In this document: positions 1-64,000 of the stretch, in pieces
Numbering within the stretch: the first letter of the stretch is position 1
Layout of the letters: each line of letters begins with the position of its first letter
IMG/VR virus record: IMGVR_UViG_3300048588_000136
Coordinates: 1-64,000 of that record
DNA length: 64,000 nt
Source: a virus
Strand: one strand, 5' to 3'
Made by a program: the position numbers and the translations under genes
The notes under the pieces: model-generated
Databases searched by the model: none
What the model was told of the DNA's origin: nothing
The model's input: the letters and a program-made list of their open reading frames with translations, nothing else

Positions 1-1770
1 ATAAAAACCTATGGCGATTTATTTACCGGCGGCGGTGGCGCTACGTTGGGCGCACTGACTGCCGGACTAACGCCACTGTGGGGCAATGAGCTAGATCCGG
101 CCATTGCTGAGGTTGGCAATTACAATCTGGGTGGCCATATCCGTGTCGGGGATGTGTTGGAACAGAACCCACGCAATTACGAACGGGTTGACTTTATGCA
201 CGCCAGCCCGCCTTGCACCCGTGCTAGTGTTGCAAATGGCAGCGCCGAAGTCAATGAGGACGGGCTGAAAGAATCGCCACTTGATATTGCGCTGGCCAAC
301 AAGTGCATTGAGTTTGTGGAAACGCTGCTGCCAGAAATTTTTACGCTTGAAAATGTTTGGGGCTACCGCAAGTTTCAATCATGGCAGGGTGGCCGCAAGT
401 GCGAAGGTATACAGTCAGCGCTTTACCGGCTTGGGTATTGGGTGAGCGTGGAGCATGTGAACTTTGCCGATTTTGGTGTTCCGCAGACGCGCAAACGCAT
501 GATTGTACGTGCCGTGCGTGGCGGCTGGGTGCCACACTTGCCCCAGCCCGTGCCGTGGATTGGTTGGTATGAGGCGATCAGCGATATTTTAGACACACTG
601 CCGGAAAGCCAATTTGCGCCGTGGCAGCTTGCGAGACTAGAACCCAGTTTGCGATTGATGATTGACACTTATCAGGCAGAAAGAAATGAGGGCTATTCGG
701 ATGAATCGATTTCCATTAAAGTTTTGCAAATTTTGCGAGAAAAGGTTGGAACGGAAGCAATACTCGAATGGGGAGCTAGAGTCACCCAAAGATTTCAATC
801 GGAGAAAGTATTGCGACCGCGCCTGCATGGCGAAAGCATACGAACAGACTGCACCAAGTGTTCCGATGAACGAGGACAATGCCCATTATTATTCACGGAA
901 ATTTGTAAAAGATGGGGAGTGCGAGATTTGCGGGGCACAGAATGCGAGCGATGTGCATCACAAAAATGGAGATTGGACAAACAATACACTAGAGAATTTG
1001 CAGCGTATTTGTCGAAGCTGTCATATGAAAATCCACAATCCTCGACCGACATGTTCGGTGGAGGGGTGCAGCAATCCGCACGAATCGAAGGGCTATTGCA
1101 ACAAACACTATCATCGTTTCAAGAAATATGGAGATCCACTGTTCTCGAAAATCAAAACAGTAGATCACAAGAAGTCTCCGACGATTACCCAGGCAGTAAT
1201 AGACGCACGGGCAAAGACAAAGAAATGGGACATTTCATCCGCCCTGATTTCCCGCAATCAAAGAGTTCAACGACGGAAAAAAGCCTAGCCCTACTCGTCT
1301 CCAACGCCAAGACCGAATACAGCGATGGCACACGGCAAGGCGATGACCCCGCTTTTACCGTCACCGGTGAAAGCAACGGGCGAGTGAAGGCGTTTTTGAT
1401 GGGCAAGAACCAAGACAAGTTTGGCGACGGCATACGCTATGCCGTCGAACCGGCGCAAACCATCGGTGCAAATGAGCATGGTAGCAAGGCGTTTATCGCT
1501 GACCAACTAAATGGCGGACGTGATTCAACCGTTCGCTTGTCGGAAGAGCCGGTATTTACGATTACCAACTATAGCACAAAACATCCTGCTCCGAGAGCCT
1601 TTGATGGTGGCCGTGTCGTCGCCATGACGCCAAGAGCGTTAGCGCGGTTCCAATCGTTCCCAGACAGCTACGTTCTGCCCGACAGCAAAACACTAGCCGC
1701 CAAAATCATCGGCAATGCCGTATGTCCGCTGGGCTACCAACGTATTGTGGAGGGCCTATGCAATTTGTAG
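1..1770 (+). CDS. DNA (cytosine-5) methyltransferase, 5'-truncated by window edge, with inserted HNH gene
   Basis: The frame is open from base 1, so the true start lies upstream. C5-methyltransferase motifs appear in order: motif I (DLFTGGGGATLG, window residues 6-17), the catalytic PPC loop (Cys72), the ENV motif near residue 117, QTRKR (motif VIII) near 162, and the C-terminal FQSFPDSY and IIGNAVCP motifs. The product methylates cytosine, probably to shield phage DNA from host restriction. Between about 640 and 1285, in the variable target-recognition region between motifs VIII and IX, the reading frame crosses about 210 residues without family resemblance. That segment encodes an HNH endonuclease in the +1 frame. 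The methyltransferase frame stays open across it, so either an enlarged enzyme is made or the gene is inactivated. It overlaps the next gene by 13 bases. Confidence 0.88.
   Translation: MKTYGDLFTGGGGATLGALTAGLTPLWGNELDPAIAEVGNYNLGGHIRVGDVLEQNPRNYERVDFMHASPPCTRASVANGSAEVNEDGLKESPLDIALANKCIEFVETLLPEIFTLENVWGYRKFQSWQGGRKCEGIQSALYRLGYWVSVEHVNFADFGVPQTRKRMIVRAVRGGWVPHLPQPVPWIGWYEAISDILDTLPESQFAPWQLARLEPSLRLMIDTYQAERNEGYSDESISIKVLQILREKVGTEAILEWGARVTQRFQSEKVLRPRLHGESIRTDCTKCSDERGQCPLLFTEICKRWGVRDLRGTECERCASQKWRLDKQYTREFAAYLSKLSYENPQSSTDMFGGGVQQSARIEGLLQQTLSSFQEIWRSTVLENQNSRSQEVSDDYPGSNRRTGKDKEMGHFIRPDFPQSKSSTTEKSLALLVSNAKTEYSDGTRQGDDPAFTVTGESNGRVKAFLMGKNQDKFGDGIRYAVEPAQTIGANEHGSKAFIADQLNGGRDSTVRLSEEPVFTITNYSTKHPAPRAFDGGRVVAMTPRALARFQSFPDSYVLPDSKTLAAKIIGNAVCPLGYQRIVEGLCNL
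686..1288 (+). CDS. HNH homing-type endonuclease nested out of frame in the methyltransferase gene
   Basis: This frame encodes about 200 residues with an N-terminal zinc-finger-like Cys pair (FCKFC, then CDRAC), a clear HNH core (CEICG ... DVHHKNGD ... NTLENLQRICRSCHMKIHN) and a further CSVEGC / YCNKHYHRFKKYGDP cysteine-histidine element seen in phage homing nucleases. It likely cuts DNA lacking the insertion. The frame continues upstream to a TTG at 662; ATG 686 follows AGAAAG and ATG 701 is a second option. It lies wholly inside the C5-methyltransferase frame, shifted by +1, and stops exactly where methyltransferase similarity resumes. Almost all of the insert is ORF, which leaves no room for a group I intron core. 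Confidence 0.8.
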   Translation: MRAIRMNRFPLKFCKFCEKRLERKQYSNGELESPKDFNRRKYCDRACMAKAYEQTAPSVPMNEDNAHYYSRKFVKDGECEICGAQNASDVHHKNGDWTNNTLENLQRICRSCHMKIHNPRPTCSVEGCSNPHESKGYCNKHYHRFKKYGDPLFSKIKTVDHKKSPTITQAVIDARAKTKKWDISSALISRNQRVQRRKKA

Positions 1771-1958
1771 ACTTCCCCCCGTCGCCCCGTGTTGTTGCCC
1801 CAACGCCGCACGACAGCGCCGAGCAACAGATGCGCTGGATGCTGCTCGATATGCACCGCTACTGGTGGCAGGCGACCGAACACCGCAACGTAGACGACCG
1901 CAGCAGATTGACGGCGGAAATTCGGCGTGAGTGGATAGAGCAAGGTGGCAGTCGATGA
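1758..1958 (+). CDS. Small hypothetical protein
   Basis: This 66-residue protein is rich in Trp, Arg and Asp/Glu and I do not recognise it. ATG 1758 is chosen because it follows GGAGGG at good spacing. It overlaps the end of the methyltransferase, and its TGA overlaps the ATG of the next gene, so it is translationally coupled on both sides. Confidence 0.6.
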   Translation: MQFVDFPPSPRVVAPTPHDSAEQQMRWMLLDMHRYWWQATEHRNVDDRSRLTAEIRREWIEQGGSR

Positions 1959-2257
1959 CGCAGCCTATCAGAACCGGCTACCACGCCCAACGGCGCCCCA
2001 AGCGCAACCCGGCGCCGTTAGGGCTGACTAACGCTGAGTGGCGCATTGTACAGGCTATTTGCAACGGGTGTGACTCACGGGCAGAGCTGGCCGAGCGGTT
2101 CGGGTTGAGCCGCCGCACGATTGACACGCATACGCACAACATTGAAACGAAGCTAAAGACAGATAATCGGCTTGGTGTAGTGCTGCGTGTGCTACATGAT
2201 GACAACGCCCGCCGGTTGTGTTGGACAGGGCTGCGAATTGAGGAGGTATCGACATGA
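1955..2257 (+). CDS. LuxR/GerE-type helix-turn-helix protein
   Basis: The 100-residue product has a basic N-terminus followed by a GerE-like four-helix DNA-binding domain: LTNAEWRIVQAICNG, then an ELAERFGLSRRTIDTHTHNIETKL recognition region at about residues 30-75. It is probably a small transcription regulator or a sigma-region-4-like protein. No sensory domain is present. ATG 1955 overlaps the previous stop (ATGA) and the stop overlaps the next ATG at 2254. Confidence 0.72.
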   Translation: MTQPIRTGYHAQRRPKRNPAPLGLTNAEWRIVQAICNGCDSRAELAERFGLSRRTIDTHTHNIETKLKTDNRLGVVLRVLHDDNARRLCWTGLRIEEVST

Positions 2258-2406
2258 ACAACATTAATCAGCAACGTCTCGCCGATTGTCACCGTCAGTG
2301 CGCAGAGTGGCGGCGCAGCGCCTGTGCCGGATGGCTCGTGGCGCTAGTCGGCTGGGCGACGGCCGTAGGGCTGGCAGTGTGGGCGATGCCCAGGACGGGG
2401 TGGTGA
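2254..2406 (+). CDS. Small single-pass membrane protein
   Basis: A 50-residue frame begins at ATG 2254 (ATGA overlap with the preceding stop, AGGAGG upstream). A charged N-terminal half is followed by one hydrophobic helix (GWLVALVGWATAVGLAVW). The function is unknown. It is one of many tiny one-helix proteins encoded in this region. Confidence 0.6.
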   Translation: MNNINQQRLADCHRQCAEWRRSACAGWLVALVGWATAVGLAVWAMPRTGW

Positions 2407-2408
2407 GT

Positions 2409-3224
2409 ATGCTAATCAATGATCATTTTCAGAACTTCAAAAGCTATAACATTCCGCGGGCGCAGCTTGTCGTTGCCGATATTCCGTATAACATAGGCAA
2501 CGACGCTTACGGTAGCAACCCGCAGTGGTATGTGGACGGCGACAACAAGAACGGCGAAAGTGAGCTGGCCGGTAAATCGTTTTTTGATACTGATGAGAAT
2601 TTCAAGCCGACAGAGTTCATGCATTTCTGTAGCAAGCTCATGATCAAGGAGCCGAAAGAGCGCGGCAAGGCTCCATGTATGATCGTCTTCTGCTCGTTTG
2701 AACAGCAGTTCTACCTGATTGAGCTTGCACGCAAGTATGGCATCAACAACTACATCAATCTGGTTTTTCGTAAGAAGTTTAGCGCGCAGGTACTGAAGGC
2801 TAACATGCGGGTTGTTGGTAACGCTGAGTACGGTCTGTTGCTCTACCGTGACAAGCTGCCAAAGTTCAATAACAACGGCAAGATGATCTTCAATGTCATG
2901 GAATGGGAGGATGACCGGGATGAACTCTACCGGAAGATTCATCCGACACAGAAACCGGTAGCCTTGCTGGAACGGTTGATTAATATCTTCACAGATCCCG
3001 GCGATGTGGTAATTGATCCGTGCGCCGGCAGTGGGTCAACGTTGATTGCAGCGCACAACCTGGGACGTAAGGGATACGGCTTTGAAATCAAAAAGAACTT
3101 TTATGTAGAGGCAAACGCTTGGATAGCCCATAATGAGCAGGTACGCGCCGAAATCAAGACGACCGGCTATTCGCGTACCTTGGCAGAAGCGCAGAACCCT
3201 GGGCAGGCGTTTTTGTTTCAGTAG
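2409..3224 (+). CDS. DNA N6-adenine / N4-cytosine methyltransferase
   Basis: This 271-residue class I SAM-dependent enzyme has beta-type motif order: catalytic DIPYN near residue 24 (the DPPY family motif), HPTQKP near 180, and the SAM-binding DPCAGSGSTL near residue 203. It probably methylates the exocyclic amino group of A or C in a short motif. ATG 2409 is preferred; GTG 2403 is in frame just upstream. With the C5 enzyme it gives the phage two DNA methylation activities. No cognate restriction nuclease is adjacent, so a protective orphan role is likely. Confidence 0.87.
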   Translation: MLINDHFQNFKSYNIPRAQLVVADIPYNIGNDAYGSNPQWYVDGDNKNGESELAGKSFFDTDENFKPTEFMHFCSKLMIKEPKERGKAPCMIVFCSFEQQFYLIELARKYGINNYINLVFRKKFSAQVLKANMRVVGNAEYGLLLYRDKLPKFNNNGKMIFNVMEWEDDRDELYRKIHPTQKPVALLERLINIFTDPGDVVIDPCAGSGSTLIAAHNLGRKGYGFEIKKNFYVEANAWIAHNEQVRAEIKTTGYSRTLAEAQNPGQAFLFQ

Positions 3225-3233
3225 GGAGACCGC

Positions 3234-3515
3234 ATGACACAACCAACCACCATCGCCGCCCTCACTGCCGCCAACGACCACCTGCGCCAGAAACTCGCCA
3301 CCGCCGACGCTATCATTGCCGACGCCGCGCTGACGGTGCAGGATGTGTTGACCGAGAATCGAGCGCTGCGGCGTGAGATTGAATTTGTTGAGGCGATGTT
3401 GCAAGACGAGATCCACACGTCGCAGGTGCGTGCGCAGCGCATAGCTGAGTTGGAACTGATGCTAAGTGCCACGACGAAGGCGCAACAGGTGACGATAGAG
3501 TTGCTGGCGAAATAG
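3234..3515 (+). CDS. Coiled-coil hypothetical protein
   Basis: The 93-residue product is almost entirely heptad-like helix (residues 8-88, Ala/Leu/Glu rich), so it is probably an oligomeric coiled coil. AGGGAGA precedes ATG 3234. I recognise no family. Confidence 0.6.
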   Translation: MTQPTTIAALTAANDHLRQKLATADAIIADAALTVQDVLTENRALRREIEFVEAMLQDEIHTSQVRAQRIAELELMLSATTKAQQVTIELLAK

Positions 3516-3517
3516 GC

Positions 3518-3534
3518 GCTATACTTTTTATAGC
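3518..3534. promoter_or_regulatory. Palindrome with -10-like hexamer upstream of 3550
   Basis: GCTATA-CTTTT-TATAGC is a perfect 6-bp inverted repeat with a 5-base loop. It contains TATACT (3520-3525) and sits just before the ribosome site of the 3550 gene. No convincing -35 is seen at 17-bp spacing, so it could be an operator, a weak promoter or a short hairpin. Confidence 0.35.
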
Positions 3535-3549
3535 GAAAGGAGCTAACTG

Positions 3550-4680
3550 ATGGCACTACTTGAAACAATGACCGCAGACGAAGCAATCAAGCATGGTGTG
3601 ACAGTGTACCCGCATGTGGCGGAACCGCAAGCGCAACCGCTAGATTTGTCGCCGTGGACACTGTCGCCGTGGGCAAAGTGGGTGGCGGCGGATGCAGATG
3701 GCTATGTGGATGAATATGAATGCAAGCCGCATACGGATCGAGAAATGTGGGCATATGGTGGTCGATGTAAGATTGTTGGCCGTATTGACATGACCGGCAT
3801 CGATTGGCGCCAAACGCTGACGCCGGTGAACCAGGCCGACACCATTGAAGCTGCCCGCTGCATTCTTTCCGGCTTGACCGGCGGTGAATCGTCCGAGGTG
3901 GTGCAGCGGCGATTGTGGGGATACGAGGATGATGCGCAGCCGTGGTGTGAGCAGTGCAATCTGCCGCTTGACATTTGCCGCGGACACGATGATGGCGCTC
4001 AGTCTTCCGACTGGATGCAAGCGCATATTGCGGCAGAGGTGGCGGCGATTGACGAGCATGAAGCGTTCGCCTTCGCTGCTAACGCCGCGGTATCGCTTGA
4101 TAACATTGTGCTGAAACCATCCACCATTGACGTTGCCCACCACCACACGTACCCGTTAATCCACTGTGAGTGCGGCATGGCGTTCGTGCTGCTTGGCTGT
4201 GTGGCTGACACCGTATTCGAGCAGGGTACGCCGCCATTTTGCCCGTACTGTGGCAAGGGGCTAACCCCGCCGCCGCAGGTTGCCATTCATGCCGACGCTA
4301 TCCCCGCAGATGTGGCGTCGGCATTGCTGGCGCACCATAGCGCGGCATGGTGCGAACGGCTGTGCGATGAGTTGGCGAAGTTGTTGCCGTCTGTGCTAGT
4401 GTGGCAACTATCAACGCTGGATGGTGACGCCCTTGTCAACGCTGCTCGCCAACTGGCATATACCGACAGCGCCAAAGCCAACATGATTGCGGAGGCGCTG
4501 TGGAGTGAGGCAATGGACGCAGAGAACGCACGAATGGACACAGCGTTTCAATCTGCGGTCACGGTAGGACAACCAATAACGGCACGAGTAACGGCGACTG
4601 TGGTACGTCCTGAGTTCAGTGTTGATTACGACGCTGACGAATGTGACACCATGCCGGCAATGGCGGGGAGTGTGACGTAA
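3550..4680 (+). CDS. Hypothetical protein with two zinc-binding clusters
   Basis: This 376-residue protein has one cysteine cluster (CEQCNLPLDICRGH, residues 137-150) and a second (HCECG ... PPFCPYCGKGL, residues 202-240) that looks like a zinc ribbon. The N-terminal part resembles single-domain phage proteins that read W-x-K-W and carry mixed beta structure, but I cannot name the family. AAGGAG precedes ATG 3550. The C-terminal third is helical. Confidence 0.65.
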   Translation: MALLETMTADEAIKHGVTVYPHVAEPQAQPLDLSPWTLSPWAKWVAADADGYVDEYECKPHTDREMWAYGGRCKIVGRIDMTGIDWRQTLTPVNQADTIEAARCILSGLTGGESSEVVQRRLWGYEDDAQPWCEQCNLPLDICRGHDDGAQSSDWMQAHIAAEVAAIDEHEAFAFAANAAVSLDNIVLKPSTIDVAHHHTYPLIHCECGMAFVLLGCVADTVFEQGTPPFCPYCGKGLTPPPQVAIHADAIPADVASALLAHHSAAWCERLCDELAKLLPSVLVWQLSTLDGDALVNAARQLAYTDSAKANMIAEALWSEAMDAENARMDTAFQSAVTVGQPITARVTATVVRPEFSVDYDADECDTMPAMAGSVT

Positions 4681-4681
4681 C

Positions 4682-4873
4682 ATGGATAAGGTACTGCAAC
4701 TATTGTCTGCGCTTGTTACTGGGCTAACCATTGGGGGCATTTTTGTCTACTGGTGGCAGAATCCGGCACTGACTGAGATGCAACTATTCCAAGAGACGTG
4801 GCAATTGTGGGTCGTGGGCTTCTTTGTTGACACCATGTTAGCATTGATGTTGGCAAGTCGCAGAGACGCCTAG
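4682..4873 (+). CDS. Two-helix small membrane protein
   Basis: The 63-residue product has two predicted membrane helices (about residues 7-25 and 42-58) with a short polar loop. The ATG follows GGGGAG and lies one base after the previous stop. The function is unknown. Confidence 0.6.
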   Translation: MDKVLQLLSALVTGLTIGGIFVYWWQNPALTEMQLFQETWQLWVVGFFVDTMLALMLASRRDA

Positions 4874-5169
4874 AGCCACAGCACAGAACGCCACAGAACG
4901 TGCTAGAACGCATTGCGACGCGTTTTCGTGCGTTTCTGGACGCCCTGTTGCCTTCTACGTGCATTCTATGGCGTCGGCGGCGCAACTGTGACGGCGAGAA
5001 TGCGCACAGAATTGTGCTAGGCCGCATAGAAGGCGGTCACATTGAACGCAGCGTAAATACACGCACTGTTTTGAGTTGATGCAATTTCGGGCGTTTCTAT
5101 AGGCTGAAATATCAGCCACGGGCGAAAATACAACCAGCCGCGTGGCGCCATTCTGGAAAGGGGTGGATT
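4874..5169. other. Non-coding gap with 10-bp-phased repeats and a hairpin
   Basis: No convincing gene is seen in these 296 bases. The left end holds three AGAACG copies exactly 10 bp apart (4885, 4895, 4905). Two GCGTTTCT boxes follow further right. A perfect hairpin, GGCTGA-AATA-TCAGCC, lies at 5102-5117. In-phase short repeats fit a protein-binding site array, possibly replication or partition related. That reading is inference. Confidence 0.4.
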
Positions 5170-5493
5170 GTGATAACTAGTATTGATGTGCGAAATGAAG
5201 TTACGATAGACTATGGTGGCAGTGATATCGTGGTGCCGCCACACTCACAACGTGTGTTTCTCGAAGTATGGCGCAATGGCGCAATGGAGGTCTTGTTTTA
5301 CAACGAGGCTCAGCCCGATTGTGATTCGAGTGACAGAATCCATTGGATGGTTACCGGCTTCGATGGTGAGCGGCGCGGTTTTCTGATGAACGTTGAGGAT
5401 GCTATTGCCTCCATTCGTGGTTTGTCGTTAGGTATTCAGTATGCGTTAGCGGCGGATGTGCCGGTAAAGCCAGGTGACAGCAATGGTAAGTAG
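5170..5493 (+). CDS. Hypothetical protein, GTG start
   Basis: The 107-residue product is predicted mostly beta-stranded and has no recognised motif. GTG 5170 follows AAAGGGG at good spacing. It overlaps the following gene, which starts at ATG 5483. Confidence 0.6.
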   Translation: MITSIDVRNEVTIDYGGSDIVVPPHSQRVFLEVWRNGAMEVLFYNEAQPDCDSSDRIHWMVTGFDGERRGFLMNVEDAIASIRGLSLGIQYALAADVPVKPGDSNGK

Positions 5494-5848
5494 TGGTGTT
5501 ACACGTACTGTGTTAGCTATCGGTGAAATCGTAATTAAGATTCCCAGTCTCCGCCACGGGATGCGTTATTTCGTTATGGGTATGCTAGGCAACGTCCTAG
5601 AACGTGAACATTGGCGACTGTATCAGCACCCACAGTTAGCGCCTGCTTATCATTGTGGTCCGTTCGGGTTGTGGCTAGTAATGAAGCGTTATCGGAACAT
5701 TGTCAATCGTCAATTGACGGAAGATGAACGGCGAACGCTGCCATTTATTGGGATAGACGATAATGGTGCGAACGTGGCGATTGATGAGGGTAAGCTTATT
5801 CTTGTTGACTATGGCAATCCTACGTGGTTTTACTTTGCGATGAATTAA
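5483..5848 (+). CDS. Minimal protein-kinase-fold-like protein
   Basis: The protein has 121 residues and key positions of the kinase/APH fold in order: a VIK strand near residue 18 (beta-3 lysine), an E-rich helix (VLEREHWR), a hinge-like LVMKRY, a catalytic-loop-like IDDNGANVAI with Asp five residues before Asn, and LILVDYG in place of DFG. Known kinases are over twice as long, so this would be a stripped-down fold that may bind a nucleotide or be inactive. The assignment rests on motif spacing alone. Confidence 0.5.
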   Translation: MVSSGVTRTVLAIGEIVIKIPSLRHGMRYFVMGMLGNVLEREHWRLYQHPQLAPAYHCGPFGLWLVMKRYRNIVNRQLTEDERRTLPFIGIDDNGANVAIDEGKLILVDYGNPTWFYFAMN

Positions 5849-5862
5849 AGGGGTTGGGAGAT

Positions 5863-6096
5863 ATGAACGAAATCTCTATGGTACAAATCAAAGCAATGTT
5901 AGCCGATGAAGGCACCCGTGCTCAGGCGCTGGATCGGATGGGGGAATGGGCGAAGGATACTTGCTTAATGGCTGGATCTGAGGCGACAACGGCGTACAAG
6001 GTGGCGTCAACGCTAGTCAGTGGGATAAGCGAAGTGTACGAGGGTGCGCCAGCAGGCAAAGGATGGTGGCGCAAGAAGGATAAAGTGATAGCATGA
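5863..6096 (+). CDS. Small hypothetical protein
   Basis: This 77-residue helical protein begins at ATG 5863 after a strong GGGGTTGGGAG ribosome site. Its stop overlaps the next ATG. It has a basic C-terminus (GWWRKKDK). No family is recognised. Confidence 0.58.
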   Translation: MNEISMVQIKAMLADEGTRAQALDRMGEWAKDTCLMAGSEATTAYKVASTLVSGISEVYEGAPAGKGWWRKKDKVIA

Positions 6097-6383
6097 AAAC
6101 AGAAGACCGTGACCGAATCCTGCAACTGGTGGCGTATGTCAAAAACATGAGCTATCAGACCAAACAGGCGATGATGGATGGTAGCAACTATGACCGTCTA
6201 TGGGATAATCTGCAAGCCGCCGTCAAGCTGTGCAATCCTATCGTTAATTCGCTAAACCAGCCACGTCGGGAAAGTTACTGCCCCGACTGCGGTGAATTTC
6301 ACCCAATAGAGGAAAGCGGACCCGATTTTGTTTGTGCGAAATGCCGCTTGGTGCTGATGACGTTTCGGGAGGTGGCGCTGTGA
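6093..6383 (+). CDS. Zinc-ribbon hypothetical protein
   Basis: A helical N-terminal half is followed by a four-cysteine ribbon, CPDCGEFH ... FVCAKC (residues 63-83), that should bind one zinc. At 96 residues it may bind nucleic acid or protein. It overlaps both neighbours by a few bases. Confidence 0.62.
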   Translation: MKTEDRDRILQLVAYVKNMSYQTKQAMMDGSNYDRLWDNLQAAVKLCNPIVNSLNQPRRESYCPDCGEFHPIEESGPDFVCAKCRLVLMTFREVAL

Positions 6384-6847
6384 ACTACAAACGCACCAAG
6401 CCCAACGCCGAACCGTGGAAGCGTAAGCTGGTTGTAAATCTCGATTCGCATACGGTAGACGCAGCGCATGCTATCGACGATATGATTGCCCGCCTGCCAC
6501 CATTGCCGAAAATGAGTGAACGGACGAATGGCGTCGAGGGCGCACCCGGTGTTCTATCGCTATCTTTGCTAGCAACGGCGTTTCCGGCGCTTAATCAGGC
6601 ATTGCAAGGCGTTGCACACATTGAGCGCCAGATAGCCGACCTATGCGCTGTGTCCGGCGCCGATACCAGCGACATAGAGCAACGCACCGGCATGGCACGT
6701 CCAAACGTTACGGCTGAGTACGTGCGTTCGGTACTATTCAGCGATGAGCTAGAGATCTATACCAATGATGTCGCTGAGTACAGCCGACGCCTAAACTACC
6801 TACGGCGGCGCTACATGCAGGCGGGTGAATGGCCGGTGATGCCATGA
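6380..6847 (+). CDS. Hypothetical protein, GTG start in GTGA overlap
   Basis: This 155-residue protein is basic at the N-terminus (YKRTKPNAEPWKRK) and helical afterwards. GTG 6380 overlaps the previous stop and follows GGGAGGTG. I do not recognise it. Confidence 0.6.
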   Translation: MNYKRTKPNAEPWKRKLVVNLDSHTVDAAHAIDDMIARLPPLPKMSERTNGVEGAPGVLSLSLLATAFPALNQALQGVAHIERQIADLCAVSGADTSDIEQRTGMARPNVTAEYVRSVLFSDELEIYTNDVAEYSRRLNYLRRRYMQAGEWPVMP

Positions 6848-7206
6848 AAATCAAACGTAAGCGCATTGATGAACTACTCGACGCAGCATTCCTCACCGGC
6901 GGCGCCAGCACAACGACCACGACGACTGTGCCACAATCGACGTTGGCACTGGACGCATATCTGAAGATGCGAGATGCCATGTCGCCCGTGGTGTTCTACA
7001 TGGTCAGTGAGCATGTAGAGAGCACGACAGCGGTTTATCAAATCCCTAATGATCAGGCACGGGCCGGTTATGATTTGGTGTGTCATCCAAATTGTGTCGC
7101 TGAATTGGAGGCACGAATGGCGGGCGTGTGCCGATTGCGTCCAATAGATGCTGCTGAATGGCGCCGACGGAGCGATGAGATGGCGAGGAAGATGCTAAAG
7201 TCATGA
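6844..7206 (+). CDS. Hypothetical protein with Thr-rich linker
   Basis: This 120-residue product has a short basic N-terminus, a threonine-rich linker and an alpha/beta C-terminal part. ATG 6844 overlaps the previous TGA. The family is unknown. Confidence 0.58.
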   Translation: MKIKRKRIDELLDAAFLTGGASTTTTTTVPQSTLALDAYLKMRDAMSPVVFYMVSEHVESTTAVYQIPNDQARAGYDLVCHPNCVAELEARMAGVCRLRPIDAAEWRRRSDEMARKMLKS

Positions 7207-7445
7207 CCACTTGGCACACCACCACGCCGCCGCCGGACGGCCGCTATCTCGTCACGCTGTCTATCGGCACCGTCCACGAGGCATGGCACATTACCGACGC
7301 CGACATCGCACCGATGCTCGTTGACGGACGTTGGCGGATTAGCGATGAGACGGAACAGCGCCGGGCACTGCGGACGGGCTCCACGGTCACGGCATGGGCG
7401 ATGATGCCGGCGAGGTATGTGGCGGAGAAAAGCGCGAAAATTTAA
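7203..7445 (+). CDS. DUF551-like small protein
   Basis: The 80-residue product shows the pattern of phage DUF551-type proteins: an N-terminal W and P-rich start, a strand reading GRYLVTL, a variable middle, and a C-terminal VTAWAMMP. The role is unknown. It ends the 5.1-7.4 kb cluster, and a promoter follows. Confidence 0.55.
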   Translation: MTTWHTTTPPPDGRYLVTLSIGTVHEAWHITDADIAPMLVDGRWRISDETEQRRALRTGSTVTAWAMMPARYVAEKSAKI

Positions 7446-7484
7446 CATTTGGGTGCTAGGTGTACACACCTGTAAAACTCGCTA

Positions 7485-7513
7485 TTGACATGTGCTTTGC
7501 ATCGTGATACAAT
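7485..7513 (+). promoter_or_regulatory. Sigma-70-type promoter
   Basis: A consensus TTGACA (7485-7490) is followed after 17 bp by TACAAT (7508-7513). Transcription would start near 7520 and read the TTG-start gene at 7559. Confidence 0.8.
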
Positions 7514-7558
7514 TAGTTCATTCGTACTAACGAAACTAGCGGAAAAAGAGGGGAGAAA

Positions 7559-7750
7559 TTGAAGCAGCGTGTAGGGTATAAAATTAGCGAAATCACAGTT
7601 GACGCGTTGAGATATTTGCAAGGAGAATCGCCTGGCAGAACGGAAACATCAATAGTTGAAGACGCAATCATCAGCGCCGCCATCGCAAAAGGATGGCGCA
7701 AGCCGAAACGAAAGGCGAAAACAAAGGAAGAACAGCAGGATAGTGAGTAG
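7559..7750 (+). CDS. RHH-like regulator, TTG start
   Basis: The 63-residue protein fits a ribbon-helix-helix shape: a short strand (VGYKISEI), a helix with LRYLQGE, a turn, then a second helix (TSIVEDAIISAAIAKGW) and a Lys-rich tail. TTG 7559 is chosen because GAGGGGAG lies just upstream. It is the first gene after a strong promoter and may be an autoregulator. Confidence 0.6.
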   Translation: MKQRVGYKISEITVDALRYLQGESPGRTETSIVEDAIISAAIAKGWRKPKRKAKTKEEQQDSE

Positions 7751-7794
7751 TAGCAGTAAGTAGTAAACGGCTGACATAGCATCGTGAACATGCC

Positions 7795-7950
7795 ATGCCA
7801 GCCTATCAATACAAGCCGAGAGTGCCGGCCGATATTGATGCGGTGATCATATCACTAGCATCGTTTGTTGACAAGCCGGCATCCATTTTGGATGGCCGGC
7901 TTTTTCATTTTCCGACAGAAAGGACAACACAACATGGCGCAACGAATTAA
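7795..7950 (+). CDS. Possible 51-residue protein overlapping a terminator
   Basis: An open frame starts at ATG 7795 and runs through the hairpin at 7875-7905 into the start of the 7934 gene. No good ribosome site precedes it. It may be chance. Confidence 0.2.
   Translation: MPAYQYKPRVPADIDAVIISLASFVDKPASILDGRLFHFPTERTTQHGATN
7875..7905 (+). terminator. Intrinsic terminator before 7934
   Basis: GCCGGCATCC pairs with GGATGGCCGGC (one bulged G) around an ATTTT loop and is followed by TTTTT. It ends the transcript from the 7485 promoter. It lies directly upstream of the next gene, so it may act as an attenuator for the 7934 operon. Confidence 0.7.
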
Positions 7951-8200
7951 AGTTAGTCTCGATAGTTTTTCCAACCCGTCAAACGGGCAAACGTACGGCT
8001 ATGCGGGGCAGCGGCGTACCACCCCTGACACGCAGTGTGCCGGCGGTGTGTATATGTTCTCGGATAGAGACGCCGACATCCTACGCAACGGCGGGACCGT
8101 GGTGGGTTTTGATGGGGTTGAGTATTACGCCGATCCTAATCCTGGCCCAGCGTGGACACCGGAGCCGGAAGCACGGAAAAAGTTTTTAGGGATTTTCTAG
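7934..8200 (+). CDS. Small hypothetical protein
   Basis: This 88-residue protein has a basic beta-rich N-terminus and a C-terminal segment with Trp and Pro. ATG 7934 follows AGAAAGGAC. A similar leader (short hairpin, then CAGAAAGG) precedes the next gene at 8258, which suggests a duplicated expression unit. Confidence 0.6.
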   Translation: MAQRIKVSLDSFSNPSNGQTYGYAGQRRTTPDTQCAGGVYMFSDRDADILRNGGTVVGFDGVEYYADPNPGPAWTPEPEARKKFLGIF

Positions 8201-8257
8201 GGTGGCGGCTACATCGTGAAATAGCCAGATTTTTTTCTGGCAGAAAGGGCAAGCGCA

Positions 8258-8461
8258 GTGGCAAACAAACAGTATGAGATTCTCAACCAAATCGGGCACG
8301 CTGGACATGGCGTGCCCGATGGACGCCCGATGACGCAGGAAGAAATGGATGCATGCAATGACGCCATCCTGGCGATTACCAACGGGTGGCGCAGTAACGA
8401 CGGTAGTGATTATGAACTGCCTGGCATTCCAAAGGCACAGACGCGAAAGGCGCTTAAATAA
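8258..8461 (+). CDS. Small hypothetical protein, GTG start
   Basis: The 67-residue product is helical and contains DGRPMTQEEMDACNDAI. GTG 8258 follows AGAAAGG. The hairpin AGCCAGA/TCTGGC with a T-rich loop lies just upstream. No family is recognised. Confidence 0.58.
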   Translation: MANKQYEILNQIGHAGHGVPDGRPMTQEEMDACNDAILAITNGWRSNDGSDYELPGIPKAQTRKALK

Positions 8462-8462
8462 C

Positions 8463-8936
8463 ATGACAGTGATGAAATCGACAACGCCCAATGCGACGGC
8501 GAAAGCGGCCAGCAATCGGCGCGGCTTAGTGACAACCGGCGTCATTGCTGGCGCAGCACTGTTGGCACTGTATGGCGGCCGTCCGTGGCTTGGTTACAGC
8601 GCCACACCCAATGCTACAAAGCCGACCGTTACCAGTGCTGCGCCGGCTGAAACGGTGGCCGATAGCGGTGATCTGGCTGTGGGTGACACATTGGCATTCG
8701 ACAGCGCTCACGGCAAGGTGCTGCTGTCCGTGCAGTCTGTTGACGGTGACACCGTAACCGTGACCGATGCGGACGGCGATGAGATGACCGTCAATCGTGA
8801 AATGCTGACTGGCGGCACGCTACCGGCGAGCAACACCGAGGCGAACGCCGACCACATGATGGCAGTAATTGCCCAGCGGGCGGCGAGCGGTTATTACGTT
8901 CGGCACGCTGGGGTAAACGGCGCTCATGGAAAATAA
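8463..8936 (+). CDS. Membrane-anchored hypothetical protein
   Basis: The 157-residue product has a basic N-terminus, one hydrophobic helix (GLVTTGVIAGAALLALYGG, about residues 20-38), a Thr/Ala linker and a small beta domain with GDTLAFDSAHGKVLL. It probably sits in the inner membrane with the beta domain outside, but orientation is inferred. The following gene starts inside it. Confidence 0.6.
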   Translation: MTVMKSTTPNATAKAASNRRGLVTTGVIAGAALLALYGGRPWLGYSATPNATKPTVTSAAPAETVADSGDLAVGDTLAFDSAHGKVLLSVQSVDGDTVTVTDADGDEMTVNREMLTGGTLPASNTEANADHMMAVIAQRAASGYYVRHAGVNGAHGK

Positions 8937-9045
8937 CTTCGGCGCCGTGATGTTTGAGGTGATTGTGTTCGTCGCCGTCGCTGTTGCCATCCATAGTGGT
9001 GCAGCAATGGCGGTGGTAGAGTGGCTGATGAGTATCAAGTATTAG
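8926..9045 (+). CDS. Tiny membrane protein
   Basis: A 39-residue frame (ATG 8926, TAG 9043) overlaps the previous gene by 11 bases. Residues 7-30 form one hydrophobic helix (VMFEVIVFVAVAVAI). It is too short for similarity to help. The position between coupled genes supports expression. Confidence 0.5.
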   Translation: MENNFGAVMFEVIVFVAVAVAIHSGAAMAVVEWLMSIKY

Positions 9046-9052
9046 GAGGTTT

Positions 9053-9307
9053 ATGGCAATTAGCTTGAATGTGAATCCGGTAAAAGGATTAATCAATCGC
9101 CGGATTGCTAAAACACTGGAGAATGATTGTATTTCTCCTGCTGATGCCATCCTGTTTGGCATCGCTGGCGCCCTTGGTGCCTTGCCAGATGGTAATGGCA
9201 CTAGTATCGGACCCAATGCGCCGATGTATGAGAATGAGCCGTCAACGTGGTGTAATCATTGCCGGGTGCAATATTGGGGCGGACGGTGCAAGTGTGGGAG
9301 GGTGTAA
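9053..9307 (+). CDS. Zinc-ribbon small protein
   Basis: AGGAGG precedes ATG 9053. The 84-residue protein ends with CNHCRVQYWGGRCKCG, a compact zinc-knuckle-like cluster. The N-terminal half is helical (NPVKGLINRRIAKTL). The function is unknown. Confidence 0.6.
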   Translation: MAISLNVNPVKGLINRRIAKTLENDCISPADAILFGIAGALGALPDGNGTSIGPNAPMYENEPSTWCNHCRVQYWGGRCKCGRV

Positions 9308-9486
9308 TGAGCCGACAACTGCCACGGCTGGCGAATGAGCAGCCGACCGAGATCGCACACCGTCCATTTTGGGTGCGCTTGCGCACTATAACTATCACCG
9401 TTCTGGATGATGTGCCAGAATGGATTCAATATCTGACACTGTTTCTGGTTGTGTATTTTGTAGCATCAATCTTGAGAGGATTTTAG
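9307..9486 (+). CDS. Small C-tail-anchored membrane protein
   Basis: The 59-residue product starts at ATG 9307, overlapping the previous TAA. It is basic in the middle and ends with one membrane helix (IQYLTLFLVVYFVASIL). It lies immediately before the FtsK-like gene. Confidence 0.58.
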   Translation: MSRQLPRLANEQPTEIAHRPFWVRLRTITITVLDDVPEWIQYLTLFLVVYFVASILRGF

Positions 9487-9488
9487 GC

Positions 9489-11114
9489 ATGATGAAAACG
9501 CAGGATATCGGACGCTATTTACTCCACGGTGTCAACCGTCGCCACGACATGACCCTGGCACGGGCCGGCATCAACAGCGGGTGGAACATGGCTCGCCGCG
9601 CTGTTGGTAAACCGGCGGCTGATGCTGGCCTGTTGGAGTATGCTAAGGTGTCCGGTATCCGAGCGATTTCGTCATTGCTTGGTGTCAAGGCTGCGAAGCC
9701 GGAACAGTTGCCCGCCGGATGGCCGCAGGATGTGTTTGATATTGTGGCACGCGACATCCGTGTTCGTGGTGGCACGGTCAAATTGCCTGACGGGTTGACG
9801 CAACCGGCATTTCGACTGACCACACGCGGCGCTGTTGAATTACCGCATATGTGGATTGCCTTTGTTGAGCCGACTATTGAAGGCATGGGTAGCTACGATA
9901 CGGTGCTGGGTCTGGGCGAAGATATTGAGGAGTCACTGTCACACAAGGGTTTTAATTTTGGCGTTCGTGTTCAGCGTAGGCGTCTACGGATTGAGATTGA
10001 TAAGCCAAAGCCCGCACCCATTCACATGTCTGATGATTGGGAGTTATTAAAGGCACAACCAGTCAATCAGTTTGAGTATACATTTGGCACATACTTCGCT
10101 GATGGTGGGCTGCAAATTGGTATCGCTGATTTGCTTGACGAACGGGAGGCGCACGCCATTATTGCCGGCATGACAGGCAGCGGCAAAAGCCAGTTATCCT
10201 TGTCGATTCTATTATCGGCGGCGTTCAACACTAGCCCTGCGCACTTGTCGATGGTTATCATTGATCCGAAAGGCGTTGATTTTGCGGGTTTGGCCGGATT
10301 GCCGCACTTGGCAAACGGCAAGATTATCAATAGTTTGGATGATGCAGCCGTTGCCGTCCGCACTGTGTGCGCTGAGATGGACAAGCGTATGGCTGCCAAG
10401 GATACCAAGGCGATGCACAATCGCATCATGCTTTACATTGACGAAATCCCCAATTTACTCGATCTGGATCGGGCAAAAGGGGGCGACGGCGAAAGCCTGG
10501 AGGATATGCTGATTCGTATGGCACAAATCGGGCGCGGCGTTGGTATCAATGTTTTCCTGGCGGCGCAGCAGGCGACTAAAGATGTGATGTCTACTCGCAT
10601 CTTAAAGAACATGATTTGGCGCATGGTCGGTAGTGTGAGTAGCTTCGACGCATCGGTTCATCTATCCGGTCAATCTGGCTGTCTTGCCCACAAACTGCCG
10701 GGGCGCGGTTCGTTTCTGATGTACAATCCGCAATTTCGTGAAGGGCTGCGAGTGCAGGCGCATCTAGTGGCTGACCCGAAGCTGCCGGACTTTGCCCAGC
10801 GCATTGCGTTTTTCGTTGGTGATATAGCGGAACGCTGGGCCGGCATTCGTCCGCACTGGACGTTGCGCCTGGCCGAGCCGGAAGCGGAGACGGCGTATGT
10901 GCAGGATAGCTTACTTGACGATGAGAATATGTCCATTGTGCAGGTTGGGCGGCCCAAGGCGGAGTGGCCCACCGACTTCGTTGTTGATGTTGTCAAGGCT
11001 AAGGCGCAGTTGGGCGCCGATTTCACGGCTGGTACGATCCAGACGTTGTGGAAGTCAAAGTACAAGAAAACGCTCAACTACAATCGGGCGCTAGACCTGC
11101 ACGCTATGCTGTAA
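9489..11114 (+). CDS. FtsK/SpoIIIE-like DNA translocase
   Basis: This 541-residue ATPase has Walker A GMTGSGKSQ (residues 227-235), a DPKG segment typical of FtsK/TraB proteins near residue 258, Walker B with LYIDEIP (Asp318, Glu319), a glutamine-rich sensor region (FLAAQQATKD), and a C-terminal part ending in a small helical domain. It should form a hexamer that moves double-stranded DNA. There is no N-terminal membrane domain, unlike FtsK. Small membrane proteins next door could tether it. ATG 9489 is chosen over an in-frame upstream codon because GAGGATTTTAGGC precedes it. Roles in partition, conjugation-like transfer or resolution are possible. Confidence 0.85.
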   Translation: MMKTQDIGRYLLHGVNRRHDMTLARAGINSGWNMARRAVGKPAADAGLLEYAKVSGIRAISSLLGVKAAKPEQLPAGWPQDVFDIVARDIRVRGGTVKLPDGLTQPAFRLTTRGAVELPHMWIAFVEPTIEGMGSYDTVLGLGEDIEESLSHKGFNFGVRVQRRRLRIEIDKPKPAPIHMSDDWELLKAQPVNQFEYTFGTYFADGGLQIGIADLLDEREAHAIIAGMTGSGKSQLSLSILLSAAFNTSPAHLSMVIIDPKGVDFAGLAGLPHLANGKIINSLDDAAVAVRTVCAEMDKRMAAKDTKAMHNRIMLYIDEIPNLLDLDRAKGGDGESLEDMLIRMAQIGRGVGINVFLAAQQATKDVMSTRILKNMIWRMVGSVSSFDASVHLSGQSGCLAHKLPGRGSFLMYNPQFREGLRVQAHLVADPKLPDFAQRIAFFVGDIAERWAGIRPHWTLRLAEPEAETAYVQDSLLDDENMSIVQVGRPKAEWPTDFVVDVVKAKAQLGADFTAGTIQTLWKSKYKKTLNYNRALDLHAML

Positions 11115-11243
11115 CTTTACGAATTTACTAAATTTTACGCAGGGTATCAGTTTGACGGTAGCAGACTGAAAAAAGCGCCCGTAATTTCGTATTTTTGAGT
11201 TTCGTTAAACGTTTCGTCAAGAGTTTTGTTAGGAGCAATCATC

Positions 11244-11429
11244 ATGATCGAACACATTGCAATCATCGTACTGCTATTGTCGCTCATCCTGGGCGCTTTC
11301 ATCCTGCCGTCGTTGCTGGTCACGCTGGTGACATACTGCTTCGGCAAGGCGTGGGAAAACACGATTGTCGGGGTGCAGGTTGGGTTTATGCGCAGAGATA
11401 ACGCCGTTGCTGTTGCTGTGACGTGGTAA
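11244..11429 (+). CDS. Small membrane protein
   Basis: The 61-residue protein starts at ATG 11244 after TTAGGAGC. It is dominated by a long hydrophobic stretch (IAIIVLLLSLILGAFILPS and a second segment). It lies between the translocase and the membrane-anchored winged-helix gene. Confidence 0.6.
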   Translation: MIEHIAIIVLLLSLILGAFILPSLLVTLVTYCFGKAWENTIVGVQVGFMRRDNAVAVAVTW

Positions 11430-11442
11430 AGGAGAAGCACGA

Positions 11443-12243
11443 ATGACTGAATTGATTAATTCACTTGACGCCCCGATTGGGCGCCCGAAGTATCAGGATA
11501 AGTTTGAACGGCACTATAACGCCATCCTTGGTATGTTTCGGCACCTCATCACACAGTTTGCTGATGAGTCGGTAGAGATCGCCGCCCGCGCCGTGGCTCT
11601 TGCCGCGCCGCTACCCAACGCCATCAACATGTATAACGTGGCAGTGCGTTCGACTGCCAACGATGGGTTGGGTTACGGCTCGTTTGCGTCGCTAGCGTTT
11701 GCGCTAACGCTGGAAATTGTGGTATTTCTTTTGGTTGAAATCGCGCTGAAAATGTGGGACGGATACCTCGTCAACCACGACCGTTACGTGTGGCCGTTTC
11801 GTGCATCCATCGCTATCGTTATCCTTGCAACCTTGGTTGTGATGGGTATTGTTTACGTGTTGGAGCCGCATAAAATCATGGCATTTCTGCCCGTCGTTTC
11901 CTTGTGTTCATTCGTTGGCATCGGGTTAAAGCGCTGGGATGAACGTAACGCTAAAACGGCCGCGGAAACCGTTCAAAGCGTCGTTGTTCCAGAGGTACAG
12001 CAACCAGAACAGCCGGTAAACGATGACGCCATGAATCGACGCAAAGCCGTGGCAACCTACTATAAGGACAACCCAAATGCTACCTATCAACAGGTTGCCG
12101 ACGACCTCAACGTTACCAGCAAGGCGACAGTGTTCAACGATGTAAAGTGGCTCGAAAAACGCGGTGTTGTCCATGTTGAACGTGATGGCAAAACAACTAA
12201 CGTTCGAGTTAATGGTCAATACGAAACGTTTGTAAATGGGTAG
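11443..12243 (+). CDS. Membrane-anchored winged-helix protein
   Basis: The 266-residue product has three predicted membrane helices (about residues 86-106, 121-142 and 146-163), a Gln/Pro/Glu linker, and a C-terminal winged-helix domain (residues 200-255: RRKAVATYYKDNPNATYQQ, then DDLNVTSKATVFNDVKWLEK). It may bind DNA at the membrane, for example to tether replicated DNA near the FtsK-like translocase or to control transcription. The shape is reminiscent of DUF2637-type proteins of actinobacterial conjugative elements. That comparison is from memory of architecture, not a search. Confidence 0.68.
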   Translation: MTELINSLDAPIGRPKYQDKFERHYNAILGMFRHLITQFADESVEIAARAVALAAPLPNAINMYNVAVRSTANDGLGYGSFASLAFALTLEIVVFLLVEIALKMWDGYLVNHDRYVWPFRASIAIVILATLVVMGIVYVLEPHKIMAFLPVVSLCSFVGIGLKRWDERNAKTAAETVQSVVVPEVQQPEQPVNDDAMNRRKAVATYYKDNPNATYQQVADDLNVTSKATVFNDVKWLEKRGVVHVERDGKTTNVRVNGQYETFVNG

Positions 12244-12255
12244 AGGACGCAACTT

Positions 12256-12423
12256 ATGAGTGTCGAATTTTTAATTGCAACGTTACTTGGCATGGTAGTA
12301 CAATCACTCATGAATGGCATCGTCAACCGTGACAAGGTTGTCAGTTTCACGGGGTCGGCCATCGCGGCGGGGCTGTGTGTTGCGTGGGCTATTGTGATTT
12401 ACGCGCTGTCGTTGTACTGGTAA
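12256..12423 (+). CDS. Small two-helix membrane protein
   Basis: A 55-residue frame runs from ATG 12256 (GAGGACGCAACTT upstream) to TAA 12421. Residues 5-18 and 31-54 are hydrophobic (ATLLGMVVQ and AIAAGLCVAWAIVIYALSLYW). The function is unknown. Confidence 0.52.
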   Translation: MSVEFLIATLLGMVVQSLMNGIVNRDKVVSFTGSAIAAGLCVAWAIVIYALSLYW

Positions 12424-12435
12424 AGCGGGGTAGTC

Positions 12436-12639
12436 ATGGAAGCAGGGACGAGAGTTAGATTAGACATACCGGATCAGGAAGATAGATACGGCACCGTCAT
12501 TGGGGAATACAATGTCGTTGACCGAATGCGTGACCCGCTGCGCTCCACGCCTGGCGTAATCTTGCGTGATGAGCGTAGCTCGTGGCAATGTGAGTATATC
12601 AAAATTGGTTCCGATATTATTAAGCTGGATTGGCGCTGA
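12436..12639 (+). CDS. Small beta-rich hypothetical protein
   Basis: The 67-residue protein reads like a small SH3-type barrel (GTRVRLDIPDQEDRYGTVIG and TPGVILRDERSS), as seen in DUF-type phage proteins with an R-x-D-GTV pattern. The assignment is weak. Confidence 0.5.
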   Translation: MEAGTRVRLDIPDQEDRYGTVIGEYNVVDRMRDPLRSTPGVILRDERSSWQCEYIKIGSDIIKLDWR

Positions 12640-12653
12640 TAGGAGGCAATTAC

Positions 12654-12896
12654 CTGAGCAAACAACAACCAGTCAAGGTAGAAAGTTCGTCACACGTCCA
12701 TTACCACAGCGCTCCACCGTCAACAATCGCTAGCATTCTGCTATGGTTCGTCCGCGCCGCCTTGTTGCTACTGTCAGCCACGGCGCTGCGCACAGTACTG
12801 GCTGGCGAATGGCAGCGGCTAGCGTCCTGGGAATGGGGCGCTGTGATTGGCGCATTAATCGGCGGCGAATGGGTCGCCAGAAAGTGGGGGAAATAG
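12654..12896 (+). CDS. Small membrane protein with probable CTG start
   Basis: AGGAGG at 12641-12646 is 7 bases before CTG 12654, in a frame whose only other upstream start is TTG 12630 inside the previous gene. Starting at CTG gives SKQQPVKVESS after the initiator, a His/Pro linker and two hydrophobic helices (about residues 28-45 and 62-76). The start choice rests only on the ribosome site. Confidence 0.5.
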   Translation: MSKQQPVKVESSSHVHYHSAPPSTIASILLWFVRAALLLLSATALRTVLAGEWQRLASWEWGAVIGALIGGEWVARKWGK

Positions 12897-12897
12897 A

Positions 12898-13110
12898 ATG
12901 AGTACCAAAGTAGATATGATTAAGGCATTACCTGGATACAAAAGCCATGAGTATGACAGGGGGCGGTGGCACATAGAATTTGTTCCACCAAGTTGGCTCG
13001 ATGGCGACGGTGCGGTTATCAACGATTGTTTTTTTGATGACGATATTGCTAAGCTGCGCCGTGACCGAGAATTGATAACTGAACACAGAAGAAAGCTTAG
13101 CAATGGCTAA
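12898..13110 (+). CDS. Small hypothetical protein
   Basis: This 70-residue acidic/basic protein contains RWHIEFVPPSWLDGD, which has the look of a small alpha/beta fold. It overlaps the next gene by 8 bases. No family is recognised. Confidence 0.55.
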   Translation: MSTKVDMIKALPGYKSHEYDRGRWHIEFVPPSWLDGDGAVINDCFFDDDIAKLRRDRELITEHRRKLSNG

Positions 13111-13540
13111 CGGCATCACACACGCCCAGTACGCTACCCGCGCCGCCACCGTCATCACGGCCGGCGCCATCGTCGCCGCTACAGTGCAGCCTGTGCTGCT
13201 CGGCGTGGCGGTTGGTGCATGGGCGGGTTGGTTGGCTGGGCCTGACATGGACTTGCACGTCAAAAACGAGGACCGACAAAGAGTGTGGCGCTACAATAAG
13301 GTGCTGGGCGTGCTGTGGGGTTGGTACTGGAAGCCATACGACTGGATGAACGGTCACCGTGGCCGCAGTCACACCATACCCGCCGGCACGCTTGACCGCT
13401 TCATGCTGCTATTCTGGCTGCCGGTGGCGCTGTCGTGTTACTTGTGGCTGTCGTGGTGGCTGCCGGTGTTCTGGGTGATCGTGTTCGTGGGGCAATGTTG
13501 CGTGGACGCTGTGCATTTGTGGTTGGATGGGTTACTATGA
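13103..13540 (+). CDS. DUF2227/YdjM-like metal-binding membrane protein
   Basis: The 145-residue protein carries GPDMDLH (residues 46-52) and GHRGRSHTIP (residues 87-96), which match the metal-binding D/H pattern of DUF2227 and YdjM-type membrane hydrolases. Hydrophobic helices lie around residues 17-42 and 103-135. It probably sits in the membrane. The substrate is unknown. Confidence 0.62.
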   Translation: MANGITHAQYATRAATVITAGAIVAATVQPVLLGVAVGAWAGWLAGPDMDLHVKNEDRQRVWRYNKVLGVLWGWYWKPYDWMNGHRGRSHTIPAGTLDRFMLLFWLPVALSCYLWLSWWLPVFWVIVFVGQCCVDAVHLWLDGLL

Positions 13541-13599
13541 CATCAACGGACGCCGACCGGCTCAAAGCGCAAGTGGAGGTAATGAGAAAGGGGAGATAG
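13537..13599 (+). CDS. Possible 20-residue leader peptide
   Basis: ATG 13537 overlaps the previous stop, and the TAG at 13597 directly abuts ATG 13600. It may only couple translation of the flanking genes. Confidence 0.25.
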   Translation: MTSTDADRLKAQVEVMRKGR

Positions 13600-13818
13600 A
13601 TGCGGACTAGAGAAGACATAGAACAACGGTTGAACGATGCGGTCGAACTACACCGGCAATGGTATGGCGTCGATAGCGATGCAGCGATGCGATTGTACGC
13701 CCAGTGCAGGGCGCTCTATTGGGTTTTGCATCCTGAAATAAAATCGGAACTTGAATTGATAGAGAAAGTCAACAGAGCGATAGGGTTGGGTACTGACAGA
13801 CAGCCCTGGACGAAATAG
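13600..13818 (+). CDS. Small helical hypothetical protein
   Basis: The 72-residue product is helical (EDIEQRLNDAVELHRQWY; YAQCRALYWVLHPEIKSELE). AAGGGGAG precedes ATG 13600. It is the last + gene before the convergent regulator block. Confidence 0.58.
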   Translation: MRTREDIEQRLNDAVELHRQWYGVDSDAAMRLYAQCRALYWVLHPEIKSELELIEKVNRAIGLGTDRQPWTK

Positions 13819-13819
13819 A

Positions 13820-13874
13820 AAACCGGCCTGCTGCGTTCCCCCGAAGCGGTTCTGTACCGCACGCAACAAGCCGG
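13820..13874 (-). terminator. Inverted repeat between convergent genes
   Basis: ACCGGCCTGCTGCG pairs imperfectly with CGCAACAAGCCGGT across about 27 bases. On the - strand the stem is followed by TTTTCTATTTC, as expected for the terminator of the 13912 gene. It probably also slows + strand transcription. Confidence 0.55.
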
Positions 13875-13911
13875 TAGGGGGAAGTGTAGCATGAAGGCGA
13901 GGGAAATGCAA

Positions 13912-14316
13912 CTACAACCGGAACATAATAATGCATTTCAGCAATGCGTAGGCGTCCTGACCGGCGCTCTTGTGCCAGATGAGCCAGTCGCCAACGGCGT
14001 CCTGTTCCGCCTTGGCGTCACTGCCGAACTGCTGGACAATGATGGCGGCGGCGGATTCAGCGAGTAGGCCACTGCCGAGATTGAGCCAGAGTTCGCCATT
14101 GCGATTAATTATCTCAGGCGATAGCTGACGTTCGGCAACCATGCGGCTGGCGAGCGTAATCTGGTTAGCCTGTTCAACTTTGTGGTAATACAGATAGTTG
14201 ACGGCTTCGACTACCGCCGATGTTTCGGTTGTGAAGTACTCGCCGTTGACCAGTTCGGCAAGTTGAGTAATGGTACGATCGGGTAAGCGGAAGGGTTTAG
14301 TCTTTTTTTGAGACAT
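13912..14316 (-). CDS. RHH-like regulator with C-terminal domain
   Basis: The 134-residue protein starts with KPFRLPDRTITQLAELVNG, a strand-helix pattern typical of RHH domains, then TETSAVVEAVN as the second helix. The C-terminal part is alpha-helical. It is the distal gene of the unit driven by the promoter at 14615-14643, and could repress that promoter. Confidence 0.55.
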   Translation of the reverse strand: MSQKKTKPFRLPDRTITQLAELVNGEYFTTETSAVVEAVNYLYYHKVEQANQITLASRMVAERQLSPEIINRNGELWLNLGSGLLAESAAAIIVQQFGSDAKAEQDAVGDWLIWHKSAGQDAYALLKCIIMFRL

Positions 14317-14338
14317 GGTTTGTTCCTGAAAAAGAATT

Positions 14339-14361
14339 GCCCCACTTGGTTAAGGTGGGGC
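14339..14361 (-). terminator. Hairpin between two - strand genes
   Basis: GCCCCAC and GTGGGGC are perfectly paired around 9 bases and followed on the - strand by AATTCTTTTTC. It may be a partial terminator that lowers expression of the 13912 gene relative to the 14369 gene. Confidence 0.5.
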
Positions 14362-14368
14362 GGGTAGG

Positions 14369-14557
14369 CTAAACGCTGTACTGTCGCTCAAATTCCTGCT
14401 TGGCTACACGGATTTCATCTGGGTCAGTCAGTTCAAATTCCTGACTGATATAGTAGGCGATGTCTTCCTTGCTGTCCGGCGCAACGCTTACATTGCTTAC
14501 CATCTGGCGGATTTCGTTGACACGTTTGACCCATTGATTGTCTGTTAGATTGCCCAT
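14369..14557 (-). CDS. Small hypothetical protein
   Basis: The 62-residue acidic helical protein begins at ATG 14557 after AAAGGAACG. It is the first gene behind the operator-overlapped promoter, so its dose is tightly controlled. It contains DSKEDIAYYISQEFELTDPD. The family is unknown. Confidence 0.58.
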   Translation of the reverse strand: MGNLTDNQWVKRVNEIRQMVSNVSVAPDSKEDIAYYISQEFELTDPDEIRVAKQEFERQYSV

Positions 14558-14614
14558 GATTCGTTCCTTTTCTTTGCGTTTGTGACTCGGCTCGATTGCC
14601 TTGCCTGTACACCT

Positions 14615-14643
14615 AGTATAGCAAAAAGCTATACGCTTGTCAA
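14615..14643 (-). promoter_or_regulatory. Consensus promoter of the regulator block
   Basis: On the - strand TTGACA (14643-14638) is followed after 17 bp by TATACT (14620-14615). It fires toward 14557. A palindromic operator fills the spacer, which suggests tight repression. Confidence 0.82.
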
Positions 14644-14668
14644 TAGGCAAAATAGCAAAAAGCTATAC
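14616..14668. promoter_or_regulatory. Two tandem palindromic operators
   Basis: GTATAGC-AAAAA-GCTATAC (14616-14634) is a perfect palindrome lying between the -10 and -35 boxes. A second copy, ATAGC-AAAAA-GCTATAC, lies at 14652-14668, upstream of -35. The centre spacing is about 35 bp. Tandem identical sites in and behind a promoter are the expected layout for a dimeric repressor, such as one of the nearby RHH proteins. Confidence 0.75.
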
Positions 14669-14716
14669 AAATTCGCGAGTTTTTGGCATCAGACCTTACG
14701 GAACCAAAGCAAGTAC

Positions 14717-14740
14717 GCCGGTGGCATCGTGTCCACCGGC
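14717..14740 (+). terminator. GC-rich hairpin upstream of operators
   Basis: GCCGGTGG and CCACCGGC form a perfect 8-bp stem with an 8-base loop; TTCTTCGTTGTT follows on the + strand. It lies 26 bases past the stop of the 14767 gene on the - strand and may separate the two - strand units. Confidence 0.4.
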
Positions 14741-14766
14741 TTCTTCGTTGTTCAACACTTGCAGAT

Positions 14767-15060
14767 CTATATATCCCCTTCCTTCAGCACGTATCCATTG
14801 CTCCCTGCCGAAAAACCTCTTTCGGCGAGACTGTTTATTTGTTCTGGTGATAGGCGAGCTAGCCTACTGCCGTAGGTGTGATTAATATACGCCGGAAAAC
14901 CAGCGTTAACCGGCGTATGGATTACACCGTTATGCGTCCCCGGTTGCATACCCAGATCATCCCCGCACGTTTTGCAAAAGTAGTGCGGATAACCGCCTAC
15001 CGTTCGCGTTGCTAGTTCGGTGGTGTGTCCGTTATGTGTTGTTGTCATTTGGTATTCCAT
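14767..15060 (-). CDS. Small zinc-binding-like hypothetical protein
   Basis: The 97-residue product contains PHYFCKTCGDDLG, half a zinc ribbon, and a His-rich middle. ATG 15060 is chosen because GGAGAAAG precedes it; the longer open frame upstream is the shadow of other genes. The C-terminal segment is RLSPEQINSLAERGF. The function is unknown. Confidence 0.52.
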   Translation of the reverse strand: MEYQMTTTHNGHTTELATRTVGGYPHYFCKTCGDDLGMQPGTHNGVIHTPVNAGFPAYINHTYGSRLARLSPEQINSLAERGFSAGSNGYVLKEGDI

Positions 15061-15103
15061 GGTTCTATTCTTTCTCCGCACTATTGCCGGTGCGGTCGGT
15101 CGG

Positions 15104-15373
15104 TCACTTGCCTGCATCGTATACCTGCCGTAGCAGGCCGTTGATGTACTCCGACCGGGAGAGATCCCGGTTGTCGGCTTCGATGTCCAGCCATTCGAGG
15201 ATGGCTGCCGGAATGCGAATCGATATTTGCGCTGTCGATTCGTGGTTCTTCCAGCGCTTGCGGTTGCCGCCTGGCGAACCAGGCGGGCGACCAGGCCCCA
15301 GGTTTTCGTAGGCTTCGGGCGGGGCTTGGTCAATCTGCCTAAATGCTTTGTCGTACAGTTCTTCGTCCGCCAT
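15104..15373 (-). CDS. CopG/Arc-type RHH protein
   Basis: After a Gly/Pro-rich basic linker (GPGRPPGSPGGNRKRWK), residues 48-85 form an RHH domain: strand AQISIRIP, helix AAILEWLDIEADNR, turn DLSRSEYI, helix NGLLRQV. It is a likely DNA-binding dimer and a repressor candidate for the operators nearby. Confidence 0.72.
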   Translation of the reverse strand: MADEELYDKAFRQIDQAPPEAYENLGPGRPPGSPGGNRKRWKNHESTAQISIRIPAAILEWLDIEADNRDLSRSEYINGLLRQVYDAGK

Positions 15374-15383
15374 GTGTCCCTAC

Positions 15384-15407
15384 TTGCGGTTTGACCACCC
15401 ACCGCAA
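15384..15407. other. Inverted repeat between - strand genes
   Basis: TTGCGGT and ACCGCAA are perfectly paired around 10 bases between the stop of the 15418 gene and the start of the 15104 gene. It may be an operator or RNA stability element. Confidence 0.35.
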
Positions 15408-15417
15408 AGGCTATAGA

Positions 15418-15615
15418 TTACGCCGCTTCAATCATGCCCGGCTCGGTGACGGTCAGATATTTCCCGTTGTCCAGTTGGACAACGTTCCCGTGCTGGCCGA
15501 TGCCTTTCATGTTTGGCTTGACCACGTTGATGACCGTAGCAGGCGTCCACTGCGGGGCGCTGTCGCCTGGGCTGTACAACACTTCGACCTTGGTTCCAAT
15601 AGCGAATGGTTTCAT
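15418..15615 (-). CDS. Small SH3-like hypothetical protein
   Basis: The 65-residue protein is a beta-strand series with a KOW/SH3-like pattern (GTKVEVLYSPGD, ATVINVVKP, VVQLDNGKYLTV). ATG 15615 follows AGGAAG. It resembles DUF-type phage barrel proteins. No function can be given. Confidence 0.55.
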   Translation of the reverse strand: MKPFAIGTKVEVLYSPGDSAPQWTPATVINVVKPNMKGIGQHGNVVQLDNGKYLTVTEPGMIEAA

Positions 15616-15705
15616 GTTTCTTCCTTTCTGATCCACGCCCACCCGTTGGGGTGCCACTGACTATCAGTAGTGAGGCCGGGGGGGGCGACCTCCGCACGAC
15701 TGGAT

Positions 15706-15939
15706 TTATTCTTCATCATGCTCAATGGTAACAATTACGCCGTTCGCTGCACGCCAGCGGGCGACCTCATCATTTACCTTGGCTTGCGCCTCCGCAAGCA
15801 CCCATCCGGCACCGTCTTCCGCTTCTTGGTAAACCTCATCCGTCAAGTGCTTCATTCGGATTTTTTGCTCTACCTTGATACGTTCCCAGCGTTCGTCTTG
15901 CGTCTCCGGTCTGCCGTTCTTGAGTTGTGTGACTACCAT
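15706..15939 (-). CDS. Helical hypothetical protein
   Basis: The 77-residue protein is highly charged and helical (ETQDERWERIKVEQKIRMKH). GATAGGAG precedes ATG 15939. It is the first gene of its unit, behind the promoter at 15993-16021. Confidence 0.58.
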   Translation of the reverse strand: MVVTQLKNGRPETQDERWERIKVEQKIRMKHLTDEVYQEAEDGAGWVLAEAQAKVNDEVARWRAANGVIVTIEHDEE

Positions 15940-15992
15940 TTCATTCTCCTATCATCCTGTGGGCTACTCCGTTTCGCCCGTCCTTGTCTACT

Positions 15993-16021
15993 AGTGTATC
16001 ACGATAGTAAATCGTTGTCAA
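15993..16021 (-). promoter_or_regulatory. Sigma-70-type promoter, divergent from 16162
   Basis: On the - strand TTGACA (16021-16016) and TACACT (15998-15993) are 17 bp apart. It drives 15939 and probably the genes to 14767. It is divergent from the + strand promoter about 160 bp away. Confidence 0.78.
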
Positions 16022-16139
16022 TAGGTTTTCTGACGAGTTTTTGTAGTTCTGAATCTCATTCAGTTATCCGCCATTTGTTGTATTTTTACCAAATAAATCA
16101 CGCAACCGAAGGAAACGACAGCCCAATTGCGATAATGTA

Positions 16140-16162
16140 AATGAGAACTAGTCTCAACTAGT
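16140..16162. promoter_or_regulatory. Operator-like repeats upstream of 16162 promoter
   Basis: TGAGAACTAGTCTCA (16142-16156) has inverted TGAGA/TCTCA ends and resembles the Fur-like box at 20118-20136. AACTAGT is also directly repeated at 16146 and 16156, exactly one helical turn apart. Both overlap the region just upstream of the -35 box. Confidence 0.5.
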
Positions 16163-16190
16163 TGCAAATGTAAGGCGAGCGTGGTATAAT
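16162..16190 (+). promoter_or_regulatory. Sigma-70-type promoter for the 16.2-20 kb operon
   Basis: TTGCAA (16162-16167), 17 bp, then consensus TATAAT (16185-16190). Transcription would start near 16197 and meet a terminator within about 10 bases. Confidence 0.8.
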
Positions 16191-16204
16191 CAGCGCATGT
16201 TGAT

Positions 16205-16241
16205 GCGCCACGTTGCCGCCTAGGTAGCCGTGGCGCTTTTT
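16205..16241 (+). terminator. Leader terminator in front of 16261
   Basis: GCGCCACG (16205-16212) pairs perfectly with CGTGGCGC (16229-16236), followed by TTTTT. It lies between the promoter and the ribosome site of the only following gene, so expression requires read-through or antitermination. Confidence 0.72.
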
Positions 16242-16260
16242 CGTTTGTGGAGGAACAACA

Positions 16261-16833
16261 ATGCTGAACAGAGACGAATACCGGCGCTTTATCAACGCTG
16301 ACCAGCCGCTGACCAACACATCCGCCTATGCGCGCATTGACCGGGCGCCCACCGGCACAGCATGGCGGGCTGTGTGCGTGTACCATTTGCCGGCTGAGGT
16401 CAACAACCGAATGCTGATTGCGTTCTGCGACGTGCTGCAAGGCGGGTTGTGGGCCAACACAGCCGGTATGCGGATTGCCTACACATGGGAAGGGCGCACC
16501 GAGCCGCCATTGTACCGTCCATTTGAGAAGCGACCACCAGAGCCACGGGCACAGGTTGATTTGTACAAGGGACAGGTGACCACAGTGTGGGTTGACGATC
16601 CTCGCTATCCGTCGGATAAGGTCGCAGGCATTCACAGCGCTGTGGAAAATGGGCAGAATGGAAATAGTCTCTACCATAATAGCTTTGTGGTGTTCTGGGA
16701 GTTACGCAACGCCGTCATCATCTCGCCCATTGACCCGCCGACCGTACCAGGCGACGTGTCCGCATTGCAGGCGGAAGTGCAGCGACTGAAGGCGATTATT
16801 GCGAATGCGCAGAAGGCATTGGGTGCAGCATGA
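16261..16833 (+). CDS. Hypothetical protein, possible beta-sandwich
   Basis: The 190-residue product has a beta-rich middle (TAWRAVCVYHLP; GMRIAYTWEGR; AQVDLYKGQVTTVWV; NSFVVFWELR) like an Ig-type accessory module, and a C-terminal coiled coil (SALQAEVQRLKAIIANAQ). GGAGG precedes ATG 16261. It could be a virion or cell-wall accessory protein. I recognise no family. Confidence 0.6.
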   Translation: MLNRDEYRRFINADQPLTNTSAYARIDRAPTGTAWRAVCVYHLPAEVNNRMLIAFCDVLQGGLWANTAGMRIAYTWEGRTEPPLYRPFEKRPPEPRAQVDLYKGQVTTVWVDDPRYPSDKVAGIHSAVENGQNGNSLYHNSFVVFWELRNAVIISPIDPPTVPGDVSALQAEVQRLKAIIANAQKALGAA

Positions 16834-17165
16834 CCGAACTATTACCCTGCCCGTTTTGCGGCAAACCTGCTAGACTAGACGAGGGTAGCGATCATCATGA
16901 CGGCTATTTCTCATTGGGATGTAGTAGTGGTATGGAAGATGCCTGCCCTGGTCGGTACGTGTATTACACGGAATCCATAGACTGTTTGGATTCGGCAATC
17001 GCCAAGTGGAATACCCGCCACGTTACTCCGCTGTTACTAGACTTCTATAACCGTGTGTGCGACCGTGCCGAGCGAAATATGGCACTAACCGGAACCGTTA
17101 GCGGCGCGCACTGGAACGCTATGCGGCAGGAGTTAAAAGCGCTGGGGATTGAGGTGACCCGATGA
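16830..17165 (+). CDS. Lar-like zinc protein
   Basis: The 111-residue protein has the Lar family signature: ELLPCPFCGKPARL near residue 3, a GC.....C second half, and AIAKWNTRH near residue 60. Rac prophage Lar eases restriction by EcoKI-type systems; whether this relative does so is inferred. The C-terminal 40 residues are helical. It overlaps both neighbours by 4 bases. Confidence 0.7.
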   Translation: MTELLPCPFCGKPARLDEGSDHHDGYFSLGCSSGMEDACPGRYVYYTESIDCLDSAIAKWNTRHVTPLLLDFYNRVCDRAERNMALTGTVSGAHWNAMRQELKALGIEVTR

Positions 17166-17572
17166 AACTATCACCATGTAAGCACTGTGGCAGCGTCGCC
17201 CACATTACCAAGTCTGTCACCGACCCCCACCTATGCTGGAGCGTCTCATGCAGCAATCTGGACTGCGGCATGACCACGCGGGCATTTAGTCAGCAGCAGC
17301 AGGCTGTGAATGCGTGGCAGCGGAGCGCGGAACCGGCGCAAACCTATAGTCACCGCAACGGGGAGACGGAAGCGCCGATAGCGTCGGGTAAATATTGGTT
17401 TGCAGGTGAAGTGAGCTCAGAGATTGCCACTGAACGGTACAAGGTTACCGACACGGTCGATGTCAATGATAATCATGCCTACAATGACGTGCATGGTGAA
17501 ACATTACATTTATGGAACTATGCTGGTCAATGGTGGGGGCCGGTACTCGCACCGTGGGAGCAGCCACAATGA
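17162..17572 (+). CDS. Second Lar-like zinc protein with C-terminal extension
   Basis: Residues 1-55 repeat the Lar pattern (LSPCKHCGSVAHI ... CSNLDCGMTTRAF ... AVNAWQR). A further 80 residues with Trp-rich strands follow (WNYAGQWWGPVL). It is probably a diverged tandem relative of the preceding gene. Confidence 0.65.
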   Translation: MKLSPCKHCGSVAHITKSVTDPHLCWSVSCSNLDCGMTTRAFSQQQQAVNAWQRSAEPAQTYSHRNGETEAPIASGKYWFAGEVSSEIATERYKVTDTVDVNDNHAYNDVHGETLHLWNYAGQWWGPVLAPWEQPQ

Positions 17573-17823
17573 CGCCGCCAACCTGGCTTGGTATTGTCGT
17601 CAATCCTGCCGGCGTTGACCTACGCACGCACCCAGACCCGCACGCGCCGGTGATTCGCACAATCGTGCGCGGTGACGGGATGAGGGTGCATGGAGTGCCG
17701 TTGCAAGGCAGCGAGTGGTACGCAGCCACGTATGGGGCGCAGAGTGGGTACGTGGCTGTCGGCGACATTAGAGCGCTGTACATGCTATCAGATAATACGG
17801 AGGAGGTAACGCATGTCAATTAA
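17569..17823 (+). CDS. Bacterial SH3 (SH3b) domain protein
   Basis: The 84-residue protein is a single SH3b domain: VNPAGVDLRTHPDPHAPVIR, then a GDGMRVHG strand and SEWYAATYGAQSGYVAVGDI. Such domains bind cell-wall peptides, often in lysins. No catalytic domain is attached and no signal peptide is seen. ATG 17569 overlaps the previous stop. Confidence 0.72.
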   Translation: MTPPTWLGIVVNPAGVDLRTHPDPHAPVIRTIVRGDGMRVHGVPLQGSEWYAATYGAQSGYVAVGDIRALYMLSDNTEEVTHVN

Positions 17824-18034
17824 CTGGCTGTGGAACAGCGATAAATCAACGGACGATCAGCGTTTCTTGCAGCTCGCTCACGATGTCGCGACGTTGCACC
17901 GGCAACTATCAACGGCCGTGCAGCGCATCGAAGCGCTAGAGCAGCAGGCAGCGCAGTATGGACAAACACAGAGCGACATGCGGGCAACGTTGACTGAGGT
18001 GGCGACTGTGATGCGCCGGTGGGATGGTGAGTAG
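17813..18034 (+). CDS. Coiled-coil hypothetical protein
   Basis: The 73-residue product is a coiled coil from about residue 15 (LAHDVATLHRQLSTAVQRIE ...). The start AACGCATG follows GGAGG. The stop overlaps the next GTG. Confidence 0.6.
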   Translation: MSINWLWNSDKSTDDQRFLQLAHDVATLHRQLSTAVQRIEALEQQAAQYGQTQSDMRATLTEVATVMRRWDGE

Positions 18035-18216
18035 TGGGTAAATCAAAACTGGCCTTCTTGCTTGGCGTCTCGCTGTCTGCATTATTCGCCATGTGGCTGA
18101 AGGCGCAATCACTGGCCGCCGAAAACGAATTGCTGGAGGCAGCGTTATCCGGCGTGGTGACGAGCATGGCGTACACCGATGAGGACGAAGAGCCGTTGCA
18201 GGAGTGGGGCGAGTGA
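18034..18216 (+). CDS. Small membrane protein, GTG start
   Basis: The 60-residue protein has one N-terminal membrane helix (LAFLLGVSLSALFAMWL) and an acidic cytoplasmic or periplasmic tail. It could be a spanin- or holin-like helper, but no defining motif is present. Confidence 0.55.
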   Translation: MGKSKLAFLLGVSLSALFAMWLKAQSLAAENELLEAALSGVVTSMAYTDEDEEPLQEWGE

Positions 18217-18959
18217 TGTCAGTTCTCATTTTTGCGCCACCACAGCCAAGTTTACCTAATCTCAACAGCGAGTTAGCTGCACTTACTCGCTGTTTTCACC
18301 GTCCACTGCTGGCGCATAATGAGATCGAGCTACAGCGAGCCATTGCTGAAAGTGGCGAGGATGTAGACGGCTTTTGGTTTGCGGGACACGCTGGAGCCAC
18401 AGGTATTGCGTCGGATAACGGCATAATGTCACCGCAGACAATAGCGCAGTATCTCAGCACTGCCGGCGTGGATTGGGCGTTTTTTAATAGTTGCGAATCA
18501 GCTAAATTCGTGGGTAGTTTACAGGCGTACTACCCATGCGATGTTTTTGCCAGCATTACAGAAATCGGAGACATAGACGCATGGCGAGTAGCATCACTGG
18601 TAGCATTAAATCTCAGTAATACGGGGGATATTTTTAGAGCCGTCCGCATGGCAGCACCAACCGGCACCACGTCTCTGCAACCGTTCCCACGTTCTGATCA
18701 TAGTGGTAGAGGAGCTATGTCACAAAAAGATATCGAACAGGTTGAAGAGTTGTCTGAGCAGTTGCGGGAGCTAAACCGGGTGCTAACTGGTGATAAGCGG
18801 TATCGCGAGCGCGGGCTGATTGAATCCGTGCAACATCTAGAAACACAGTACGCTACAGTGTTGCACCAATTGGAGCAGCAGCGCATGTGGCTGCGCCTCA
18901 ACGGTGTGGGCTGGGCGGCTGTGCTGTTGCTGGAGTTGTGGTTACGATTCGGGAGATAA
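18216..18959 (+). CDS. CHAT/caspase-fold-like protein with coiled coil and C-terminal membrane helix
   Basis: Residues 1-150 show the caspase-like CHAT pattern: a strand-loop GFWFAGHAGA with candidate catalytic His58 and a strand WAFFNSCES with candidate Cys93. A linker is followed by a coiled coil (residues 170-225) and one membrane helix at the C-terminus (GWAAVLLLELWL). The tail resembles XhlA-type phage hemolysin/holin helpers. It may be a membrane-tethered protease. A second start is likely: ATG 18717, in frame, has AGAGGAG at 18708-18714 and would give the 80-residue tail alone. Activity is inferred from two motifs only. Confidence 0.6.
   Translation: MSVLIFAPPQPSLPNLNSELAALTRCFHRPLLAHNEIELQRAIAESGEDVDGFWFAGHAGATGIASDNGIMSPQTIAQYLSTAGVDWAFFNSCESAKFVGSLQAYYPCDVFASITEIGDIDAWRVASLVALNLSNTGDIFRAVRMAAPTGTTSLQPFPRSDHSGRGAMSQKDIEQVEELSEQLRELNRVLTGDKRYRERGLIESVQHLETQYATVLHQLEQQRMWLRLNGVGWAAVLLLELWLRFGR
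18717..18959 (+). CDS. Internal in-frame product: XhlA-like coiled-coil membrane protein
   Basis: AGAGGAG-CT-ATG inside the CHAT-like gene could start an 80-residue protein with a coiled coil and a terminal membrane helix. XhlA-type proteins of this size assist lysis or anchor to the membrane. It may be made independently of the full-length form. Confidence 0.45.
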   Translation: MSQKDIEQVEELSEQLRELNRVLTGDKRYRERGLIESVQHLETQYATVLHQLEQQRMWLRLNGVGWAAVLLLELWLRFGR

Positions 18960-18962
18960 TAA

Positions 18963-19973
18963 ATGGTCGATGACGCAGAGTCCCTAGTTGCGCCACCCAT
19001 TGCCGCCGACATTGCAGCCACAAGAGACAACTCAGAACTATTTGCCAAGGCGTTGGAACTTGCGCCACGGTTTGACAGCCTCGCCAACCTAGCCAGGGCC
19101 GTCAACGATGCACTTGATATTGACACAACCGCCGCCGCTTGGCGGGGACTATGGGTGCGCAACCCCGAACAGCGTGAGCGCATCCGCAAGCGCCTAGGTA
19201 CAGCCGCACACCAGTATCAACGCACGATCAACGTTGTCGGCAATGTGTCAGGCATTGTGTTTTCTGACATTCACGCCCCATTTCACGACCGCAACGCTAT
19301 CGCCCTGGCCGCCAAGGTTTCCGCATGGTGGAAGCCCGACGTGGCAATCTACAATGGTGACGACGTAGATTTCTATCAGTTGAGCCGCTTCGATAAAAAC
19401 CCCAACCGCACCGCACGCACCCAAGACGAAATCGATACATGGCACGTTGAGTGCGTTGCGCCACTGAACGCCGCGTTAGGCAGGGCGCGTAAAATCAAAG
19501 TGCCTGGCAATCATGAGGACCGACTACGGCGCAAGCTGTGGGCGAATCCTGACTTGTTTGGTATTGGTGCGCTAGAACTGCCTGAGCTAATGCAATTGCG
19601 CCGCTATGGGATTGAATACGCAGAACTGCGGGTACGCTTTGGTAATGTGTTGGAAGTCACGCACGGCACACGCGTTAGCAAATGGGCGGGGTATACCGCA
19701 CGGTTGGAACAGGAGCAACGCCGCTACAGCATATCGACCATCACCGGCCATGTGCATCGGGCGGGACGGTTCCAGACGCGCATGGGGGCATCGTATGTAA
19801 TCGGGCAGGAGTGTCCTTGCATGTGCGATTTGTCACCTGAGTACATGACCGATCCCGACTGGACGCAGGGGCTAACGTTATTCGTTGTGCGAGATGGTGC
19901 TGTGCAGATTGAGCCTGTGATATTTACACCAGACTATCGGGCGATGGTGGGGAAGCAATATTTTAGCCTATGA
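18963..19973 (+). CDS. Calcineurin-like metallophosphoesterase
   Basis: The 336-residue protein has the full metal-binding set: SDIHAPFHD (Asp102, His104), NGDDVD (Asp133), GNHEDR (Asn183, His184), a VTHGT strand near residue 231, and TGHVHRAG (His263, His265). The N-terminal 90 residues are helical. It should hydrolyse phosphoesters, possibly in nucleic acid. Phage relatives occur near lysis or DNA genes. A ribosome site is weak (GGGAGATAATAA). Confidence 0.85.
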   Translation: MVDDAESLVAPPIAADIAATRDNSELFAKALELAPRFDSLANLARAVNDALDIDTTAAAWRGLWVRNPEQRERIRKRLGTAAHQYQRTINVVGNVSGIVFSDIHAPFHDRNAIALAAKVSAWWKPDVAIYNGDDVDFYQLSRFDKNPNRTARTQDEIDTWHVECVAPLNAALGRARKIKVPGNHEDRLRRKLWANPDLFGIGALELPELMQLRRYGIEYAELRVRFGNVLEVTHGTRVSKWAGYTARLEQEQRRYSISTITGHVHRAGRFQTRMGASYVIGQECPCMCDLSPEYMTDPDWTQGLTLFVVRDGAVQIEPVIFTPDYRAMVGKQYFSL

Positions 19974-20065
19974 CCTGCGACACCATCTTTGTCTACAGCT
20001 TCATTCTCGGCACAATTTTCGGCATGGGGTTTTTCGCCTTCATGCTGTGGTTAGAGAGTTCGTAA
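19970..20065 (+). CDS. Tiny membrane protein
   Basis: A 31-residue frame starts at ATG 19970 in ATGA overlap with the phosphoesterase stop. It is nearly all hydrophobic (FVYSFILGTIFGMGFFAFML). Confidence 0.48.
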   Translation: MTCDTIFVYSFILGTIFGMGFFAFMLWLESS

Positions 20066-20082
20066 TGGAGCGTAACTGTCTC

Positions 20083-20111
20083 TTGAAATTGCCGTCATGT
20101 TGTGCTATACT
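20083..20111 (+). promoter_or_regulatory. Promoter of the first tRNA-like leader
   Basis: TTGAAA (20083-20088), 17 bp, TATACT (20106-20111), with an extended TGTGC before -10. The same TGTGCTATA-T box recurs at 32564-32574 and 42667-42677. Transcription would start near 20118. Confidence 0.78.
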
Positions 20112-20117
20112 ATCGTA

Positions 20118-20136
20118 AATGAGAATTATTCTCAAT
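20118..20136. promoter_or_regulatory. Fur-box-like palindrome at the start site
   Basis: AATGAGAATTATTCTCAAT contains the perfect 7-1-7 repeat TGAGAAT-T-ATTCTCA, the form recognised by Fur-family iron regulators. It covers the predicted start site, an efficient place to repress. Control by host Fur is inference. Confidence 0.5.
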
Positions 20137-20139
20137 CAC

Positions 20140-20273
20140 AGTGTGGCGGCGTGTGGGAAACGCAAGATGTCGTCTAGGCTAGTGTGAGAGAAGCGACTAC
20201 AGAGTAAGTGGTAGCCTACACCCATCTGAGTAGGTGATGATCTAGCCAGCCGGTTCGATTCCGGCCCACACTA
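20140..20273 (+). ncRNA. tRNA-like structured RNA (element 1)
   Basis: AGTGTGG (20140) pairs perfectly with CCACACT (20266-20272) as an acceptor-like stem. GCGT/ACGC (20149-20163) forms a D-arm with GGG in its loop. GCCGG-TTCGATT-CCGGC (20249-20265) is a canonical T-arm directly followed by the acceptor strand. In place of a normal anticodon arm there is AGATG...CATCT enclosing 53 bases with an inner TAGGCTA/TAGCCTA stem. No CCA is encoded and base 8 is C, not T. I therefore call it tRNA-like rather than a tRNA. Confidence 0.55.
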
Positions 20274-20276
20274 CTA

Positions 20277-20343
20277 CGCCTGACGGTGAACGTCGGACAC
20301 GTTGCCGTGAGTTGGCGAAAGATGCCAACCTAGCCGTCAGGCG
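20277..20343 (+). ncRNA. Three-way-junction leader RNA
   Basis: CGCCTGACGG and CCGTCAGGCG form a perfect 10-bp outer stem enclosing AACGT/ACGTT (20289-20303) and GTTGGC/GCCAAC (20311-20329) hairpins. It lies between element 1 and the ribosome site of 20368, so it may act as a leader or riboswitch-like element. It does not end in a T-run. Confidence 0.5.
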
Positions 20344-20367
20344 GAAAACATTATTTTGGAGGTCTGC

Positions 20368-20559
20368 ATGAAACTTCTGCCAATGCTGCAAGCCATCGCC
20401 GCTGTCGTCGCAAAGCTAAATCCTATGCCGCTGCTTGACGCTATCGAAGCGGAGTACGGCCGCACGGCGCGTCTGGTGGTCATCGCCGTGGTGGTGATTG
20501 TGGCTGTGGCTATCGGCTACAACATAGACAGCGTGACAGCGTGGGCAGGGCTGCAATGA
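20368..20559 (+). CDS. Small membrane protein (holin-like size)
   Basis: The 63-residue protein has an amphipathic N-terminal part and a strong C-terminal membrane helix (LVVIAVVVIVAVAIGY). TGGAGG precedes ATG 20368. It is the first gene after the structured leader. The holin role is only a guess from size. Confidence 0.55.
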   Translation: MKLLPMLQAIAAVVAKLNPMPLLDAIEAEYGRTARLVVIAVVVIVAVAIGYNIDSVTAWAGLQ

Positions 20560-20651
20560 GAGGCTACCTAACGCAACTACGCGCCGGTTGCGGGCCGGTG
20601 TGCGTGCTGTTAATTGTGGCTATTGCGTGGAGCATCGTTAAATGCCTGTAG
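20556..20651 (+). CDS. Tiny membrane protein
   Basis: ATG 20556 overlaps the previous stop (ATGA). The 31-residue product has one hydrophobic helix (VCVLLIVAIAWSIV). Its end overlaps the start of the fibre gene. Confidence 0.45.
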   Translation: MRGYLTQLRAGCGPVCVLLIVAIAWSIVKCL

Positions 20652-22060
20652 GCGCATTTGTACCGAGTCGAATCCATCTGGACTATCCAGAGTGGCAGGC
20701 ACCTGTCGTTGGCGATACTGGCAAAGTTTGGGCCTATACCGGCTCAGGCTATGCGCCGGTGTCGTTGGCGTTCGACCCGGCTGGCACGGCGGCGGCGGCG
20801 GTAGCTGCGCATGTGGAAGCGTCGAATCCGCATAGCCAGTATTACCTGGCCTCCGGTGTCAGTGCCTACGGAGCGACGTTGATTGACGACGCCAACGCGG
20901 CGACGGCGCGCACGACGCTAGGGCTTGGCACGGCGGCAACGCTGAACGTCGGCACATCTGCCAACAACGTTGTGCAACTGGACGGTAGCGCCAAACTACC
21001 AGCGGTTGATGGCAGCCAGTTGACTGGAATCACGGCCACCGCTGCGCCAGGCGGCAGCAGCACGCAGGTACAGTACAACGCTAGTGGCAGTTTGGCCGGA
21101 GATGCTGGCATGACGTATGACGCCAGTACAGACAGGCTGACGGTGGCGGGTGGTATCGTCGCAGGTGATTTTTCGCCACCGAGCGATAGCACAACGGCGT
21201 GGCGCGTGTGGAACGCAGCGCGGTCAACACGGGTCGTCACGGTAGACACAACGAATAGCAAAATGTCGGTCAGTGGTTCATCTGCGCTAGCGTGGGGGTA
21301 CAATACGGGCGGTGGACTGGTGACCATTGGCAACGCTAATGCCGTTGGATCACTATTCTGTCAAACGCCTAGCCTCAACTCGTCGTGGCCGTGCGGGTTG
21401 GGTATAGATGGCTCCTGGGCAGCAAATAGGGCAACTATTAACATAAAAGCCTTTGGTGTATATGCAGGCTCGCAGGAGTCCAATTTAGTTTTTTATACAA
21501 CATCTGCTACATCGCTCGTGGAATGTCTACGATTGAGAGCCGATGGGCGTGTAGGGATGAACGGTTCTACAATACCGCGGAGCGCTCTCGATGTCGCAGG
21601 CACTACAGGGATAAATTGGGGTGCTGGCAGTTCCAGTACGGGGCTAGTAACAATTGGGGATTCTGGGGTTGGCGCATCTTTTTTTGTCCACACACCTAGC
21701 CTGTCGTCTTCGTATTCCAGCGGACTAGGGATAGATGGAACGTATTCTGCAAATGTGTCAACGATTAATATAAAGGCGTTCAGTGTAAATCATCCGCTAT
21801 ACGCTTCAAATTTGTCTATGCAGACCGTTGTATCAGGAGTGCTAACAGAGGTTCTGCGGTTGTCGAATCTAGGCTACGCGGGCGTTGGAACTACCACCCC
21901 CACCGCTCTCCTCGACCTCGCCGCCAGCACCACCAGCCGCGCCAGCCTCCGCATTCGGGCAGGCACAGCGCCGACATCACCGAATGCGGGGGACATCTAT
22001 TTCGATGGAACGAATTTTTTTGGTTACAACGGCAGCGCTTGGAAGCAGTTGGATAACTAG
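20642..22060 (+). CDS. Tail fibre or receptor-binding-type protein
   Basis: The 472-residue protein is rich in Gly, Ser, Thr and Ala. It has fibre-type motifs: HVEASNPHSQYYL near residue 57, GLGTAATLNVGTSANNVVQLD near 95, and two related beta repeats around 215-290 and 325-400 (each reading TGLVTIG or GGLVTIG, then NINIKAF-like strands). It ends SPNAGDIYFDGTNFFGYNGS, a common phage fibre tip element. It probably forms a trimeric fibre outside the main tail module. Confidence 0.7.
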   Translation: MPVGAFVPSRIHLDYPEWQAPVVGDTGKVWAYTGSGYAPVSLAFDPAGTAAAAVAAHVEASNPHSQYYLASGVSAYGATLIDDANAATARTTLGLGTAATLNVGTSANNVVQLDGSAKLPAVDGSQLTGITATAAPGGSSTQVQYNASGSLAGDAGMTYDASTDRLTVAGGIVAGDFSPPSDSTTAWRVWNAARSTRVVTVDTTNSKMSVSGSSALAWGYNTGGGLVTIGNANAVGSLFCQTPSLNSSWPCGLGIDGSWAANRATINIKAFGVYAGSQESNLVFYTTSATSLVECLRLRADGRVGMNGSTIPRSALDVAGTTGINWGAGSSSTGLVTIGDSGVGASFFVHTPSLSSSYSSGLGIDGTYSANVSTINIKAFSVNHPLYASNLSMQTVVSGVLTEVLRLSNLGYAGVGTTTPTALLDLAASTTSRASLRIRAGTAPTSPNAGDIYFDGTNFFGYNGSAWKQLDN

Positions 22061-22075
22061 GAGCCTACATCAATA

Positions 22076-22519
22076 ATGACTATCTCAATCGCAGGATTTA
22101 CCGACGAATTCGCAGCGTTAGCCTATCTACAGGCACGCAATTCACCACGTGACACCATCCGCTACGGCGTCCGACCTAACGCCATCAAAGCACTGTCGGA
22201 GTACGCCTATTTGCTGACGGCGCTAAACGGTGGTGACACTGAAACCGGTGTGCCTGACATGTCGGCAATACTGGGCTACCACGTCAATGCGGTCGCCGCT
22301 GTATCGCCATTCGTGGATTTGATGCAGGCGGCAATGCGTATCCTCATCGACACCCCGGCGCTTATCAATCAACTAGCATTGATGCAAGGACAAACCGTGC
22401 CACCGATGGGGGCGGAAATTACGGACGTAATCAACCCCGCAGAGTATGCGACACTCCTGCAATCAACCGCGGACGCGATTCAGGCGGTAGGGCAGCTTAT
22501 GCAAGGAGGCGGAGAGTGA
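22076..22519 (+). CDS. Hypothetical helical virion-accessory protein
   Basis: The 147-residue protein is helical throughout and has no recognised motif. It lies in a row of genes following the fibre and may be part of the same structure. TAGGAG is 12 bases upstream. Confidence 0.55.
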   Translation: MTISIAGFTDEFAALAYLQARNSPRDTIRYGVRPNAIKALSEYAYLLTALNGGDTETGVPDMSAILGYHVNAVAAVSPFVDLMQAAMRILIDTPALINQLALMQGQTVPPMGAEITDVINPAEYATLLQSTADAIQAVGQLMQGGGE

Positions 22520-22809
22520 ACGCAGGTTCATCATACAAAGAAGTGCGACAGGTAGGCGACATGACCGAAATTACCACGAGCGCTGAAAATATCAGCATTC
22601 CGGCATCGCAATCAACGTCAAGCGAAACAATCGAGCAGCGCATGGATCGGCTTGGCAAAGAGTTGGACGCGTGGTGCGAAACCAACAACGTTTCCATCGT
22701 CATTATCGCCGTTGGCCGCAAAAGTCGTCAGGCTGTACCAGCAATTGATTGGCAGCCTGACACCCATACGTTTATACATGCGCTAACTCCGAAAGGTCAG
22801 CAGCAGTGA
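22516..22809 (+). CDS. Hypothetical protein, GTG start
   Basis: The 97-residue product has an acidic, Ser/Thr-rich first half and an alpha/beta second half (NNVSIVIIAVGRKSRQAVPA). AGGAGGCGGAGA precedes GTG 22516, which overlaps the previous stop. Confidence 0.55.
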   Translation: MNAGSSYKEVRQVGDMTEITTSAENISIPASQSTSSETIEQRMDRLGKELDAWCETNNVSIVIIAVGRKSRQAVPAIDWQPDTHTFIHALTPKGQQQ

Positions 22810-23354
22810 GTTACAGCGTTGTAATCGCCGCTGATTTCGGCGCCGCCAACACCGGACTGACCGTGTACGGCAAGTTGTTTGATACGGACGGGGTACAGGT
22901 TGGCAGCACCATTACCACAGGCTTTGTCGAAGCCGTAGCGGGGCTGTATGTCTACGTGCTGTCCTGCCCATCTGGACAGGAAGGCGTATTGGTCGTCTAT
23001 GACAGTGCTAACGCCGCCTTGCGCCGTGTGGCTGTGGTAGCGCCGCGAGAAACCGAAAACAGCGACGTGAAGTCGTCCACGTTGGCAACACCGACAAACG
23101 TAAGTGACGCGCAAACGGCCATCACTGACGCCATTGCGGCACTAAACAATCTTAGTGGTAGCGATGTTTTGGCGCTATCGGTTGAAACTGGCCACAGTCT
23201 GCAAACTGTCCTGCGTGCGCTGTATGCGCTGAATCGTGGCAAATCGGTTGCCGACGACGCCGATAACCCAACCGAAATTGTGTACTATGCGCCTGATAAT
23301 AGCACGGTACGTGTTACGCACACGCTGACCGACACCGAGCGGACGGTGGCATAG
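22806..23354 (+). CDS. Baseplate/fibre-accessory-type protein
   Basis: The first 90 residues form a beta domain (VIAADFGAANTGLTVYGKLF; GLYVYVLSCPSGQEGVLVVY) as in proteins that attach to tail tips. Residues 95-150 are a helical connector, and the end is a short beta segment. GTG 22806 overlaps the previous stop. The role is inferred from neighbours. Confidence 0.55.
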   Translation: MSYSVVIAADFGAANTGLTVYGKLFDTDGVQVGSTITTGFVEAVAGLYVYVLSCPSGQEGVLVVYDSANAALRRVAVVAPRETENSDVKSSTLATPTNVSDAQTAITDAIAALNNLSGSDVLALSVETGHSLQTVLRALYALNRGKSVADDADNPTEIVYYAPDNSTVRVTHTLTDTERTVA

Positions 23355-23632
23355 TGCAGCGCTTTCGACGCATTGCACATCGTGGATGGTTGCGGCGTGC
23401 GATTACGGTTGCAACGTTCGGGTATTTTCCACAAAATGACGGTGTTGATTATGTTGTGACCGCCGACGTGGAATGCCGCTTCTTGGTATTATCGGATTCT
23501 GCCATTCGATTTGTGTCTAGTGTGGATGCCGATCTACGTGCGTTGGCGAGCGGTGATATTGTGCTACGTGCGACGGCGAATGGTGACATCAAATTGCGCG
23601 CCAGTACTGGCGTGGTAGATGTGGAGCTATAG
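23354..23632 (+). CDS. Small beta-repeat protein
   Basis: The 92-residue protein has a basic N-terminus and tandem short strands (DADLRALASGD, IVLRATANGD, IKLRASTGVVD) that look like a small beta-stack. GTG 23354 overlaps the previous TAG. The function is unknown. Confidence 0.55.
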   Translation: MQRFRRIAHRGWLRRAITVATFGYFPQNDGVDYVVTADVECRFLVLSDSAIRFVSSVDADLRALASGDIVLRATANGDIKLRASTGVVDVEL

Positions 23633-23634
23633 CG

Positions 23635-23952
23635 ATGACCTGGGAAAACATACACGTTGACGATTACGGATGGGTTGGCAAACTCCGCATTGTGCAGGAT
23701 GCAGTTGTGCAGGACGTTAGCAGCTACACAACCCGGCAATTTATTTTTCGCGCACCGTCGAATACGATTAAGACCAAGACCGCAACCTTCGACACTGATG
23801 GCACCGATGGCTTGCTGAAGTACACCGTGGAAGATGGTGTGATTGATGAAATCGGCAATTGGCGAGTGCAGGCGCGCATCAGCAAGACGGGGGCTGTACT
23901 GACATCGGCATGGGTTAAATTTTATGTTGAAGACCGATTGGACGGCAGCTAA
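23635..23952 (+). CDS. BppU-N-like baseplate protein
   Basis: The 105-residue beta protein reads DDYGWVGKLRIVQDAVVQDV ... RQFIFRAPSN ... DGLLKYTVEDGVIDEIGNWR, matching the strand order of the N-terminal domain of phage baseplate upper proteins. It probably links fibres to the tail. Confidence 0.58.
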   Translation: MTWENIHVDDYGWVGKLRIVQDAVVQDVSSYTTRQFIFRAPSNTIKTKTATFDTDGTDGLLKYTVEDGVIDEIGNWRVQARISKTGAVLTSAWVKFYVEDRLDGS

Positions 23953-24068
23953 TGACCGACCGCCACACTGCTGCGCTGCTGTTGCTGCTGTTGCTGGCGG
24001 TGCTGGTAGCGGCGGAGGTGGAGAAGCATCGAATGGCGAAGGGGAAAGGCAGCAAGGGGAAGCGCTAA
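23952..24068 (+). CDS. Tiny membrane protein
   Basis: A 38-residue frame starts at ATG 23952 overlapping the previous TAA. It has one helix of Leu/Ala/Val (AALLLLLLLAVLVAAEVE) and a Lys/Gly-rich tail. It ends immediately before ATG 24069. Confidence 0.48.
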   Translation: MTDRHTAALLLLLLLAVLVAAEVEKHRMAKGKGSKGKR

Positions 24069-24344
24069 ATGGCTGAACAAAAACGAACAGTGCAACCTGT
24101 GCGAGTAAGCTACAGTTGCGACAAGTGTGGCGGCGATGTGCTGCCAACTGGCATGTGTTTAGCTAGCTACCCGGCGCAATATCCGCACGTTTGTCAGCAG
24201 TGCGGGGAGCGCTATACGTTCCTTTTTACATATCCACGTATTGAGTATGTGGATGCCGTCGGTGTCGCCAACGACCTCGCCCGCAAGACGCTGGACCTGC
24301 CGATTGACTGCGACACGCTCACCCTATCGGACTTGGCCAAATGA
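24069..24344 (+). CDS. Zinc-ribbon hypothetical protein
   Basis: Residues 17-47 hold CDKCGG ... HVCQQCGERY, a four-cysteine zinc ribbon. The 91-residue product has an alpha/beta C-terminal half. It overlaps the next gene by 4 bases. Confidence 0.6.
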   Translation: MAEQKRTVQPVRVSYSCDKCGGDVLPTGMCLASYPAQYPHVCQQCGERYTFLFTYPRIEYVDAVGVANDLARKTLDLPIDCDTLTLSDLAK

Positions 24345-24751
24345 TTGTCTACATAGCTTCGCCGTACACTAGCCACGCCGACAAGCAATCCGCTGTCGAT
24401 GCGCAGATTGACGCCGCCGGCCAACTGTTGCTAGCCGGCTATGAGCCGATAGCGCCGCTACTGTCGCATTACATTGACTTGCGTTATCCACTGCCATACG
24501 CCCGTTGGATGCAGTGGTGCATGGCGCTTGTGGCCGTCAGCGATGCGGTGTTGCGGCTGCCTGGGGCGTCTGTCGGCGCCGATAGTGAAGTGGCACGTGC
24601 GCAGGAGTTGGGTAAGCCAGTGGCGTACAGCGTGCAGGAACTGGCTGCATTTGCGCCACATGCGATAACTCGCGACGAACTGATGGCGGCGAATCAGCAG
24701 GCGGCGCAGGATATACATGATTTCGTCAGTGGGAAACTGAGGATGGAGTGA
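24341..24751 (+). CDS. DUF4406/DUF1937-like nucleoside deoxyribosyltransferase-fold protein
   Basis: The 136-residue protein begins IVYIASPYTS and has GADSEVARAQELGKPVAYS near residue 84, both features of the Rossmann-like nucleoside 2-deoxyribosyltransferase relatives found in phages. It may act on nucleotides or a nucleotide signal. The exact substrate cannot be told. Confidence 0.68.
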   Translation: MIVYIASPYTSHADKQSAVDAQIDAAGQLLLAGYEPIAPLLSHYIDLRYPLPYARWMQWCMALVAVSDAVLRLPGASVGADSEVARAQELGKPVAYSVQELAAFAPHAITRDELMAANQQAAQDIHDFVSGKLRME

Positions 24752-24754
24752 GTG

Positions 24755-25039
24755 ATGATAAATACAAGCGACAATGGGTCTTTCACGTATGGTGTGGATG
24801 GCCTGACAATTAAAAGCGGTGGCGCAACGTATCTGTCATCGTATCCACATGTATGCACTATCGATATTGATACCTTGCACCAAATTCGCATTCTACTGCG
24901 TTGTATCCAACAGCCTGTGGTTGCCTACGATGAGGACATACTAACGATGGTGCAATCGGCGGTCGGCTATTGTGGCGAAAAGGCGGCGGAGATAGAAGCG
25001 CTGCTGCCCAAGCATGGCGTGTTGGAGGATGGCGAGTAG
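24755..25039 (+). CDS. Hypothetical protein
   Basis: The 94-residue product has a beta-rich first half and a helical second half. ATG 24755 follows GGATGGAG; GTG 24752 is an in-frame alternative. The stop overlaps the next GTG. Confidence 0.55.
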   Translation: MINTSDNGSFTYGVDGLTIKSGGATYLSSYPHVCTIDIDTLHQIRILLRCIQQPVVAYDEDILTMVQSAVGYCGEKAAEIEALLPKHGVLEDGE

Positions 25040-25152
25040 TGGCAGGCATACTTTTTGATTTTGGTGTGTGGCTAGAACATCACTTGCCCGTTCGTTTTCG
25101 AGCGTGGGTATTTATTCATATCACAGCGCCGACAATGGATAGGTTGAAATGA
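25039..25152 (+). CDS. Tiny hydrophobic protein, GTG start
   Basis: GTG 25039 overlaps the previous TAG, and the stop overlaps ATG 25149. The 37-residue product is aromatic and moderately hydrophobic (ILFDFGVWLEHHLPVRF). Confidence 0.42.
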   Translation: MAGILFDFGVWLEHHLPVRFRAWVFIHITAPTMDRLK

Positions 25153-25349
25153 AAAAGTTTCTACAACTGCAAGCATTGAACGCGAGAGATAGACTGGATA
25201 GTGCTTGGTGCTATATTGAAGTTGATTCTATTCAGGCACTTGTGCCCGGATTCGAGTCAAAAGGCACGTATGTTCTGTCATCGAGCGGGATACAAACACA
25301 TGTCTCTGAATCACCGCGAGAAATAATGGCAATGATGGAGAAACTATAG
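25149..25349 (+). CDS. Small hypothetical protein
   Basis: The 66-residue protein has a beta hairpin-like segment (GTYVLSSSGIQTHVSESPRE) and a short C-terminal helix. It is in ATGA overlap with the previous gene and one base from the ParB-like gene. Confidence 0.55.
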   Translation: MKKFLQLQALNARDRLDSAWCYIEVDSIQALVPGFESKGTYVLSSSGIQTHVSESPREIMAMMEKL

Positions 25350-25350
25350 C

Positions 25351-26034
25351 GTGGCAAAGAAAGCAAAGCAGGGCATCACCTGGACGAACGAACGGCGCAA
25401 GTTGTCCGACCTCATCCCGTGGGAACGCAACCCGCGCACCATCAAGAACGCACAAGCCGAACGGCTTGTCGATAGCGTGGAGACGTTCGGTCAAGTGGAG
25501 ACGTTGGCGATTGACTGCGATAACAATATCCTAAACGGTCATCAGCGCGTCTCCGTCCTCGCCGGTCAATACGGCATGGATTACGAGGTTGACGTGCGGG
25601 TAGCAAGCCGGGAGCTTACCGAACGGGAACGGCAACAGTTGACGGTTTATTTGCATCGTGGGGCGACGGGCGAATGGTCATTTGATGAACTTGCGAATTG
25701 GGGCATTGAGGACGACCTTGTAACTTGGGGCTTTGACGACATTGCTGCCATTGCCGAAGCCGCGCAAACTACCGCGATCGGAGAAAGCAGCATTACCAGC
25801 ACTGATCGGATATTGGGTGATAAGCGCAAGCAGATTAAGCCGGTATTGTACGCCGACGAAATAGGCGACTTTGAAAAGGCCATCATCGCTACTGGCCTAC
25901 GCAACCGGGGCGAGGCTATCATGACCATTTGTCGATTCTATTTGGAGCAACATGACAACGGGGAAGAAGAAGGACAATTCAACATATCTTTTAAAAACTT
26001 CGCTACGCAGAAATCTGCTAAAGATGATCGATAA
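25351..26034 (+). CDS. ParB/Srx-like N-terminal domain protein
   Basis: The 227-residue protein opens with a ParB-type domain: KLSDLIPWERNPR (residues 17-29), then VDSVETFGQVETLAIDC, then LNGHQRVSVLAGQYG (residues 62-76) and a V-D-V-R-V strand. In phages this fold occurs in DNA-modification enzymes and packaging-linked nucleases that act with methyltransferases. The C-terminal half is helical. It starts at GTG 25351 and overlaps the methyltransferase-like gene by 83 bases in another frame, which supports coupling. Confidence 0.75.
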   Translation: MAKKAKQGITWTNERRKLSDLIPWERNPRTIKNAQAERLVDSVETFGQVETLAIDCDNNILNGHQRVSVLAGQYGMDYEVDVRVASRELTERERQQLTVYLHRGATGEWSFDELANWGIEDDLVTWGFDDIAAIAEAAQTTAIGESSITSTDRILGDKRKQIKPVLYADEIGDFEKAIIATGLRNRGEAIMTICRFYLEQHDNGEEEGQFNISFKNFATQKSAKDDR

Positions 26035-26572
26035 TCCGGTCGTCATGGAAACACATGGCGGGTATGGTGCTATTTGGAATCAGTGCTACATGGACATTGC
26101 GCAGGGCGTTGTCTTTGAGAAGGATGCAGATAAGACAAAGGTTTTGGCTGTGCAGCGTCCCACCTGGGCCGTTTACGAATGCGATTGCGAGATGGCATTG
26201 GCGGCTGGTATCGGATCTCATTTGCCTATCAACTTTCTGGATTGCGATCCCTATGGCGAACCGTGGCCAGTGCTTGACTCCTTCTTCTTGAGTGACCGCC
26301 CGTTTCCGTCTGCACTGGCAATTGTGGTCAATGATGGACTACGGCAAAAGCTCAAGATGAACGGCGGTTGGAATGTGGAGAGCTTGCGGGATGTAGTCAG
26401 CGCATACGGTAATAACACGCTGTATGCTAACTACCTGGAGATATGCAAAGAGATGTTGCAAGAAAAAGCGAGTCAGCGGGGGTATGCGCTGACTCGGTGG
26501 GCCGGATATTATTGTGGACATGCGCAGCAGATGACGCACTATGCAGGACTGTTTACCCGTGATGCTGGTTGA
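25952..26572 (+). CDS. Class I SAM methyltransferase-like protein with Trm1-type DPYG motif
   Basis: The 206-residue protein has METHGGYGAIW (motif I, residues 33-43), FEKDADK (acidic motif II) and INFLDCDPYGEPWPVLDSFF (residues 93-112). The last is close to the DPFG/DPYG-P motif of tRNA guanine-N2 methyltransferase Trm1. The substrate may be tRNA or a modified DNA base. GGAGCAAC precedes ATG 25952. Its end overlaps the convergent radical SAM gene by 20 bases. Confidence 0.65.
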   Translation: MTTGKKKDNSTYLLKTSLRRNLLKMIDNPVVMETHGGYGAIWNQCYMDIAQGVVFEKDADKTKVLAVQRPTWAVYECDCEMALAAGIGSHLPINFLDCDPYGEPWPVLDSFFLSDRPFPSALAIVVNDGLRQKLKMNGGWNVESLRDVVSAYGNNTLYANYLEICKEMLQEKASQRGYALTRWAGYYCGHAQQMTHYAGLFTRDAG

Positions 26573-27380
26573 TGTAGCGGGGATTGTAGTAGCCCGCCGG
26601 CAGGTATTTCTGAAGGTCGTGTTTAATATAATGCTTGACACCGAGCCGGTTGACCAGTTCCAGAATGCGGTGTGTGTACGATTCCCAATCGGTCGTGTTG
26701 GTCATGGGCAGGTAGTTGGCCCGACCGATTTTGTAAAGGTCAACAAATTCATGGGTGCGCTCGATAATTTCAAGGCTGCTTTCGGTGTTCAAGGTCGGTT
26801 CAAGACTAACCCATGTAAAGATACCGGCGCCGTGAAACGCCTTCAGTGTCGCAATGCGGTCGCCTGGGAGTTGCGCTCCACGTTCCCATTTGCGGCTAAA
26901 GTCATCGTCAAGAGTGGTCAATGTGGAGGCGAAGGCATCACGGTCAGGGCGAAACAAATCAATGTCGCGAAGTGCGCGACTGCCGCCCTTGGTCAGAGTG
27001 CAAGTGCCCAGCCCGTTGCTTTGCAACGTGGTCAGCACGTCACGGGTGAGGCTGTTGTCAAATGGGTGATAGGGGTCAGTAGTGAACGATAGCATGACCT
27101 GCTCAGTGATGCCAAGCGCTTGATACTTGCGGGCGTCTTTGCGCAGGGCATCAAGGAAGCCATTACGGGGAGATGCGCCAGCGTCAAAGCTTGGGCGGTC
27201 CATCTTGAGAACCTTGGGCACGTAGCAGTATGCGCAAGCATGGCCGCAGCCGCGATAGGGGTTGGTTGCAAGCTTGGCGTATTCGCCAGCTTGACCACGA
27301 GGGGCATACACAATGGAGCAACCTTTAACGCTCCAACCGTTGTCTTCAAGTTGATAAGTGTGAGTTTTTAACATGGTCAT
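26553..27380 (-). CDS. Radical SAM protein (SPL/Rv2578c-like)
   Basis: The 275-residue enzyme has the CxxxCxxC cluster site in RGCGHACAYCYVP (Cys45, Cys49, Cys52), which binds a 4Fe-4S cluster and cleaves SAM. The sequence TNPYRGCGHACAYC and later SFTTDPYHPFD and LTKGGSRALRD resemble spore-photoproduct-lyase-like proteins. Substrate is unknown: DNA repair or base modification are both possible. It is convergent to the Trm1-like gene and is followed upstream by an RHH gene. Confidence 0.85.
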   Translation of the reverse strand: MTMLKTHTYQLEDNGWSVKGCSIVYAPRGQAGEYAKLATNPYRGCGHACAYCYVPKVLKMDRPSFDAGASPRNGFLDALRKDARKYQALGITEQVMLSFTTDPYHPFDNSLTRDVLTTLQSNGLGTCTLTKGGSRALRDIDLFRPDRDAFASTLTTLDDDFSRKWERGAQLPGDRIATLKAFHGAGIFTWVSLEPTLNTESSLEIIERTHEFVDLYKIGRANYLPMTNTTDWESYTHRILELVNRLGVKHYIKHDLQKYLPAGYYNPRYINQHHG

Positions 27381-27565
27381 GATTGTTTGTCCTTTTCTTT
27401 TTGAATAAGATTTCTAAGATATGCTGAAATGTTACTTGACTGCTGTTGCAACCATTCTAGCTGTGACTTTGGTAGCCGAATGTTTACACGAACGGTTGGC
27501 TCCTGTGGGTCTACGGTTTTGCGCCCTGAGCCTGGACGCTTACCGCCTCGTTGCTGTTTCGTCAT
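27377..27565 (-). CDS. Small RHH regulator
   Basis: The 62-residue protein has a Lys/Gly/Arg N-terminal tail and an RHH domain: TVRVNIRLPKSQLEWLQQQ, then NISAYLRNLIQ. It overlaps the radical SAM gene by 4 bases and is first behind the promoter at 27572-27600, so it may repress its own operon. Confidence 0.7.
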   Translation of the reverse strand: MTKQQRGGKRPGSGRKTVDPQEPTVRVNIRLPKSQLEWLQQQSSNISAYLRNLIQKEKDKQS

Positions 27566-27571
27566 AGTTTG

Positions 27572-27600
27572 ATTGTAGCATACGTTTTCAATATTGTCTA
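27572..27600 (-). promoter_or_regulatory. Promoter of the RHH/radical SAM unit
   Basis: On the - strand TAGACA (27600-27595), 17 bp, TACAAT (27577-27572). It overlaps a TATAGT on the + strand (27599-27604) that may belong to a weak divergent promoter for the terminase genes. Confidence 0.65.
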
Positions 27601-27648
27601 TAGTTTTGGGTAAAACTCAGACGAAAGTACGATTTCTTTAAGGTTGAT

Positions 27649-28068
27649 ATGGCTAAACGACAGCAAGAGCGTTACACGGCTGACAAAATGATAGAGGCGC
27701 TACGTAAAGCGCGTGGCATTGCCGCACGCGCCGCCGAGATGCTTGGCTGCGACCGTCAAACGGTGCTGAACTACTGCAAGAAATATCCGACGGTGCAAGC
27801 GGCGCGGGAAGAAGCCAAAGAAACGCTGAACGACTGGGTAGAGTCGCAGATGATTAAGCGCATTCAGGCGGGCGACACCACCATGATGATTTGGTGGTCA
27901 AAAACGCAGATGAAAGACCGAAATTTTGTCGAGAGGATAGACAACCGCAACTACGACATTGACCTATCCAAGCTGACCAATGATCAACTAGAACGTGTGG
28001 CAGCCGGTGAAGACCCGTTGCAGGTGGTGCTAGATGGCTACGTCGCTACAAATAAGAGCAGCGGCTGA
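27649..28068 (+). CDS. terS: Terminase small subunit
   Basis: The 139-residue protein has an N-terminal helix-turn-helix (GIAARAAEMLGCDRQTVLNYC, residues 24-44) followed by a helical oligomerisation segment, as in small terminases that bind the packaging site. It immediately precedes and overlaps the large subunit. Confidence 0.78.
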   Translation: MAKRQQERYTADKMIEALRKARGIAARAAEMLGCDRQTVLNYCKKYPTVQAAREEAKETLNDWVESQMIKRIQAGDTTMMIWWSKTQMKDRNFVERIDNRNYDIDLSKLTNDQLERVAAGEDPLQVVLDGYVATNKSSG

Positions 28069-29716
28069 ACTAGAGCGGCGCAAGCGGGGCAACGTTGGGG
28101 AAAGCCCATTTGCCCAGTATCGCTTTGAGCCAATCCGCTACATCATCGAAAAACTCGGCTGGCATCCGTGGGCCGGTGACGTTGACCATCCGGGCCAAGT
28201 GGAAGTGCTGCAAGCCTACGAACTGGCATTGCGCCAATTGCATGAGCGATACGACTACGAGCAAGGCGTCCTGACCGCTGACCAATTGCAATACTGGACA
28301 CCTGGTCAGGTGATAAAAAATAGAATACGCATTGAAGCAGGGCATACTGTAGGTAAGACAAAACTTGTGTCTGGTATCCTGTCTCATTTCTTTGACACAT
28401 GCACGCCGTCCATCATTTACAGCTTTGCGCCTACATCCGAGCAGATTAACGATCTGCTGTGGAAGGAAATCAGAACCGACCGGCGCAAAAATAAATTGCC
28501 TGGACGTGTGGCTAAAATTCCTTACCTGTCGTTCAAGGGGGATGAAAACCCAGATCATTTTGCCAAGGGACGAGCTACGCAAAACAGCGAAACAGAGAGC
28601 ATTCAGGGACAACATGGTCGCTATTTAATGTTCGTGATTGACGAGGCCGAAGGTGTGGCTGACTATGTGTATGACGCTGTCGAGTCGATGACTAGTGGCG
28701 GCATTGCGCTGGTGTTGATGTTAGCGAATCCGCGTACACGCACGAGTAAGTTTTATAAGCAGAAAACACGTAATGACGTAGCGAACTTTCGCATGTCCTG
28801 CGTGTGGCACCCCAACGTATTGGCGGATCGAGAAGTGGTTCCCGGCGCTGTCCGCCGTGACTATGTGGAGGGCATGGTGCGTGATCATTGTGAGGTTGTT
28901 AGCAATCACAACCATGACCAAAATACGTTTGAATTGCCGTGGCACCAAGGTGTGATTTATAAGCCAGATGCTGAATGCATGTTTCGTGTCCTTGGTGTGC
29001 CACCAGCGAATTTGACGGATAACACGTTTGTAACCGTAGGAGGATATGAGGCGGCTACAAAGCGCAAGCCCGTCAGTCACGAACCAACTAAAGCACGTAT
29101 CGGGGTAGATGTTGCACGGTATGGTACGGATGCTGGCACCATTTATTGTCGTCACAATGGCGTAGTGTGGCGGGAAGCAGCGATACAAGGACAGGACACG
29201 AATGCATACCTGGATAAGTTGCGTCCGCTGTTTGACCGATTGAAAAATGACGGTGTAACCGACATAGAAATTAGAGTTGATGGCGGTGGCGGCTACGCAT
29301 CTGGCATTATTGACCCGCTCAAAATCGATATGCGATTTCGTAAAATGTTCACCACTATCGCGCTACATGAGGTGCACAATAACGGTACGGCGTATGACAC
29401 GAATAGTTACTATGATAAAGTGACTGAGATGTACGCTCAAGCAGGCGAAACGCTGAAGGGCATTTATATTCGCAATGCGCCGCCGCTGTTAGAAACGGAT
29501 TTGACCGAGCGTCCATATAAGTACGTCAATGACAGCGGGCGCAGCGTGAAAAAATTGACTGACAAAGAGCAGTTCAAAAGTAAGTACCTGCGTTCACCGG
29601 ATGATGGTGACGGATTTGTTCTAGCGGTGGCGCCCGATTACATATTTGCACATAACGAGTTGCCTACCGGCATGGATCTGAGCGGATTTACACAAACTAG
29701 TAAGTGGAGAACATAA
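28034..29716 (+). CDS. terL: Terminase large subunit
   Basis: The 560-residue ATPase-nuclease has a variant Walker A (AGHTVGKT, Gly103-Thr109), Walker B MFVIDEAE (Asp203, Glu204), and an RNase-H-like nuclease with GVDVARYGTD (Asp359), IRVDGGGGYASGIID (Asp416) and a late acidic SPDDGDGF (near Asp523). It cuts and pumps DNA into proheads. The stop is followed by the portal start. Confidence 0.92.
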   Translation: MATSLQIRAAAELERRKRGNVGESPFAQYRFEPIRYIIEKLGWHPWAGDVDHPGQVEVLQAYELALRQLHERYDYEQGVLTADQLQYWTPGQVIKNRIRIEAGHTVGKTKLVSGILSHFFDTCTPSIIYSFAPTSEQINDLLWKEIRTDRRKNKLPGRVAKIPYLSFKGDENPDHFAKGRATQNSETESIQGQHGRYLMFVIDEAEGVADYVYDAVESMTSGGIALVLMLANPRTRTSKFYKQKTRNDVANFRMSCVWHPNVLADREVVPGAVRRDYVEGMVRDHCEVVSNHNHDQNTFELPWHQGVIYKPDAECMFRVLGVPPANLTDNTFVTVGGYEAATKRKPVSHEPTKARIGVDVARYGTDAGTIYCRHNGVVWREAAIQGQDTNAYLDKLRPLFDRLKNDGVTDIEIRVDGGGGYASGIIDPLKIDMRFRKMFTTIALHEVHNNGTAYDTNSYYDKVTEMYAQAGETLKGIYIRNAPPLLETDLTERPYKYVNDSGRSVKKLTDKEQFKSKYLRSPDDGDGFVLAVAPDYIFAHNELPTGMDLSGFTQTSKWRT

Positions 29717-29717
29717 A

Positions 29718-31151
29718 ATGGCTCGTGTTGATTTGATGGAACTTGGTGAAACCGGTTTGCAAAAATCGGGTGGCCAGGTATATGAAGAGTTTTTACGCGA
29801 GCTACGCGGCGACCGCTGGCTAAAGGTTGTACGCGAAATGTCGGAACAGGATAGCGTCGTGGTGGCCATTCTGTTTGCTGTGGAAATGCTATTGCGCCAA
29901 GCCGACTGGGAGATTGAGCCGACCGACGGTGATACGGATACCGCTGAGTTTGTTGAATCCTGCTTTGATGACATGTCGCTATCGTGGGAAGACACCATGA
30001 CAGAAATTCTCACGATGTTACCATATGGGTACAGCTACATGGAAACCGTTTACAAGAAGCGAGGCGGTGATGTTGATGATCCGACGAAGCGCAGCAAGTA
30101 CAATGATGGGCGTATCGGTTGGCGCAAGTGGGCGATTCGTAGTCAACACACTCGCTACATGTGGGAGTTTGACCGGGGCGGTGGAATCCGGGGCATGTGG
30201 CAGACATTAGAGCAGGGCGCGCCCGTGTTTATCCCCATCGAAAAAGCATTGTTGTTTCGTACTACCACACATCTGGGCAATCCTGAGGGGCGCAGTATCT
30301 TGCGGGGTTGCTACCGCTCGTGGTACTTCAAAAAGCATCTAGAGAACATCGAAGGTATTGGCGTAGAGCGTGACCTTGCCGGCTTGCCCGTGGCCCATGT
30401 GCCGCCTGAACTGCTGTCATCTGCGGCCAGTCCAGAGAATCAGCAGCTATATTCAGCCATCAAAGAGATTGTGACCAGCATCCGGCGTGATGAACAAGAA
30501 GGCGTTGTGTGGCCGCTCGCCTACGACGAAAATGGACGAGAGCGATTCAAGCTAGAATTGCTGAGCACGGCCGGATCGCGGCAGTTTGACATTGGCGGCA
30601 TTATCAACCGTAAGAACAATGAAATTGCAATGGCGGTTTTGGCTGACTTTATTTTGCTGGGGCATGAAAAAGTGGGTAGCTATGCATTGTCTGCTACCAA
30701 GTCGAGCATGTTCAAAACCGCACTAAAAGCCTGGCTCGATAGTATCGCCGATGTCGTCAACACCTACGCCATTCCTCGCCTGTTGAGTGTGAACGGGATA
30801 CAAGTCACAGCGCCGCCGCGGTTGGTTTTTGGCGGCGTGGGAGAAATCGACCTAGATGTGCTAATGACTTTCGTTAAGGAGGCGAGCGCCGCCGGCATGA
30901 CGCTATTCCCGTCGGTCGAAATCGAAAACGATTTGCGATCTAAAATGCGGCTGCCGTTATTATCTGATGAAGACATAGCGCAACGAGATGCGCAGGGTAT
31001 GCAATCTAAACAGATACCACAGCCACAAGACCAGACATCACAGGATAGCACTAGGACGCAATTTAATGAGGCCATTCTTGCGCAAATCCGTGAAGCACAG
31101 GCGCAGGTTGGCGCTGCGTTGATGGAGTTACGCGGGGCCGGCAATGCCTAA
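29718..31151 (+). CDS. Portal protein, Mu gp29/DUF935-like
   Basis: The 477-residue protein fits phage portals: a helical opening with REMSEQDSVVVAILFAVEML, the wing region with LPYGYSYMETVYK, a clip with HLGNPEGRSILRGCYRSWYF (residues 180-199), and a Gln/Ser-rich C-terminus ending in coiled coil. It should form the dodecameric DNA channel. It overlaps the next gene by 8 bases. Confidence 0.85.
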   Translation: MARVDLMELGETGLQKSGGQVYEEFLRELRGDRWLKVVREMSEQDSVVVAILFAVEMLLRQADWEIEPTDGDTDTAEFVESCFDDMSLSWEDTMTEILTMLPYGYSYMETVYKKRGGDVDDPTKRSKYNDGRIGWRKWAIRSQHTRYMWEFDRGGGIRGMWQTLEQGAPVFIPIEKALLFRTTTHLGNPEGRSILRGCYRSWYFKKHLENIEGIGVERDLAGLPVAHVPPELLSSAASPENQQLYSAIKEIVTSIRRDEQEGVVWPLAYDENGRERFKLELLSTAGSRQFDIGGIINRKNNEIAMAVLADFILLGHEKVGSYALSATKSSMFKTALKAWLDSIADVVNTYAIPRLLSVNGIQVTAPPRLVFGGVGEIDLDVLMTFVKEASAAGMTLFPSVEIENDLRSKMRLPLLSDEDIAQRDAQGMQSKQIPQPQDQTSQDSTRTQFNEAILAQIREAQAQVGAALMELRGAGNA

Positions 31152-32016
31152 TGATTGGCTGATATACAAAAACCTGCGTAATCTGCAAGATGGCTACGAC
31201 GCGTTGGCATCCAAAGACTTGACGACGCGTCAAAAGTACTTAGCGCGACGATCCGCTCTAGATACGCAATGGCAATCTGACTTACTGCCAGTCATGAGCG
31301 ATTTGTATTGGTACCCATTTCGGAATGGAACTGACGGGATACCGAAGAGTCAAAAGAAACTGAGGAGTTGGTTAAGGCGCCAATACGATGACCAGGCGGC
31401 TATTGCGGCGCTTCTCTTTTTGATGATTAGGTATGGAAAAGTTGCTTACGAACTTGGCGGACAGAGCGCGCTTGACGATTTGGGGATTGACGCTAATTTT
31501 AAGCTAACCAATCTTGATATACTAAAGGCCATTGACGAGCGTTATCGTTTAATGGTTGCACAAGATACAGAATACAGCCTAATTGATACCACCGTTGATG
31601 ATTTAGCTAAATCAATACCGGAAGCGCAAGACAGCGGAAAGACGTTTTTGGTAGCACTGGCGGCTATTATAGCAGCGTTATCCGCAAATCGTACCGTAAA
31701 AATCGAACGGTACGAACGACCGTTTCAGGTTGGCCAGGCGCTGGAAAACGCATACGAGCAGAATGGTGTTCGGTATATCATGTACGATGTTTACGGGGTG
31801 GGCTGTCCACGCATTTGTGCTCCTTGGCACGGGCAAGTGTTTAATGTTGGAACGGTTAGACCGGTGCGTATACCTCAGCATTCCGGCTGTGATTGTAGAT
31901 GGACGGCGGTTAGTCGAAACGGTCAGCGCGCCGGCTTTCCAGAGGTCATTGTTGCATTACTAGGCAATCAGGGGGACACTTTGCAACCTCCTGCAAATGT
32001 ATGGACGGGGGCTTAA
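31144..32016 (+). CDS. MuF-like minor head protein
   Basis: The 290-residue protein ends with the SPP1 gp7/Mu gpF pattern: VKIERYERPFQVGQALENAY, then NGVRYIMYDVYGVGCPRICAPWHGQVF and IPQHSGCDCRWTAV, with paired cysteines near residues 221-225 and 246-248. Such proteins sit near the portal and may enter the host with DNA. Confidence 0.75.
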   Translation: MPNDWLIYKNLRNLQDGYDALASKDLTTRQKYLARRSALDTQWQSDLLPVMSDLYWYPFRNGTDGIPKSQKKLRSWLRRQYDDQAAIAALLFLMIRYGKVAYELGGQSALDDLGIDANFKLTNLDILKAIDERYRLMVAQDTEYSLIDTTVDDLAKSIPEAQDSGKTFLVALAAIIAALSANRTVKIERYERPFQVGQALENAYEQNGVRYIMYDVYGVGCPRICAPWHGQVFNVGTVRPVRIPQHSGCDCRWTAVSRNGQRAGFPEVIVALLGNQGDTLQPPANVWTGA

Positions 32017-32207
32017 TGCAGGTAGTCAATGGCGCCGCTGATGACACCATGACAGTCAAGGATATACTTAAGCGTATACCCACGCGCATGATTCGTTTCA
32101 TGCTACGTATCGCCAGTCTACAGCGTGGTCGCTACATGGTGTACTTGACAGTAGGAGAAGGCGACATTGAATGGTCAGTGTGCCAAGTTGAAAGGGTGGA
32201 ACGATGA
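32016..32207 (+). CDS. Small basic hypothetical protein
   Basis: The 63-residue product starts at ATG 32016 in TAATG overlap with the head gene; ATG 32001 would also work. It is basic and beta-rich at the end (GRYMVYLTVGEGDIEWSV). The role is unknown. Confidence 0.52.
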   Translation: MQVVNGAADDTMTVKDILKRIPTRMIRFMLRIASLQRGRYMVYLTVGEGDIEWSVCQVERVER

Positions 32208-32548
32208 GTGCTAGACTGTTGTTGCGCTATAGAGATTTACGTATGCTGCCACCACAATCCATTGCTGGTGATTTTGTCGAAATTGACGAGCATGTTTATG
32301 TGATTCGCCATCGATACATAGAATGGAACGGCTATGGACTTTATGAATCGTCATGGGTAGGTGATGCTCTTTTTATATACGATTGGCTGTTCTGGACAGG
32401 TGATTTGTGGTATCGCCGCACATTGTTATGGCTTGCCGGTGCGGGGTTAGCGGAGTATCCACCGGAAGGTTGTTTCCCATCGTGGATCGACGTAATGACG
32501 AGATGGAATAAGTTTTTATCGTTGGCTAAGAATAAATTTAGGTACTAG
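32204..32548 (+). CDS. Hypothetical protein
   Basis: The 114-residue protein has many aromatic residues (ALFIYDWLFWTGDLWYRRTL) and may be peripherally bound to membrane. It is the last gene before the second tRNA-like RNA; the -35 box of that RNA overlaps its stop. Confidence 0.55.
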   Translation: MSARLLLRYRDLRMLPPQSIAGDFVEIDEHVYVIRHRYIEWNGYGLYESSWVGDALFIYDWLFWTGDLWYRRTLLWLAGAGLAEYPPEGCFPSWIDVMTRWNKFLSLAKNKFRY

Positions 32549-32574
32549 ACAAAAACGCAAAGTTGTGCTATAGT
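32546..32574 (+). promoter_or_regulatory. Promoter of the second tRNA-like RNA
   Basis: TAGACA (32546-32551), 17 bp, TATAGT (32569-32574) with extended TGTGC. It predicts a start near 32581, four bases before the tRNA-like closing stem. Confidence 0.72.
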
Positions 32575-32580
32575 TTTCAC

Positions 32581-32776
32581 AGTGAATCATGCGGCATTGC
32601 GGATGGACGCAAGAAGAAGATGTTAGAGGTAGCGAGAGCAGGCCAAGCCCTCGATGAAACTGCTACCAGACGGTATCAATCCCGTCCCGCATGATTAACT
32701 TAATATCTTAACGGCATGAAACGTTAGACACATGGCGTCTGTGACAGGGTAACACCTGTTGCAGGCGCCTTTTTTA
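32581..32776 (+). ncRNA. tRNA-like small RNA with own promoter and terminator (element 2)
   Basis: AATCATGCGG (32585-32594) and CCGCATGATT (32687-32696) form a perfect 10-bp closing stem. TTGC/GCAA (32597-32612) makes a D-arm-like hairpin with GG in the loop. A long second arm is bounded by GGTAGC/GCTACC. GACGG/CCGTC (32669-32686) forms a T-arm-like hairpin directly stacked on the closing stem. The order of arms is the same as in element 1. An intrinsic terminator ends the unit, giving an RNA of about 195 bases. No anticodon or CCA is evident. Confidence 0.58.
32734..32775 (+). terminator. Intrinsic terminator before 32782
   Basis: GGCGTCTG pairs with CAGGCGCC, with a second inner stem ACAGG/CCTGT, followed by TTTTTT (32770-32775). 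It ends the tRNA-like RNA and stands only 7 bases before the next ATG. Confidence 0.8.
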
Positions 32777-32781
32777 TTTCT

Positions 32782-34770
32782 ATGCCCACATACACTTACA
32801 ACGGGGTGACGGTTACAGCCACAGGGCGCAGACCATCAACTCGTGACGATAAAAAATATATGCGAACAGTCACCCGTGATGGCAAGGATTATCTTATCCA
32901 TTACGGCGATCCCGATATGCCGATGCGTCGCAGTAACCCACAGGCACGGGCAAACTTTCTGTCACGGCACAGTTGCAGCACAAAGAAAGACCCATTGTCG
33001 CCGGGCTACTGGGCTTGTCTTGACTGGAGTCGCACCGACGAAGGAAAAAGCATGAGTGAGATTGCGGAGCTTCGCCAGCAATACGCTGAACTATTTCAGG
33101 TTGCACCAGATAGCAAATACAAGGGCGTAATGATTGCGCTCTATCCGTCCGCCGAGACGGCAACGCAGATTGCGGCCATCCCCGGTGTGGCCACGCCGCC
33201 GGAGGATCTACACGTCACGCTGGCCTACTTGGGCGGCGTCGATGGGCTGACTGACGTGCAGGTTGCGGGTGCTATCCTGGCGGCACAAAAAACAGCCACC
33301 TACGGCAAACCTGTCACCGGCAACATTAATGGAGTAGGGCGCTTCAACGCCAGCGAGAGCAGCGACGGACAAGATGTGATTTACGCCGTGGTTGACCTGC
33401 CGGGACTTGACGAATTGCGTGATTGCCTGATGGACGAATTGGACGAATGCGATTGTGAACCGTCCACGAGTCACGGCTACACACCCCATATGACGCTGGT
33501 ATACATTCCTGCCGGCACTGACTCGCCGGTTGGACTCGTGCCAACCATGCCGATCAGCTTTTCGTCAGTAAGCATCGCTGTCGGTGGAAAACGCGTTGAC
33601 TTTCCCTTGCTCAGCATGGAAAAGGAAGACGACGAGGAAAGCAGCGGAGAAATGAAGTATTCGGACGTTGCTGACCTGTGTGCCGATGGGCGCGGCTGGC
33701 GACTGTTCAATGAACATGAATTTGCCGAGCCGCCCGCCTGGGTGCCGTGCCTACCCAAGCCTGGAACATTCACGCATCCAAGTTACGGACAAATCAGCGT
33801 AACGCCGGATCGCAATCAACGATTCGTGCAGAACTTCAAAACCGGCGTGTATCAATCGCGCATTCCGGTAGATGCCGAGCACCAACTAAAAACAAGCGGC
33901 GCTGTTGGTTGGATTACGGATATGCGCCTAAACGAAGACGGCAGCGCCGATGCTCAGGTTGAATGGACGGACCGTGGGCAGTCTCTCATCAGATCCGACC
34001 GCTACAAATATGTATCGCCTGAATGGTACGACAAATGGACGGCGCCCGACACCGGCAACGAGCACAGCGATGTGCTAATCGGATTAGCGCTAACCACACG
34101 CCCATTCTTCAAAGAAAAATCACTGCGTCCGCTGGTGGCTTCTGAACGTGGGTTCTACACCACGGATGAGCAGGTATCCAGCAACACAACTGTTGTTTAT
34201 TTCAATGCATTTTCGGAGGTTTTAGACATGGCGGAAAAAGCCACAGAGCAACCAGTGACTGCTGTGCAGTTCGGTGAGTTGCAACAGAAGTTTGATGAAC
34301 TCAGCGGGAAGTTTGCCGCGGCAGAGGCGGCCCGTACTGAGGCAGAAGTGAAGGCGAAGCAATACGCAGAGGCGCTTGACGGCGCCAACGCCCGTGTGGC
34401 GGCCCTTGAGGCGACTGCCCAACGCAAGCGGTTTGGTGAATTGTCGGCCAACTGGTTTGGCAAGGCTGATGACAACGTGAACATGTTGACCAAGCTGGCG
34501 CAGGCGTTTGGTGAGGAATCGGCCGAGTTTGCCACCTATGTTACCCAGCAGCGCGCCATTGCCGAGCAGATGAAGCAAAGTAAACTGTTTGAGGAAATCG
34601 GTAGCAACAAATCAGATCTTAACCCAAAGACGGCCACGCAAAAATTTAGTGATGCCGTGTTGACGGTGATGGGCGAACGCAAGGTTGACTACGCAACTGC
34701 CGCCACTGTGGTTGCCGGTACACAACCGCAATTGTACAGCGAATATGTCGCAGAACAGCGAGGCAAATAA
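32782..34770 (+). CDS. 2H-phosphoesterase / Mu-I-like prohead protease / scaffold fusion
   Basis: The 662-residue protein has four parts. Residues 1-90 hold a cysteine-containing motif (RANFLSRHSCSTKKDPLSPG) seen in phage head proteins. Residues 110-285 form a LigT/2H phosphoesterase with both HxT motifs (LHVTLAY, His144/Thr146; PHMTLVY, His236/Thr238). Residues 300-460 resemble the Mu I-type prohead protease, with DAEH at 364-367 and SPEW near 412. Residues 483-662 are a coiled-coil scaffold. The first ATG has no ribosome site; ATG 33052, after AAGGAAAAAGC, is an alternative start that keeps the 2H domain. Confidence 0.75.
   Translation: MPTYTYNGVTVTATGRRPSTRDDKKYMRTVTRDGKDYLIHYGDPDMPMRRSNPQARANFLSRHSCSTKKDPLSPGYWACLDWSRTDEGKSMSEIAELRQQYAELFQVAPDSKYKGVMIALYPSAETATQIAAIPGVATPPEDLHVTLAYLGGVDGLTDVQVAGAILAAQKTATYGKPVTGNINGVGRFNASESSDGQDVIYAVVDLPGLDELRDCLMDELDECDCEPSTSHGYTPHMTLVYIPAGTDSPVGLVPTMPISFSSVSIAVGGKRVDFPLLSMEKEDDEESSGEMKYSDVADLCADGRGWRLFNEHEFAEPPAWVPCLPKPGTFTHPSYGQISVTPDRNQRFVQNFKTGVYQSRIPVDAEHQLKTSGAVGWITDMRLNEDGSADAQVEWTDRGQSLIRSDRYKYVSPEWYDKWTAPDTGNEHSDVLIGLALTTRPFFKEKSLRPLVASERGFYTTDEQVSSNTTVVYFNAFSEVLDMAEKATEQPVTAVQFGELQQKFDELSGKFAAAEAARTEAEVKAKQYAEALDGANARVAALEATAQRKRFGELSANWFGKADDNVNMLTKLAQAFGEESAEFATYVTQQRAIAEQMKQSKLFEEIGSNKSDLNPKTATQKFSDAVLTVMGERKVDYATAATVVAGTQPQLYSEYVAEQRGK
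34228..34770 (+). CDS. Scaffold protein from an internal start
   Basis: CGGAGG lies 8 bases before ATG 34228, in frame within the fusion gene. The product would be the 180-residue coiled-coil scaffold alone. The layout mirrors lambda C/Nu3 and Mu I/Z, where the scaffold is also made from an internal start. Confidence 0.65.
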   Translation: MAEKATEQPVTAVQFGELQQKFDELSGKFAAAEAARTEAEVKAKQYAEALDGANARVAALEATAQRKRFGELSANWFGKADDNVNMLTKLAQAFGEESAEFATYVTQQRAIAEQMKQSKLFEEIGSNKSDLNPKTATQKFSDAVLTVMGERKVDYATAATVVAGTQPQLYSEYVAEQRGK

Positions 34771-35162
34771 TGGCTTTTGAAGGCGCACAAATGAAGCTGA
34801 CTGGTGTGACGGCCAGTGCAGACTTGAGCACTAAGCAATATTATTTCGTCAAAATGTCTGGTGAGCGAACTGTAACGGTTTGCGCCGGCGCTACTGACAA
34901 GCCGATTGGTGTGTTGCAGAACAACCCGACTAGTGGACAGGCCGCAGAGGTGTGTGTGGTTGGTCAAACCAAAGTCAGCGGTGATGGCGATCTCAACTAC
35001 GGCGATTTAATTGGCACGAGCGGCGATGGGCAGGCCGATGCTAAGACAGCCGGAACTGATACCACGGAGTACATCTGTGGACAAGTCATTCAAGGCAATG
35101 GCGCAGCCGGCGGCTTGATTACGGCATTTATCAATTGCGCCAACATCGCGCGTGGTGCATAA
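34770..35162 (+). CDS. Capsid decoration/stabilising protein
   Basis: The 130-residue beta protein follows the pattern of DUF2190/gpD-like proteins: KLTGVTASADLSTKQYYFVK, then ATDKPIGVLQNNPTSGQAAE, then GDLIGTSGDGQA. It probably coats the expanded head. It starts on the last base of the scaffold stop. Confidence 0.75.
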   Translation: MAFEGAQMKLTGVTASADLSTKQYYFVKMSGERTVTVCAGATDKPIGVLQNNPTSGQAAEVCVVGQTKVSGDGDLNYGDLIGTSGDGQADAKTAGTDTTEYICGQVIQGNGAAGGLITAFINCANIARGA

Positions 35163-35176
35163 GGAGAGTATAGACA

Positions 35177-36151
35177 ATGGCTCAGCCAACACAATCACAG
35201 GTTCATCTGGACGCGATCCTGACGAACATCTCCGTGGCCTACATTCAGAGTGAAGCGAACTTTATCGCTGGGCGGGTCTTCCCCACTGTCCCGGTTGATA
35301 AGCAATCAGATAAATTTTTTACGTACACGAAGAATGATTGGTTTCGTGATGAGATGCAAGTCCGACCGGACGGCACCGAAAGCGCCGGCAGCGGGTACGG
35401 TCTCAGCACGGCCAGCTACAGCGCCGACGTGTGGGGTCTCCACAAAGACATCGGTGACCAGACCCGCAAGAACGCCGACAACCCGCTGAACATGGATCGG
35501 GATGCGGTGCAATTCTTGACCCAGCGCGGATTGCTCCGCCGGGAAATCCAGTGGGTGACCGACTATTTCACTACGTCCGTCTGGGGCACTGACAAGACCG
35601 GTGGCGCTAACGGCGGCGGCGGCGATTTCACCTACTGGAGCGACTACACCAACTCCGATCCGATTGAGGATATCGAGCTTGGCAAAGAGACTGTGTTAGG
35701 CCGCACAGGGTTTCTCCCTAACACGCTCGTTTTAGGGTATCAGGCGTTCCGTAAGCTGAAATTCCATCCTGACATTAAAGATAATTTCAAATACACATCG
35801 GCTGACAACATCACCGCCCCGATGATGGCCGCCTTCTTTGAAGTGCAAAATGTTTACGTTGCTAAGGCGATCAAGGCCACGAACAACGAAGGCGAAACCG
35901 CAGCTTATTCGTTTACGCATGGCAAACACGCTTGGTTGGGGTATGTCAATCCGACGCCCGGTCTGTTGGCACCGTCTGCCGGCTACGTGTTTAGTTGGAC
36001 CGGTGTAAGTGGCAACATGGGCGCCGAGGCTGGCATTAGCCGCTTCCGCATGGATCACCTGAAGGCCGACCGTATCGAAATCGAAATGGCTTGGGACAAT
36101 AAGGTGGTTGCCACTGATCTCGGCTACTTCTTCAGTGGGTGTGTCGCATGA
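35177..36151 (+). CDS. Major capsid protein
   Basis: The 324-residue protein has capsid-type features: an N-terminal DAILTNISVAYIQSEANFIA, a Gly/Ser loop (TESAGSGYGLSTASY), long helix with DNPLNMDRDAVQFL, and a conserved late SFTHGKHAWLGYVNP. Position after protease, scaffold and decoration protein supports the call. AAGGAG precedes the ATG. Confidence 0.85.
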   Translation: MAQPTQSQVHLDAILTNISVAYIQSEANFIAGRVFPTVPVDKQSDKFFTYTKNDWFRDEMQVRPDGTESAGSGYGLSTASYSADVWGLHKDIGDQTRKNADNPLNMDRDAVQFLTQRGLLRREIQWVTDYFTTSVWGTDKTGGANGGGGDFTYWSDYTNSDPIEDIELGKETVLGRTGFLPNTLVLGYQAFRKLKFHPDIKDNFKYTSADNITAPMMAAFFEVQNVYVAKAIKATNNEGETAAYSFTHGKHAWLGYVNPTPGLLAPSAGYVFSWTGVSGNMGAEAGISRFRMDHLKADRIEIEMAWDNKVVATDLGYFFSGCVA

Positions 36152-36501
36152 TGAATAGCTATCAGGTAGTACGCGCTTTTAGTGGTCAACCAACTGTGGG
36201 CGCCATCCTGACTGATGCTGATTTCCGTTCGCCTGAGCGCGCTAAACGGCTAGTGGATCAACGCTACATTAAGCCGCTTGTGCGTGACGATGTTGGTATG
36301 CAGCCGACAGTTAAAACGCTACTGGGCGCTACCATCCGCCAGATGGACAAGATGCTTGCACAAGTGCAGGACAAGTGCGTGATTGAGTCCGCACTTGTGC
36401 AAGATCAGCGGGAATCAGCAAAGAAGCTCATGGAAAAGCGACTTGCGAACTGGGGGGGGATGAATGAACACATTGACGAAAGGCAATGCCAAGGTTGGTA
36501 A
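36148..36501 (+). CDS. Hypothetical head-associated protein
   Basis: The 117-residue protein is helical. ATG 36148 overlaps the capsid stop. Its last 12 codons overlap the next gene after a run of seven G; one fewer G would end it at TGA within the run's edge, so the exact C-terminus is uncertain. Confidence 0.55.
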   Translation: MMNSYQVVRAFSGQPTVGAILTDADFRSPERAKRLVDQRYIKPLVRDDVGMQPTVKTLLGATIRQMDKMLAQVQDKCVIESALVQDQRESAKKLMEKRLANWGGMNEHIDERQCQGW

Positions 36502-36889
36502 GCTGGTGGCCGAAAGCATTGCGGTAGAGAGTCTTAGTCTTGTCACCGCTACCTTTACCATTGGCACTGAATCCGGCAACGCCATCAATGTTGCCATCCA
36601 ACTTAAAGATGCCAGCGGCGCGGATCTAGCTCGGCGTTGTGCTTTGCCGTGGTATCTATCAAGCGATGCTAACGGTGACGCTATTGCGTCGGCGCCAGGC
36701 AGTGGCATCGCTATCGGCACTGATGGCTTGCTTTTGGAATGGACGAACAATGTCAGCGGTTTGGTTGTCAGCGAAGCCGACGGCGACATTGACGTAACCC
36801 TGACCGAATCCAGTACCGGCACATGGTATCTGGTGCTCGTGTTGCCAGGCGGTAATCTTGCCGTATCCGGCGCCATCACCTTTGCCTAA
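36464..36889 (+). CDS. Ig-like/beta virion protein
   Basis: The 141-residue product is beta-rich and Gly/Thr-rich (ATFTIGTESGNAINVAIQLK; GTWYLVLVLPGGNLAVSG). It is probably a head or neck decoration. The G-run upstream acts as ribosome site. Confidence 0.58.
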   Translation: MNTLTKGNAKVGKLVAESIAVESLSLVTATFTIGTESGNAINVAIQLKDASGADLARRCALPWYLSSDANGDAIASAPGSGIAIGTDGLLLEWTNNVSGLVVSEADGDIDVTLTESSTGTWYLVLVLPGGNLAVSGAITFA

Positions 36890-36891
36890 TT

Positions 36892-37329
36892 ATGAGCATT
36901 GATCGTGTCCGCTTACTCGTTGGCGACAACGACAGCACTGACTACGTGCTGCAAGATGTGGATGTCGTCTTTTTTCTTGAAGAGGCGAAAGACGACATCT
37001 ATCTGGCCGCCACAATGGCAGCGGAAGCCATTGCTGCCAAATACGCACGCATGGTCACAAATAGCCAATCTGACGTGCATGGCAATCATTCGCTGACTCG
37101 CAACTATAGCGATAGACACAAACACTATCTGGATTTGGCAAAGCGACTAGAGACGCGCCGCACTAAAAACCGGATGGAAACCATGTCGCTGGGCAGCGTG
37201 TACGCGGGTGGTATCAGCAAGACTGACAAAGAGACACGCCAGGAAAATACCGACAGACCAGAAACGGCGTTCGCCCGCGATCTACACGAGAATACGAGAG
37301 GCACGCAGCGTGGCAGTATTCTGGAATGA
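36892..37329 (+). CDS. Head-tail connector (gp6-like adaptor)
   Basis: The 145-residue protein matches the helical adaptor pattern: DRVRLLVGDNDSTDYVLQDV, then FLEEAKDDIYLAATMAAEAI and a C-terminal tail. Such proteins form a ring under the portal. It overlaps the next gene start at 37310. Confidence 0.7.
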   Translation: MSIDRVRLLVGDNDSTDYVLQDVDVVFFLEEAKDDIYLAATMAAEAIAAKYARMVTNSQSDVHGNHSLTRNYSDRHKHYLDLAKRLETRRTKNRMETMSLGSVYAGGISKTDKETRQENTDRPETAFARDLHENTRGTQRGSILE

Positions 37330-37831
37330 TCTAAACGACCGGCTGGTGTCAACGTTTTCGGGTGCGATGGGTGCGAGTAGTTCCTATAGCACCATGAAGG
37401 CGCAGACCATCAACGACCGGATTTATGCCGATGCGCACGAGTGGGTAACGTGGACATTGCCTGCTATTTCGGTGGCGTGCTATCGAATACTGTACAACAC
37501 ACAGGCGCATGTCGGCTCAACCAATAAGCTTTATGAGCGCACCTACAAATGCATGGCGTTCGGGCTAATTTCCGGCAGTGTCAATTATCTCACAACGCCG
37601 GCCGTGGATACCGTGTCAGATGCGCTGCGTGAATTTTACGAGCGTATGGAGTCCGTGCTGTCAATTAATCAGTTTTCGTTTCTGTCGGCTGGCGTGCAGG
37701 CTCGCAGCGTGACCATAACTAGCGGCGACCTTGACGTAATTCGTTATCCGAATGATGACATAGATAGTAAGCGCCGAATCGGCGTCGCCTATTTTATGTA
37801 TGATGTCATAGCGAAAGTTAATCCATTATGA
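37310..37831 (+). CDS. Hypothetical neck/tail-completion protein
   Basis: The 173-residue protein begins at GTG 37310 after GAGAGG, giving AVFWNDLNDRLVSTFSG. It is alpha/beta with no recognised motif. Position between adaptor and tail tube suggests a neck or tail terminator role. Confidence 0.58.
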   Translation: MAVFWNDLNDRLVSTFSGAMGASSSYSTMKAQTINDRIYADAHEWVTWTLPAISVACYRILYNTQAHVGSTNKLYERTYKCMAFGLISGSVNYLTTPAVDTVSDALREFYERMESVLSINQFSFLSAGVQARSVTITSGDLDVIRYPNDDIDSKRRIGVAYFMYDVIAKVNPL

Positions 37832-38037
37832 CCAGACAAGAAGTCTTAGACTATATCATTGCCACACATGGCGACGATTTGCAGGAGGCGGGTGTGGAAC
37901 TAACTGACACGCCGGAGAACCTATACTACGTGCTGTTTGACGCCATGATCTATGAGAATGTCAGCGACGAACGCCAGCAGGAAGAGGCTGACGCCAAGGT
38001 GGCGCGCCTGATTGCCGATAAAACGGCGGGGAGTTAA
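37828..38037 (+). CDS. Small acidic hypothetical protein
   Basis: The 69-residue protein is acidic and helical (EEADAKVARLIADK). It overlaps the previous stop by 4 bases and precedes the tail tube gene. Confidence 0.55.
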   Translation: MTRQEVLDYIIATHGDDLQEAGVELTDTPENLYYVLFDAMIYENVSDERQQEEADAKVARLIADKTAGS

Positions 38038-38040
38038 TAC

Positions 38041-39072
38041 ATGTCGGCAACATCGGAAGCCAATTCATTAGGTTCATTTTTTGCCGTGGGGGTGCAAGGT
38101 GCTAAGGGTACAGCCGCAACCACGCTATATAAGCTAATCGCCACCGATAGCGGTTTGGCGCCTGAGTTTGAATACCGCGACACGCGACTGGAACATCCAA
38201 GCGCCGGTGGCACAACGTCATGGGCGCGGGCCAACGTCAATCAGATCACCGGCTACATTGGCAAGGCTACTGTGACTTTTGCGATGCGTCCGAAGGGGAT
38301 TGTGCCGGTGTTGCAGGGCGTTGGTTTTCAAGTTGTGACCACCAACAACACGACCAACTATTCGCACGCTTTAACCCAAGGCACCGACGCCGCTCACAAA
38401 TGGGTCACCGCCATCTGGAAAGTGGACGACAGCGACGCCGCCTACTACCAACGCGGTGTCGATGGCCGTTGTACGTCACTGACGATCACGGTCAACACTG
38501 ACGAAATCATGTGTACGGCTGAAATCAGTTTCCTTTCTGTGGCGCCACTGTCGGGTAGCCCAACCTATGTTGCTGAACAGTCGGATGAAATCGTGCCCTG
38601 GGTTGGTGCCAGAACTGGCATCACGATTGGCGGGTACACGGTAGTCGAAGTATTGCGTGGTGCTGAGATTGGATTTGAGAATACCCTGCGTGACCAAGAC
38701 AAAGCGTTGTGGACACAGACGCGTGTTAATATGCAACGCCAGTCTATCAACGGTACCTGCAACTTTACCGAAATCAATGTGTCCGATTCGATCTATGAGG
38801 CGCTGTACTATGGCGCTGATGCTGGTTCGACGGTGGCCACAGCCCCCGTTACTGGCGCGGTGGACGTTGAGTGGCGTAGCGCCGCCAATATCAGCGGCGC
38901 CGTAGTGCCGTACAAGTTTCAATATGCTGCGCCGTCGGTGCAGTGGGAAGCCGGCGGAATGCCGACAGCTAGCGGTGACAACCTTGTCACTATCGGCGCT
39001 AACGGTACCGTCGTTGGTAACGTGTCCACACCGATCACTGTGACGGTCGTCAACAATGTAGCGAGTTACTAA
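38041..39072 (+). CDS. Major tail tube protein
   Basis: The 343-residue beta protein starts SLGSFFAVGVQGAKGTAATT and contains repeated strands with paired Gly, and a Thr/Val-rich C-terminal Ig-like end. Position directly before a frameshifted chaperone pair is diagnostic. GGGGAG precedes ATG 38041. Confidence 0.78.
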   Translation: MSATSEANSLGSFFAVGVQGAKGTAATTLYKLIATDSGLAPEFEYRDTRLEHPSAGGTTSWARANVNQITGYIGKATVTFAMRPKGIVPVLQGVGFQVVTTNNTTNYSHALTQGTDAAHKWVTAIWKVDDSDAAYYQRGVDGRCTSLTITVNTDEIMCTAEISFLSVAPLSGSPTYVAEQSDEIVPWVGARTGITIGGYTVVEVLRGAEIGFENTLRDQDKALWTQTRVNMQRQSINGTCNFTEINVSDSIYEALYYGADAGSTVATAPVTGAVDVEWRSAANISGAVVPYKFQYAAPSVQWEAGGMPTASGDNLVTIGANGTVVGNVSTPITVTVVNNVASY

Positions 39073-39077
39073 AGTGT

Positions 39078-39611
39078 ATGGATGAACTAGAAAAGTCGAT
39101 TGATGTTGCCGTAACTCTCTCGGAGGACGGCACCGAAACAGAATATCGTCTGACAATTGGTGAGTGCAGTATCTATCGTAAGGCATTGTTTGACCGATAC
39201 CGAGCGCGCATCTACGGCGCGGCTGCCGACGAATTCGCCAAGAATGTTGAACTGCCCGAAGCCGACAAATTGAGCAATGAATTTCTTCGATACTTTGCCG
39301 TCAGAAAACTGCTCAACCCGTTCGACGCTGAACTAATTGACACCATCGTCGCTGTCGCTATTGATCACGCCATCGTGTTGGCGTCTGTCCATGAGACGCG
39401 CAAGCGCGATGGCGAAACGTGGGTAATGGCGCAAATGCCGGCGTGGTGGTATGAACCAATGGAGGCCATTCAACTCATACCACCTGAAACGATTCGGGCG
39501 CTAGTTGGTGAGGTGCTGAAGGTGACGCCGGTTCGTGTGTTTGGCTTCATTCCCGCCGATGACGAGCAAAAAAAAAGGCTGAAAGTGATCGTCGCGCCAT
39601 CAGCGAGTTAG
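39078..39611 (+). CDS. Tail assembly chaperone (gpG-like)
   Basis: The 177-residue protein is the zero-frame product. It ends shortly after a nine-A slippery run at 39568-39576. It binds the tape measure during tail building in related phages. A ribosome site is weak. Confidence 0.75.
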   Translation: MDELEKSIDVAVTLSEDGTETEYRLTIGECSIYRKALFDRYRARIYGAAADEFAKNVELPEADKLSNEFLRYFAVRKLLNPFDAELIDTIVAVAIDHAIVLASVHETRKRDGETWVMAQMPAWWYEPMEAIQLIPPETIRALVGEVLKVTPVRVFGFIPADDEQKKRLKVIVAPSAS

Positions 39612-39928
39612 CTAGGGCCATCATAGCGGCGGAAGAGTCGGCCAAAGAGGACAAGCACGCACGGCCATTAACGCCGGCAGAGTTACGAGCAAAGGCTAAA
39701 GAGCTTGAAGCAGATGGGCTGTGTAATCCTGTATCGCTGGAAATATACAGGACATGGTATATGATGGGCGGATCACAGTATGGTCCGTCGCCTGTGGAAA
39801 TACTCGAAATGCCAGCGTGGTTGCGCATGGATTTTGACACGATCAATCGGTACATCTCCGATGAGCGCGACAGGGTGAAACGCAACAAGCCGAAGAAGGC
39901 CACAGCCAAAACGAGGGGCAGACATTGA
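39078..39928 (+). CDS. Frameshifted tail assembly chaperone (gpGT-like)
   Basis: A -1 slip on the A-run (39568-39576) moves reading to the frame that continues AESDRRAISELARAI and ends at TGA 39926. The 117-codon extension has no start of its own near its beginning, and it is helical and Lys-rich at the end (KRNKPKKATAKTRGRH). This matches the conserved gpG/gpGT arrangement of long-tailed phages. Confidence 0.78.
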
Positions 39929-39934
39929 ACCAAA

Positions 39935-39974
39935 GGCACTTACCGCAGCAGCAAGCCCCGGCGAGTGCCTTTTT
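39935..39974 (+). terminator. Intrinsic terminator after the chaperone genes
   Basis: GGCACT (39935) pairs with AGTGCC (39964-39969), followed by TTTTTT. It separates the head/tube genes from the tail genes. Confidence 0.72.
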
Positions 39975-39985
39975 TGTTGTTGAGA

Positions 39986-40234
39986 TCATGCTGAAATGCA
40001 AGGTTTCGAGACATATAGATCTGCGTGAATTCCATTGCGTTCTACATGAACAGTAGAGCCATGTAGTTCTTTTACTATTTTTAAATATGTGCTTTCCAGG
40101 ATATTGCCGCTATGCACAATGTTGCCGCCCTCATCCTTTTGTAGCCCTGAATCATTTGGATTCGGCAAAAAACAAAGCGCTTCATAGACAGAATCGGGCA
40201 TGTGTATGGTTATATTTATTTTGTCTCTGTTCAT
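39986..40234 (-). CDS. RHH-like moron gene in the tail module
   Basis: The 82-residue protein starts NRDKINITIHMPDSVYEAL, an RHH-type strand and helix, then a diverged second half. ATG 40234 follows TAGGAGG. It lies on the opposite strand inside the tail operon behind a terminator, the typical place for a late-acquired gene. Confidence 0.6.
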   Translation of the reverse strand: MNRDKINITIHMPDSVYEALCFLPNPNDSGLQKDEGGNIVHSGNILESTYLKIVKELHGSTVHVERNGIHADLYVSKPCISA

Positions 40235-40264
40235 AGTCACCTCCTACTGAGGATTATACCACAG

Positions 40265-40741
40265 ATGTTCACGTTAAGAACAGATAGCCGATTCGATGAT
40301 TTAGAACGCTTGGTTGACCGCATCGCCCGGCCCGGCAATGGCCAAACCCGCATGATTGCCGACGGCATACGCCAGCAATTCGCAGCCAATTTTACGCGCC
40401 AGGGTAGCGGTGATGGACGTTGGGCACCACTAGCGCTGTCCACGCAATTGCAGCGGCGGCAACAAGGCTTTGCAGGCAATAGTCCGATCCTAGTGCGACG
40501 TGGCGATTACCGCAAGTCATTCACCGAGCGCAGCGGCGACAATTACGAAAGTATTCAGTCAACTGGCTTCGGGCTAGTAATCGACGTTGGCAGCAATGAT
40601 CGTAGAGCGCCTTGGCTGGAACGTGGCACAAGCCGAATACCGGCACGGCCAGTCACGCTGCTAGGTGACGAGCAGGTTGATAATTTGGTGCGAATTGTTG
40701 ATTTCGTTGTCGGAGAAATCGAGCGCAACATATGGCGCTAA
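40265..40741 (+). CDS. Mu gpG/virion morphogenesis-like tail protein
   Basis: The 158-residue protein has a helical N-terminus and the motif ILVRRGDYRKSFTERSGD ... WLERGTSRIPARPVTLLGDE, typical of the phage virion morphogenesis/tail completion family. No good ribosome site is visible before ATG 40265. Confidence 0.65.
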   Translation: MFTLRTDSRFDDLERLVDRIARPGNGQTRMIADGIRQQFAANFTRQGSGDGRWAPLALSTQLQRRQQGFAGNSPILVRRGDYRKSFTERSGDNYESIQSTGFGLVIDVGSNDRRAPWLERGTSRIPARPVTLLGDEQVDNLVRIVDFVVGEIERNIWR

Positions 40742-40923
40742 CTAAGGCTGAACCAACCTACAAGGCACCCAAACCACGCTTTGTACCGGTGGTCGTCAAT
40801 GGTAAGTTGGTGTTTAAGTTCGACCCTGAACGCGGGCTCATTGAATGGCAAAGCAGAGGCGAAAAACATATTATCGACCTAGCGGAATACGCTGAGAAAC
40901 AAAATAGCGGTACAGACAATTGA
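40732..40923 (+). CDS. Small hypothetical protein
   Basis: The 63-residue basic-to-acidic protein has VPVVVNGKLVFKFDPERGLI and a C-terminal helix. It overlaps the previous gene by 10 bases. Confidence 0.55.
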   Translation: MALTKAEPTYKAPKPRFVPVVVNGKLVFKFDPERGLIEWQSRGEKHIIDLAEYAEKQNSGTDN

Positions 40924-40948
40924 TGCTGTACCGCTGTTCTGTTCCTCG

Positions 40949-41098
40949 TCATACCTCTTCTGACCAACAATCCTTCACATCAGGCAAGCTCAACATACGA
41001 TCAATCTCTGCCTGAATTTCGTCATCATTGCCCGTGAATGGGTGTTCATGCTCTCGATTCCAGATGTCTGTATAGACAATGCGGACAGTACGCCTCAT
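40949..41098 (-). CDS. Small acidic hypothetical protein
   Basis: A 49-residue frame starts at ATG 41098, overlapping the stop of the upstream - strand gene, with GGGAGA before it. It is acidic (DDEIQAEIDRMLSLPDVKD). Confidence 0.5.
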   Translation of the reverse strand: MRRTVRIVYTDIWNREHEHPFTGNDDEIQAEIDRMLSLPDVKDCWSEEV

Positions 41099-41601
41099 AG
41101 TGCGATTCTCCCGTACTGACTTAACACAGGTGGCAGATCGTTAGTATAGATATTCGTTGTCGGCTCACACTTACCGTGGTACATCAGCACATGACCACCA
41201 TTAACGCCGGCGCTAGCAATGATGTGTCCATTTCGCTTAGCATGTGACTCAATCGGACGCACTTCATGGTCTAGCACCAGCATATGTGCTGCGAAGCGTT
41301 GGTAGGGCTTGGGGAACTGTTGAGACAGGAAGACAACCAGCCCTGTCTCATGCTGCTCTACACCGTCAGTCACCCAGGGTTCGGGCATCGTAGCTTCTAC
41401 GGTGGGGAACATACCAAACGCATTGTGTTGCTCCAGCCGACAAAGCCAGTTGCACGCTTTCTGATACTCGAATTTCTTGCCGTCCCACACAATACGCACA
41501 CCGGCAGCATATGCCTTTGCCCAAAACGCAATCGCCGGGCGAATATACCACTGCTCAACTGACGTGTGCTTAATTGCCATTGTCGGTTCTAGATTTAGCA
41601 T
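41095..41601 (-). CDS. Hypothetical protein
   Basis: The 168-residue protein starts at ATG 41601; ATG 41580 is an alternative. It has an alpha/beta look with many Trp and His (NWLCRLEQHNAFGMF). I do not recognise it. It is part of a four-gene reverse-strand cassette placed between tail genes. Confidence 0.55.
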   Translation of the reverse strand: MLNLEPTMAIKHTSVEQWYIRPAIAFWAKAYAAGVRIVWDGKKFEYQKACNWLCRLEQHNAFGMFPTVEATMPEPWVTDGVEQHETGLVVFLSQQFPKPYQRFAAHMLVLDHEVRPIESHAKRNGHIIASAGVNGGHVLMYHGKCEPTTNIYTNDLPPVLSQYGRIAL

Positions 41602-41709
41602 GGTTGCCTCTATTTCTGATACACATGTGGATTTGCCCACAGTTTAACATTGGTCTAGTGAGATAAGCAAGCACGGTGCCGATGCCAGTTCCCTCACTCC
41701 ACACCCGTG

Positions 41710-41749
41710 TAGAGTTAACTCTATTTCGTAATTCAGTTGTTAACTCTAT
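41710..41749. promoter_or_regulatory. Repeated operator-like GTTAACTCTAT
   Basis: TAGAGTTAACTCTA (41710-41723) is a perfect palindrome. GTTAACTCTAT occurs at 41714-41724 and again at 41739-41749. The gap has no gene between 41640 and 41845, so these may control the - strand cassette. Confidence 0.5.
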
Positions 41750-41844
41750 ACGTATATAGATTCCTGGTTCGTCGGCGCACTTCTGTGCTATCCTCCCCAG
41801 GCGTTTTAAGTGTCCATCTGAGTAATCCGGCCACTACGTAAACT

Positions 41845-42258
41845 CTACCACATTGCTCGCAGACTATCGACCTGTTCGGCATCGTTCATAGCGTCGAAGG
41901 CGGCCATGCGCTTCGCCATCCGTTTCGTTGGCAACTTTGCGTCCTTGACCGGCTCAGGTTCAGGCGAAACATAAGCTTGCAGCCGGGCCAGCAATTCATC
42001 CTGATACTGGCGCCGTTCGTCGTCGGACATGGCGTACACATCACGCAGGTTCGACCGACAGTTCCGTAACTCGGTAATGTATTGCTTTCGCTCATCGGCC
42101 GTCATTGTTCGCAGGTCGGGTTGATCCTCGCCGCGCTCTGCTAATATTTTAGTGATGCGGGCACTCAGTTCGTCATTGTACGCGAGGAGTTCGGCGTAGG
42201 TCATGCTATCGATGTCTTTGCGCGAATCGTCGCGCTGAGGTAAAATCTTCTTAGCCAT
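41845..42258 (-). CDS. Helical charged hypothetical protein
   Basis: The 137-residue protein is helical with repeated short modules (TYAELLAYNDELSARI; TADERKQYITELRN; SDDERRQYQDELLARL) that look like internal repeats. It may be a DNA- or protein-binding helper. Confidence 0.55.
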   Translation of the reverse strand: MAKKILPQRDDSRKDIDSMTYAELLAYNDELSARITKILAERGEDQPDLRTMTADERKQYITELRNCRSNLRDVYAMSDDERRQYQDELLARLQAYVSPEPEPVKDAKLPTKRMAKRMAAFDAMNDAEQVDSLRAMW

Positions 42259-42288
42259 AGGAAAGCTTCGACCTTTCTTGTGGTGATT

Positions 42289-42321
42289 AGCCGGCTAGGT
42301 GGTGAAGACACCTAACCGGCT
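42289..42321. other. Inverted repeat between 42258 and 42322
   Basis: AGCCGGCTAGGTG pairs with CACCTAACCGGCT with one mismatch. It follows the stop of the 42322 gene on the - strand. T-rich sequence follows on the + strand only, so it may serve as terminator in that direction. Confidence 0.4.
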
Positions 42322-42522
42322 TTACTTTTTACTATTTTTCCTGCGCTGGTTATGCCATTCCGCTATGCGATCTACATCCTCTCGTTTCCATACCCATGAA
42401 TTGCCTATTTTACATGGGGCGAGATCTGGATGACGACGTAGGATAACACGCATGTATGACGGAGCAAGACCCAGCATATTCGCTACTTCGGCAGAACTGT
42501 AAATAGATTTCTCTCCATCCAA
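42322..42522 (-). CDS. MerR/excisionase-type HTH protein, TTG start
   Basis: The protein has 66 residues and reads SIYSSAEVANMLGLAPSYM ... NSWVWKREDVDRIAEWHN, the winged-helix of excisionase-like and MerR-type DNA-binding proteins. TTG 42522 is chosen because GAGGAGG lies 5 bases upstream and the promoter (42594-42566) overlaps the longer ATG start at 42594. Confidence 0.7.
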   Translation of the reverse strand: MDGEKSIYSSAEVANMLGLAPSYMRVILRRHPDLAPCKIGNSWVWKREDVDRIAEWHNQRRKNSKK

Positions 42523-42565
42523 AGTCACCTCCTCAGCAATTGACACTGTATCGTTTCCATGCATT

Positions 42566-42594
42566 ATTCTAGCACAGAAACCATAGCGTGTCAA
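42566..42594 (-). promoter_or_regulatory. Promoter of the HTH cassette
   Basis: On the - strand TTGACA (42594-42589), 17 bp, TAGAAT (42571-42566). It fixes the translation start of the HTH gene downstream. Confidence 0.78.
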
Positions 42595-42648
42595 TGGGCA
42601 ATCCGTGACATATTATACGTCTTTGCGGTATGGACAGGAATAACCCAC

Positions 42649-42677
42649 TATACAAAAATGTAATTTTGTGCTATACT
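42649..42677 (+). promoter_or_regulatory. Extended -10 promoter of a small RNA
   Basis: TGTGCTATACT (42667-42677) is an extended -10; the -35 position reads TATACA at 17 bp. The same box precedes both tRNA-like elements. Confidence 0.6.
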
Positions 42678-42683
42678 TTCCGT

Positions 42684-42758
42684 AGCGAATTTAATACTTA
42701 AGCGCCTAGAGCGCCCACACCGAACGCCAGGAGCGTCCAGTGATGGGCGCTTTTTTAT
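42684..42758 (+). ncRNA. Candidate small RNA ending in a terminator
   Basis: The RNA would run from about 42684 to a strong terminator: AGCGCCCA (42709) with TGGGCGCT, inner ACGC/GCGT hairpin, then TTTTTT at about 42752. No ORF fits inside. Its first 30 bases (TTTAATACTTAA) resemble the segment after tRNA-like element 2 (CTTAATATCTTAA). Confidence 0.5.
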
Positions 42759-43006
42759 TTCCCGGTCAATGGGTTACGTGGTGGGGATGGGAGCGTTTGC
42801 GTCATCTGCTGTTGTTCTGCGAGTCGTCGTGCGGCGTCTTGGTTGGCGATGACCTGCTGGAGTTCAATCTGTTTTCTGAGCAGGTCAATAATTTCGTTGA
42901 TACGAAAATACCAGAGTATTACCTCTCTGATTAAGTAGAAGACGAGTCCAATCGCTACCGAGCCGACTACCAGGATGACTAATATACCCGACCAATCTGG
43001 AGACAT
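42755..43006 (-). CDS. Membrane-anchored coiled-coil protein
   Basis: The 83-residue protein has one N-terminal membrane helix (ILVILVVGSVAIGLVFYLI) and a Gln/Arg-rich coiled coil. GAAAGGAAAA precedes ATG 43006. It is convergent with the small RNA. Confidence 0.6.
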   Translation of the reverse strand: MSPDWSGILVILVVGSVAIGLVFYLIREVILWYFRINEIIDLLRKQIELQQVIANQDAARRLAEQQQMTQTLPSPPRNPLTGK

Positions 43007-43077
43007 GTGTTTTCCTTTCTAAGATGTAGGATACGCCAGTTTAACAGCATTTACTTTTTGTTAATTGAGTGTAACGA

Positions 43078-46000
43078 ATGCCTGACAAGAATTTAACGTA
43101 CAAGATAATTATAGACACAAGCCAAGCGAAAACGCAAGCGCAATCCATACGCTCTGTGTTTGAGGCTGAATTGAAGCAGATCAGTGTCGGTAAGCTCGAC
43201 ACAACCGGCGTAAAAACAGCGGTCGATCAGGTCAAGGCGCTTTCTGCCGAGTTTGAAAAAGCTGTCAAATCCGGTGACATGGGACAGATTGACACGTCGG
43301 GCATTACCAGGGCCATAACCGAGGCGAGTCAGTTGCAGCTTGCTTTTGAAAAAGCAGCAGGCGCCGCCAACAACATCAAGATGCCAAGTGGCGGCGGTCC
43401 TGGTAGCGGCAATATATCTGCTATCATCGGTCAGGTGGTGCCAGGTGGATTAGGGACATTGGGCGGCGCCTTTGCCGGTGGATTTACTGCAACAGCGGTT
43501 ATCGCAGGACTAAAGGAACTAGGGCAAGAATTAGACGCTGTTGCGCGGCGCGGCGCAGTTATGACACAGTTACGAGATGTGTTAGAGAGTTACACCAAAT
43601 CTGTCGGCACAAATACCGATGCTATGATTGGTGCCGCCAAAAAAGCGTCTGCCGGAACTATTGCTGAATATGAATTAATCCTCAACGCGAACCGGGCGCT
43701 GCAATTCGAGGTCGCCAAAACCCCACAGCAATTTGCTCAGTTGGTTGAATTATCCACAGCGTTAGGGCGCGCCCAAGGCATTAGCGATACGCAAGCGCTA
43801 GAGTATCTGACCACTGGCCTAGCACGCGAGTCTCGATTAATTTTGGACAACTTGGGCTTGATCATCAATGTCTCCAAAGCAAACGAAGATTATGCTAAGT
43901 CAATAGGTAAGACGGCGGATCAACTTACCACGGCTGAGCGCAAGCAAGCGTTGTTAGCGGAAGCATACAACCAAGGCGCTGTCGCGATTGAGGCGAATCG
44001 GCAAGCTTTTGATAGTGCAGCGACACAATATGAACGATTTGATGCAAATGCGCAAAACCTGAAAGATTCACTTGGAGAATTGGCATCACGTATTCTCTCC
44101 ATGCCTGTCGCAAAAGCTGCTGGAGCACTTCAGGAGTATAACGAAAAATATTTCAAAGGCGGGGTATCTGACGATACACTTTTGCGCCGTCGTGCTGAAC
44201 TACAAGCAGAAATAGCCAAGATAGAAGCAAATGGCGGTCAATCCAATGTGCTAGGTATGCAGTTCGATGACGACCTAATTGGGCGCGCCGAACGGTACAG
44301 GGATGCCATTGCTGAGATTGACATTTTATTACGTGCAATGAAATCTGACGAGCCGAATCCCATTACTGGGCCAAGCCTCGAAGATTTTACGCAAGGACAA
44401 TCAACTAAAAAATTAACTTTCAGTCCATCGGAATTATCGGCAACTGATCTTATTGCCGCAGAAAGCGAAAAGATAGAAGCCGCGCTACTCGCTCGCGCTA
44501 AGCAAGCCGTAGCAACAATGGGTGCTGACAGTATTGCATCCGTGACAGCGCAAATGGAATCTGTACGATCTCAAATGAACGCTGCCATCGATGACATGAT
44601 AGAACGGGGATTGAGTGATCCACAACAAATTTCCTTCGAGAGTACGGCTCTCCAGGAATCACTACTTGCCGCCTTCGATGTCGTCAATCAAGTCGATTTC
44701 AGTGCGTTTAGTGGCGCATTCGCAGGGCTTAACCAAAGCTTTGGTGATTTTCTCCCCGCTGTTGCATCGGCTCGTGAAGAGTTAGCGGCGCTATCAGAAG
44801 AGATTGCATTCACCGGCAGCATGACGGCAGAGCAGGCCGCGCAGTTTGATTACCTGGCTTCTATTGCCTACAGTGTTGGCGACGCAGGGTCGCAGCTAAA
44901 TGGCGTTGTCAACGAGCTTGGCGGCGCCTTCTTGGAGTCAAACAGCTACGCCGCCGCATTGGTCGAACAATTATTCCTCGCTGAAGCCGCCTTCCGTAAT
45001 GGGCAGATTTCAGCCGGCACCTATGCTGGCATGACGGCGGCGCTAACCGGCAACTTGTTAACGCTTGCCCAAGGTGCCGGCATTGCCACAAGCGCTATAT
45101 GGCAACTTAATCAAGCACAGGCGGACATGAGCAACCTGCCGGGGTACGCTGCGGGGCAGCAGGTCGGTGGCAGCATTTCGCAGCGCATAGCCACACAGCA
45201 AGCGGCCAGTGGTCGTGAGCAGAACCGGCGCGAAATGGAGCGTTACAATGCAGCGGTTGCGCGGCAGCAGGAATCGTCGGCGCGGCGTGCGGGCAAGGCG
45301 TTGGAGGACGGCGCAAAAAAGGCCAGCCAGGAACTAAAATCGGCTCTTGACAAAGTGCCGGGTCTGTTCGGTACAACGCAGGTCACTGAACAGGACATGA
45401 AAGACGCTGAACTTGGTGTCTACCAGGAAAAGGCTGACGAATACCTGCGGCGCCTACGTGACGAGGTGGTCAACGGCAAACAGTGGGAGGATGTGTCAAT
45501 CGAGGAGGCGCGTGCGGGGCTGGAACGAGCCGGGCTAGAGGTTGGCAACACGGCAGAGCAAACATTGTCGCTTCTCGAAAAAGCCATGAACGACAGTTCG
45601 CTGTACTCTGCCGCCGAGAACATCCCCATTTTCATCAATGAGGAAGCGGTTAAGTATGCGCAAGATTTGCAAGCCAAAAGCGAGCAAGGCCGCAAGAATA
45701 TCTATGAATATTTCGGCGTGGTTGTTGATGATGCCACGAGCGCTGCGACCGGTGGTGGTGGTGCGGCTCCCGCGCCCGTGGCGCCGCCGAAGCTTGTCGA
45801 TATCGACCCGCTAACCGAGGGCTTGCAAACCGGGCTTGACGAGTATGTGAACGCCAACGGGCAAGTCATCAAGGAGCAAGTGGCTAACGCAAAAGCGCTG
45901 TTCTTTGACCCGGCCCAACTGTTTGGCACAGGCGGTAAAACAAACGGCATGGGGCCGATGACCAATCCGGCTGTTACTGTCACCGCTGATCCCACGGCGC

Positions 46001-47100
46001 AAGCGCTGGTGCCGTACATTACCGGCCAGCAGCAGGCGACTATCCAGATGCAGGCGACCAGCACCGCATTTGGCCCGCAGCCACAGGATACAGCGCCGAC
46101 ATCGGGGGCTGTGGCCCTAGCGCCGACCATTGACGGCGAGGCGTTGCAAACCGAGCTTGACAAACTGACGCCGACAGTAGGCGTGCAGCTACATGTTACC
46201 GTCGAAGAGATCGCGCTGTTCAAGCAAACGATTACCGGTATTATCACGCCGACGGTTGGCGTCAAGTTGGAAACACCAACGGAGACATTGACCACCTGGG
46301 CGACAGGCATAGAGACAAATACACCGTCACCGGCAATTGAGGCACGTATCAACACGACGGTTGGCACGCTGTCGGACTGGGTACTGTGGGTAGAAACGAA
46401 CGCTCCAAAGCCCAATGTTGGTGTCTTGTTGCATACCACCGTCGAGGAAATCGGATTATACAAGGACACCATCGGCAGCATCGTGAAGCCGACTGTCGAG
46501 GTGGGGCTGACGCTGGGCCAGTCTGAGCAAAGTGTTAGCGCTCAGTTGGCGACAGCCATCACCGCCGACGTTGCCACCAACGCCAACATGTTCACTACAC
46601 CTGGCATTGTAGTAGCGCAGCTTATCATGGCGGCTATCCTGGACAACATGCAAGGCCAACAACAGCAGGGACAGGGGGGTGGTGAAGGCGGCGGCGGGCC
46701 GGTGGCTATGGCACTAGCAACCAATCTCATGACGCAGTTTGCTACAGCGGCCCCGATGTTTACCGCGGCTGGAATTGTGCCAGCGCAGATTGTGGAAGCG
46801 GGCTTTAAGGGTCACACCTACACCGGCATGGCCGATAATCTACAGGCGAGTGTCATGCAGTCAATCTCATCTAAGGCGGGCGATTTCGTGGCGGCGGGTG
46901 GCTATATCGGTGGCTGGATTCAGCAGGGGATCAACCAGTCGTTTAACGCCGAAATCAACCTGACGTTTGCCACCAACGCCGGGGCAAGCTGGGGAACAGC
47001 GTTCATGAAAGGCGCACTCACTGCTATCGGCGGCGGGGCGCTGGTGCAATCCATCAGTGACAAGGTGATCACGGATTTGGCGACGGAGTTGGAAAAATAA
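43078..47100 (+). CDS. Tail tape measure protein
   Basis: The 1340-residue protein sets tail length, here about 200 nm if 0.15 nm per residue holds. It opens YKIIIDTSQAKTQAQSIR, has helical segments, a hydrophobic stretch near residues 115-145, and a Gly/Ala/Pro-rich late region. Residues about 1032-1141 contain four copies of a unit of about 27 residues starting PTVGV, PTVGV, PAIEA and PNVGV. No lytic domain is apparent. Confidence 0.85.
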   Translation: MPDKNLTYKIIIDTSQAKTQAQSIRSVFEAELKQISVGKLDTTGVKTAVDQVKALSAEFEKAVKSGDMGQIDTSGITRAITEASQLQLAFEKAAGAANNIKMPSGGGPGSGNISAIIGQVVPGGLGTLGGAFAGGFTATAVIAGLKELGQELDAVARRGAVMTQLRDVLESYTKSVGTNTDAMIGAAKKASAGTIAEYELILNANRALQFEVAKTPQQFAQLVELSTALGRAQGISDTQALEYLTTGLARESRLILDNLGLIINVSKANEDYAKSIGKTADQLTTAERKQALLAEAYNQGAVAIEANRQAFDSAATQYERFDANAQNLKDSLGELASRILSMPVAKAAGALQEYNEKYFKGGVSDDTLLRRRAELQAEIAKIEANGGQSNVLGMQFDDDLIGRAERYRDAIAEIDILLRAMKSDEPNPITGPSLEDFTQGQSTKKLTFSPSELSATDLIAAESEKIEAALLARAKQAVATMGADSIASVTAQMESVRSQMNAAIDDMIERGLSDPQQISFESTALQESLLAAFDVVNQVDFSAFSGAFAGLNQSFGDFLPAVASAREELAALSEEIAFTGSMTAEQAAQFDYLASIAYSVGDAGSQLNGVVNELGGAFLESNSYAAALVEQLFLAEAAFRNGQISAGTYAGMTAALTGNLLTLAQGAGIATSAIWQLNQAQADMSNLPGYAAGQQVGGSISQRIATQQAASGREQNRREMERYNAAVARQQESSARRAGKALEDGAKKASQELKSALDKVPGLFGTTQVTEQDMKDAELGVYQEKADEYLRRLRDEVVNGKQWEDVSIEEARAGLERAGLEVGNTAEQTLSLLEKAMNDSSLYSAAENIPIFINEEAVKYAQDLQAKSEQGRKNIYEYFGVVVDDATSAATGGGGAAPAPVAPPKLVDIDPLTEGLQTGLDEYVNANGQVIKEQVANAKALFFDPAQLFGTGGKTNGMGPMTNPAVTVTADPTAQALVPYITGQQQATIQMQATSTAFGPQPQDTAPTSGAVALAPTIDGEALQTELDKLTPTVGVQLHVTVEEIALFKQTITGIITPTVGVKLETPTETLTTWATGIETNTPSPAIEARINTTVGTLSDWVLWVETNAPKPNVGVLLHTTVEEIGLYKDTIGSIVKPTVEVGLTLGQSEQSVSAQLATAITADVATNANMFTTPGIVVAQLIMAAILDNMQGQQQQGQGGGEGGGGPVAMALATNLMTQFATAAPMFTAAGIVPAQIVEAGFKGHTYTGMADNLQASVMQSISSKAGDFVAAGGYIGGWIQQGINQSFNAEINLTFATNAGASWGTAFMKGALTAIGGGALVQSISDKVITDLATELEK

Positions 47101-47103
47101 CAC

Positions 47104-47454
47104 ATGGCAATGAGTTTAGGCGGTACAACCATATCAAGCACTATCGAAAATGGTGGCGGCAAATACGCATTCAAGCGCGAACGCCTGCGCACGAATGGCG
47201 ACGGCGAAGCAGTGATGGCCAACTACTACACGCTGACGTGGACATTTGAGCAGATGTCACTGACGGATTTTACCTGGATACGATCCACACTGATGAGCGG
47301 AGCGGGCAGCGTGAAGTATAGCAGCGCATCACTGTATAACGATTTGGGCGTATTGACGAGTTACACCAACGCTGTGGCGTATGAGCCGGTCTGGGACACG
47401 GCTAGCGGGGGACAGGTGTTCGGCGTGACTTGGATCATAGATAGGATTCGGTAA
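47104..47454 (+). CDS. Hypothetical tail-tip protein
   Basis: The 116-residue protein is beta-rich (YYTLTWTFEQMSLTDFTWIR). It lies between tape measure and hub gene, where distal tail proteins sit, and overlaps the next gene start by one base. Confidence 0.6.
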   Translation: MAMSLGGTTISSTIENGGGKYAFKRERLRTNGDGEAVMANYYTLTWTFEQMSLTDFTWIRSTLMSGAGSVKYSSASLYNDLGVLTSYTNAVAYEPVWDTASGGQVFGVTWIIDRIR

Positions 47455-50141
47455 TGTCAGCCATAACCTTACCTGATGTCAATTTCCGTGTCTACATCGG
47501 TCCCTACCATCTCCATTACGATTGGAGCGATCTTGACTTTGGCGCGTCCTTCTCGCTTGGTTCTGCCACAACCACAAGTGGGCAGATTAGCGGCGCAACG
47601 TCGCTAGCCATTGCTAGCGCCACCGGCTATGGCACAGCGGGTGGCGTGTGGGTTGGTCCAAACGGCAGCGGGCAGGCGTGGGAGTACGAGCAGTTTACCG
47701 CACGCTCTAGCACGACCTTGACCGTGGTGCGTGAGTCCACGACCGACCGCGAGCATAACGGCATCCACAGCAACGGCGCATCGGTGTATCAATTTTATCC
47801 GGTTACGACCAACGACGGCCAACTAACCATCACCGAAGAAGCTGATGACAACGTATCGACCATCACCTGGCGTGCCACCATTAGCGGTGTGCGGGCGCCG
47901 CAACACGTCCTGCGCAACGGGCATATTGTGGTGGTCACCACGTCAAGCAATGGCGGTAGCTACACCATCGCCCTGGTGGGCTTTGTCGATTCACCGACCA
48001 TCAGTGACGACTACAGAAACAATGCGGAGTGGACGCTGAACATTGTGTCATCGGCACAGATCGTCGGTGAGGTCGAAGCGCGCGGTGTGCGGGTTGGTGA
48101 TGCAGACCTGGCAGACGCTGGCACGGCTAGCGCTGTGCAGGAATTGGTGTTGCCGTACGATGAGCGCTACAGCGGCGACTTTACACAGGCGAGTCCTGAC
48201 CTGTCGGCATCATCAGCTATTGACAACAACCTGAACACGCTGTGGATTGCCGAACACTTTACCGGCACCGACTATTGGACCAATGCGGGATTTGCTATCA
48301 ACAGCGATCCCGAAAACGGCGACGATCTAGCCTTTGCTCACCTCTATGTAAATCCGCCGCCGGCGGCCGGTGCTGGCGCTCGCTTTATTGAATTGCGAGT
48401 GCGTACCAGCACCTACGTGCGTGGCTATGCCCTGTATGCAGCCAACGGCGGCAGCGGCGCCGAGTCGTGGTTATTTAACGGACCCGGTGACGTGGAAGAT
48501 GGGGGCAGCATTTTTCTGGTAGAAGATGAAGAGGTGTTCGCCCGGCTCAACCCGTTGGCGCAGTCTGCAGCTATCTACGAAAACAGAACATTTTTCACCA
48601 ATGCCATCACTGCCGCCGGCGGTGAATTGTGGCTGCGGATTGGCGAACTTAACTCATGGCGCAATCGCGTGCGATGGGGAACCGGCAACGGCTACATCAA
48701 CCACGAGGACGCGCCAAGTCGGTCATGGTCAGGGGCAACGGTCACGGCGCCGAGTGTCGGCCAAACCATGCGCTACATCTGGACCAACACCAGCACTACG
48801 GCAGCGAATCACTGGCTGACTGACTACGTGCGCCATGCTGGCTATAACATCGACAACGATGACCCGATGTGGATTATGACCACATTGCCGGGGCTGGGGC
48901 TAAAACTGGCGATGGACATGACCAGCAGCTACCCTGGCAACGGGCAGATTTTATTTATCAATGGACCAGACGACAAATATAGCACGGATGGACTGCCAAG
49001 TAGCGGCACACTGTTCGTCGGGGATGAAAAAATCAGCTACAGTAGCAAGACCGACCAATATATCGTTGTGTCTGCCCGCGGCGCTAGTAGTACCACAGCA
49101 AGCGCTCACAGCGAGGACGATGAGGTTTACATCATGGATGGCAGCGTGCCAACCGACGCCTACCTGATTAGCGGCGTTGGTTGGACTCGTGGTGGCACCA
49201 TTTACCCAAAGTCATTCAAATTGTACACGACAAACATCGTGGACAATGTTCGCACGCCTGACAATGATGACTACCTGAATGATTGGACGTTGCGTGATAC
49301 GGTGACCGCCAACCTAGCAAACAACTATTTCAAGGTGCTAAGCAGCACGCGTGTCAAGCATGTACTGTTTGAAATTTTCTTTATGACGACGGACCCGGCG
49401 CGCCCACGGCTTAACGAAATCAGCGCCATCGTGGACCCGACTTACCACAACCCCAATCTGTGGTTAGCGGCTGACACGAGCACTGGCACGTTGATTGCGC
49501 AGATACTCACCAACGCAGGCATCTGGGCAGGTGCCATCAGTCACAGTGGTACGGCTACCGTCGCCGAGGCCACCACAGCCGATGATAACGCATGGACAGT
49601 TGTGGCAGATCTGGCGGAGTATACCGGCGTGCGGGTGACGGTGCAGCGTGATAGCAAATTCCTGATTGCCAACGATACATTCTGGACTGGCACGCCATCG
49701 ATTGCAACAACATGGAACCGCACCAGCGCCGCCAGTGTGCAAAAATCGTTCCGCAAGGTGTCACCTATCTCGCAGATCATTTTGTCGTGGAAGACACCGG
49801 ACGGCACCGACAGTGGGAAGATTTATTACCCAACCACGGCAGGACGTGGCACGAAGCTAGAGAAACAGGAGACGCTGTACGCCAACAGCACAGCGGCCAC
49901 AGCAGCAGCACGACGGCTCTACTATATGCGCCTGTATCCCTTTGAGGTGAGTGTGGAGGCGTCCGACGTGTCGTCGGACAAACGAGCCGGAGAAGCGCAC
50001 CAGGTCTACTGGCAATTTACCGACGATATGCAGGCTATGGACCGGCTGTATGTGGTCATGAGTGCCGAGCACACCCTGAGTAAAGGCAATTGGTCGTCAA
50101 CATTTCGGCTAGTTCAATACGGACATGAGAGCAATTTCTAA
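47454..50141 (+). CDS. Tail hub / tip protein with discoidin-like segment
   Basis: The 895-residue protein is beta-rich. Residues near 245-260 (ASSAIDNNLNTLWIAEHF) resemble the start of an F5/8 discoidin domain. Two related modules (GPNGSGQAWEYEQFTARSST near 63 and SGTLFVGDEKISYSSKTDQY near 517) suggest duplication. The C-terminal 150 residues resemble hub domains. It ends on the first base of the fibre gene. Confidence 0.7.
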   Translation: MSAITLPDVNFRVYIGPYHLHYDWSDLDFGASFSLGSATTTSGQISGATSLAIASATGYGTAGGVWVGPNGSGQAWEYEQFTARSSTTLTVVRESTTDREHNGIHSNGASVYQFYPVTTNDGQLTITEEADDNVSTITWRATISGVRAPQHVLRNGHIVVVTTSSNGGSYTIALVGFVDSPTISDDYRNNAEWTLNIVSSAQIVGEVEARGVRVGDADLADAGTASAVQELVLPYDERYSGDFTQASPDLSASSAIDNNLNTLWIAEHFTGTDYWTNAGFAINSDPENGDDLAFAHLYVNPPPAAGAGARFIELRVRTSTYVRGYALYAANGGSGAESWLFNGPGDVEDGGSIFLVEDEEVFARLNPLAQSAAIYENRTFFTNAITAAGGELWLRIGELNSWRNRVRWGTGNGYINHEDAPSRSWSGATVTAPSVGQTMRYIWTNTSTTAANHWLTDYVRHAGYNIDNDDPMWIMTTLPGLGLKLAMDMTSSYPGNGQILFINGPDDKYSTDGLPSSGTLFVGDEKISYSSKTDQYIVVSARGASSTTASAHSEDDEVYIMDGSVPTDAYLISGVGWTRGGTIYPKSFKLYTTNIVDNVRTPDNDDYLNDWTLRDTVTANLANNYFKVLSSTRVKHVLFEIFFMTTDPARPRLNEISAIVDPTYHNPNLWLAADTSTGTLIAQILTNAGIWAGAISHSGTATVAEATTADDNAWTVVADLAEYTGVRVTVQRDSKFLIANDTFWTGTPSIATTWNRTSAASVQKSFRKVSPISQIILSWKTPDGTDSGKIYYPTTAGRGTKLEKQETLYANSTAATAAARRLYYMRLYPFEVSVEASDVSSDKRAGEAHQVYWQFTDDMQAMDRLYVVMSAEHTLSKGNWSSTFRLVQYGHESNF

Positions 50142-53100
50142 TGCCATCAGCTAAATTTAAGGACGCGGCACGCCGCATTAAAGCTAAACTGAACACTGAC
50201 TATGAACAGTCCGTGACCGCGCCCACAGCCGGGCCGGTTGGCAGTGGTAAGCTATTCATCGGCGGGCAAGTGTTTGACGGTGACATTTCCGGCGTCACGC
50301 AAGTCGTCAACGTTGGGCGCCCAGCAGCGGCGCAGTATGCGGCCAAGGTCGGCGGCGGCACAACGGTCATTAGTAGTGGCGGCAGCACAGCCACAACGGG
50401 CGGAACGTCTGCGGATCTGACGACGCTGTATAATGCGTCATACATCACGGTCGAGGAGGAAGCGCCGTTCCCCAATGCGCGCCAAATCTCCAGCACTAAC
50501 GCCATCACGATTACGGACAACGGTCCAAGTGGCTTTCTAATTATCGGCATGGCCACACCGCCAACACTGTCGGCCACATCCACCAATGATGCCACGACCG
50601 GATCGCACGCCATCACAGCCAGCGCTGCGCCTGGGGCTGCGGAGTCATTGCTGAAATCGACCAGCGCGGGGCTGCTGACGCTGCCGTTATACACGGCAAC
50701 CACGAAGGTGACCACGCCATTGATTGACACAGCGAGTGGTAACCTATCCATTGCACCGGCGAGCAGTATAACCGCCATCACCGGAGCGCTGACTGTTAGC
50801 ACAAGCGTGCAATCGCCACTGATTACCACTGCCACCGATGTCGATTTGGTCATCAATCCTGCCGGCACGGGGGCTGTTCAATTCCCGAATGATCAAACAT
50901 TACGCACATCATCATTTGATAGCTCGTTTCCGATTACCGGCTGGCAGATTAACGAGGTTGCTGGCATCAGTGGATATAGTGCGCTGACTATCGGTAAAAT
51001 CCAAGCCGATGAACTTGCCGTGCGTGTTTTCGTGGCTGACGAAGTGCGCGTGGACCGCGGTGATGAGTACTGGACGAAGAGCTACGGCATTGTAGCGGAA
51101 ACATTCACCACGCCATCGGCCATCGGTAGCACAGTGTCCGTTATGTTTGAGGACAGCCCAGCGTTAGCGGGCGCTATCTTCACTAACAACGACTGGGTAC
51201 TGATTCGCAAACTCGACATTGACACCGGCATTTCATTGAGCAATATATGGGGCCAGGTTGCCACATACGTCAACAATAGTGATGGTACGCAAAACTGGAC
51301 ATTTACGCTTCGCAGTGGGCCAACCAGTGAAAGTATTACAAAGGGTAGTCTCGCCATCGACTTCGGTGCAACTGGGGCGGCGCTCATCCATCTATCAGTT
51401 ATCGATGCAGCGGGCGCTCCTTATATCAAAATGCGCAAGTGGAGCGGCGCAAACCCGTACACGCCGAGCAACTTTACCACCTACGTCCAACTTGGCGAGC
51501 TTGGCAGCACCGGCAACAGTTATTACACGCCAAGCGGCTATGGTCTGTATATTCGCTCCACAGCAAATGAAGACCAGTTCATTGTTGCCGACGATAACGG
51601 TTTGCAGATCCGTGGCGCTGACCTGGCACTCTACAACAGCACGACACAAACCATTTTGATGAACAACGCCGCTGGCGTTAACATTTTGGAGGATGTGTGG
51701 GGTAGCTGGGATAATCGACGTGCAATGCAGTGGTGGCCCAACCTCGCCAGCATGACGGGCGATCCGTCGCTGAGTATGTACACCGGCAAGCATAGCGGCG
51801 GCTCATTCCCGAACCAAAACTGGGCCTACATTGACAGCAACCCAACCGGTGGCGTGCTTGCCAACCTGTCTATCACGGCCCACGGGCAAGGCACAGCAGA
51901 TGACGCCGGTATTTACATTGAAGGCGGGAGTCAATCACTAGCTTCGCCTGCGACCGTTGTCATTACCGCTGAAAATATCGACTTGGCCGGCAATGTGGAC
52001 ACAGCGTCATTGTCGGTCGGCGGCATTGCGGTTAGCCTCAGCGGACACACGCACAGCTACCTGCCGCTATCCGGTGGCATTCTTGGTGGATCGCTAACCG
52101 CACAGAACATTACATTTTCGACAGACAGCACCTACGATATTGGCGCTGCTGACAAGCGTGTGCAAAATTTGTATGCGGTCAATTTGCACGTCAACACTAT
52201 CGTCGGTACACCTTCGTACAGCCACAACCATGCGGCGAGCGACATCAATAGCGGCACGTTGGACGAAGCGCGGATAAACCATACATGGACAGGTGCGCTT
52301 ACCCTGGACGCCGATGCGTCCGCCGGCAGTAGCAACTATCTGCGCCTGGCGACGCAGACCGGATCAAAGTTCTGGGATCTCATCGGGCGTGCTCATGACT
52401 ATGGTACGTCTGCACAACAAAACGACCTGCTATTGACGTACTATGATGGCTCGTCAACCTACATTGTACTTCAGGCGGATAACGCTACCCGTATTGTTGA
52501 CTTCCTCAATACTCCAACTGTTGGTGGTACGGCCGTCAGCCTCAGTGGACATACGCATACAGTATCAGCGCGAGATCTAACGAGTAGCAATAGGTATTAT
52601 CCAGAAAATTATAGCAACAACGTCCAGTCTGCCATCGACGCGGCGGCGTCAACCGGCGGCACGGTTGTACTGTCGGGGTTCTACTCAATATCCGCAGCGC
52701 TGTCGATGAAGAGTAACGTGACAATTGAGGGGATTGGGTGGGACAAATCTGGCATTAACACGACTGGGAATATTGACGCCATCGTTTTTGATGGGCCTGC
52801 CTACAAACGCAGTATGACGCTGCGTAATTTTAAAATCAATCTGGGAAGTTCCACCGGTCATCATATCCACTTTACAGCCTATGAACCGTGGGCTGTTACT
52901 GTCGAGGACATGCAGCTAACCGGCGGCACAAATTCGTTTATCAAGGTTGACACTGATGTAAATCCGTTCGAGGTGACGATCCAACGGGTTCGATTGGATA
53001 GCTCGACGCTGACAAATCCTGCAATTGATTGGCTGGGTGGTGGGTCCGGTTGTACGATGGATCGCCTTTACATTGAACCCGGATCGGGAGCGTATTGCGA

Positions 53101-56100
53101 AGGCTTGCACCTCTACAACGGTAATTTCACTATCGGGACCATTATCACAGGAAACGGTGTTCATCGCGCCGTTCGTGTAGAGTACGCGCGCGCTAACATT
53201 GAGCTTATTCATTACGAGCCTGTTACCGCTCTTTCATCACATGCCACTGATATTGTGCGAACCGGCACAGGCATTACCATAGGCTGGGTTCGCGTTGGCG
53301 GTGTCGTAGTCGCCAGCGGATTAGCGGGTAACAGTAAACCATACTATGTTTACTATGTTGGTCACGAAACGCCAGCCAGCGAATTTGGGCCGGTGCAATT
53401 ATACTCATCGCTAGAAACCGGCGGATCTATCGTATACTGCCCCGACGACAAATCGCAATCTGAGGTGCAATTGTACCACGGTCCACAAAGCGACATTGAC
53501 AACAATAGTCAGGGACTCGTGGTCAGCACCGGCGAACTAACACGGGCTTCGCTGTTGTCCTATATGCAAACGCAGCTAGACACTCGTTATGTAAACACGT
53601 CCGGCGATACAATGACCGGCACGCTCTATGGCACCGGAATCAAACAAGGCACGGCGCCTGGTGGTGGGCTGCTCGGATACTCAACTGAGTTTTACCACAA
53701 CATTGGCATGATTCAGAATGCCGCCAATCCTACGCTATCCACGGTTGCCTACTCCTACAGCACCCCTGCGTCACCATACGATGCGTTTACGCTGGATGTG
53801 CGTGGGAACAGCGCCGGTGGGGTACAACGGCAGATGGCTTCAATGGTCGCTCGCGTTGATACCACTACGAACAATTCCGAAATCGCATCCTGGTCTATTC
53901 GAACTCGAAAAAGCGGCACGCTCACAGAACGAATTAATATCGGGGAAACCATTGCCGTTACCGGCGCATTAACCGGCAGTAGCACCGGCGTGTTCGCCTC
54001 CACGCTGACGGCCGCCAGCGACACGGATGCTAACAATACATTCGGACGGGCCATTATCGGCTATGCACAGGCGAGTGACACAGCGACATTTAGTCACTTC
54101 GATCATAATTCGTCTACCAATTTCGCCCTGGCGCAGAGCGCTGCCGGTGCGACCGTCGTCAATGCCGCCAGTGGGCAGACAATCAGCCTTGGCAACGCCG
54201 GTACGGCTGTGGCCACGATTAGCGCTAGCGGCATTGACATGCAAAGTGGCGAGTATATCGGATCATTTGATTACGCTAGCCGTTCAACCGGTTGGCGCGT
54301 CGATGCCCTTGGCGGCGCTGACGTTCGCTATCTGTACGCCGACCAAATGCACGTAAAAACGTTTATCGCCGATTTGGAGCAAGCGCTAGCCGGCAGTCAG
54401 GTAATTAGTAAATCCGTGGCTGTGTTGGCACAGGATTTCATTGCCCCCTACGCCGGTGGGTCACAGGTTCTAGTGGTCGAAGATTTGCCCAGCGCGTCTA
54501 ACATGGCGGTGTTTGAGGCCAACGATATTGTCACATTGCGCCAGATAAGCCGGTCTAGCGGTAGTTTGTCCGTCGGCTACTGTTTCGGCGTTGTGACCAA
54601 CTACGCCGATGGATCTGGCACGCAAAGCTGGACATTCACACGTAGTGGGACAACGACCTACAACGCCATCACGCAGCGAGGCACAGCAACCAGCAACAGC
54701 ACGTCAGCGGGTACTAGTATCACCGTCACCAAGCCCACGGGGGTTGTCTCCGGTGATGTCATGCTGGCAATTGTCACACACGACGGCGCCGCCGATACCA
54801 TCACCGCAACGGGCTGGACAATTATCGGCACCTATACTAGTGGCACCGATATCAATCTCGCCATGTACTATCGTGTTGCCGGTGGCGCTGAAGGTGCAAA
54901 CTACTCATTTAGTACAGCATCAAGTCACGCTCTAGCCGCCTCAATCGTCGCTTACTACAATGTTGATTCGCTGATTATTGATGATTACAGTATCAGCACC
55001 AACAGCGCATCGACTAGCATGACCGGCACAACCGTTTTCGGCACGGCGACCGCCAACATGCTGGTGTTTCTTGGTGGCATCACCAACAATAGCGCGGTTA
55101 CCCCGGCGTCCGGTATGACCGAGCTTGTTGACGCTGGCTCGACAGGGATTCGTGTCTATGTCGCTCATCAAACGCTATCGGCGTCAGGCGAGACAGGATC
55201 GAAGGTCGCCACCATTGCGGCCAGTCATGCCAGCATTGTCGGCATGGTGGCGCTGCGTCCAACCTACAGTGCTATGACGACGCCCGCCGGTACTGTCACA
55301 CCAGGAACTGTCATCGAAGCCGATGGGCTTGTACTTGACTACGGCGTGAGCGGTAACGGCATTTATGAGGTATCGGCTATCGACGGCACGTATGGTCAAT
55401 ATTCGCCATATGCACGCGTGGCCACGTTTACGACACATCCGTTAACTGATGGCGTTGTGCGCACGCAGATGGGCAACCTGTCAGGACTAAGCGGTGCAAG
55501 CGCCAACGAGTACGGTTTATATGCTGGCAGTGGCACCATTGCCACAACAGCGCAGTATCTGCGCATCAGCACTGCAGGCGTACAACTTAACAATATCCCG
55601 ATCAAACTATACAACGCCGGCACGCAGACGGTTAATATCGATTCGGCTGGTACTGACATCTGGGTAGGTCCATCGTCGGCTGACAAGCGGCTACACTGGA
55701 ATGGTACATCTCTCAACGTCAACGGGGCTATTACCGTTAGCGCGGCGTCCGGTTTCAGTGGATCGGGCTATTTGCAGGTTGGAACAGGTACAAAAGATAG
55801 TACTCTAAATGGATTCAATATTAACTCGTCAGAGTTCGTTGGACAGGCTAGCGGTGTAGATCAGGTTGTGCTTGGCACCGATGGCAAAATCAAAGCCGGC
55901 GCGGGTAATGTAGTTCTGGACAGCGCCGGTATCAGCGTGATTGGTGGCAGTTCGTTCATCATTAAACAGGATGGAACCACAACAAAGGGCTATATTTATA
56001 GTAGTAATCCGCTTGATAGTTTGCTTGTCAATAACACAGGTGTGGGCATAAAAACTGCCGCAACAGCCACAACCGAAAGCGTGTCATTGCGCGCAAATGC

Positions 56101-56941
56101 CAGCGGGGGGCGAACATCAGAAATCGCCATTGAGGCAGGTTCCAGTACCGGCACCAATCGTATTAGGATGTTGGCATACAGCGGGAGTACCAGTACGTCT
56201 GGGCAAGTAACATTAACGGAAACATCTTTCGCATTAGCGCTCAACGGCACAGGCAGTGATGATTTCATCATCGACGGAACAAGCGCCAGATTCGGCACGG
56301 ATGTTGACCTAAACGGCAATGACATCATCGACACCGCCACGATTACGTTGGCGCCGACAGCAGGTAACAGCGCTGTATCCATCACCACACCGACCAACCA
56401 AACGGCGGCGGGCGTGGCGCTTGGTAACGCCAACTGTGGTAGCAGTTACGGCCCGTTTATCTCCATCGGCTACAACAACAACGGTAGCACGCCATCAGCG
56501 GCATGGCTGCGCATGTACCGGCGCGATGGGTCAACCGGCGATCTGTGGGTCGACGCGTCGGGCAACCTGCGCATTGGCGTGGCGTCTGCGGTCACAAATG
56601 CCACTGATACAGGGGGCGTAGTTTGTGGCACGCAGACCAGTTCGCTTGACACCAAGAACATCATCGAACCATTTACCGACTACAGTAGCGCGCTGAACGC
56701 CATCATTGACGCTCCCCTGTACGATTTTACCTATAAGAGCGGCGCATTTAATGGCGAACGTTTTACCGGCATCGTAACAGACTACGCGCCCACATTCGGC
56801 ATGGATAGAGATGAGACCCACCCGGCCGGCAAGTCACTAAACACTATCAGCGCCCACGGCTACACGTTCGCCGCCATCAAAGCATTGCACGCACGAATTG
56901 AACAATTAGAGAATCAGGTTAGAGAGTTGCAACATGTTTAG
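50141..56941 (+). CDS. Giant tail fibre with beta-helix and S74-type chaperone
   Basis: The 2266-residue protein has fibre repeats with SLSGHTH (near 630 and 800), a right-handed beta-helix region like pectate lyase (about 820-1130, starting NNVQSAIDAAASTGGTVVLS), and a C-terminal peptidase S74 chaperone (SSLDTKNIIEPF ... FAAIKALHARIEQLE, 2167-2263). A block near 265-390 (GWQINEVAGISG ... NWTFTL) is repeated near 1383-1500 (GWRVDALGGADV ... SWTFTR). The chaperone would cleave itself off after trimerisation. Confidence 0.82.
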   Translation: MPSAKFKDAARRIKAKLNTDYEQSVTAPTAGPVGSGKLFIGGQVFDGDISGVTQVVNVGRPAAAQYAAKVGGGTTVISSGGSTATTGGTSADLTTLYNASYITVEEEAPFPNARQISSTNAITITDNGPSGFLIIGMATPPTLSATSTNDATTGSHAITASAAPGAAESLLKSTSAGLLTLPLYTATTKVTTPLIDTASGNLSIAPASSITAITGALTVSTSVQSPLITTATDVDLVINPAGTGAVQFPNDQTLRTSSFDSSFPITGWQINEVAGISGYSALTIGKIQADELAVRVFVADEVRVDRGDEYWTKSYGIVAETFTTPSAIGSTVSVMFEDSPALAGAIFTNNDWVLIRKLDIDTGISLSNIWGQVATYVNNSDGTQNWTFTLRSGPTSESITKGSLAIDFGATGAALIHLSVIDAAGAPYIKMRKWSGANPYTPSNFTTYVQLGELGSTGNSYYTPSGYGLYIRSTANEDQFIVADDNGLQIRGADLALYNSTTQTILMNNAAGVNILEDVWGSWDNRRAMQWWPNLASMTGDPSLSMYTGKHSGGSFPNQNWAYIDSNPTGGVLANLSITAHGQGTADDAGIYIEGGSQSLASPATVVITAENIDLAGNVDTASLSVGGIAVSLSGHTHSYLPLSGGILGGSLTAQNITFSTDSTYDIGAADKRVQNLYAVNLHVNTIVGTPSYSHNHAASDINSGTLDEARINHTWTGALTLDADASAGSSNYLRLATQTGSKFWDLIGRAHDYGTSAQQNDLLLTYYDGSSTYIVLQADNATRIVDFLNTPTVGGTAVSLSGHTHTVSARDLTSSNRYYPENYSNNVQSAIDAAASTGGTVVLSGFYSISAALSMKSNVTIEGIGWDKSGINTTGNIDAIVFDGPAYKRSMTLRNFKINLGSSTGHHIHFTAYEPWAVTVEDMQLTGGTNSFIKVDTDVNPFEVTIQRVRLDSSTLTNPAIDWLGGGSGCTMDRLYIEPGSGAYCEGLHLYNGNFTIGTIITGNGVHRAVRVEYARANIELIHYEPVTALSSHATDIVRTGTGITIGWVRVGGVVVASGLAGNSKPYYVYYVGHETPASEFGPVQLYSSLETGGSIVYCPDDKSQSEVQLYHGPQSDIDNNSQGLVVSTGELTRASLLSYMQTQLDTRYVNTSGDTMTGTLYGTGIKQGTAPGGGLLGYSTEFYHNIGMIQNAANPTLSTVAYSYSTPASPYDAFTLDVRGNSAGGVQRQMASMVARVDTTTNNSEIASWSIRTRKSGTLTERINIGETIAVTGALTGSSTGVFASTLTAASDTDANNTFGRAIIGYAQASDTATFSHFDHNSSTNFALAQSAAGATVVNAASGQTISLGNAGTAVATISASGIDMQSGEYIGSFDYASRSTGWRVDALGGADVRYLYADQMHVKTFIADLEQALAGSQVISKSVAVLAQDFIAPYAGGSQVLVVEDLPSASNMAVFEANDIVTLRQISRSSGSLSVGYCFGVVTNYADGSGTQSWTFTRSGTTTYNAITQRGTATSNSTSAGTSITVTKPTGVVSGDVMLAIVTHDGAADTITATGWTIIGTYTSGTDINLAMYYRVAGGAEGANYSFSTASSHALAASIVAYYNVDSLIIDDYSISTNSASTSMTGTTVFGTATANMLVFLGGITNNSAVTPASGMTELVDAGSTGIRVYVAHQTLSASGETGSKVATIAASHASIVGMVALRPTYSAMTTPAGTVTPGTVIEADGLVLDYGVSGNGIYEVSAIDGTYGQYSPYARVATFTTHPLTDGVVRTQMGNLSGLSGASANEYGLYAGSGTIATTAQYLRISTAGVQLNNIPIKLYNAGTQTVNIDSAGTDIWVGPSSADKRLHWNGTSLNVNGAITVSAASGFSGSGYLQVGTGTKDSTLNGFNINSSEFVGQASGVDQVVLGTDGKIKAGAGNVVLDSAGISVIGGSSFIIKQDGTTTKGYIYSSNPLDSLLVNNTGVGIKTAATATTESVSLRANASGGRTSEIAIEAGSSTGTNRIRMLAYSGSTSTSGQVTLTETSFALALNGTGSDDFIIDGTSARFGTDVDLNGNDIIDTATITLAPTAGNSAVSITTPTNQTAAGVALGNANCGSSYGPFISIGYNNNGSTPSAAWLRMYRRDGSTGDLWVDASGNLRIGVASAVTNATDTGGVVCGTQTSSLDTKNIIEPFTDYSSALNAIIDAPLYDFTYKSGAFNGERFTGIVTDYAPTFGMDRDETHPAGKSLNTISAHGYTFAAIKALHARIEQLENQVRELQHV

Positions 56942-57635
56942 ATCTATAGTTATTACGGCACTATTTACTATCAGCACCTACCTGCCTATCATCGCCAATG
57001 GCGAACAGCCCATCGTCGGCACTTTGCCCGCAACGGTACCGCCAGCCGTGGACATCGCTTTTGTGGGCAACAGTCTCACAGCCGCCGGCCCGATCTATAG
57101 TTGGGCCGGGCAATGGGGTATGGCGGCAAGCCAGCCCGATAAAGATTACGTGCATCGTGTTCAGTTACGCCTAGCAGCGTACACAGGCGTAATACCAGAG
57201 ATTGCCGTCTATTCTGCCGACCTCCACAAGCCAGAAAACATTGTGCAAGCGGCGCAAAAGGTAGCGACCGCGCGACCACGTATCCTAGTAGTGCAGATGG
57301 GCGATAACGCCGATCCGAACAGTGACTATCAATCATTTCGTGACGCCTACACGCTACTACGCAATGCAGCGCCGGCGGCAAAGCTTATCTATGTCGGCGT
57401 GTGGCAGTATGACGACGTGCGTAACCAGCACATCAGACGGATAGCGCAAGAGGACAACGCCACTTACGTACATATCAATGATCTCTACCTGGACCCGTCC
57501 AACCAAGCCACGGCGCAGGGTTGCACTGACACACACGGCGTATGCTGGCACCCGTCAGATGCCGGCATGGCGTTGATTGCTGGGCGCGTCTATTCGGCAA
57601 TATTAGGGCCGGTACGAAACGACTATGGACAATGA
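56934..57635 (+). CDS. Secreted SGNH-family hydrolase
   Basis: The 233-residue protein has an N-terminal signal-like helix (SIVITALFTISTYLPIIA), then FVGNSLTAAG in place of GDS, VVQMGDNAD for the GxND block, and DTHGVCWHPSDAGM with the Asp-His pair. It may remove acetyl groups from surface sugars. Its start overlaps the fibre gene, so it is probably part of host-surface processing. Confidence 0.75.
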   Translation: MFRSIVITALFTISTYLPIIANGEQPIVGTLPATVPPAVDIAFVGNSLTAAGPIYSWAGQWGMAASQPDKDYVHRVQLRLAAYTGVIPEIAVYSADLHKPENIVQAAQKVATARPRILVVQMGDNADPNSDYQSFRDAYTLLRNAAPAAKLIYVGVWQYDDVRNQHIRRIAQEDNATYVHINDLYLDPSNQATAQGCTDTHGVCWHPSDAGMALIAGRVYSAILGPVRNDYGQ

Positions 57636-57756
57636 CAAAACACCGCGAGAGTTGATCATGCAAGCGCCTGTGGTGCCAACTTCGTAATTGGCGTGTAAGT
57701 GTGGTAAAATATCGATAGGTATGAATAAGTTCAGAATAAAGCGAGGAACAAACAGT

Positions 57757-57960
57757 ATGACGATTTCAGATTTACGCAAGAAGTACAATGACGATTTGCG
57801 CGCTATGAAGGATCGCAAAGAACAAATTGAAGCCGAGTTAGAGAGCATCGGCACCAACATTGAACGCCTGGCCGGTGCCATTTTCGCATTGAATCAGGTT
57901 GAGCAGGAGCAGCAGAAAGCTACAGCGGCCACACCGGCGGCGCCCGTTGCCGAGTCATAG
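57757..57960 (+). CDS. Small coiled-coil protein
   Basis: The 67-residue protein is a coiled coil (LRKKYNDDLRAMKDRKEQIE) with an Ala/Pro tail. ATG 57757 follows GCGAGGAA. TAAAAT at 57705 may be a weak -10. Confidence 0.58.
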   Translation: MTISDLRKKYNDDLRAMKDRKEQIEAELESIGTNIERLAGAIFALNQVEQEQQKATAATPAAPVAES

Positions 57961-57966
57961 CGCAAA

Positions 57967-58758
57967 ATGACCACCATCGCCCTAGCCCCTGGCCCAACCT
58001 ACCCCGGCGCCCGCGGCAATGTGTGGTTGCCCATTGTGGCCGTTGCGCCGATTGACACTGTGGCTGTGTTCTACGACCTGCTACTGCACGATACACGACA
58101 GCAACGGCCACGGCTGGAGGTGTGCAAGGCGTTGGAGGTGGCAGCGGCATGGAAGGCGGCGGACATTGCAGCCTATGACTATTGGGATCATCGGGCACAT
58201 AATGGCGAGTATGCCAACGAAACAGCACGGCGATTCTGTGCAAGTCTATCACCTGATTATGGCCCTGGGTGGAACGGTTGTGAAAGCCTAGTAGCCGGCA
58301 GTGTTGACGCAGCGATTATGTTCAACGCCCTGGCCGAATCACCATCGCATCGAATTCATCTATTCGGCATGAATGACTTTTACCGCCGACAGGCACACGT
58401 CGGAATTGCGTGTGCTGTCGGCGGTCGATGGGGCTGGGTGTGGGCGGTGTATATTGCGGAGTGTATTCTAATGTCAATCATTCATTGCACTCCTTGTTTA
58501 ATCTGCCCACTCATCCGCCTTCGCAACGTCCGTTTCCCCGCGTTGACGGTCATGTACACACCCTTCACCGTCATGCCTAGTGCCTTGCCCGCTACCGGCG
58601 GCTTGACGCCTTCGATGCACACCAGCCACACGGCATCGCGCTGCAATTCCGATAGTTCGCTGATGGCGGCGTACAGGCAACGCGTGTCGTCCTGGCGCAA
58701 CACGGTATCTGCAGGATCGTCGCCGCCAGGTAGCCACCACATGGCGTCAATGTCATAG
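57967..58758 (+). CDS. CAP/SCP-domain protein with antisense read-through
   Basis: Residues 50-165 match the CAP superfamily: AADIAAYDYWDHRAHNGEY, a Cys-Glu-Ser step, LAESPSHRIHLFGM and VGIACAVGGRWGWVWAVYIA. The domain is usually complete there. The frame then runs 300 bases antisense to the sigma gene, with composition unlike the domain. The natural stop was probably lost, or a frameshift lies near 58460; in the +1 frame TAA follows at once. The real protein may end near 58480. Confidence 0.62.
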   Translation: MTTIALAPGPTYPGARGNVWLPIVAVAPIDTVAVFYDLLLHDTRQQRPRLEVCKALEVAAAWKAADIAAYDYWDHRAHNGEYANETARRFCASLSPDYGPGWNGCESLVAGSVDAAIMFNALAESPSHRIHLFGMNDFYRRQAHVGIACAVGGRWGWVWAVYIAECILMSIIHCTPCLICPLIRLRNVRFPALTVMYTPFTVMPSALPATGGLTPSMHTSHTASRCNSDSSLMAAYRQRVSSWRNTVSAGSSPPGSHHMASMS

Positions 58759-59033
58759 TGTTGCCGGCGCCATGTTGGACTACGCCGGATGTCGCGGCTG
58801 GTATTGGTGGCGATGGTGGCTACCCAGTTAGTCACACTGTCTGATTGATAGCGGTGCAGGTTGCGCCAGATTTTGATTAGCGACTCCTGTACTGCATCGT
58901 CAATATAGTCGCTGTGTTCGCCAAGTACTCGTCCACACATGGCACGAACGAGCGGTGATGCTGCGGACAGAAACTCATTAATGGCTGCCGGGTCGCCGGA
59001 CTGAGCGGCGGTGATGTGGGATTCAGTTAGCAA
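58482..59033 (-). CDS. ECF-type RNA polymerase sigma factor
   Basis: The 183-residue protein has region 2 (DYIDDAVQESLIKIWRNLHR, residues 42-61; SVTNWVATIATNTSRDIRR) and region 4 (ISELSELQRDAVWLVCIEG ... AGKALGMTVKGVYMTVNAGK). It should redirect host RNA polymerase to certain phage promoters. TTG 59033 is the start, after AGGGGATGATAC. No anti-sigma factor is adjacent. Confidence 0.8.
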   Translation of the reverse strand: MLTESHITAAQSGDPAAINEFLSAASPLVRAMCGRVLGEHSDYIDDAVQESLIKIWRNLHRYQSDSVTNWVATIATNTSRDIRRSPTWRRQHYDIDAMWWLPGGDDPADTVLRQDDTRCLYAAISELSELQRDAVWLVCIEGVKPPVAGKALGMTVKGVYMTVNAGKRTLRRRMSGQIKQGVQ

Positions 59034-59036
59034 GTA

Positions 59037-59129
59037 TCATCCCCTGCTATATAGCACAGTGCGCCTGGATCTGGCGGTACGTCCACCGTCCATCGTCTGT
59101 AGTTTCTCAATCAGTTCTTTGACTGTCAT
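59037..59129 (-). CDS. Tiny basic protein
   Basis: A 30-residue frame starts at ATG 59129 after AAAGGAA and stops 4 bases before the sigma start. It is probably a coupling peptide or small regulator. Confidence 0.4.
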   Translation of the reverse strand: MTVKELIEKLQTMDGGRTARSRRTVLYSRG

Positions 59130-59302
59130 ATCGCATTCCTTTCATGGTGGCAACCGCGCCGCCTTTCTAATTCCGCTATACGGGCGCGTGCCTTACGTAG
59201 TTCGTCTGCCGTCTCCAGGTACAAAATAGTGATATTTTCCAACTCTTCGACCAGCCTGTCTGTATCGTGCCTATACTGTGGATAGCTAACGGGTTCCATC
59301 AT
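59126..59302 (-). CDS. Small coiled-coil protein
   Basis: A 58-residue frame starts at ATG 59302 (AAAGGTGATGCAGG upstream) and overlaps the next gene (ATGA). It is a coiled coil (DRLVEELENITILYLETADE). The function is unknown. Confidence 0.5.
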   Translation of the reverse strand: MMEPVSYPQYRHDTDRLVEELENITILYLETADELRKARARIAELERRRGCHHERNAI

Positions 59303-59350
59303 CCTGCATCACCTTTCCTACAACCACGGCGGCACCCATCACGCCACCGG

Positions 59351-59533
59351 TCAGGCATACCACTTGCCTACTTTGTTCCACTCATCAACCACGGCGCTGA
59401 ATCCAAGTTTATTCAGCAATTCACACAGGATGTCATCAGCTTCGCTGTGTGCTGATTCATAGTCCATGTTTTCCACTTGCACTTTCAGCTTTTCGATAGC
59501 TTCTGCCATCAACTGCTGTTCTTTCTTCGTCAT
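59351..59533 (-). CDS. Small acidic helical protein
   Basis: The 60-residue protein starts at ATG 59533 after TAGGAG. It is helical and acidic (NMDYESAHSEADDILCELLN). Confidence 0.55.
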   Translation of the reverse strand: MTKKEQQLMAEAIEKLKVQVENMDYESAHSEADDILCELLNKLGFSAVVDEWNKVGKWYA

Positions 59534-59543
59534 ACATCTACTC

Positions 59544-59903
59544 CTAGATTTTAGTCCAATCAACACGTTCAGAGTAATAACCGTTCGATGTACCGTACCA
59601 TCGAATATCAACATACCCCTTGATGGTGGCGAGCTTGTAAAATGTCCATGTAAGCGAATCATCATATTCGCCAAGCTTTTCGCCACCGTCGTTGCTTGCT
59701 TCATCGGCCATCAGGATGGGCGTGCCAACCAAGTCGCCCAGATCGCCAACGATGGACTCAATGTAGACATTTTCGCAGCATTCCTGTGAATGATAGAGCT
59801 TGTATTTTTCGCCATTTTCTAGCGTGAAAATCAATTTCTCATCACGAACCTGCTCGACACCGGAAAGCGTTTTGCCTTTTAGGTCTTCAAATTTTTCCAG
59901 CAC
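59544..59903 (-). CDS. DUF7448-like small protein
   Basis: The 119-residue beta-rich protein reads [20 protein letters not shown] and [19 protein letters not shown], as in a widespread phage/bacterial family of unknown role. GGTGATGTAAGGTG precedes the start. Confidence 0.62.
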
Positions 59904-59904
59904 C

Positions 59905-60393
59905 TTACATCACCTTTCCCGATAAAATTGCGCCACCCACGACGGCGGTAGCCACCAACGCCTTGCCTGCAAACGCCAGCACTAAGGGCATCACGACGAT
60001 TGCGCCAAGAAAACACGCCACTACTACGGCGGCGAAGCAAAGACCTTTCGCAGCCAGGGTAATGCCCGCACGATGTACCCACAGTGCCACCAGCGCCCGC
60101 CACAGCACGGGCACGACTACCGGCATCAGGCGACACAGCGCAACGAGCACAGCCGCACGCACTAACATGGCCAGGGCGAACAATGCGGCGTGGATGATGG
60201 CGGCGGCTACAATGGACACAGCGTGGGCGATGATGGCGAGAGCGGCGGTGATGGCGCCGATGATCAGCGGCGTGATGGTGGTGACGGCGTAGTAGGTCAA
60301 CACGAACACGATTACGATGATGGCGGTCAACAGCGTTGTCTTAATGATAGCACGGACGGCTGTTGTGTCGAGACTATTCACGATTGCATACAT
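59905..60393 (-). CDS. Multi-pass membrane protein
   Basis: The 162-residue protein has at least four membrane helices with few charges ([35 protein letters not shown]). AAAAGGTG precedes ATG 60393. The role is unknown; phage superinfection exclusion is one possibility. Confidence 0.6.
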
Positions 60394-60453
60394 TTTACAC
60401 CTTTTCTTTCGGTTGGTGCCACCTCCTTTTCTGCGATGTTTGCTGCTCAGTGG

Positions 60454-60648
60454 CTATTGTTTTGGTCGGTAAATTTTTACTTCTTCAAATCCGATAGCGT
60501 TTAGAATTTTCTTACTTGGGTCACGCCGCCCCAACAAAATATCGTTGAGATAGGGCGTCGATATTTTAAGCCGTGCTGCCAACTCCTTTTGACTACCGGC
60601 TTCGTTCACGAGTTGTTGTAAATACTCAACAAATTCAGCTTTGCTCAT
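60454..60648 (-). CDS. Cro/CI-type HTH protein
   Basis: The 64-residue protein is one HTH: VNEAGSQKELAARLKISTPYL, then NDILLGRRDPSKKIL. It is a Cro-sized regulator. It overlaps the small membrane gene by 14 bases. Confidence 0.7.
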   Translation of the reverse strand: MSKAEFVEYLQQLVNEAGSQKELAARLKISTPYLNDILLGRRDPSKKILNAIGFEEVKIYRPKQ

Positions 60649-60799
60649 CCTTGATAACTCCGATCCATAGTCCTAGAACAATTACCCCAAATGCTGTCGG
60701 CGCAACCTCTACGCCGATAATCGCAATGTTTGGTCTGTACCAACCAAGTCCATGATAGAACTTGGTTGGCCGGTAGCCGATGTAGGCGATGGGGGTCAC
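60635..60799 (-). CDS. Tiny membrane protein, GTG start
   Basis: A 54-residue frame from GTG 60799 to TGA 60637 reads WYRPNIAIIGVEVAPTAFGV and LGLWIGVIK, giving a membrane helix pair. It overlaps both neighbours. GGAG is 11 bases upstream, so the start is uncertain. Confidence 0.5.
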   Translation of the reverse strand: MTPIAYIGYRPTKFYHGLGWYRPNIAIIGVEVAPTAFGVIVLGLWIGVIKDEQS

Positions 60800-61077
60800 A
60801 AGATTTCACGCTCCAGCAATGTGGCCAGTGTTGCGATGATGCTGCGGTCCACAACCTTGCCGGCGATTTTCTCGGCTTCAATGACCGAAAGAATACGGCG
60901 TACCGATTCATCGACCACGCCTTCGACTGTAACAGTTTTGCCGTTGAACAGAATTTCGCCTTCCGGCAAAACAGCAAAGTGCGGTGAAGCTGCCAAGAAT
61001 CTAGGATCGCTATCTGACTCAGCGTATGGGTAAACATCCGCAACTACATGACTATTCTCGAAATGTCTGATATACAT
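60796..61077 (-). CDS. Hypothetical protein
   Basis: The 93-residue protein starts at ATG 61077 after GAAAGGGC. It has a beta-strand core (GEILFNGKTVTVEGVV) and a C-terminal helix. The family is unknown. Confidence 0.58.
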   Translation of the reverse strand: MYIRHFENSHVVADVYPYAESDSDPRFLAASPHFAVLPEGEILFNGKTVTVEGVVDESVRRILSVIEAEKIAGKVVDRSIIATLATLLEREIL

Positions 61078-61165
61078 GATTGCCCTTTCTCTGCTACCTT
61101 GTCCGGCACTTGGGACATCCGGCAATGGTCGGTTTAGTGGCGCCGGGGCTACCGGCTGCGGTGTA

Positions 61166-61363
61166 CTAGGCGAAAATCTCTGACGGATCAATTCCTTGCG
61201 CTAAGAAGATGGCGTTTTCCTCAGCCTGCCGTAGTTCTTCTACTCGTTGGCGACGGGCTAGTTCCCGCTGCATATCTCGTTGCGTCGCCGTTTCGGTTTC
61301 CAACAGCAGGGCGAAGCACCCGTCCTGTTCACGTTTACGCTGCACTAGTTGTCGTCTGTTCAT
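61166..61363 (-). CDS. Coiled-coil basic protein
   Basis: The 65-residue protein is a charged helix (QRKREQDG; RELARRQRVEELRQAEENAI). AGGAGACAATC precedes ATG 61363. Confidence 0.6.
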   Translation of the reverse strand: MNRRQLVQRKREQDGCFALLLETETATQRDMQRELARRQRVEELRQAEENAIFLAQGIDPSEIFA

Positions 61364-61437
61364 GATTGTCTCCTATTATCGCTGGTTAATCGCCTTGATT
61401 CTGCATCCGCCACCGGGATTATCACCGGCTATCTGCA

Positions 61438-61467
61438 TTAAGGCGGGGCAGCAATGCCCCGCCTTAA
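61438..61467. terminator. Perfect 12-bp hairpin
   Basis: TTAAGGCGGGGC and GCCCCGCCTTAA are perfectly paired around AGCAAT. It follows the stop of the 61468 gene on the - strand. The A/T ends may make it work in both directions. Confidence 0.6.
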
Positions 61468-61740
61468 TTAAAATTCGATGGCGATTGTCATCACTTTGTA
61501 GTCAGCGACGTTATGTCCGTTCGCCACACACCAATCGGCCAACTTGCGGTCGGCGGCTGGGAATTTGTACGCCTTGCTGCTAGTCTTCAGTGTGAAGCTA
61601 TCGACATGCTTGCCGATGAGTGTGCCGCTCACTTCTTTCGGGAAGATACCAAAAGTGCGGGTCGCCTTGATTGCCTTATCGCTAAATGGGCCATATTCAC
61701 CAAGTTCGCCGACCGTGTTAGCTAAGTTACCTTTAAACAT
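61468..61740 (-). CDS. Hypothetical protein
   Basis: The 90-residue protein reads GELGEYGPFSDKAIKATR and VMTIAIEF. ATG 61740 follows AGGAGAC. It is first behind an operator-rich promoter, so it is probably expressed early or under repression. Confidence 0.6.
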   Translation of the reverse strand: MFKGNLANTVGELGEYGPFSDKAIKATRTFGIFPKEVSGTLIGKHVDSFTLKTSSKAYKFPAADRKLADWCVANGHNVADYKVMTIAIEF

Positions 61741-61787
61741 TTTCTGTCTCCTTATTCCTGTTGCCGTTTGTTCTTGCCTATGTATCC

Positions 61788-61816
61788 ATTGTACCACCGA
61801 TTCGCTAATTTGTCAA
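61788..61816 (-). promoter_or_regulatory. Promoter of the 61740 gene
   Basis: On the - strand TTGACA (61816-61811), 17 bp, TACAAT (61793-61788). Confidence 0.8.
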
Positions 61817-61834
61817 TACGCAAATTCGCTAATT
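61800..61834. promoter_or_regulatory. Direct-repeat operators
   Basis: ATTCGCTAATT occurs at 61800-61810 (in the promoter spacer) and 61824-61834 (behind -35), 24 bp apart. This arrangement resembles the tandem sites at 14616/14652 but with a different sequence. Confidence 0.6.
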
Positions 61835-61932
61835 ATCGTACGATCACCCTGCGCAATTCATACGATTTACTGCATTTTTGCGTATATTTTCAACTTTTTC
61901 TACTGTCCGCTTTCCTGCCCGCCATCGCCAAC

Positions 61933-61962
61933 AAAAAACGCCCCAACCATGACGGCGGGGCG
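61933..61962 (-). terminator. Terminator of dnaN
   Basis: On the - strand CGCCCC and GGGGCG pair around 12 bases, then TTTTTT. It follows the dnaN stop. Confidence 0.72.
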
Positions 61963-61977
61963 CTCTGTGTGTGTGCC

Positions 61978-63144
61978 TTACTTCGGCGGATGTAGCGGCA
62001 TCACACAATGAATGTATCCATCAGCGCCGACCAGCCTAAACAGCCCCGGTCGAGTCGGCGTGGTCGTCTCCATGACAACCTGAGGCGTGTCCACTTGCGA
62101 TAGGTAGTCAATTAAGTACTTGGCATTGTACAGAATTTCAACCGGCGGGCCATCAGCGGCGCATTCAATATCGCTAGCGTTGTCGCCCATTTCGGCACCG
62201 GTGGCGGCAAGGTGCAATTTTTGTTCAGTCGGATCGACGCTGAACGCTACGATGTTGGCGTTGTCACGCGCGAACAGCAGCGCTACGCGGACGGCCTTAA
62301 GCAATGCTGCTGTATCCACCGTGGTGCGGGTGTTGTAGCTTTTTGGCACCGTCGCCATGTAATCGGGAAACCGAGCATCAATCAACTCGCTGACCAGTTC
62401 CACACGACTGATGATACCGTTGCCGGTTAGCACGAACATCACCTGATTACGTTGCGGCGTAATCAGGCATTGCACTGGCTCACCAGCAGCAGCATCGGCG
62501 CTGATACGTGCCAACTCGCCAAGCGATTTTGCCGGCACAATGACGGTAGTCTTCTCCGGGCCGCCTTCAATCGGTATCGTCCGCACACTGAGCCGATACC
62601 CGTCTGTGGCCGCCATCTTTACGCAGTCAGGTGATAGCGTGACTTCCACACCGGTTAATGTCGGACGGTTCTCATCGGCGCTTGCTGCGAATGTCGTCTG
62701 GTCAATCATCTTGCGCATCTGGGTAACCGGCAACATCGCCTGCGTGATGGTGTCGCCGGACGTCTCGATTATCTGTTCTGCTGGCACAATCAGCGGAAAC
62801 TCAAACGCATCAATCCCCTTCATGTTCGCTTCAAAGCGTGCGCAACTGAGGTGCAGCGTCTGTGTGCGCACTGTCAGTTCCATGTCGATACGATCCGGTG
62901 GCAGGCTGTTGACGAACTCGGACAGCAGGCGGGCCGACACTGTAATCGCCCCTCCATCTTCCACCTTGGCGCCAATCCAACAGTTGATGGCGATCTCGCG
63001 ATTGGTGGCCGCCAAACGTAACTGGTTGCCCTTAGCCTCTAGCAGAATGTTGCTCAGCACGGGCATTGTCGAGCGACTGGACACGGCGCGCACGGTGATT
63101 GACAGCGCTTTGGCTAACGTTTGCTGTGTGGTTGATACTCGCAT
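61978..63144 (-). CDS. dnaN: DNA polymerase III beta subunit (sliding clamp)
   Basis: The 388-residue protein has all three clamp domains: an opening TQQTLAKALSITVRAVSSRS and MPVLSNILLEAKGNQLRLAA; a second with MRKMIDQTTFAASADENRPT LTGV; and a third with VTSELIDARFPDY-like and VVM..TT ending LFRLVGADGYIHCVMPLHPP. It should ring DNA and hold a polymerase, of host or phage. Length fits the family. GAAAGGAA precedes the ATG. It differs enough in its domains to be phage-adapted. Confidence 0.9.
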   Translation of the reverse strand: MRVSTTQQTLAKALSITVRAVSSRSTMPVLSNILLEAKGNQLRLAATNREIAINCWIGAKVEDGGAITVSARLLSEFVNSLPPDRIDMELTVRTQTLHLSCARFEANMKGIDAFEFPLIVPAEQIIETSGDTITQAMLPVTQMRKMIDQTTFAASADENRPTLTGVEVTLSPDCVKMAATDGYRLSVRTIPIEGGPEKTTVIVPAKSLGELARISADAAAGEPVQCLITPQRNQVMFVLTGNGIISRVELVSELIDARFPDYMATVPKSYNTRTTVDTAALLKAVRVALLFARDNANIVAFSVDPTEQKLHLAATGAEMGDNASDIECAADGPPVEILYNAKYLIDYLSQVDTPQVVMETTTPTRPGLFRLVGADGYIHCVMPLHPPK

Positions 63145-63449
63145 AAATTCCTTTCATTGTGGTGGCCGTGCAGTGGCTTTTCTGTTTCTGTCCCCCACCC
63201 GCCCGGCGGCTTTGTCATCGGCTGACCGTCCTGCACATGTTCCACTAGCCACGACCATAGGACGCCGGTAGCTAGGTTGGCAACTATAGTCATTTCATCA
63301 GGTCGTAGAGCGATGCAGTACTCCACCTCGCCTGGGCGCTCGAAGCGAATATACATGGTGTCAACAGGATGCTCTTCTACGAAGCCAGCAGAGAATACTG
63401 CTCCATTACCAGCGTACTCCTGACGTAGTAACTCAAACAGCTTTGCCAT
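63114..63449 (-). CDS. Hypothetical protein
   Basis: The 111-residue protein starts at ATG 63449 after AGGAAAGG. It contains MYIRFERPGEVEYCIALRPD and a Gly/Pro/Lys-rich tail overlapping dnaN by 31 bases. The family is unknown. Confidence 0.58.
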   Translation of the reverse strand: MAKLFELLRQEYAGNGAVFSAGFVEEHPVDTMYIRFERPGEVEYCIALRPDEMTIVANLATGVLWSWLVEHVQDGQPMTKPPGGWGTETEKPLHGHHNERNLCEYQPHSKR

Positions 63450-63861
63450 TTTGGGCCTTTCCTGCTGTTTCAGCGCGGTCGCAAGCTTCTTGCCAAAGCT
63501 TGAGAAAGTCGGCGTACTCCATGCGCTTCTTGAGCATGTTGACAAACTGAAAGTACGGACTAGCGGCCATATCCATACGTTCCCGATGCAACCTGTCCGT
63601 CTTCTCTCGGTTGCGGCGCTTTCTCTCGCTCTCCAGGGCAACGACGGCTGTGCGGCGGGCTTTCAGTGCAACCTCGGCCTTGCGCAGCCAACCACTGTTT
63701 TTTATGCCAGAATCACGGTAGGTGTCGTACTCTAGCCTAATTTTGTCGTCAATCTCCCTCTCTTCATTGCATAGCACCGTGATCCAGTGCTGCAACTTTT
63801 CGTCGTCCAGTTCTGAAACATCTACTACTAATTCCTGGCTAATGCGTGCTTTGACGCCCAT
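63433..63861 (-). CDS. Charged helical hypothetical protein
   Basis: The 142-residue protein is a long charged helix (ALKARRTAVVALESERKRRN REKTD) after an acidic N-terminus. ATG 63861 follows AGGAGTGACA. It may be a DNA-processing helper. It overlaps the next gene by 17 bases. Confidence 0.58.
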   Translation of the reverse strand: MGVKARISQELVVDVSELDDEKLQHWITVLCNEEREIDDKIRLEYDTYRDSGIKNSGWLRKAEVALKARRTAVVALESERKRRNREKTDRLHRERMDMAASPYFQFVNMLKKRMEYADFLKLWQEACDRAETAGKAQNGKAV

Positions 63862-63877
63862 TGTCACTCCTCATTCC

Positions 63878-64000
63878 TCACTTTATCATTTTAGTGATTC
63901 TAATTAATGCCGGATTAGAACCTTCCGGTTTTTTCGGCTGCTTCTTTGCCCGCACTGGCTGCAATCGGCACTCGGCCAGTGCGTCGTTCCAAGTGTCAAA
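63878..64000 (-). CDS. C-terminal end of a gene running past the window
   Basis: The frame is open from base 64000 to TGA at 63880-63878, giving 40 residues (WNDALAECRLQPVRAKKQPK ...). The rest lies beyond the window. It shares the operon direction of the clamp genes. Confidence 0.5.
   Translation of the reverse strand, partial: FDTWNDALAECRLQPVRAKKQPKKPEGSNPALIRITKMIK

What the first reader, a model, noticed from the sequence alone, without database searches (positions are those of the whole stretch)
640..1288. HNH endonuclease gene nested out of frame inside a C5-methyltransferase whose own frame stays open
Methyltransferase motifs I-VIII and IX-X are in one frame, yet the 600-odd bases between them encode a clear HNH nuclease in the +1 frame. 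The host frame has no stop across the insert and resumes in register. For a random insert of this size that is unlikely by chance, so selection to keep the methyltransferase translatable (an enlarged target-recognition loop) is plausible. It is neither an intein (different frame) nor an obvious group I intron (no room for a core).
Basis: partly seen in the sequence, partly recalled or inferred. Interest (0 to 1): 0.75.

Follow-up and report, generated by a model that had tools for sequence, protein, structure and literature searches.

The report
Homing nuclease gene hidden inside methyltransferase
A gene for a DNA-cutting (HNH) enzyme sits in a shifted reading frame inside a phage DNA-methylation gene that still reads straight through it, and at least 54 distinct phage and prophage genes share this double coding without a single stop codon in the outer frame.

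Summary
Confirmed and much strengthened. Window 1-1770 is one open frame of a C5-cytosine methyltransferase (PF00145; 592 aa, its ATG lies across the circular contig junction). About 633 bp (~655-1287) in its target-recognition region hold an HNH gene in the +1 frame (701-1288), with its own ATG and a weak Shine-Dalgarno. The arrangement is a family. Scans with either frame as query gave 54 non-redundant nested loci (IMG/VR, Staphylococcus phage CUB-EPI_14, a Treponema MAG), all in the same phase. Host-frame stops: 0 observed, 397 expected from synonymous shuffles; the third frame is as expected (342 against 333). Free-standing relatives, and one nested HNH in a decayed methyltransferase, carry stops at chance level. 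So the outer frame is actively kept open. I find no evidence that its amino acids are constrained beyond stop avoidance. Most relatives sit just before motif IX; the window copy is at a different, earlier site, in a methyltransferase only 22-28% identical to the hosts of its nearest HNH relatives. The kind is known (ShiLan domain, PMC11855218), but there the host enzyme class and phase (+2) differ and the HNH relationship is distant. Verdict: a splicing-free homing-type endonuclease gene, a new variant of a known kind.

The parts
1..1770 (+). C5-cytosine DNA methyltransferase, host frame, open throughout; start ATG at contig position 89222 across the circular junction (MAG + 589 aa)
   Evidence: contig end read
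1..654 (+). methyltransferase N-terminal part, motifs I-VIII and start of the target-recognition region (up to WQLARLEPSLR)
   Evidence: alignment with uninterrupted homologues L002-L006; AlphaFold pLDDT mostly 80-95 over about the first 180 residues
655..1287 (+). inserted segment, about 633 bp (in-frame length); borders uncertain by a few codons
   Evidence: absent from L002-L006 (L003: WQLARLPANVRESVLLSNARTEYS)
688..691 (+). GAGG, weak Shine-Dalgarno 9 nt before ATG 701
   Evidence: in the family 26 of 40 nearest ATGs have a match of 4 nt or more against 27% background, p=6.5e-7
701..1288 (+). HNH endonuclease gene in host +1 frame (195 aa), nested
   Evidence: mostly 42-50% identical to nested relatives
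725..826 (+). N-terminal zinc-finger-like CxxC...CxxxC of the HNH protein
   Evidence: invariant Cys columns
920..1036 (+). HNH catalytic core (CxxC, DVHH, N..N, CRSCH, H)
   Evidence: invariant columns; PF01844 and PF13392 weak matches
1052..1135 (+). C-terminal zinc knuckle CSVEGC...GYCNKHYHRFKKYG
   Evidence: used as scan pattern
1154..1285 (+). C-terminal helical extension of the HNH protein, absent from most relatives
   Evidence: pLDDT 52-74
1288..1770 (+). methyltransferase C-terminal part: rest of target-recognition region, motif IX (from 1612) and motif X (about 1705-1728)

Best explanation
This is a homing-type HNH endonuclease gene that lives inside a C5-methyltransferase gene without any splicing. 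SHOWN by sequence: the HNH frame and the methyltransferase frame both stay open; the HNH gene lies in host phase +1 at at least three different insertion sites; most nested copies have their own ATG and Shine-Dalgarno; the host frame avoids stops far beyond chance. INFERRED: ribosomes translate the whole methyltransferase with the extra ~150-210 residues as a tolerated loop in the target-recognition region, and separately start at the internal ATG to make the HNH enzyme. The enzyme would cut insert-free methyltransferase alleles and be copied in by recombination. Stop avoidance in the second frame plays the role that splicing plays for introns and inteins: it makes the insertion survivable for the host gene.
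For: Recurrence in 54 non-redundant nested loci, all the same phase, 0 host-frame stops against 397 expected; third frame 342 against 333. Controls: free-standing L096 15 against 13.8, L106 20 against 18.5, L110 24 against 24.7; decayed methyltransferase L037 with intact HNH 22 against 22.9. Reciprocal case: L192/L193 lost the HNH C-terminal finger but keep the host frame. Closely related methyltransferases lack the insert. HNH copies are more similar than their host catalytic domains in 261 of 276 pairs; the window HNH is 51% identical to that of L075 while the hosts are 22% identical. Insertion sites differ. Start signals. The HNH frame folds confidently. No intron.
Against: No demonstration that either protein is made, cuts or methylates. 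HNH and methyltransferase distances still correlate (Spearman 0.60), so much inheritance may be vertical rather than by homing. Catalytic and start-site assignments rest on sequence. Close relatives of the Staphylococcus phage lack the whole methyltransferase, not just the insert, so no very recent empty site was seen.
Confidence: 0.8

Rival explanations
1. Nested restriction-modification pair: the HNH enzyme is the restriction partner of the methyltransferase, and nesting forces the two to be inherited together.
For: The full-length HNH relatives are nearly always inside a C5-methyltransferase; HNH restriction enzymes such as PacI are known (general knowledge).
Against: The HNH proteins stay about 50% identical while host methyltransferases diverge strongly, so matched specificity is unlikely. 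Free-standing relatives occur without a methyltransferase. L037 keeps an intact HNH with a dead methyltransferase, which would be suicidal for a restriction enzyme.
Confidence: 0.07
2. The host-frame segment is a selected functional methyltransferase domain (for example extra target recognition) and the HNH gene was overprinted on it.
For: The host-frame peptides look alike (tblastn E=9e-10 to the Staphylococcus phage; alignment A11); L192/L193 keep the host frame while losing part of the HNH.
Against: Most of the similarity follows from HNH conservation plus stop avoidance (28.0% identity against 25.5% null); comparable excesses occur in a non-overlapping control region. The segment is mostly below pLDDT 45. 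Free-standing HNH relatives and insert-free methyltransferases argue that the HNH inserted, not the reverse.
Confidence: 0.08
3. Chance open frame or sequencing or assembly artefact.
For: A single 200-codon open frame can occur by chance in GC-rich DNA (ShiLan: expected 2.3 stops, P=0.016).
Against: 0 against 397 expected stops over 54 non-redundant loci, including genomes at 26-33% GC.
Confidence: 0.01
4. Undetected self-splicing RNA element, so the host frame need not be read.
For: HNH genes often ride in group I introns (general knowledge).
Against: If RNA were spliced, stops in the host frame would be neutral; their absence argues against it. The element is little more than the HNH gene; no Rfam match at E up to 5.
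Confidence: 0.02

Closest known systems
ShiLan domain in mycobacteriophage DNA methylase gp65 (PMC9957025, PMC11855218; JN020143)
   Same: HNH gene nested out of frame in a phage methylase whose frame stays open; no intron or intein; zinc fingers flank the HNH core; HNH proteins distantly similar (hhalign probability 87%)
   Different: Host is a DPPY-type amino-methyltransferase, not C5; HNH in host +2 phase, not +1; authors report no RBS, here most copies have one; narrow phage set; host-frame selection was not quantified there
Pacc40 gp60 insertion (PMC11855218)
   Same: Second out-of-frame putative HNH insertion in a phage helicase-methylase gene; free-standing relatives upstream in related phages
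   Different: Different host protein; not sequence-compared here
HNH homing endonucleases of group I introns (I-HmuI type)
   Same: HNH nuclease with DNA-binding modules in a phage gene; inferred homing
   Different: No intron core; host protein is translated through the insert
Inteins
   Same: In-frame insertion within a host gene, retained in the primary translation product
   Different: Endonuclease in another frame, no splicing blocks

Membership tests
C5-cytosine DNA methyltransferase | PF00145 match with motifs I, IV (PC), VI (ENV), VIII, IX, X in one frame | tested here: met
HNH endonuclease | HNH (beta-beta-alpha metal) motif with conserved His, Asn, His | tested here: met
   PHROG 1.4e-16, invariant H86, H87, N99, H108 and H112 in 40 relatives; Pfam below curated cut-off for the window copy alone
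Out-of-frame HNH insertion (ShiLan-type kind) | HNH gene in a different frame of a methylase, host frame open | tested here: met
ShiLan domain proper | same HNH phase (+2) and same host methylase family | tested here: not met
   phase +1 and C5 host here
Homing endonuclease | cuts insert-free allele and is copied in | not testable with these tools
   only indirect: patchy presence, several sites, HNH less diverged than hosts
Group I or II intron | conserved catalytic RNA core | tested here: not met
   no Rfam match
Intein | splicing blocks in the host frame | tested here: not met
   no family match in the host-frame segment except DUF7889 at E=0.16

The most novel reading that the evidence does not exclude
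A widespread class of phase-locked mobile genes that need neither RNA nor protein splicing: the element carries a stop-free second frame as an adaptation that lets it enter coding sequences of different methyltransferases, at different sites but always in one phase, while the host protein stays translatable.
Probability: 0.5. Interest if true: 0.8.

Novelty: new variant of a known kind. Interest (0 to 1): 0.62.

Why it matters
Mobile genes inside useful genes are usually thought to need introns or inteins to be harmless. Here a whole family appears to survive by dual coding: one DNA stretch is kept readable as a nuclease and as a harmless stretch of the host enzyme. It gives a large set of overlapping genes from diverse genomes with built-in controls (free-standing copies, a decayed host, decayed inserts) for studying how overlapping frames evolve. 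It also means that many phage methyltransferases in databases may hide an unannotated nuclease (for example gp45 of Staphylococcus phage CUB-EPI_14).

Tried and rejected
Amino-acid-level selection in the host frame: tested by no-stop synonymous permutations and at wobble mismatches. There is an excess, but a comparable excess appears in a non-overlapping methyltransferase control, so it is not claimed. AlphaFold of the host-frame protein: the insert and the remaining recognition region are both low-confidence, so the model does not discriminate. PDB fold search with the HNH model: no match below E=0.1. Scan of IMG/VR with an 18-row host-frame profile failed (no conserved stretch); narrower profiles worked. 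Genomes of the Treponema MAG's phylum: 1 of 149 with a hit, the MAG itself. Plasmids: none. Group I or II intron: none. L099 (67% GC) has an open frame but no visible methyltransferase context and was excluded as uninformative.

Full report
OBSERVATION. The window begins inside a methyltransferase gene: frame 1-1770 is open for 589 codons. The contig (89,357 bases) ends with a 127-bp exact copy of its own start, so it closes to a circle of about 89.2 kb, and the gene begins with ATG GCA GGC just before the junction, giving 592 aa. Pfam PF00145 matches at 3.5e-34, and phrog_116 spans residues 3-587 with the middle as an insertion. The +1 frame holds ORF 662-1288. The family alignment places the start at ATG 701, preceded by GAGG at 9 nt. 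PHROG HNH families match down to 1.4e-16. Uninterrupted homologues L002-L006 show the insert between WQLARLEPSLR and ALLVSNAKTEYS; the HNH stop codon (1286-1288) sits on the right-hand junction.

A FAMILY. tblastn of both frames hit the same place in Staphylococcus phage CUB-EPI_14, annotated only as a methyltransferase, and the HNH query found a Treponema MAG with the same nesting. HNH-profile scans of IMG/VR gave dozens of full-length relatives. In the frame analysis all relatives in a methyltransferase context lay in host phase +1 with an open host frame, except L037, whose methyltransferase is a pseudogene. A scan with the host frame as query found further loci, all open in the host frame.

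STATISTICS. Synonymous codons were shuffled inside each HNH gene, which preserves the protein and codon usage. For 41 non-redundant nested genes, 310 host-frame stops were expected (450 with genome codon usage) and 0 observed; the third frame showed 281 against 275. With the host-frame-found loci added (54 genes, 7,880 codons): 0 against 397, with a minimum of 351 over 1,000 shuffles; third frame 342 against 333. Controls at chance: free-standing L096 15 against 13.8, L106 20 against 18.5, the more distant L110 24 against 24.7, and L037 22 against 22.9. Thus the HNH protein itself does not force an open second frame; stops are removed only where an intact methyltransferase surrounds it. The reverse case, L192/L193, has lost the HNH C-terminal finger while the host frame stays open. 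Caveat: the loci found with the host-frame query were selected by similarity in that frame; the 41 found with the HNH query were not.

WHAT IS NOT SHOWN. Host-frame peptides resemble each other, but with no-stop synonymous permutations most of this follows from the HNH protein (28.0% identity against 25.5% null). Tests at wobble positions gave comparable excesses in a non-overlapping control region. AlphaFold gives the insert mostly pLDDT below 45 (helical at its start) and the HNH frame pLDDT 85. I therefore read the host-frame segment as a tolerated loop, not a demonstrated domain.

ANATOMY AND MOBILITY. Most copies lie directly before motif IX, and there the HNH stop codon typically overlaps the conserved motif IX codons (read from the two frames). 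L100-L102 and L108 lie nearer motif X. The window copy lies earlier in the recognition region, in a methyltransferase lineage only 22-28% identical to the hosts with the most similar HNH copies, although its HNH is about 50% identical to theirs. The phase is the same at all sites. The nearest ATG has a Shine-Dalgarno match in 26 of 40 nested genes against 27% background (p=6.5e-7). HNH copies are less diverged than their hosts in 261 of 276 pairs, but the distances correlate (Spearman 0.60), so both descent with the host and transfer are likely.

PRIOR ART. Arsenault and colleagues (PMC11855218; earlier PMC9957025) described the ShiLan domain, an HNH hidden out of frame in a mycobacteriophage methylase. 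I fetched ShiLan gp65: it is a DPPY-type methylase and the HNH is in phase +2, with distant HNH similarity. Expected host-frame stops there are only 2.3 (P=0.016), so that one copy alone is weak evidence of selection. Searches for other papers on such nesting found none in the held library. The kind is therefore known; the C5 family, its phase, its start signals, its spread, the multiple sites and the proof of stop avoidance appear new, as far as the held library shows.

MECHANISM. Shown: two frames kept, start signals, several sites, controls. Inferred: translation of both products, tolerance by the methyltransferase, and homing by cleavage of insert-free alleles.

Noticed in passing
L037:1-2300: Methyltransferase pseudogene (many stops, apparent frameshift) around an intact nested HNH gene; remnants of the host-frame peptide still readable.
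   Followed up: yes
L026 about 2690-2710, L028 about 4490-4500, L029 about 4490-4500, L077 about 715-725: In these four related loci the methyltransferase frame is broken at the same point just after VRRLTPL, by TGA or TAA (L028, L077) or a short frameshift (L026, L029); the HNH stop overlaps an ATG (ATGA, preceded by Shine-Dalgarno-like bases) that opens a short ORF such as MKDVSTVVRRLTPL. Possible recoding, split gene or repeated repair scar.
   Followed up: partly
L192, L193: Nested HNH lost its C-terminal zinc knuckle while the host methyltransferase frame stays open.
   Followed up: partly
L025, L028, L078, L090: Methyltransferase motif I region (such as GSLFDGIGGFPL) follows motif X, suggesting circularly permuted or tandem C5-methyltransferases next to the nested HNH.
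   Followed up: no
window 2410-3224: A second, amino-methyltransferase-like gene (DIPYN...DPCAGSGST) lies just downstream.
   Followed up: no
L145 (contig 86000-89357), 3-1475 minus strand: Serine-recombinase-like protein near the contig end, suggesting a temperate phage; contig ends share a 127-bp repeat.
   Followed up: no
L018 and L196: Close relatives of phage CUB-EPI_14 (such as Southeast) lack the whole methyltransferase with its nested HNH, so the pair comes and goes as one cargo.
   Followed up: partly

Follow-up and report, generated by a model that had tools for sequence, protein, structure and literature searches.

A single promoter in the phage DNA studied here is followed by two folded RNAs in tandem, a tRNA-like RNA and a three-way-junction (3WJ) RNA. 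The latter is the more important find: it is a copy of an RNA that is widespread in bacteria and tied there to DUF3800 genes, an identity that had gone unrecognised when a three-way-junction RNA was originally predicted between the tRNA-like element and the next gene. The window, i.e. the whole stretch of DNA analysed, covers positions 1-64000 of a virus record 89,357 bases long and contains tailed-phage head and portal genes. From position 20083 onwards, its order is promoter, palindrome, tRNA-like RNA (designated E1; 20140-20272, plus strand), four bases, 3WJ RNA (20277-20343, plus strand), ribosome-binding site and a gene for a protein of 63 amino acids, and the roughly 215 bases that separate the promoter and palindrome from the gene at 20368 form an RNA cassette. 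Blastn comparison of 20060-20380 with phages gave no match.

The good promoter claimed for this region was recovered as a sigma-70-type sequence on the plus strand (20083-20111), composed of the -35 element TTGAAA (20083-20088), a 17-base spacer and the -10 element TATACT (20106-20111), which agrees with the consensus at 10 of 12 positions and is extended by a TG before the -10. It is followed on the same strand by the perfect 7-1-7 palindrome TGAGAATTATTCTCA (20120-20134), which lies at the presumed transcript start and may serve as an operator and/or a 5' hairpin; a near copy with two mismatches was observed at 16142-16156. The gene downstream of the RNAs (20368-20559, plus strand) follows a GGAGG and encodes a small membrane-type protein with a weak match to phrog_26666; terminator prediction gave nothing in the interval from E1 to this gene. 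Besides, inspection by eye pointed to two more places in the window (16184-16240 and 42650-42765) where a promoter-like sequence is followed by a short hairpin RNA and a terminator, the former directly preceding a gene at 16261.

The 3WJ RNA is closed by a stem, P1 (20277-20286/20334-20343), which encloses the junction strand UGAACGUC (20287-20294), hairpin 1 (20295-20306), the linker GUGA (20307-20310), hairpin 2 (20311-20329) and the linker CUAG (20330-20333), and its fold is better than that of shuffled sequences (z -4.05). This copy conforms to the family pattern of closing stem, UGAAMGUC (UGAA[AC]GUC), 3-bp hairpin, GUG, second hairpin, CUAG and closing stem. Its membership in the family was assessed with R1, a covariance model of the 3WJ RNA defined in this analysis and trained on 10 bacterial RNAs and zero phage sequences, with the window left out; the training set consisted of nine of ten bacterial pattern matches plus a second copy from a Candidatus Aquidulcis genome (L406), while the remaining match, L392, was omitted as it is cut by its contig end. 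R1 found one match in the 64 kb, at 20273-20347 (40.2 bits, E 1.4e-8). Judged from the alignments, the 3WJ RNA covaries strongly: 14 of the 19 pairs changed on both sides among the 10 training RNAs, and 16 of 19 did so among 27 distinct rows that included phages, with 95% of the cells paired and none of 500 shuffles reaching as high, although the latter alignment was made to R1 and so leans towards the model. The junctions, which are the least variable part of the family, are kept in the window, whose copy is otherwise the weakest of five phage copies and deviates in hairpin 1 and GUGA. No U-run follows its closing stem, and the window RNA may therefore remain within the messenger.

This RNA found no match in Rfam 15. 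The window copy and the phage copies at L118 and L120 gave no Rfam match, bacterial copies searched in sets of 6 and 8 loci at E up to 1 yielded no family at the cut-off, and two weak sub-threshold matches (Leu_leader and BjrC1505) in the set of 8 overlap a single RNA, that of L451. Rfam motifs such as DUF3800-I and DUF3800-IX are likewise structured RNAs beside bacterial DUF3800 genes, yet none of the Rfam DUF3800 families matched the window or the bacterial loci, and the window RNA differs from them in standing alone in a phage. When RNAs of this kind were compared by blastn with phages and plasmids, either no matches or short chance matches resulted. The DUF3800-associated RNA motifs reportedly stem from Weinberg et al. 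2017; we found no earlier description of the present RNA in the literature searched, and it may correspond to a motif of that work kept outside Rfam.

A pattern search of genomes located the RNA in 10 bacterial contigs, with hosts among Ignavibacteriae, Planctomycetota, Candidatus Aquidulcis, Blastocatellia and Galliscardovia. Several of these copies (for example L387, L391 and L393) look like small RNA genes, in which the closing stem together with a U-run forms the terminator. The RNA is linked to DUF3800 on the evidence of gene order, as a DUF3800 gene lies tail to tail with it in 8 of the 10 pattern matches, and no such neighbour was detected in the other two (L388 and L394). When R1 was run over 792 genomes from two phyla, 16 loci in 14 genomes (7 of 392 and 7 of 400) were obtained, three of which are training loci; among the 13 further loci, a DUF3800 gene again lies tail to tail with the RNA in 10, while no DUF3800 neighbour was detected at the remaining three, which are the weakest matches (30-34 bits). 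Three of four neighbour proteins exceeded the cut-off for Pfam DUF3800 (PF12686) and the fourth fell just under it; the neighbour proteins also match PADLOC DUF3800_VII. None of 30 Chloroflexota DUF3800 loci had such an RNA nearby, so that the association is confined to a subset of DUF3800 proteins. The tail-to-tail placement could also reflect antisense control of the DUF3800 messenger.

Six proteins near the bacterial copies were compared with PADLOC, and the two restriction/repair matches and one TIR-effector match obtained are at most suggestive. Individual examples are L390, where the DUF3800 and RNA locus lies near a TIR-effector-like gene, and L393, where it lies near Vsr and type II restriction-like genes. 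In the available text of one study, DUF3800 is noted near putative RNAs and is predicted to adopt an RNase H-like fold (PMC10910872).

The RNA is found alone in five phage records. In addition to the window, the viral pattern matches fall on four contigs, and R1 applied to 63 sources (1.1 Mb) scored these copies at 59.1 (L386), 53.2 (L118), 50.1 (L120) and 48.2 bits (L316), the next match having an E of 0.56. The descriptor "stem, TGAANGTC, CTAG, stem" occurs at just three places in the loci searched, namely the window, L118 and L120. With a looser pattern at least 80 loci were hit, and among the matches listed L316 and L325 (on the L120 contig) alone were RNA-like, while the others resembled chance matches in coding sequence. 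None of these five records, which may be fragments, gave a match to DUF3800 (PF12686), and no two-part DUF3800 and RNA locus was seen in the record of the window over its full length. In L118 and L120 the RNA follows a TTGACA-17-TATACT promoter and precedes a terminator, the whole unit sitting directly before the head protease gene. In L386 a tRNA-Asp gene ends about 240 bases ahead of the RNA, and a terminator-like hairpin separates the two. The record of L120 (L231) also bears, around 38990-39061, a tRNA 3' half scoring 15.2 bits with RF00005, in a prophage attachment-like stretch followed, by eye, by a probable integrase gene.

E1 is real, albeit a weaker case than the 3WJ RNA, and it is not a tRNA. 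It comprises an acceptor-like helix (20140-20146/20266-20272; pair probability 0.72-0.99), a D-like hairpin (about 20147-20172), a middle helix, GGCTAG/CTAGCC (20177-20182/20242-20247; 0.83-0.92), beside the T arm, and the T arm itself, GCCGG TTCGATT CCGGC (20249-20265; 0.98-1.0). As in a tRNA, the acceptor has 7 bp and the T arm 5 bp with a TTCRANT-type loop. The acceptor and T arm of the original prediction were therefore reproduced in the fold ensemble, whereas the D arm as drawn there (GCGT/ACGC) reached a pair probability of 5%, a longer hairpin with the loop GGAAA being preferred at the same place. Similarly, the long arm proposed in place of the anticodon arm is best read as the middle helix, whereas the pairing AGATG/CATCT around a 53-base insertion has a probability of 0.01. 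Other observations agreed with what had been claimed: CCA is absent after the acceptor, position 8 is C instead of T, ARAGORN called neither a tRNA nor a tmRNA in the window, and Rfam, RF00005 included, gave nothing at gathering. Below that level only tRNA-Sec came up at E1 (19.7 bits, E 0.22), and its alignment covered another part of the element.

Several identities were considered for E1 and discarded. A standard tRNA, a tmRNA and a Y RNA were rejected since no model matched; the third acceptor pair is U-A without the G3-U70 of tmRNA, and YrlA, the bacterial Y RNA of Rfam, had no match at E1 or at the two further tRNA-like elements described below. A type II tRNA with an anticodon-loop intron was rejected on the low probability of AGATG/CATCT, and the tRNA half of an attP site was rejected because the 5' acceptor strand is present. 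Folded alone, E1 was no better than shuffled sequences (z -1.15). A descriptor of acceptor, D and T arms matched the window twice, at E1 and at an element near 32.6 kb, compared with zero to two matches in each of 20 dinucleotide shuffles (sum 12, mean 0.6); since one shuffle also gave two, the descriptor alone is not significant, and support for E1 as a tRNA-like RNA comes from comparison.

The element near 32.6 kb, which had been put forward as a relative, is indeed a diverged partner of E1, and was designated E2 (32585-32696, plus strand). It is preceded by the promoter TAGACA-17-TATAGT (32546-32574, plus strand) and followed by an intrinsic terminator (32734-32779, plus strand) just before the head-protease gene at 32782, and consists of a 10-bp acceptor, a D arm (32597-32612), a middle helix (32628-32633/32662-32667) and a T arm (32669-32686) with an 8-base loop. 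By sequence comparison, E1 and E2 have a tRNA-like architecture in common: they agree in the order of their parts and in the -10 context TTGTGCTATA, and all 22 pairs of four arms are standard in both, 12 of them differing on both sides in a compensated manner, the homologous arms having been picked by our own choice. Their global alignment surpassed all of 1000 shuffles, to which the likeness of the T arms contributes. The proposal of a tRNA mimic is thus supported in the sense of a tRNA-shaped RNA that is not a tRNA. A covariance model built from E1 and E2 was discarded, as the aligner misplaced the arms.

A third element, E3, was found in L003, a relative whose terminase is 73% identical, as a 79-base tRNA-like RNA (10515-10593 of that phage) with an acceptor of 13-14 bp, and occupies the slot of E2 between the minor-head gene and the head protease. 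Both E2 (z -3.77) and E3 (z -4.29) fold better than shuffled sequences. The sequence of E3 shows no likeness beyond chance to that of E1 (120 of 500 shuffles as good) or E2 (346 of 500). The earlier alternative of a degraded tRNA is disfavoured because the acceptors of E2 and E3 exceed that of a tRNA and the paired arms are intact. Searches with all three elements by nhmmer and blastn in 444 loci (4.4 Mb) returned E3 itself and chance pieces, and a scan of minor-head relatives gave one weak locus. A tRNA-like descriptor was moreover run over 264 loci (3.2 Mb), a match being listed if the D arm was present in the minimum-energy fold or the score was >24, a rule that excludes E1; among the matches listed were E2, E3, known or altered tRNAs (L076 and L197) and matches resembling chance in coding sequence. 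Further tRNA-like elements were noted in distant phages, at 563-632 and 7796-7881 of L026 and at 4031-4128 and about 4135-4240 of L076; those of L026 had no ARAGORN call, and the first scored 29.9 bits with mascRNA-menRNA, below the cut-off. The head-maturation protease directly after E2 (32782-34770) was seen to contain, within its N-terminal half, a 2'-5' RNA ligase / 2H phosphoesterase domain. This fold is also used by phage anti-CBASS enzymes.

Comparison with close relatives indicated that the two RNAs come and go together. In L011 and L088 the upstream metallophosphoesterase gene is 86-87% identical, the same promoter and a near-identical palindrome are found at the same place, and the small gene has its counterpart, yet the palindrome is directly followed by the ribosome-binding site of this gene and both RNAs are missing. 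About 215 bases therefore vary as a unit between close relatives, and both RNAs are dispensable for that gene slot. This argues against the antiterminator suggested originally, at least as a needed function, as does the lack of any predicted terminator for it to act on ahead of the small gene. The slot preceding the head-protease gene was likewise compared in 18 sequences, drawn from 41 loci and L003. It holds a tRNA-like RNA in the window and in L003 and the DUF3800-type RNA in L118 and L120, so that the two kinds of RNA occupy equivalent sites; in L105-L107, whose proteases are 97-99% identical to that of L003, it contains only a hairpin. Unrelated short RNAs, flanked by a strong promoter-like sequence and a terminator, were observed in this slot in L112 (from the record of L010), L114 and L116.

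Arguing by analogy, we tentatively favour the reading that the cassette decoys or mimics the RNA component of a DUF3800 system in the host, E1 being a processing or protecting module. In bacteria the DUF3800 protein, a candidate effector of RNase H-like type, would bind the RNA, and the phage would make the 3WJ RNA alone from a strong promoter in order to occupy or pacify this protein. E1, positioned four bases before the 3WJ stem, might allow enzymes of tRNA processing to define where the decoy starts; alternatively, it could protect the transcript or be a decoy in its own right for a tRNA-binding host factor. With rather more doubt, we speculate that such phages carry RNA-only counter-defence cassettes, in which an orphan copy of an uncatalogued RNA that pairs with DUF3800 effectors is carried and is joined by a tRNA-shaped release module or second decoy.

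Known systems offer models for this reading. ToxI is the pseudoknot partner RNA of ToxN. According to the accessible part of the source, pseudo-ToxI of phage PhiTE is a lone RNA copy directed against ToxIN (PMC3475682); it resembles the present case as a phage RNA imitating the RNA partner of a toxin-like protein, although RNA and protein are both different from 3WJ and DUF3800. The Racr RNAs, RNA-based anti-CRISPRs, are described in the available text as lone phage copies of host RNAs that act against CRISPR (PMC10651486), and share with the window RNA the state of a single phage-borne copy of the RNA of a host system, under its own promoter and without the protein partner. They imitate CRISPR repeats, however, and their function was tested, whereas the host system would here be DUF3800 and a decoy role is proposed from sequence. 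Phage-borne tRNAs are reported, in the part of the source consulted, to counter tRNA-cutting defences (PMC11555353); E1 is comparable as a tRNA-shaped phage RNA with a possible counter-defence role, but has no anticodon arm of normal size. Like E1, mascRNA, the tRNA domain of tmRNA and YrlA keep acceptor and T arm with the anticodon part replaced, yet none of these families was matched by E1, E2 or E3 in Rfam.

A rather unlikely alternative is that both RNAs are a cis-acting leader serving their own transcript only, by 5' protection, RNase P/Z cutting or control of elongation or translation of the 20368 gene. Their location between promoter and gene with no predicted terminator is consistent with this, as is the missing U-run of the window 3WJ RNA, which makes a cis role possible, and several related head-protease genes among the 18 slots have a promoter, a structured RNA and a terminator just upstream. 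But L011 and L088 lack these RNAs although promoter and gene slot are shared, several bacterial copies of the 3WJ RNA resemble free-standing RNA genes, and a strong terminator follows E2, as expected for a free RNA.

We regard it as improbable that the pair are functionless tandem relics, i.e. captured host tRNA-like and RNA genes in decay. The loss of the cassette in L011 and L088, that of the L003 element in L105-L107 despite nearly identical proteases, and the poor fold of E1 alone would fit decay, whereas the changes between E1 and E2 are compensated, the least variable junctions of the 3WJ family persist in the window copy and the strong promoter has been kept. It seems improbable too, if anything slightly more so, that the phage RNA recruits or feeds a DUF3800 protein of the host so that the phage benefits from it, for instance through RNA cutting, instead of blocking it. 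The predicted RNase H-like fold and the occurrence of DUF3800 near RNAs (available text of PMC10910872) speak for this; however, the phage would rely on a host gene, as no DUF3800 match exists in the phage records with the RNA, and this gene was missing at E up to 1e-6 in 340 of 400 sampled Chloroflexota genomes, which may not represent the phylum of the phage host.

DUF3800-linked RNAs and RNA decoys are already known kinds; what is new, as far as the literature searched shows, is that phages have solitary copies, here preceded by a tRNA-shaped module. The covarying RNA of one DUF3800 clade together with the lone phage copies offers a direct route to testing the function of these proteins. 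The tRNA-like elements, in turn, reveal a class of phage RNA overlooked by automatic tRNA callers. The pattern resembles that of a host system and its phage-borne mimic. If the decoy reading is true, the stand-alone DUF3800 and RNA locus would be a bacterial anti-phage system of the protein-RNA type, and may add another type of RNA to those copied by phages from their hosts, after CRISPR repeats and ToxI.
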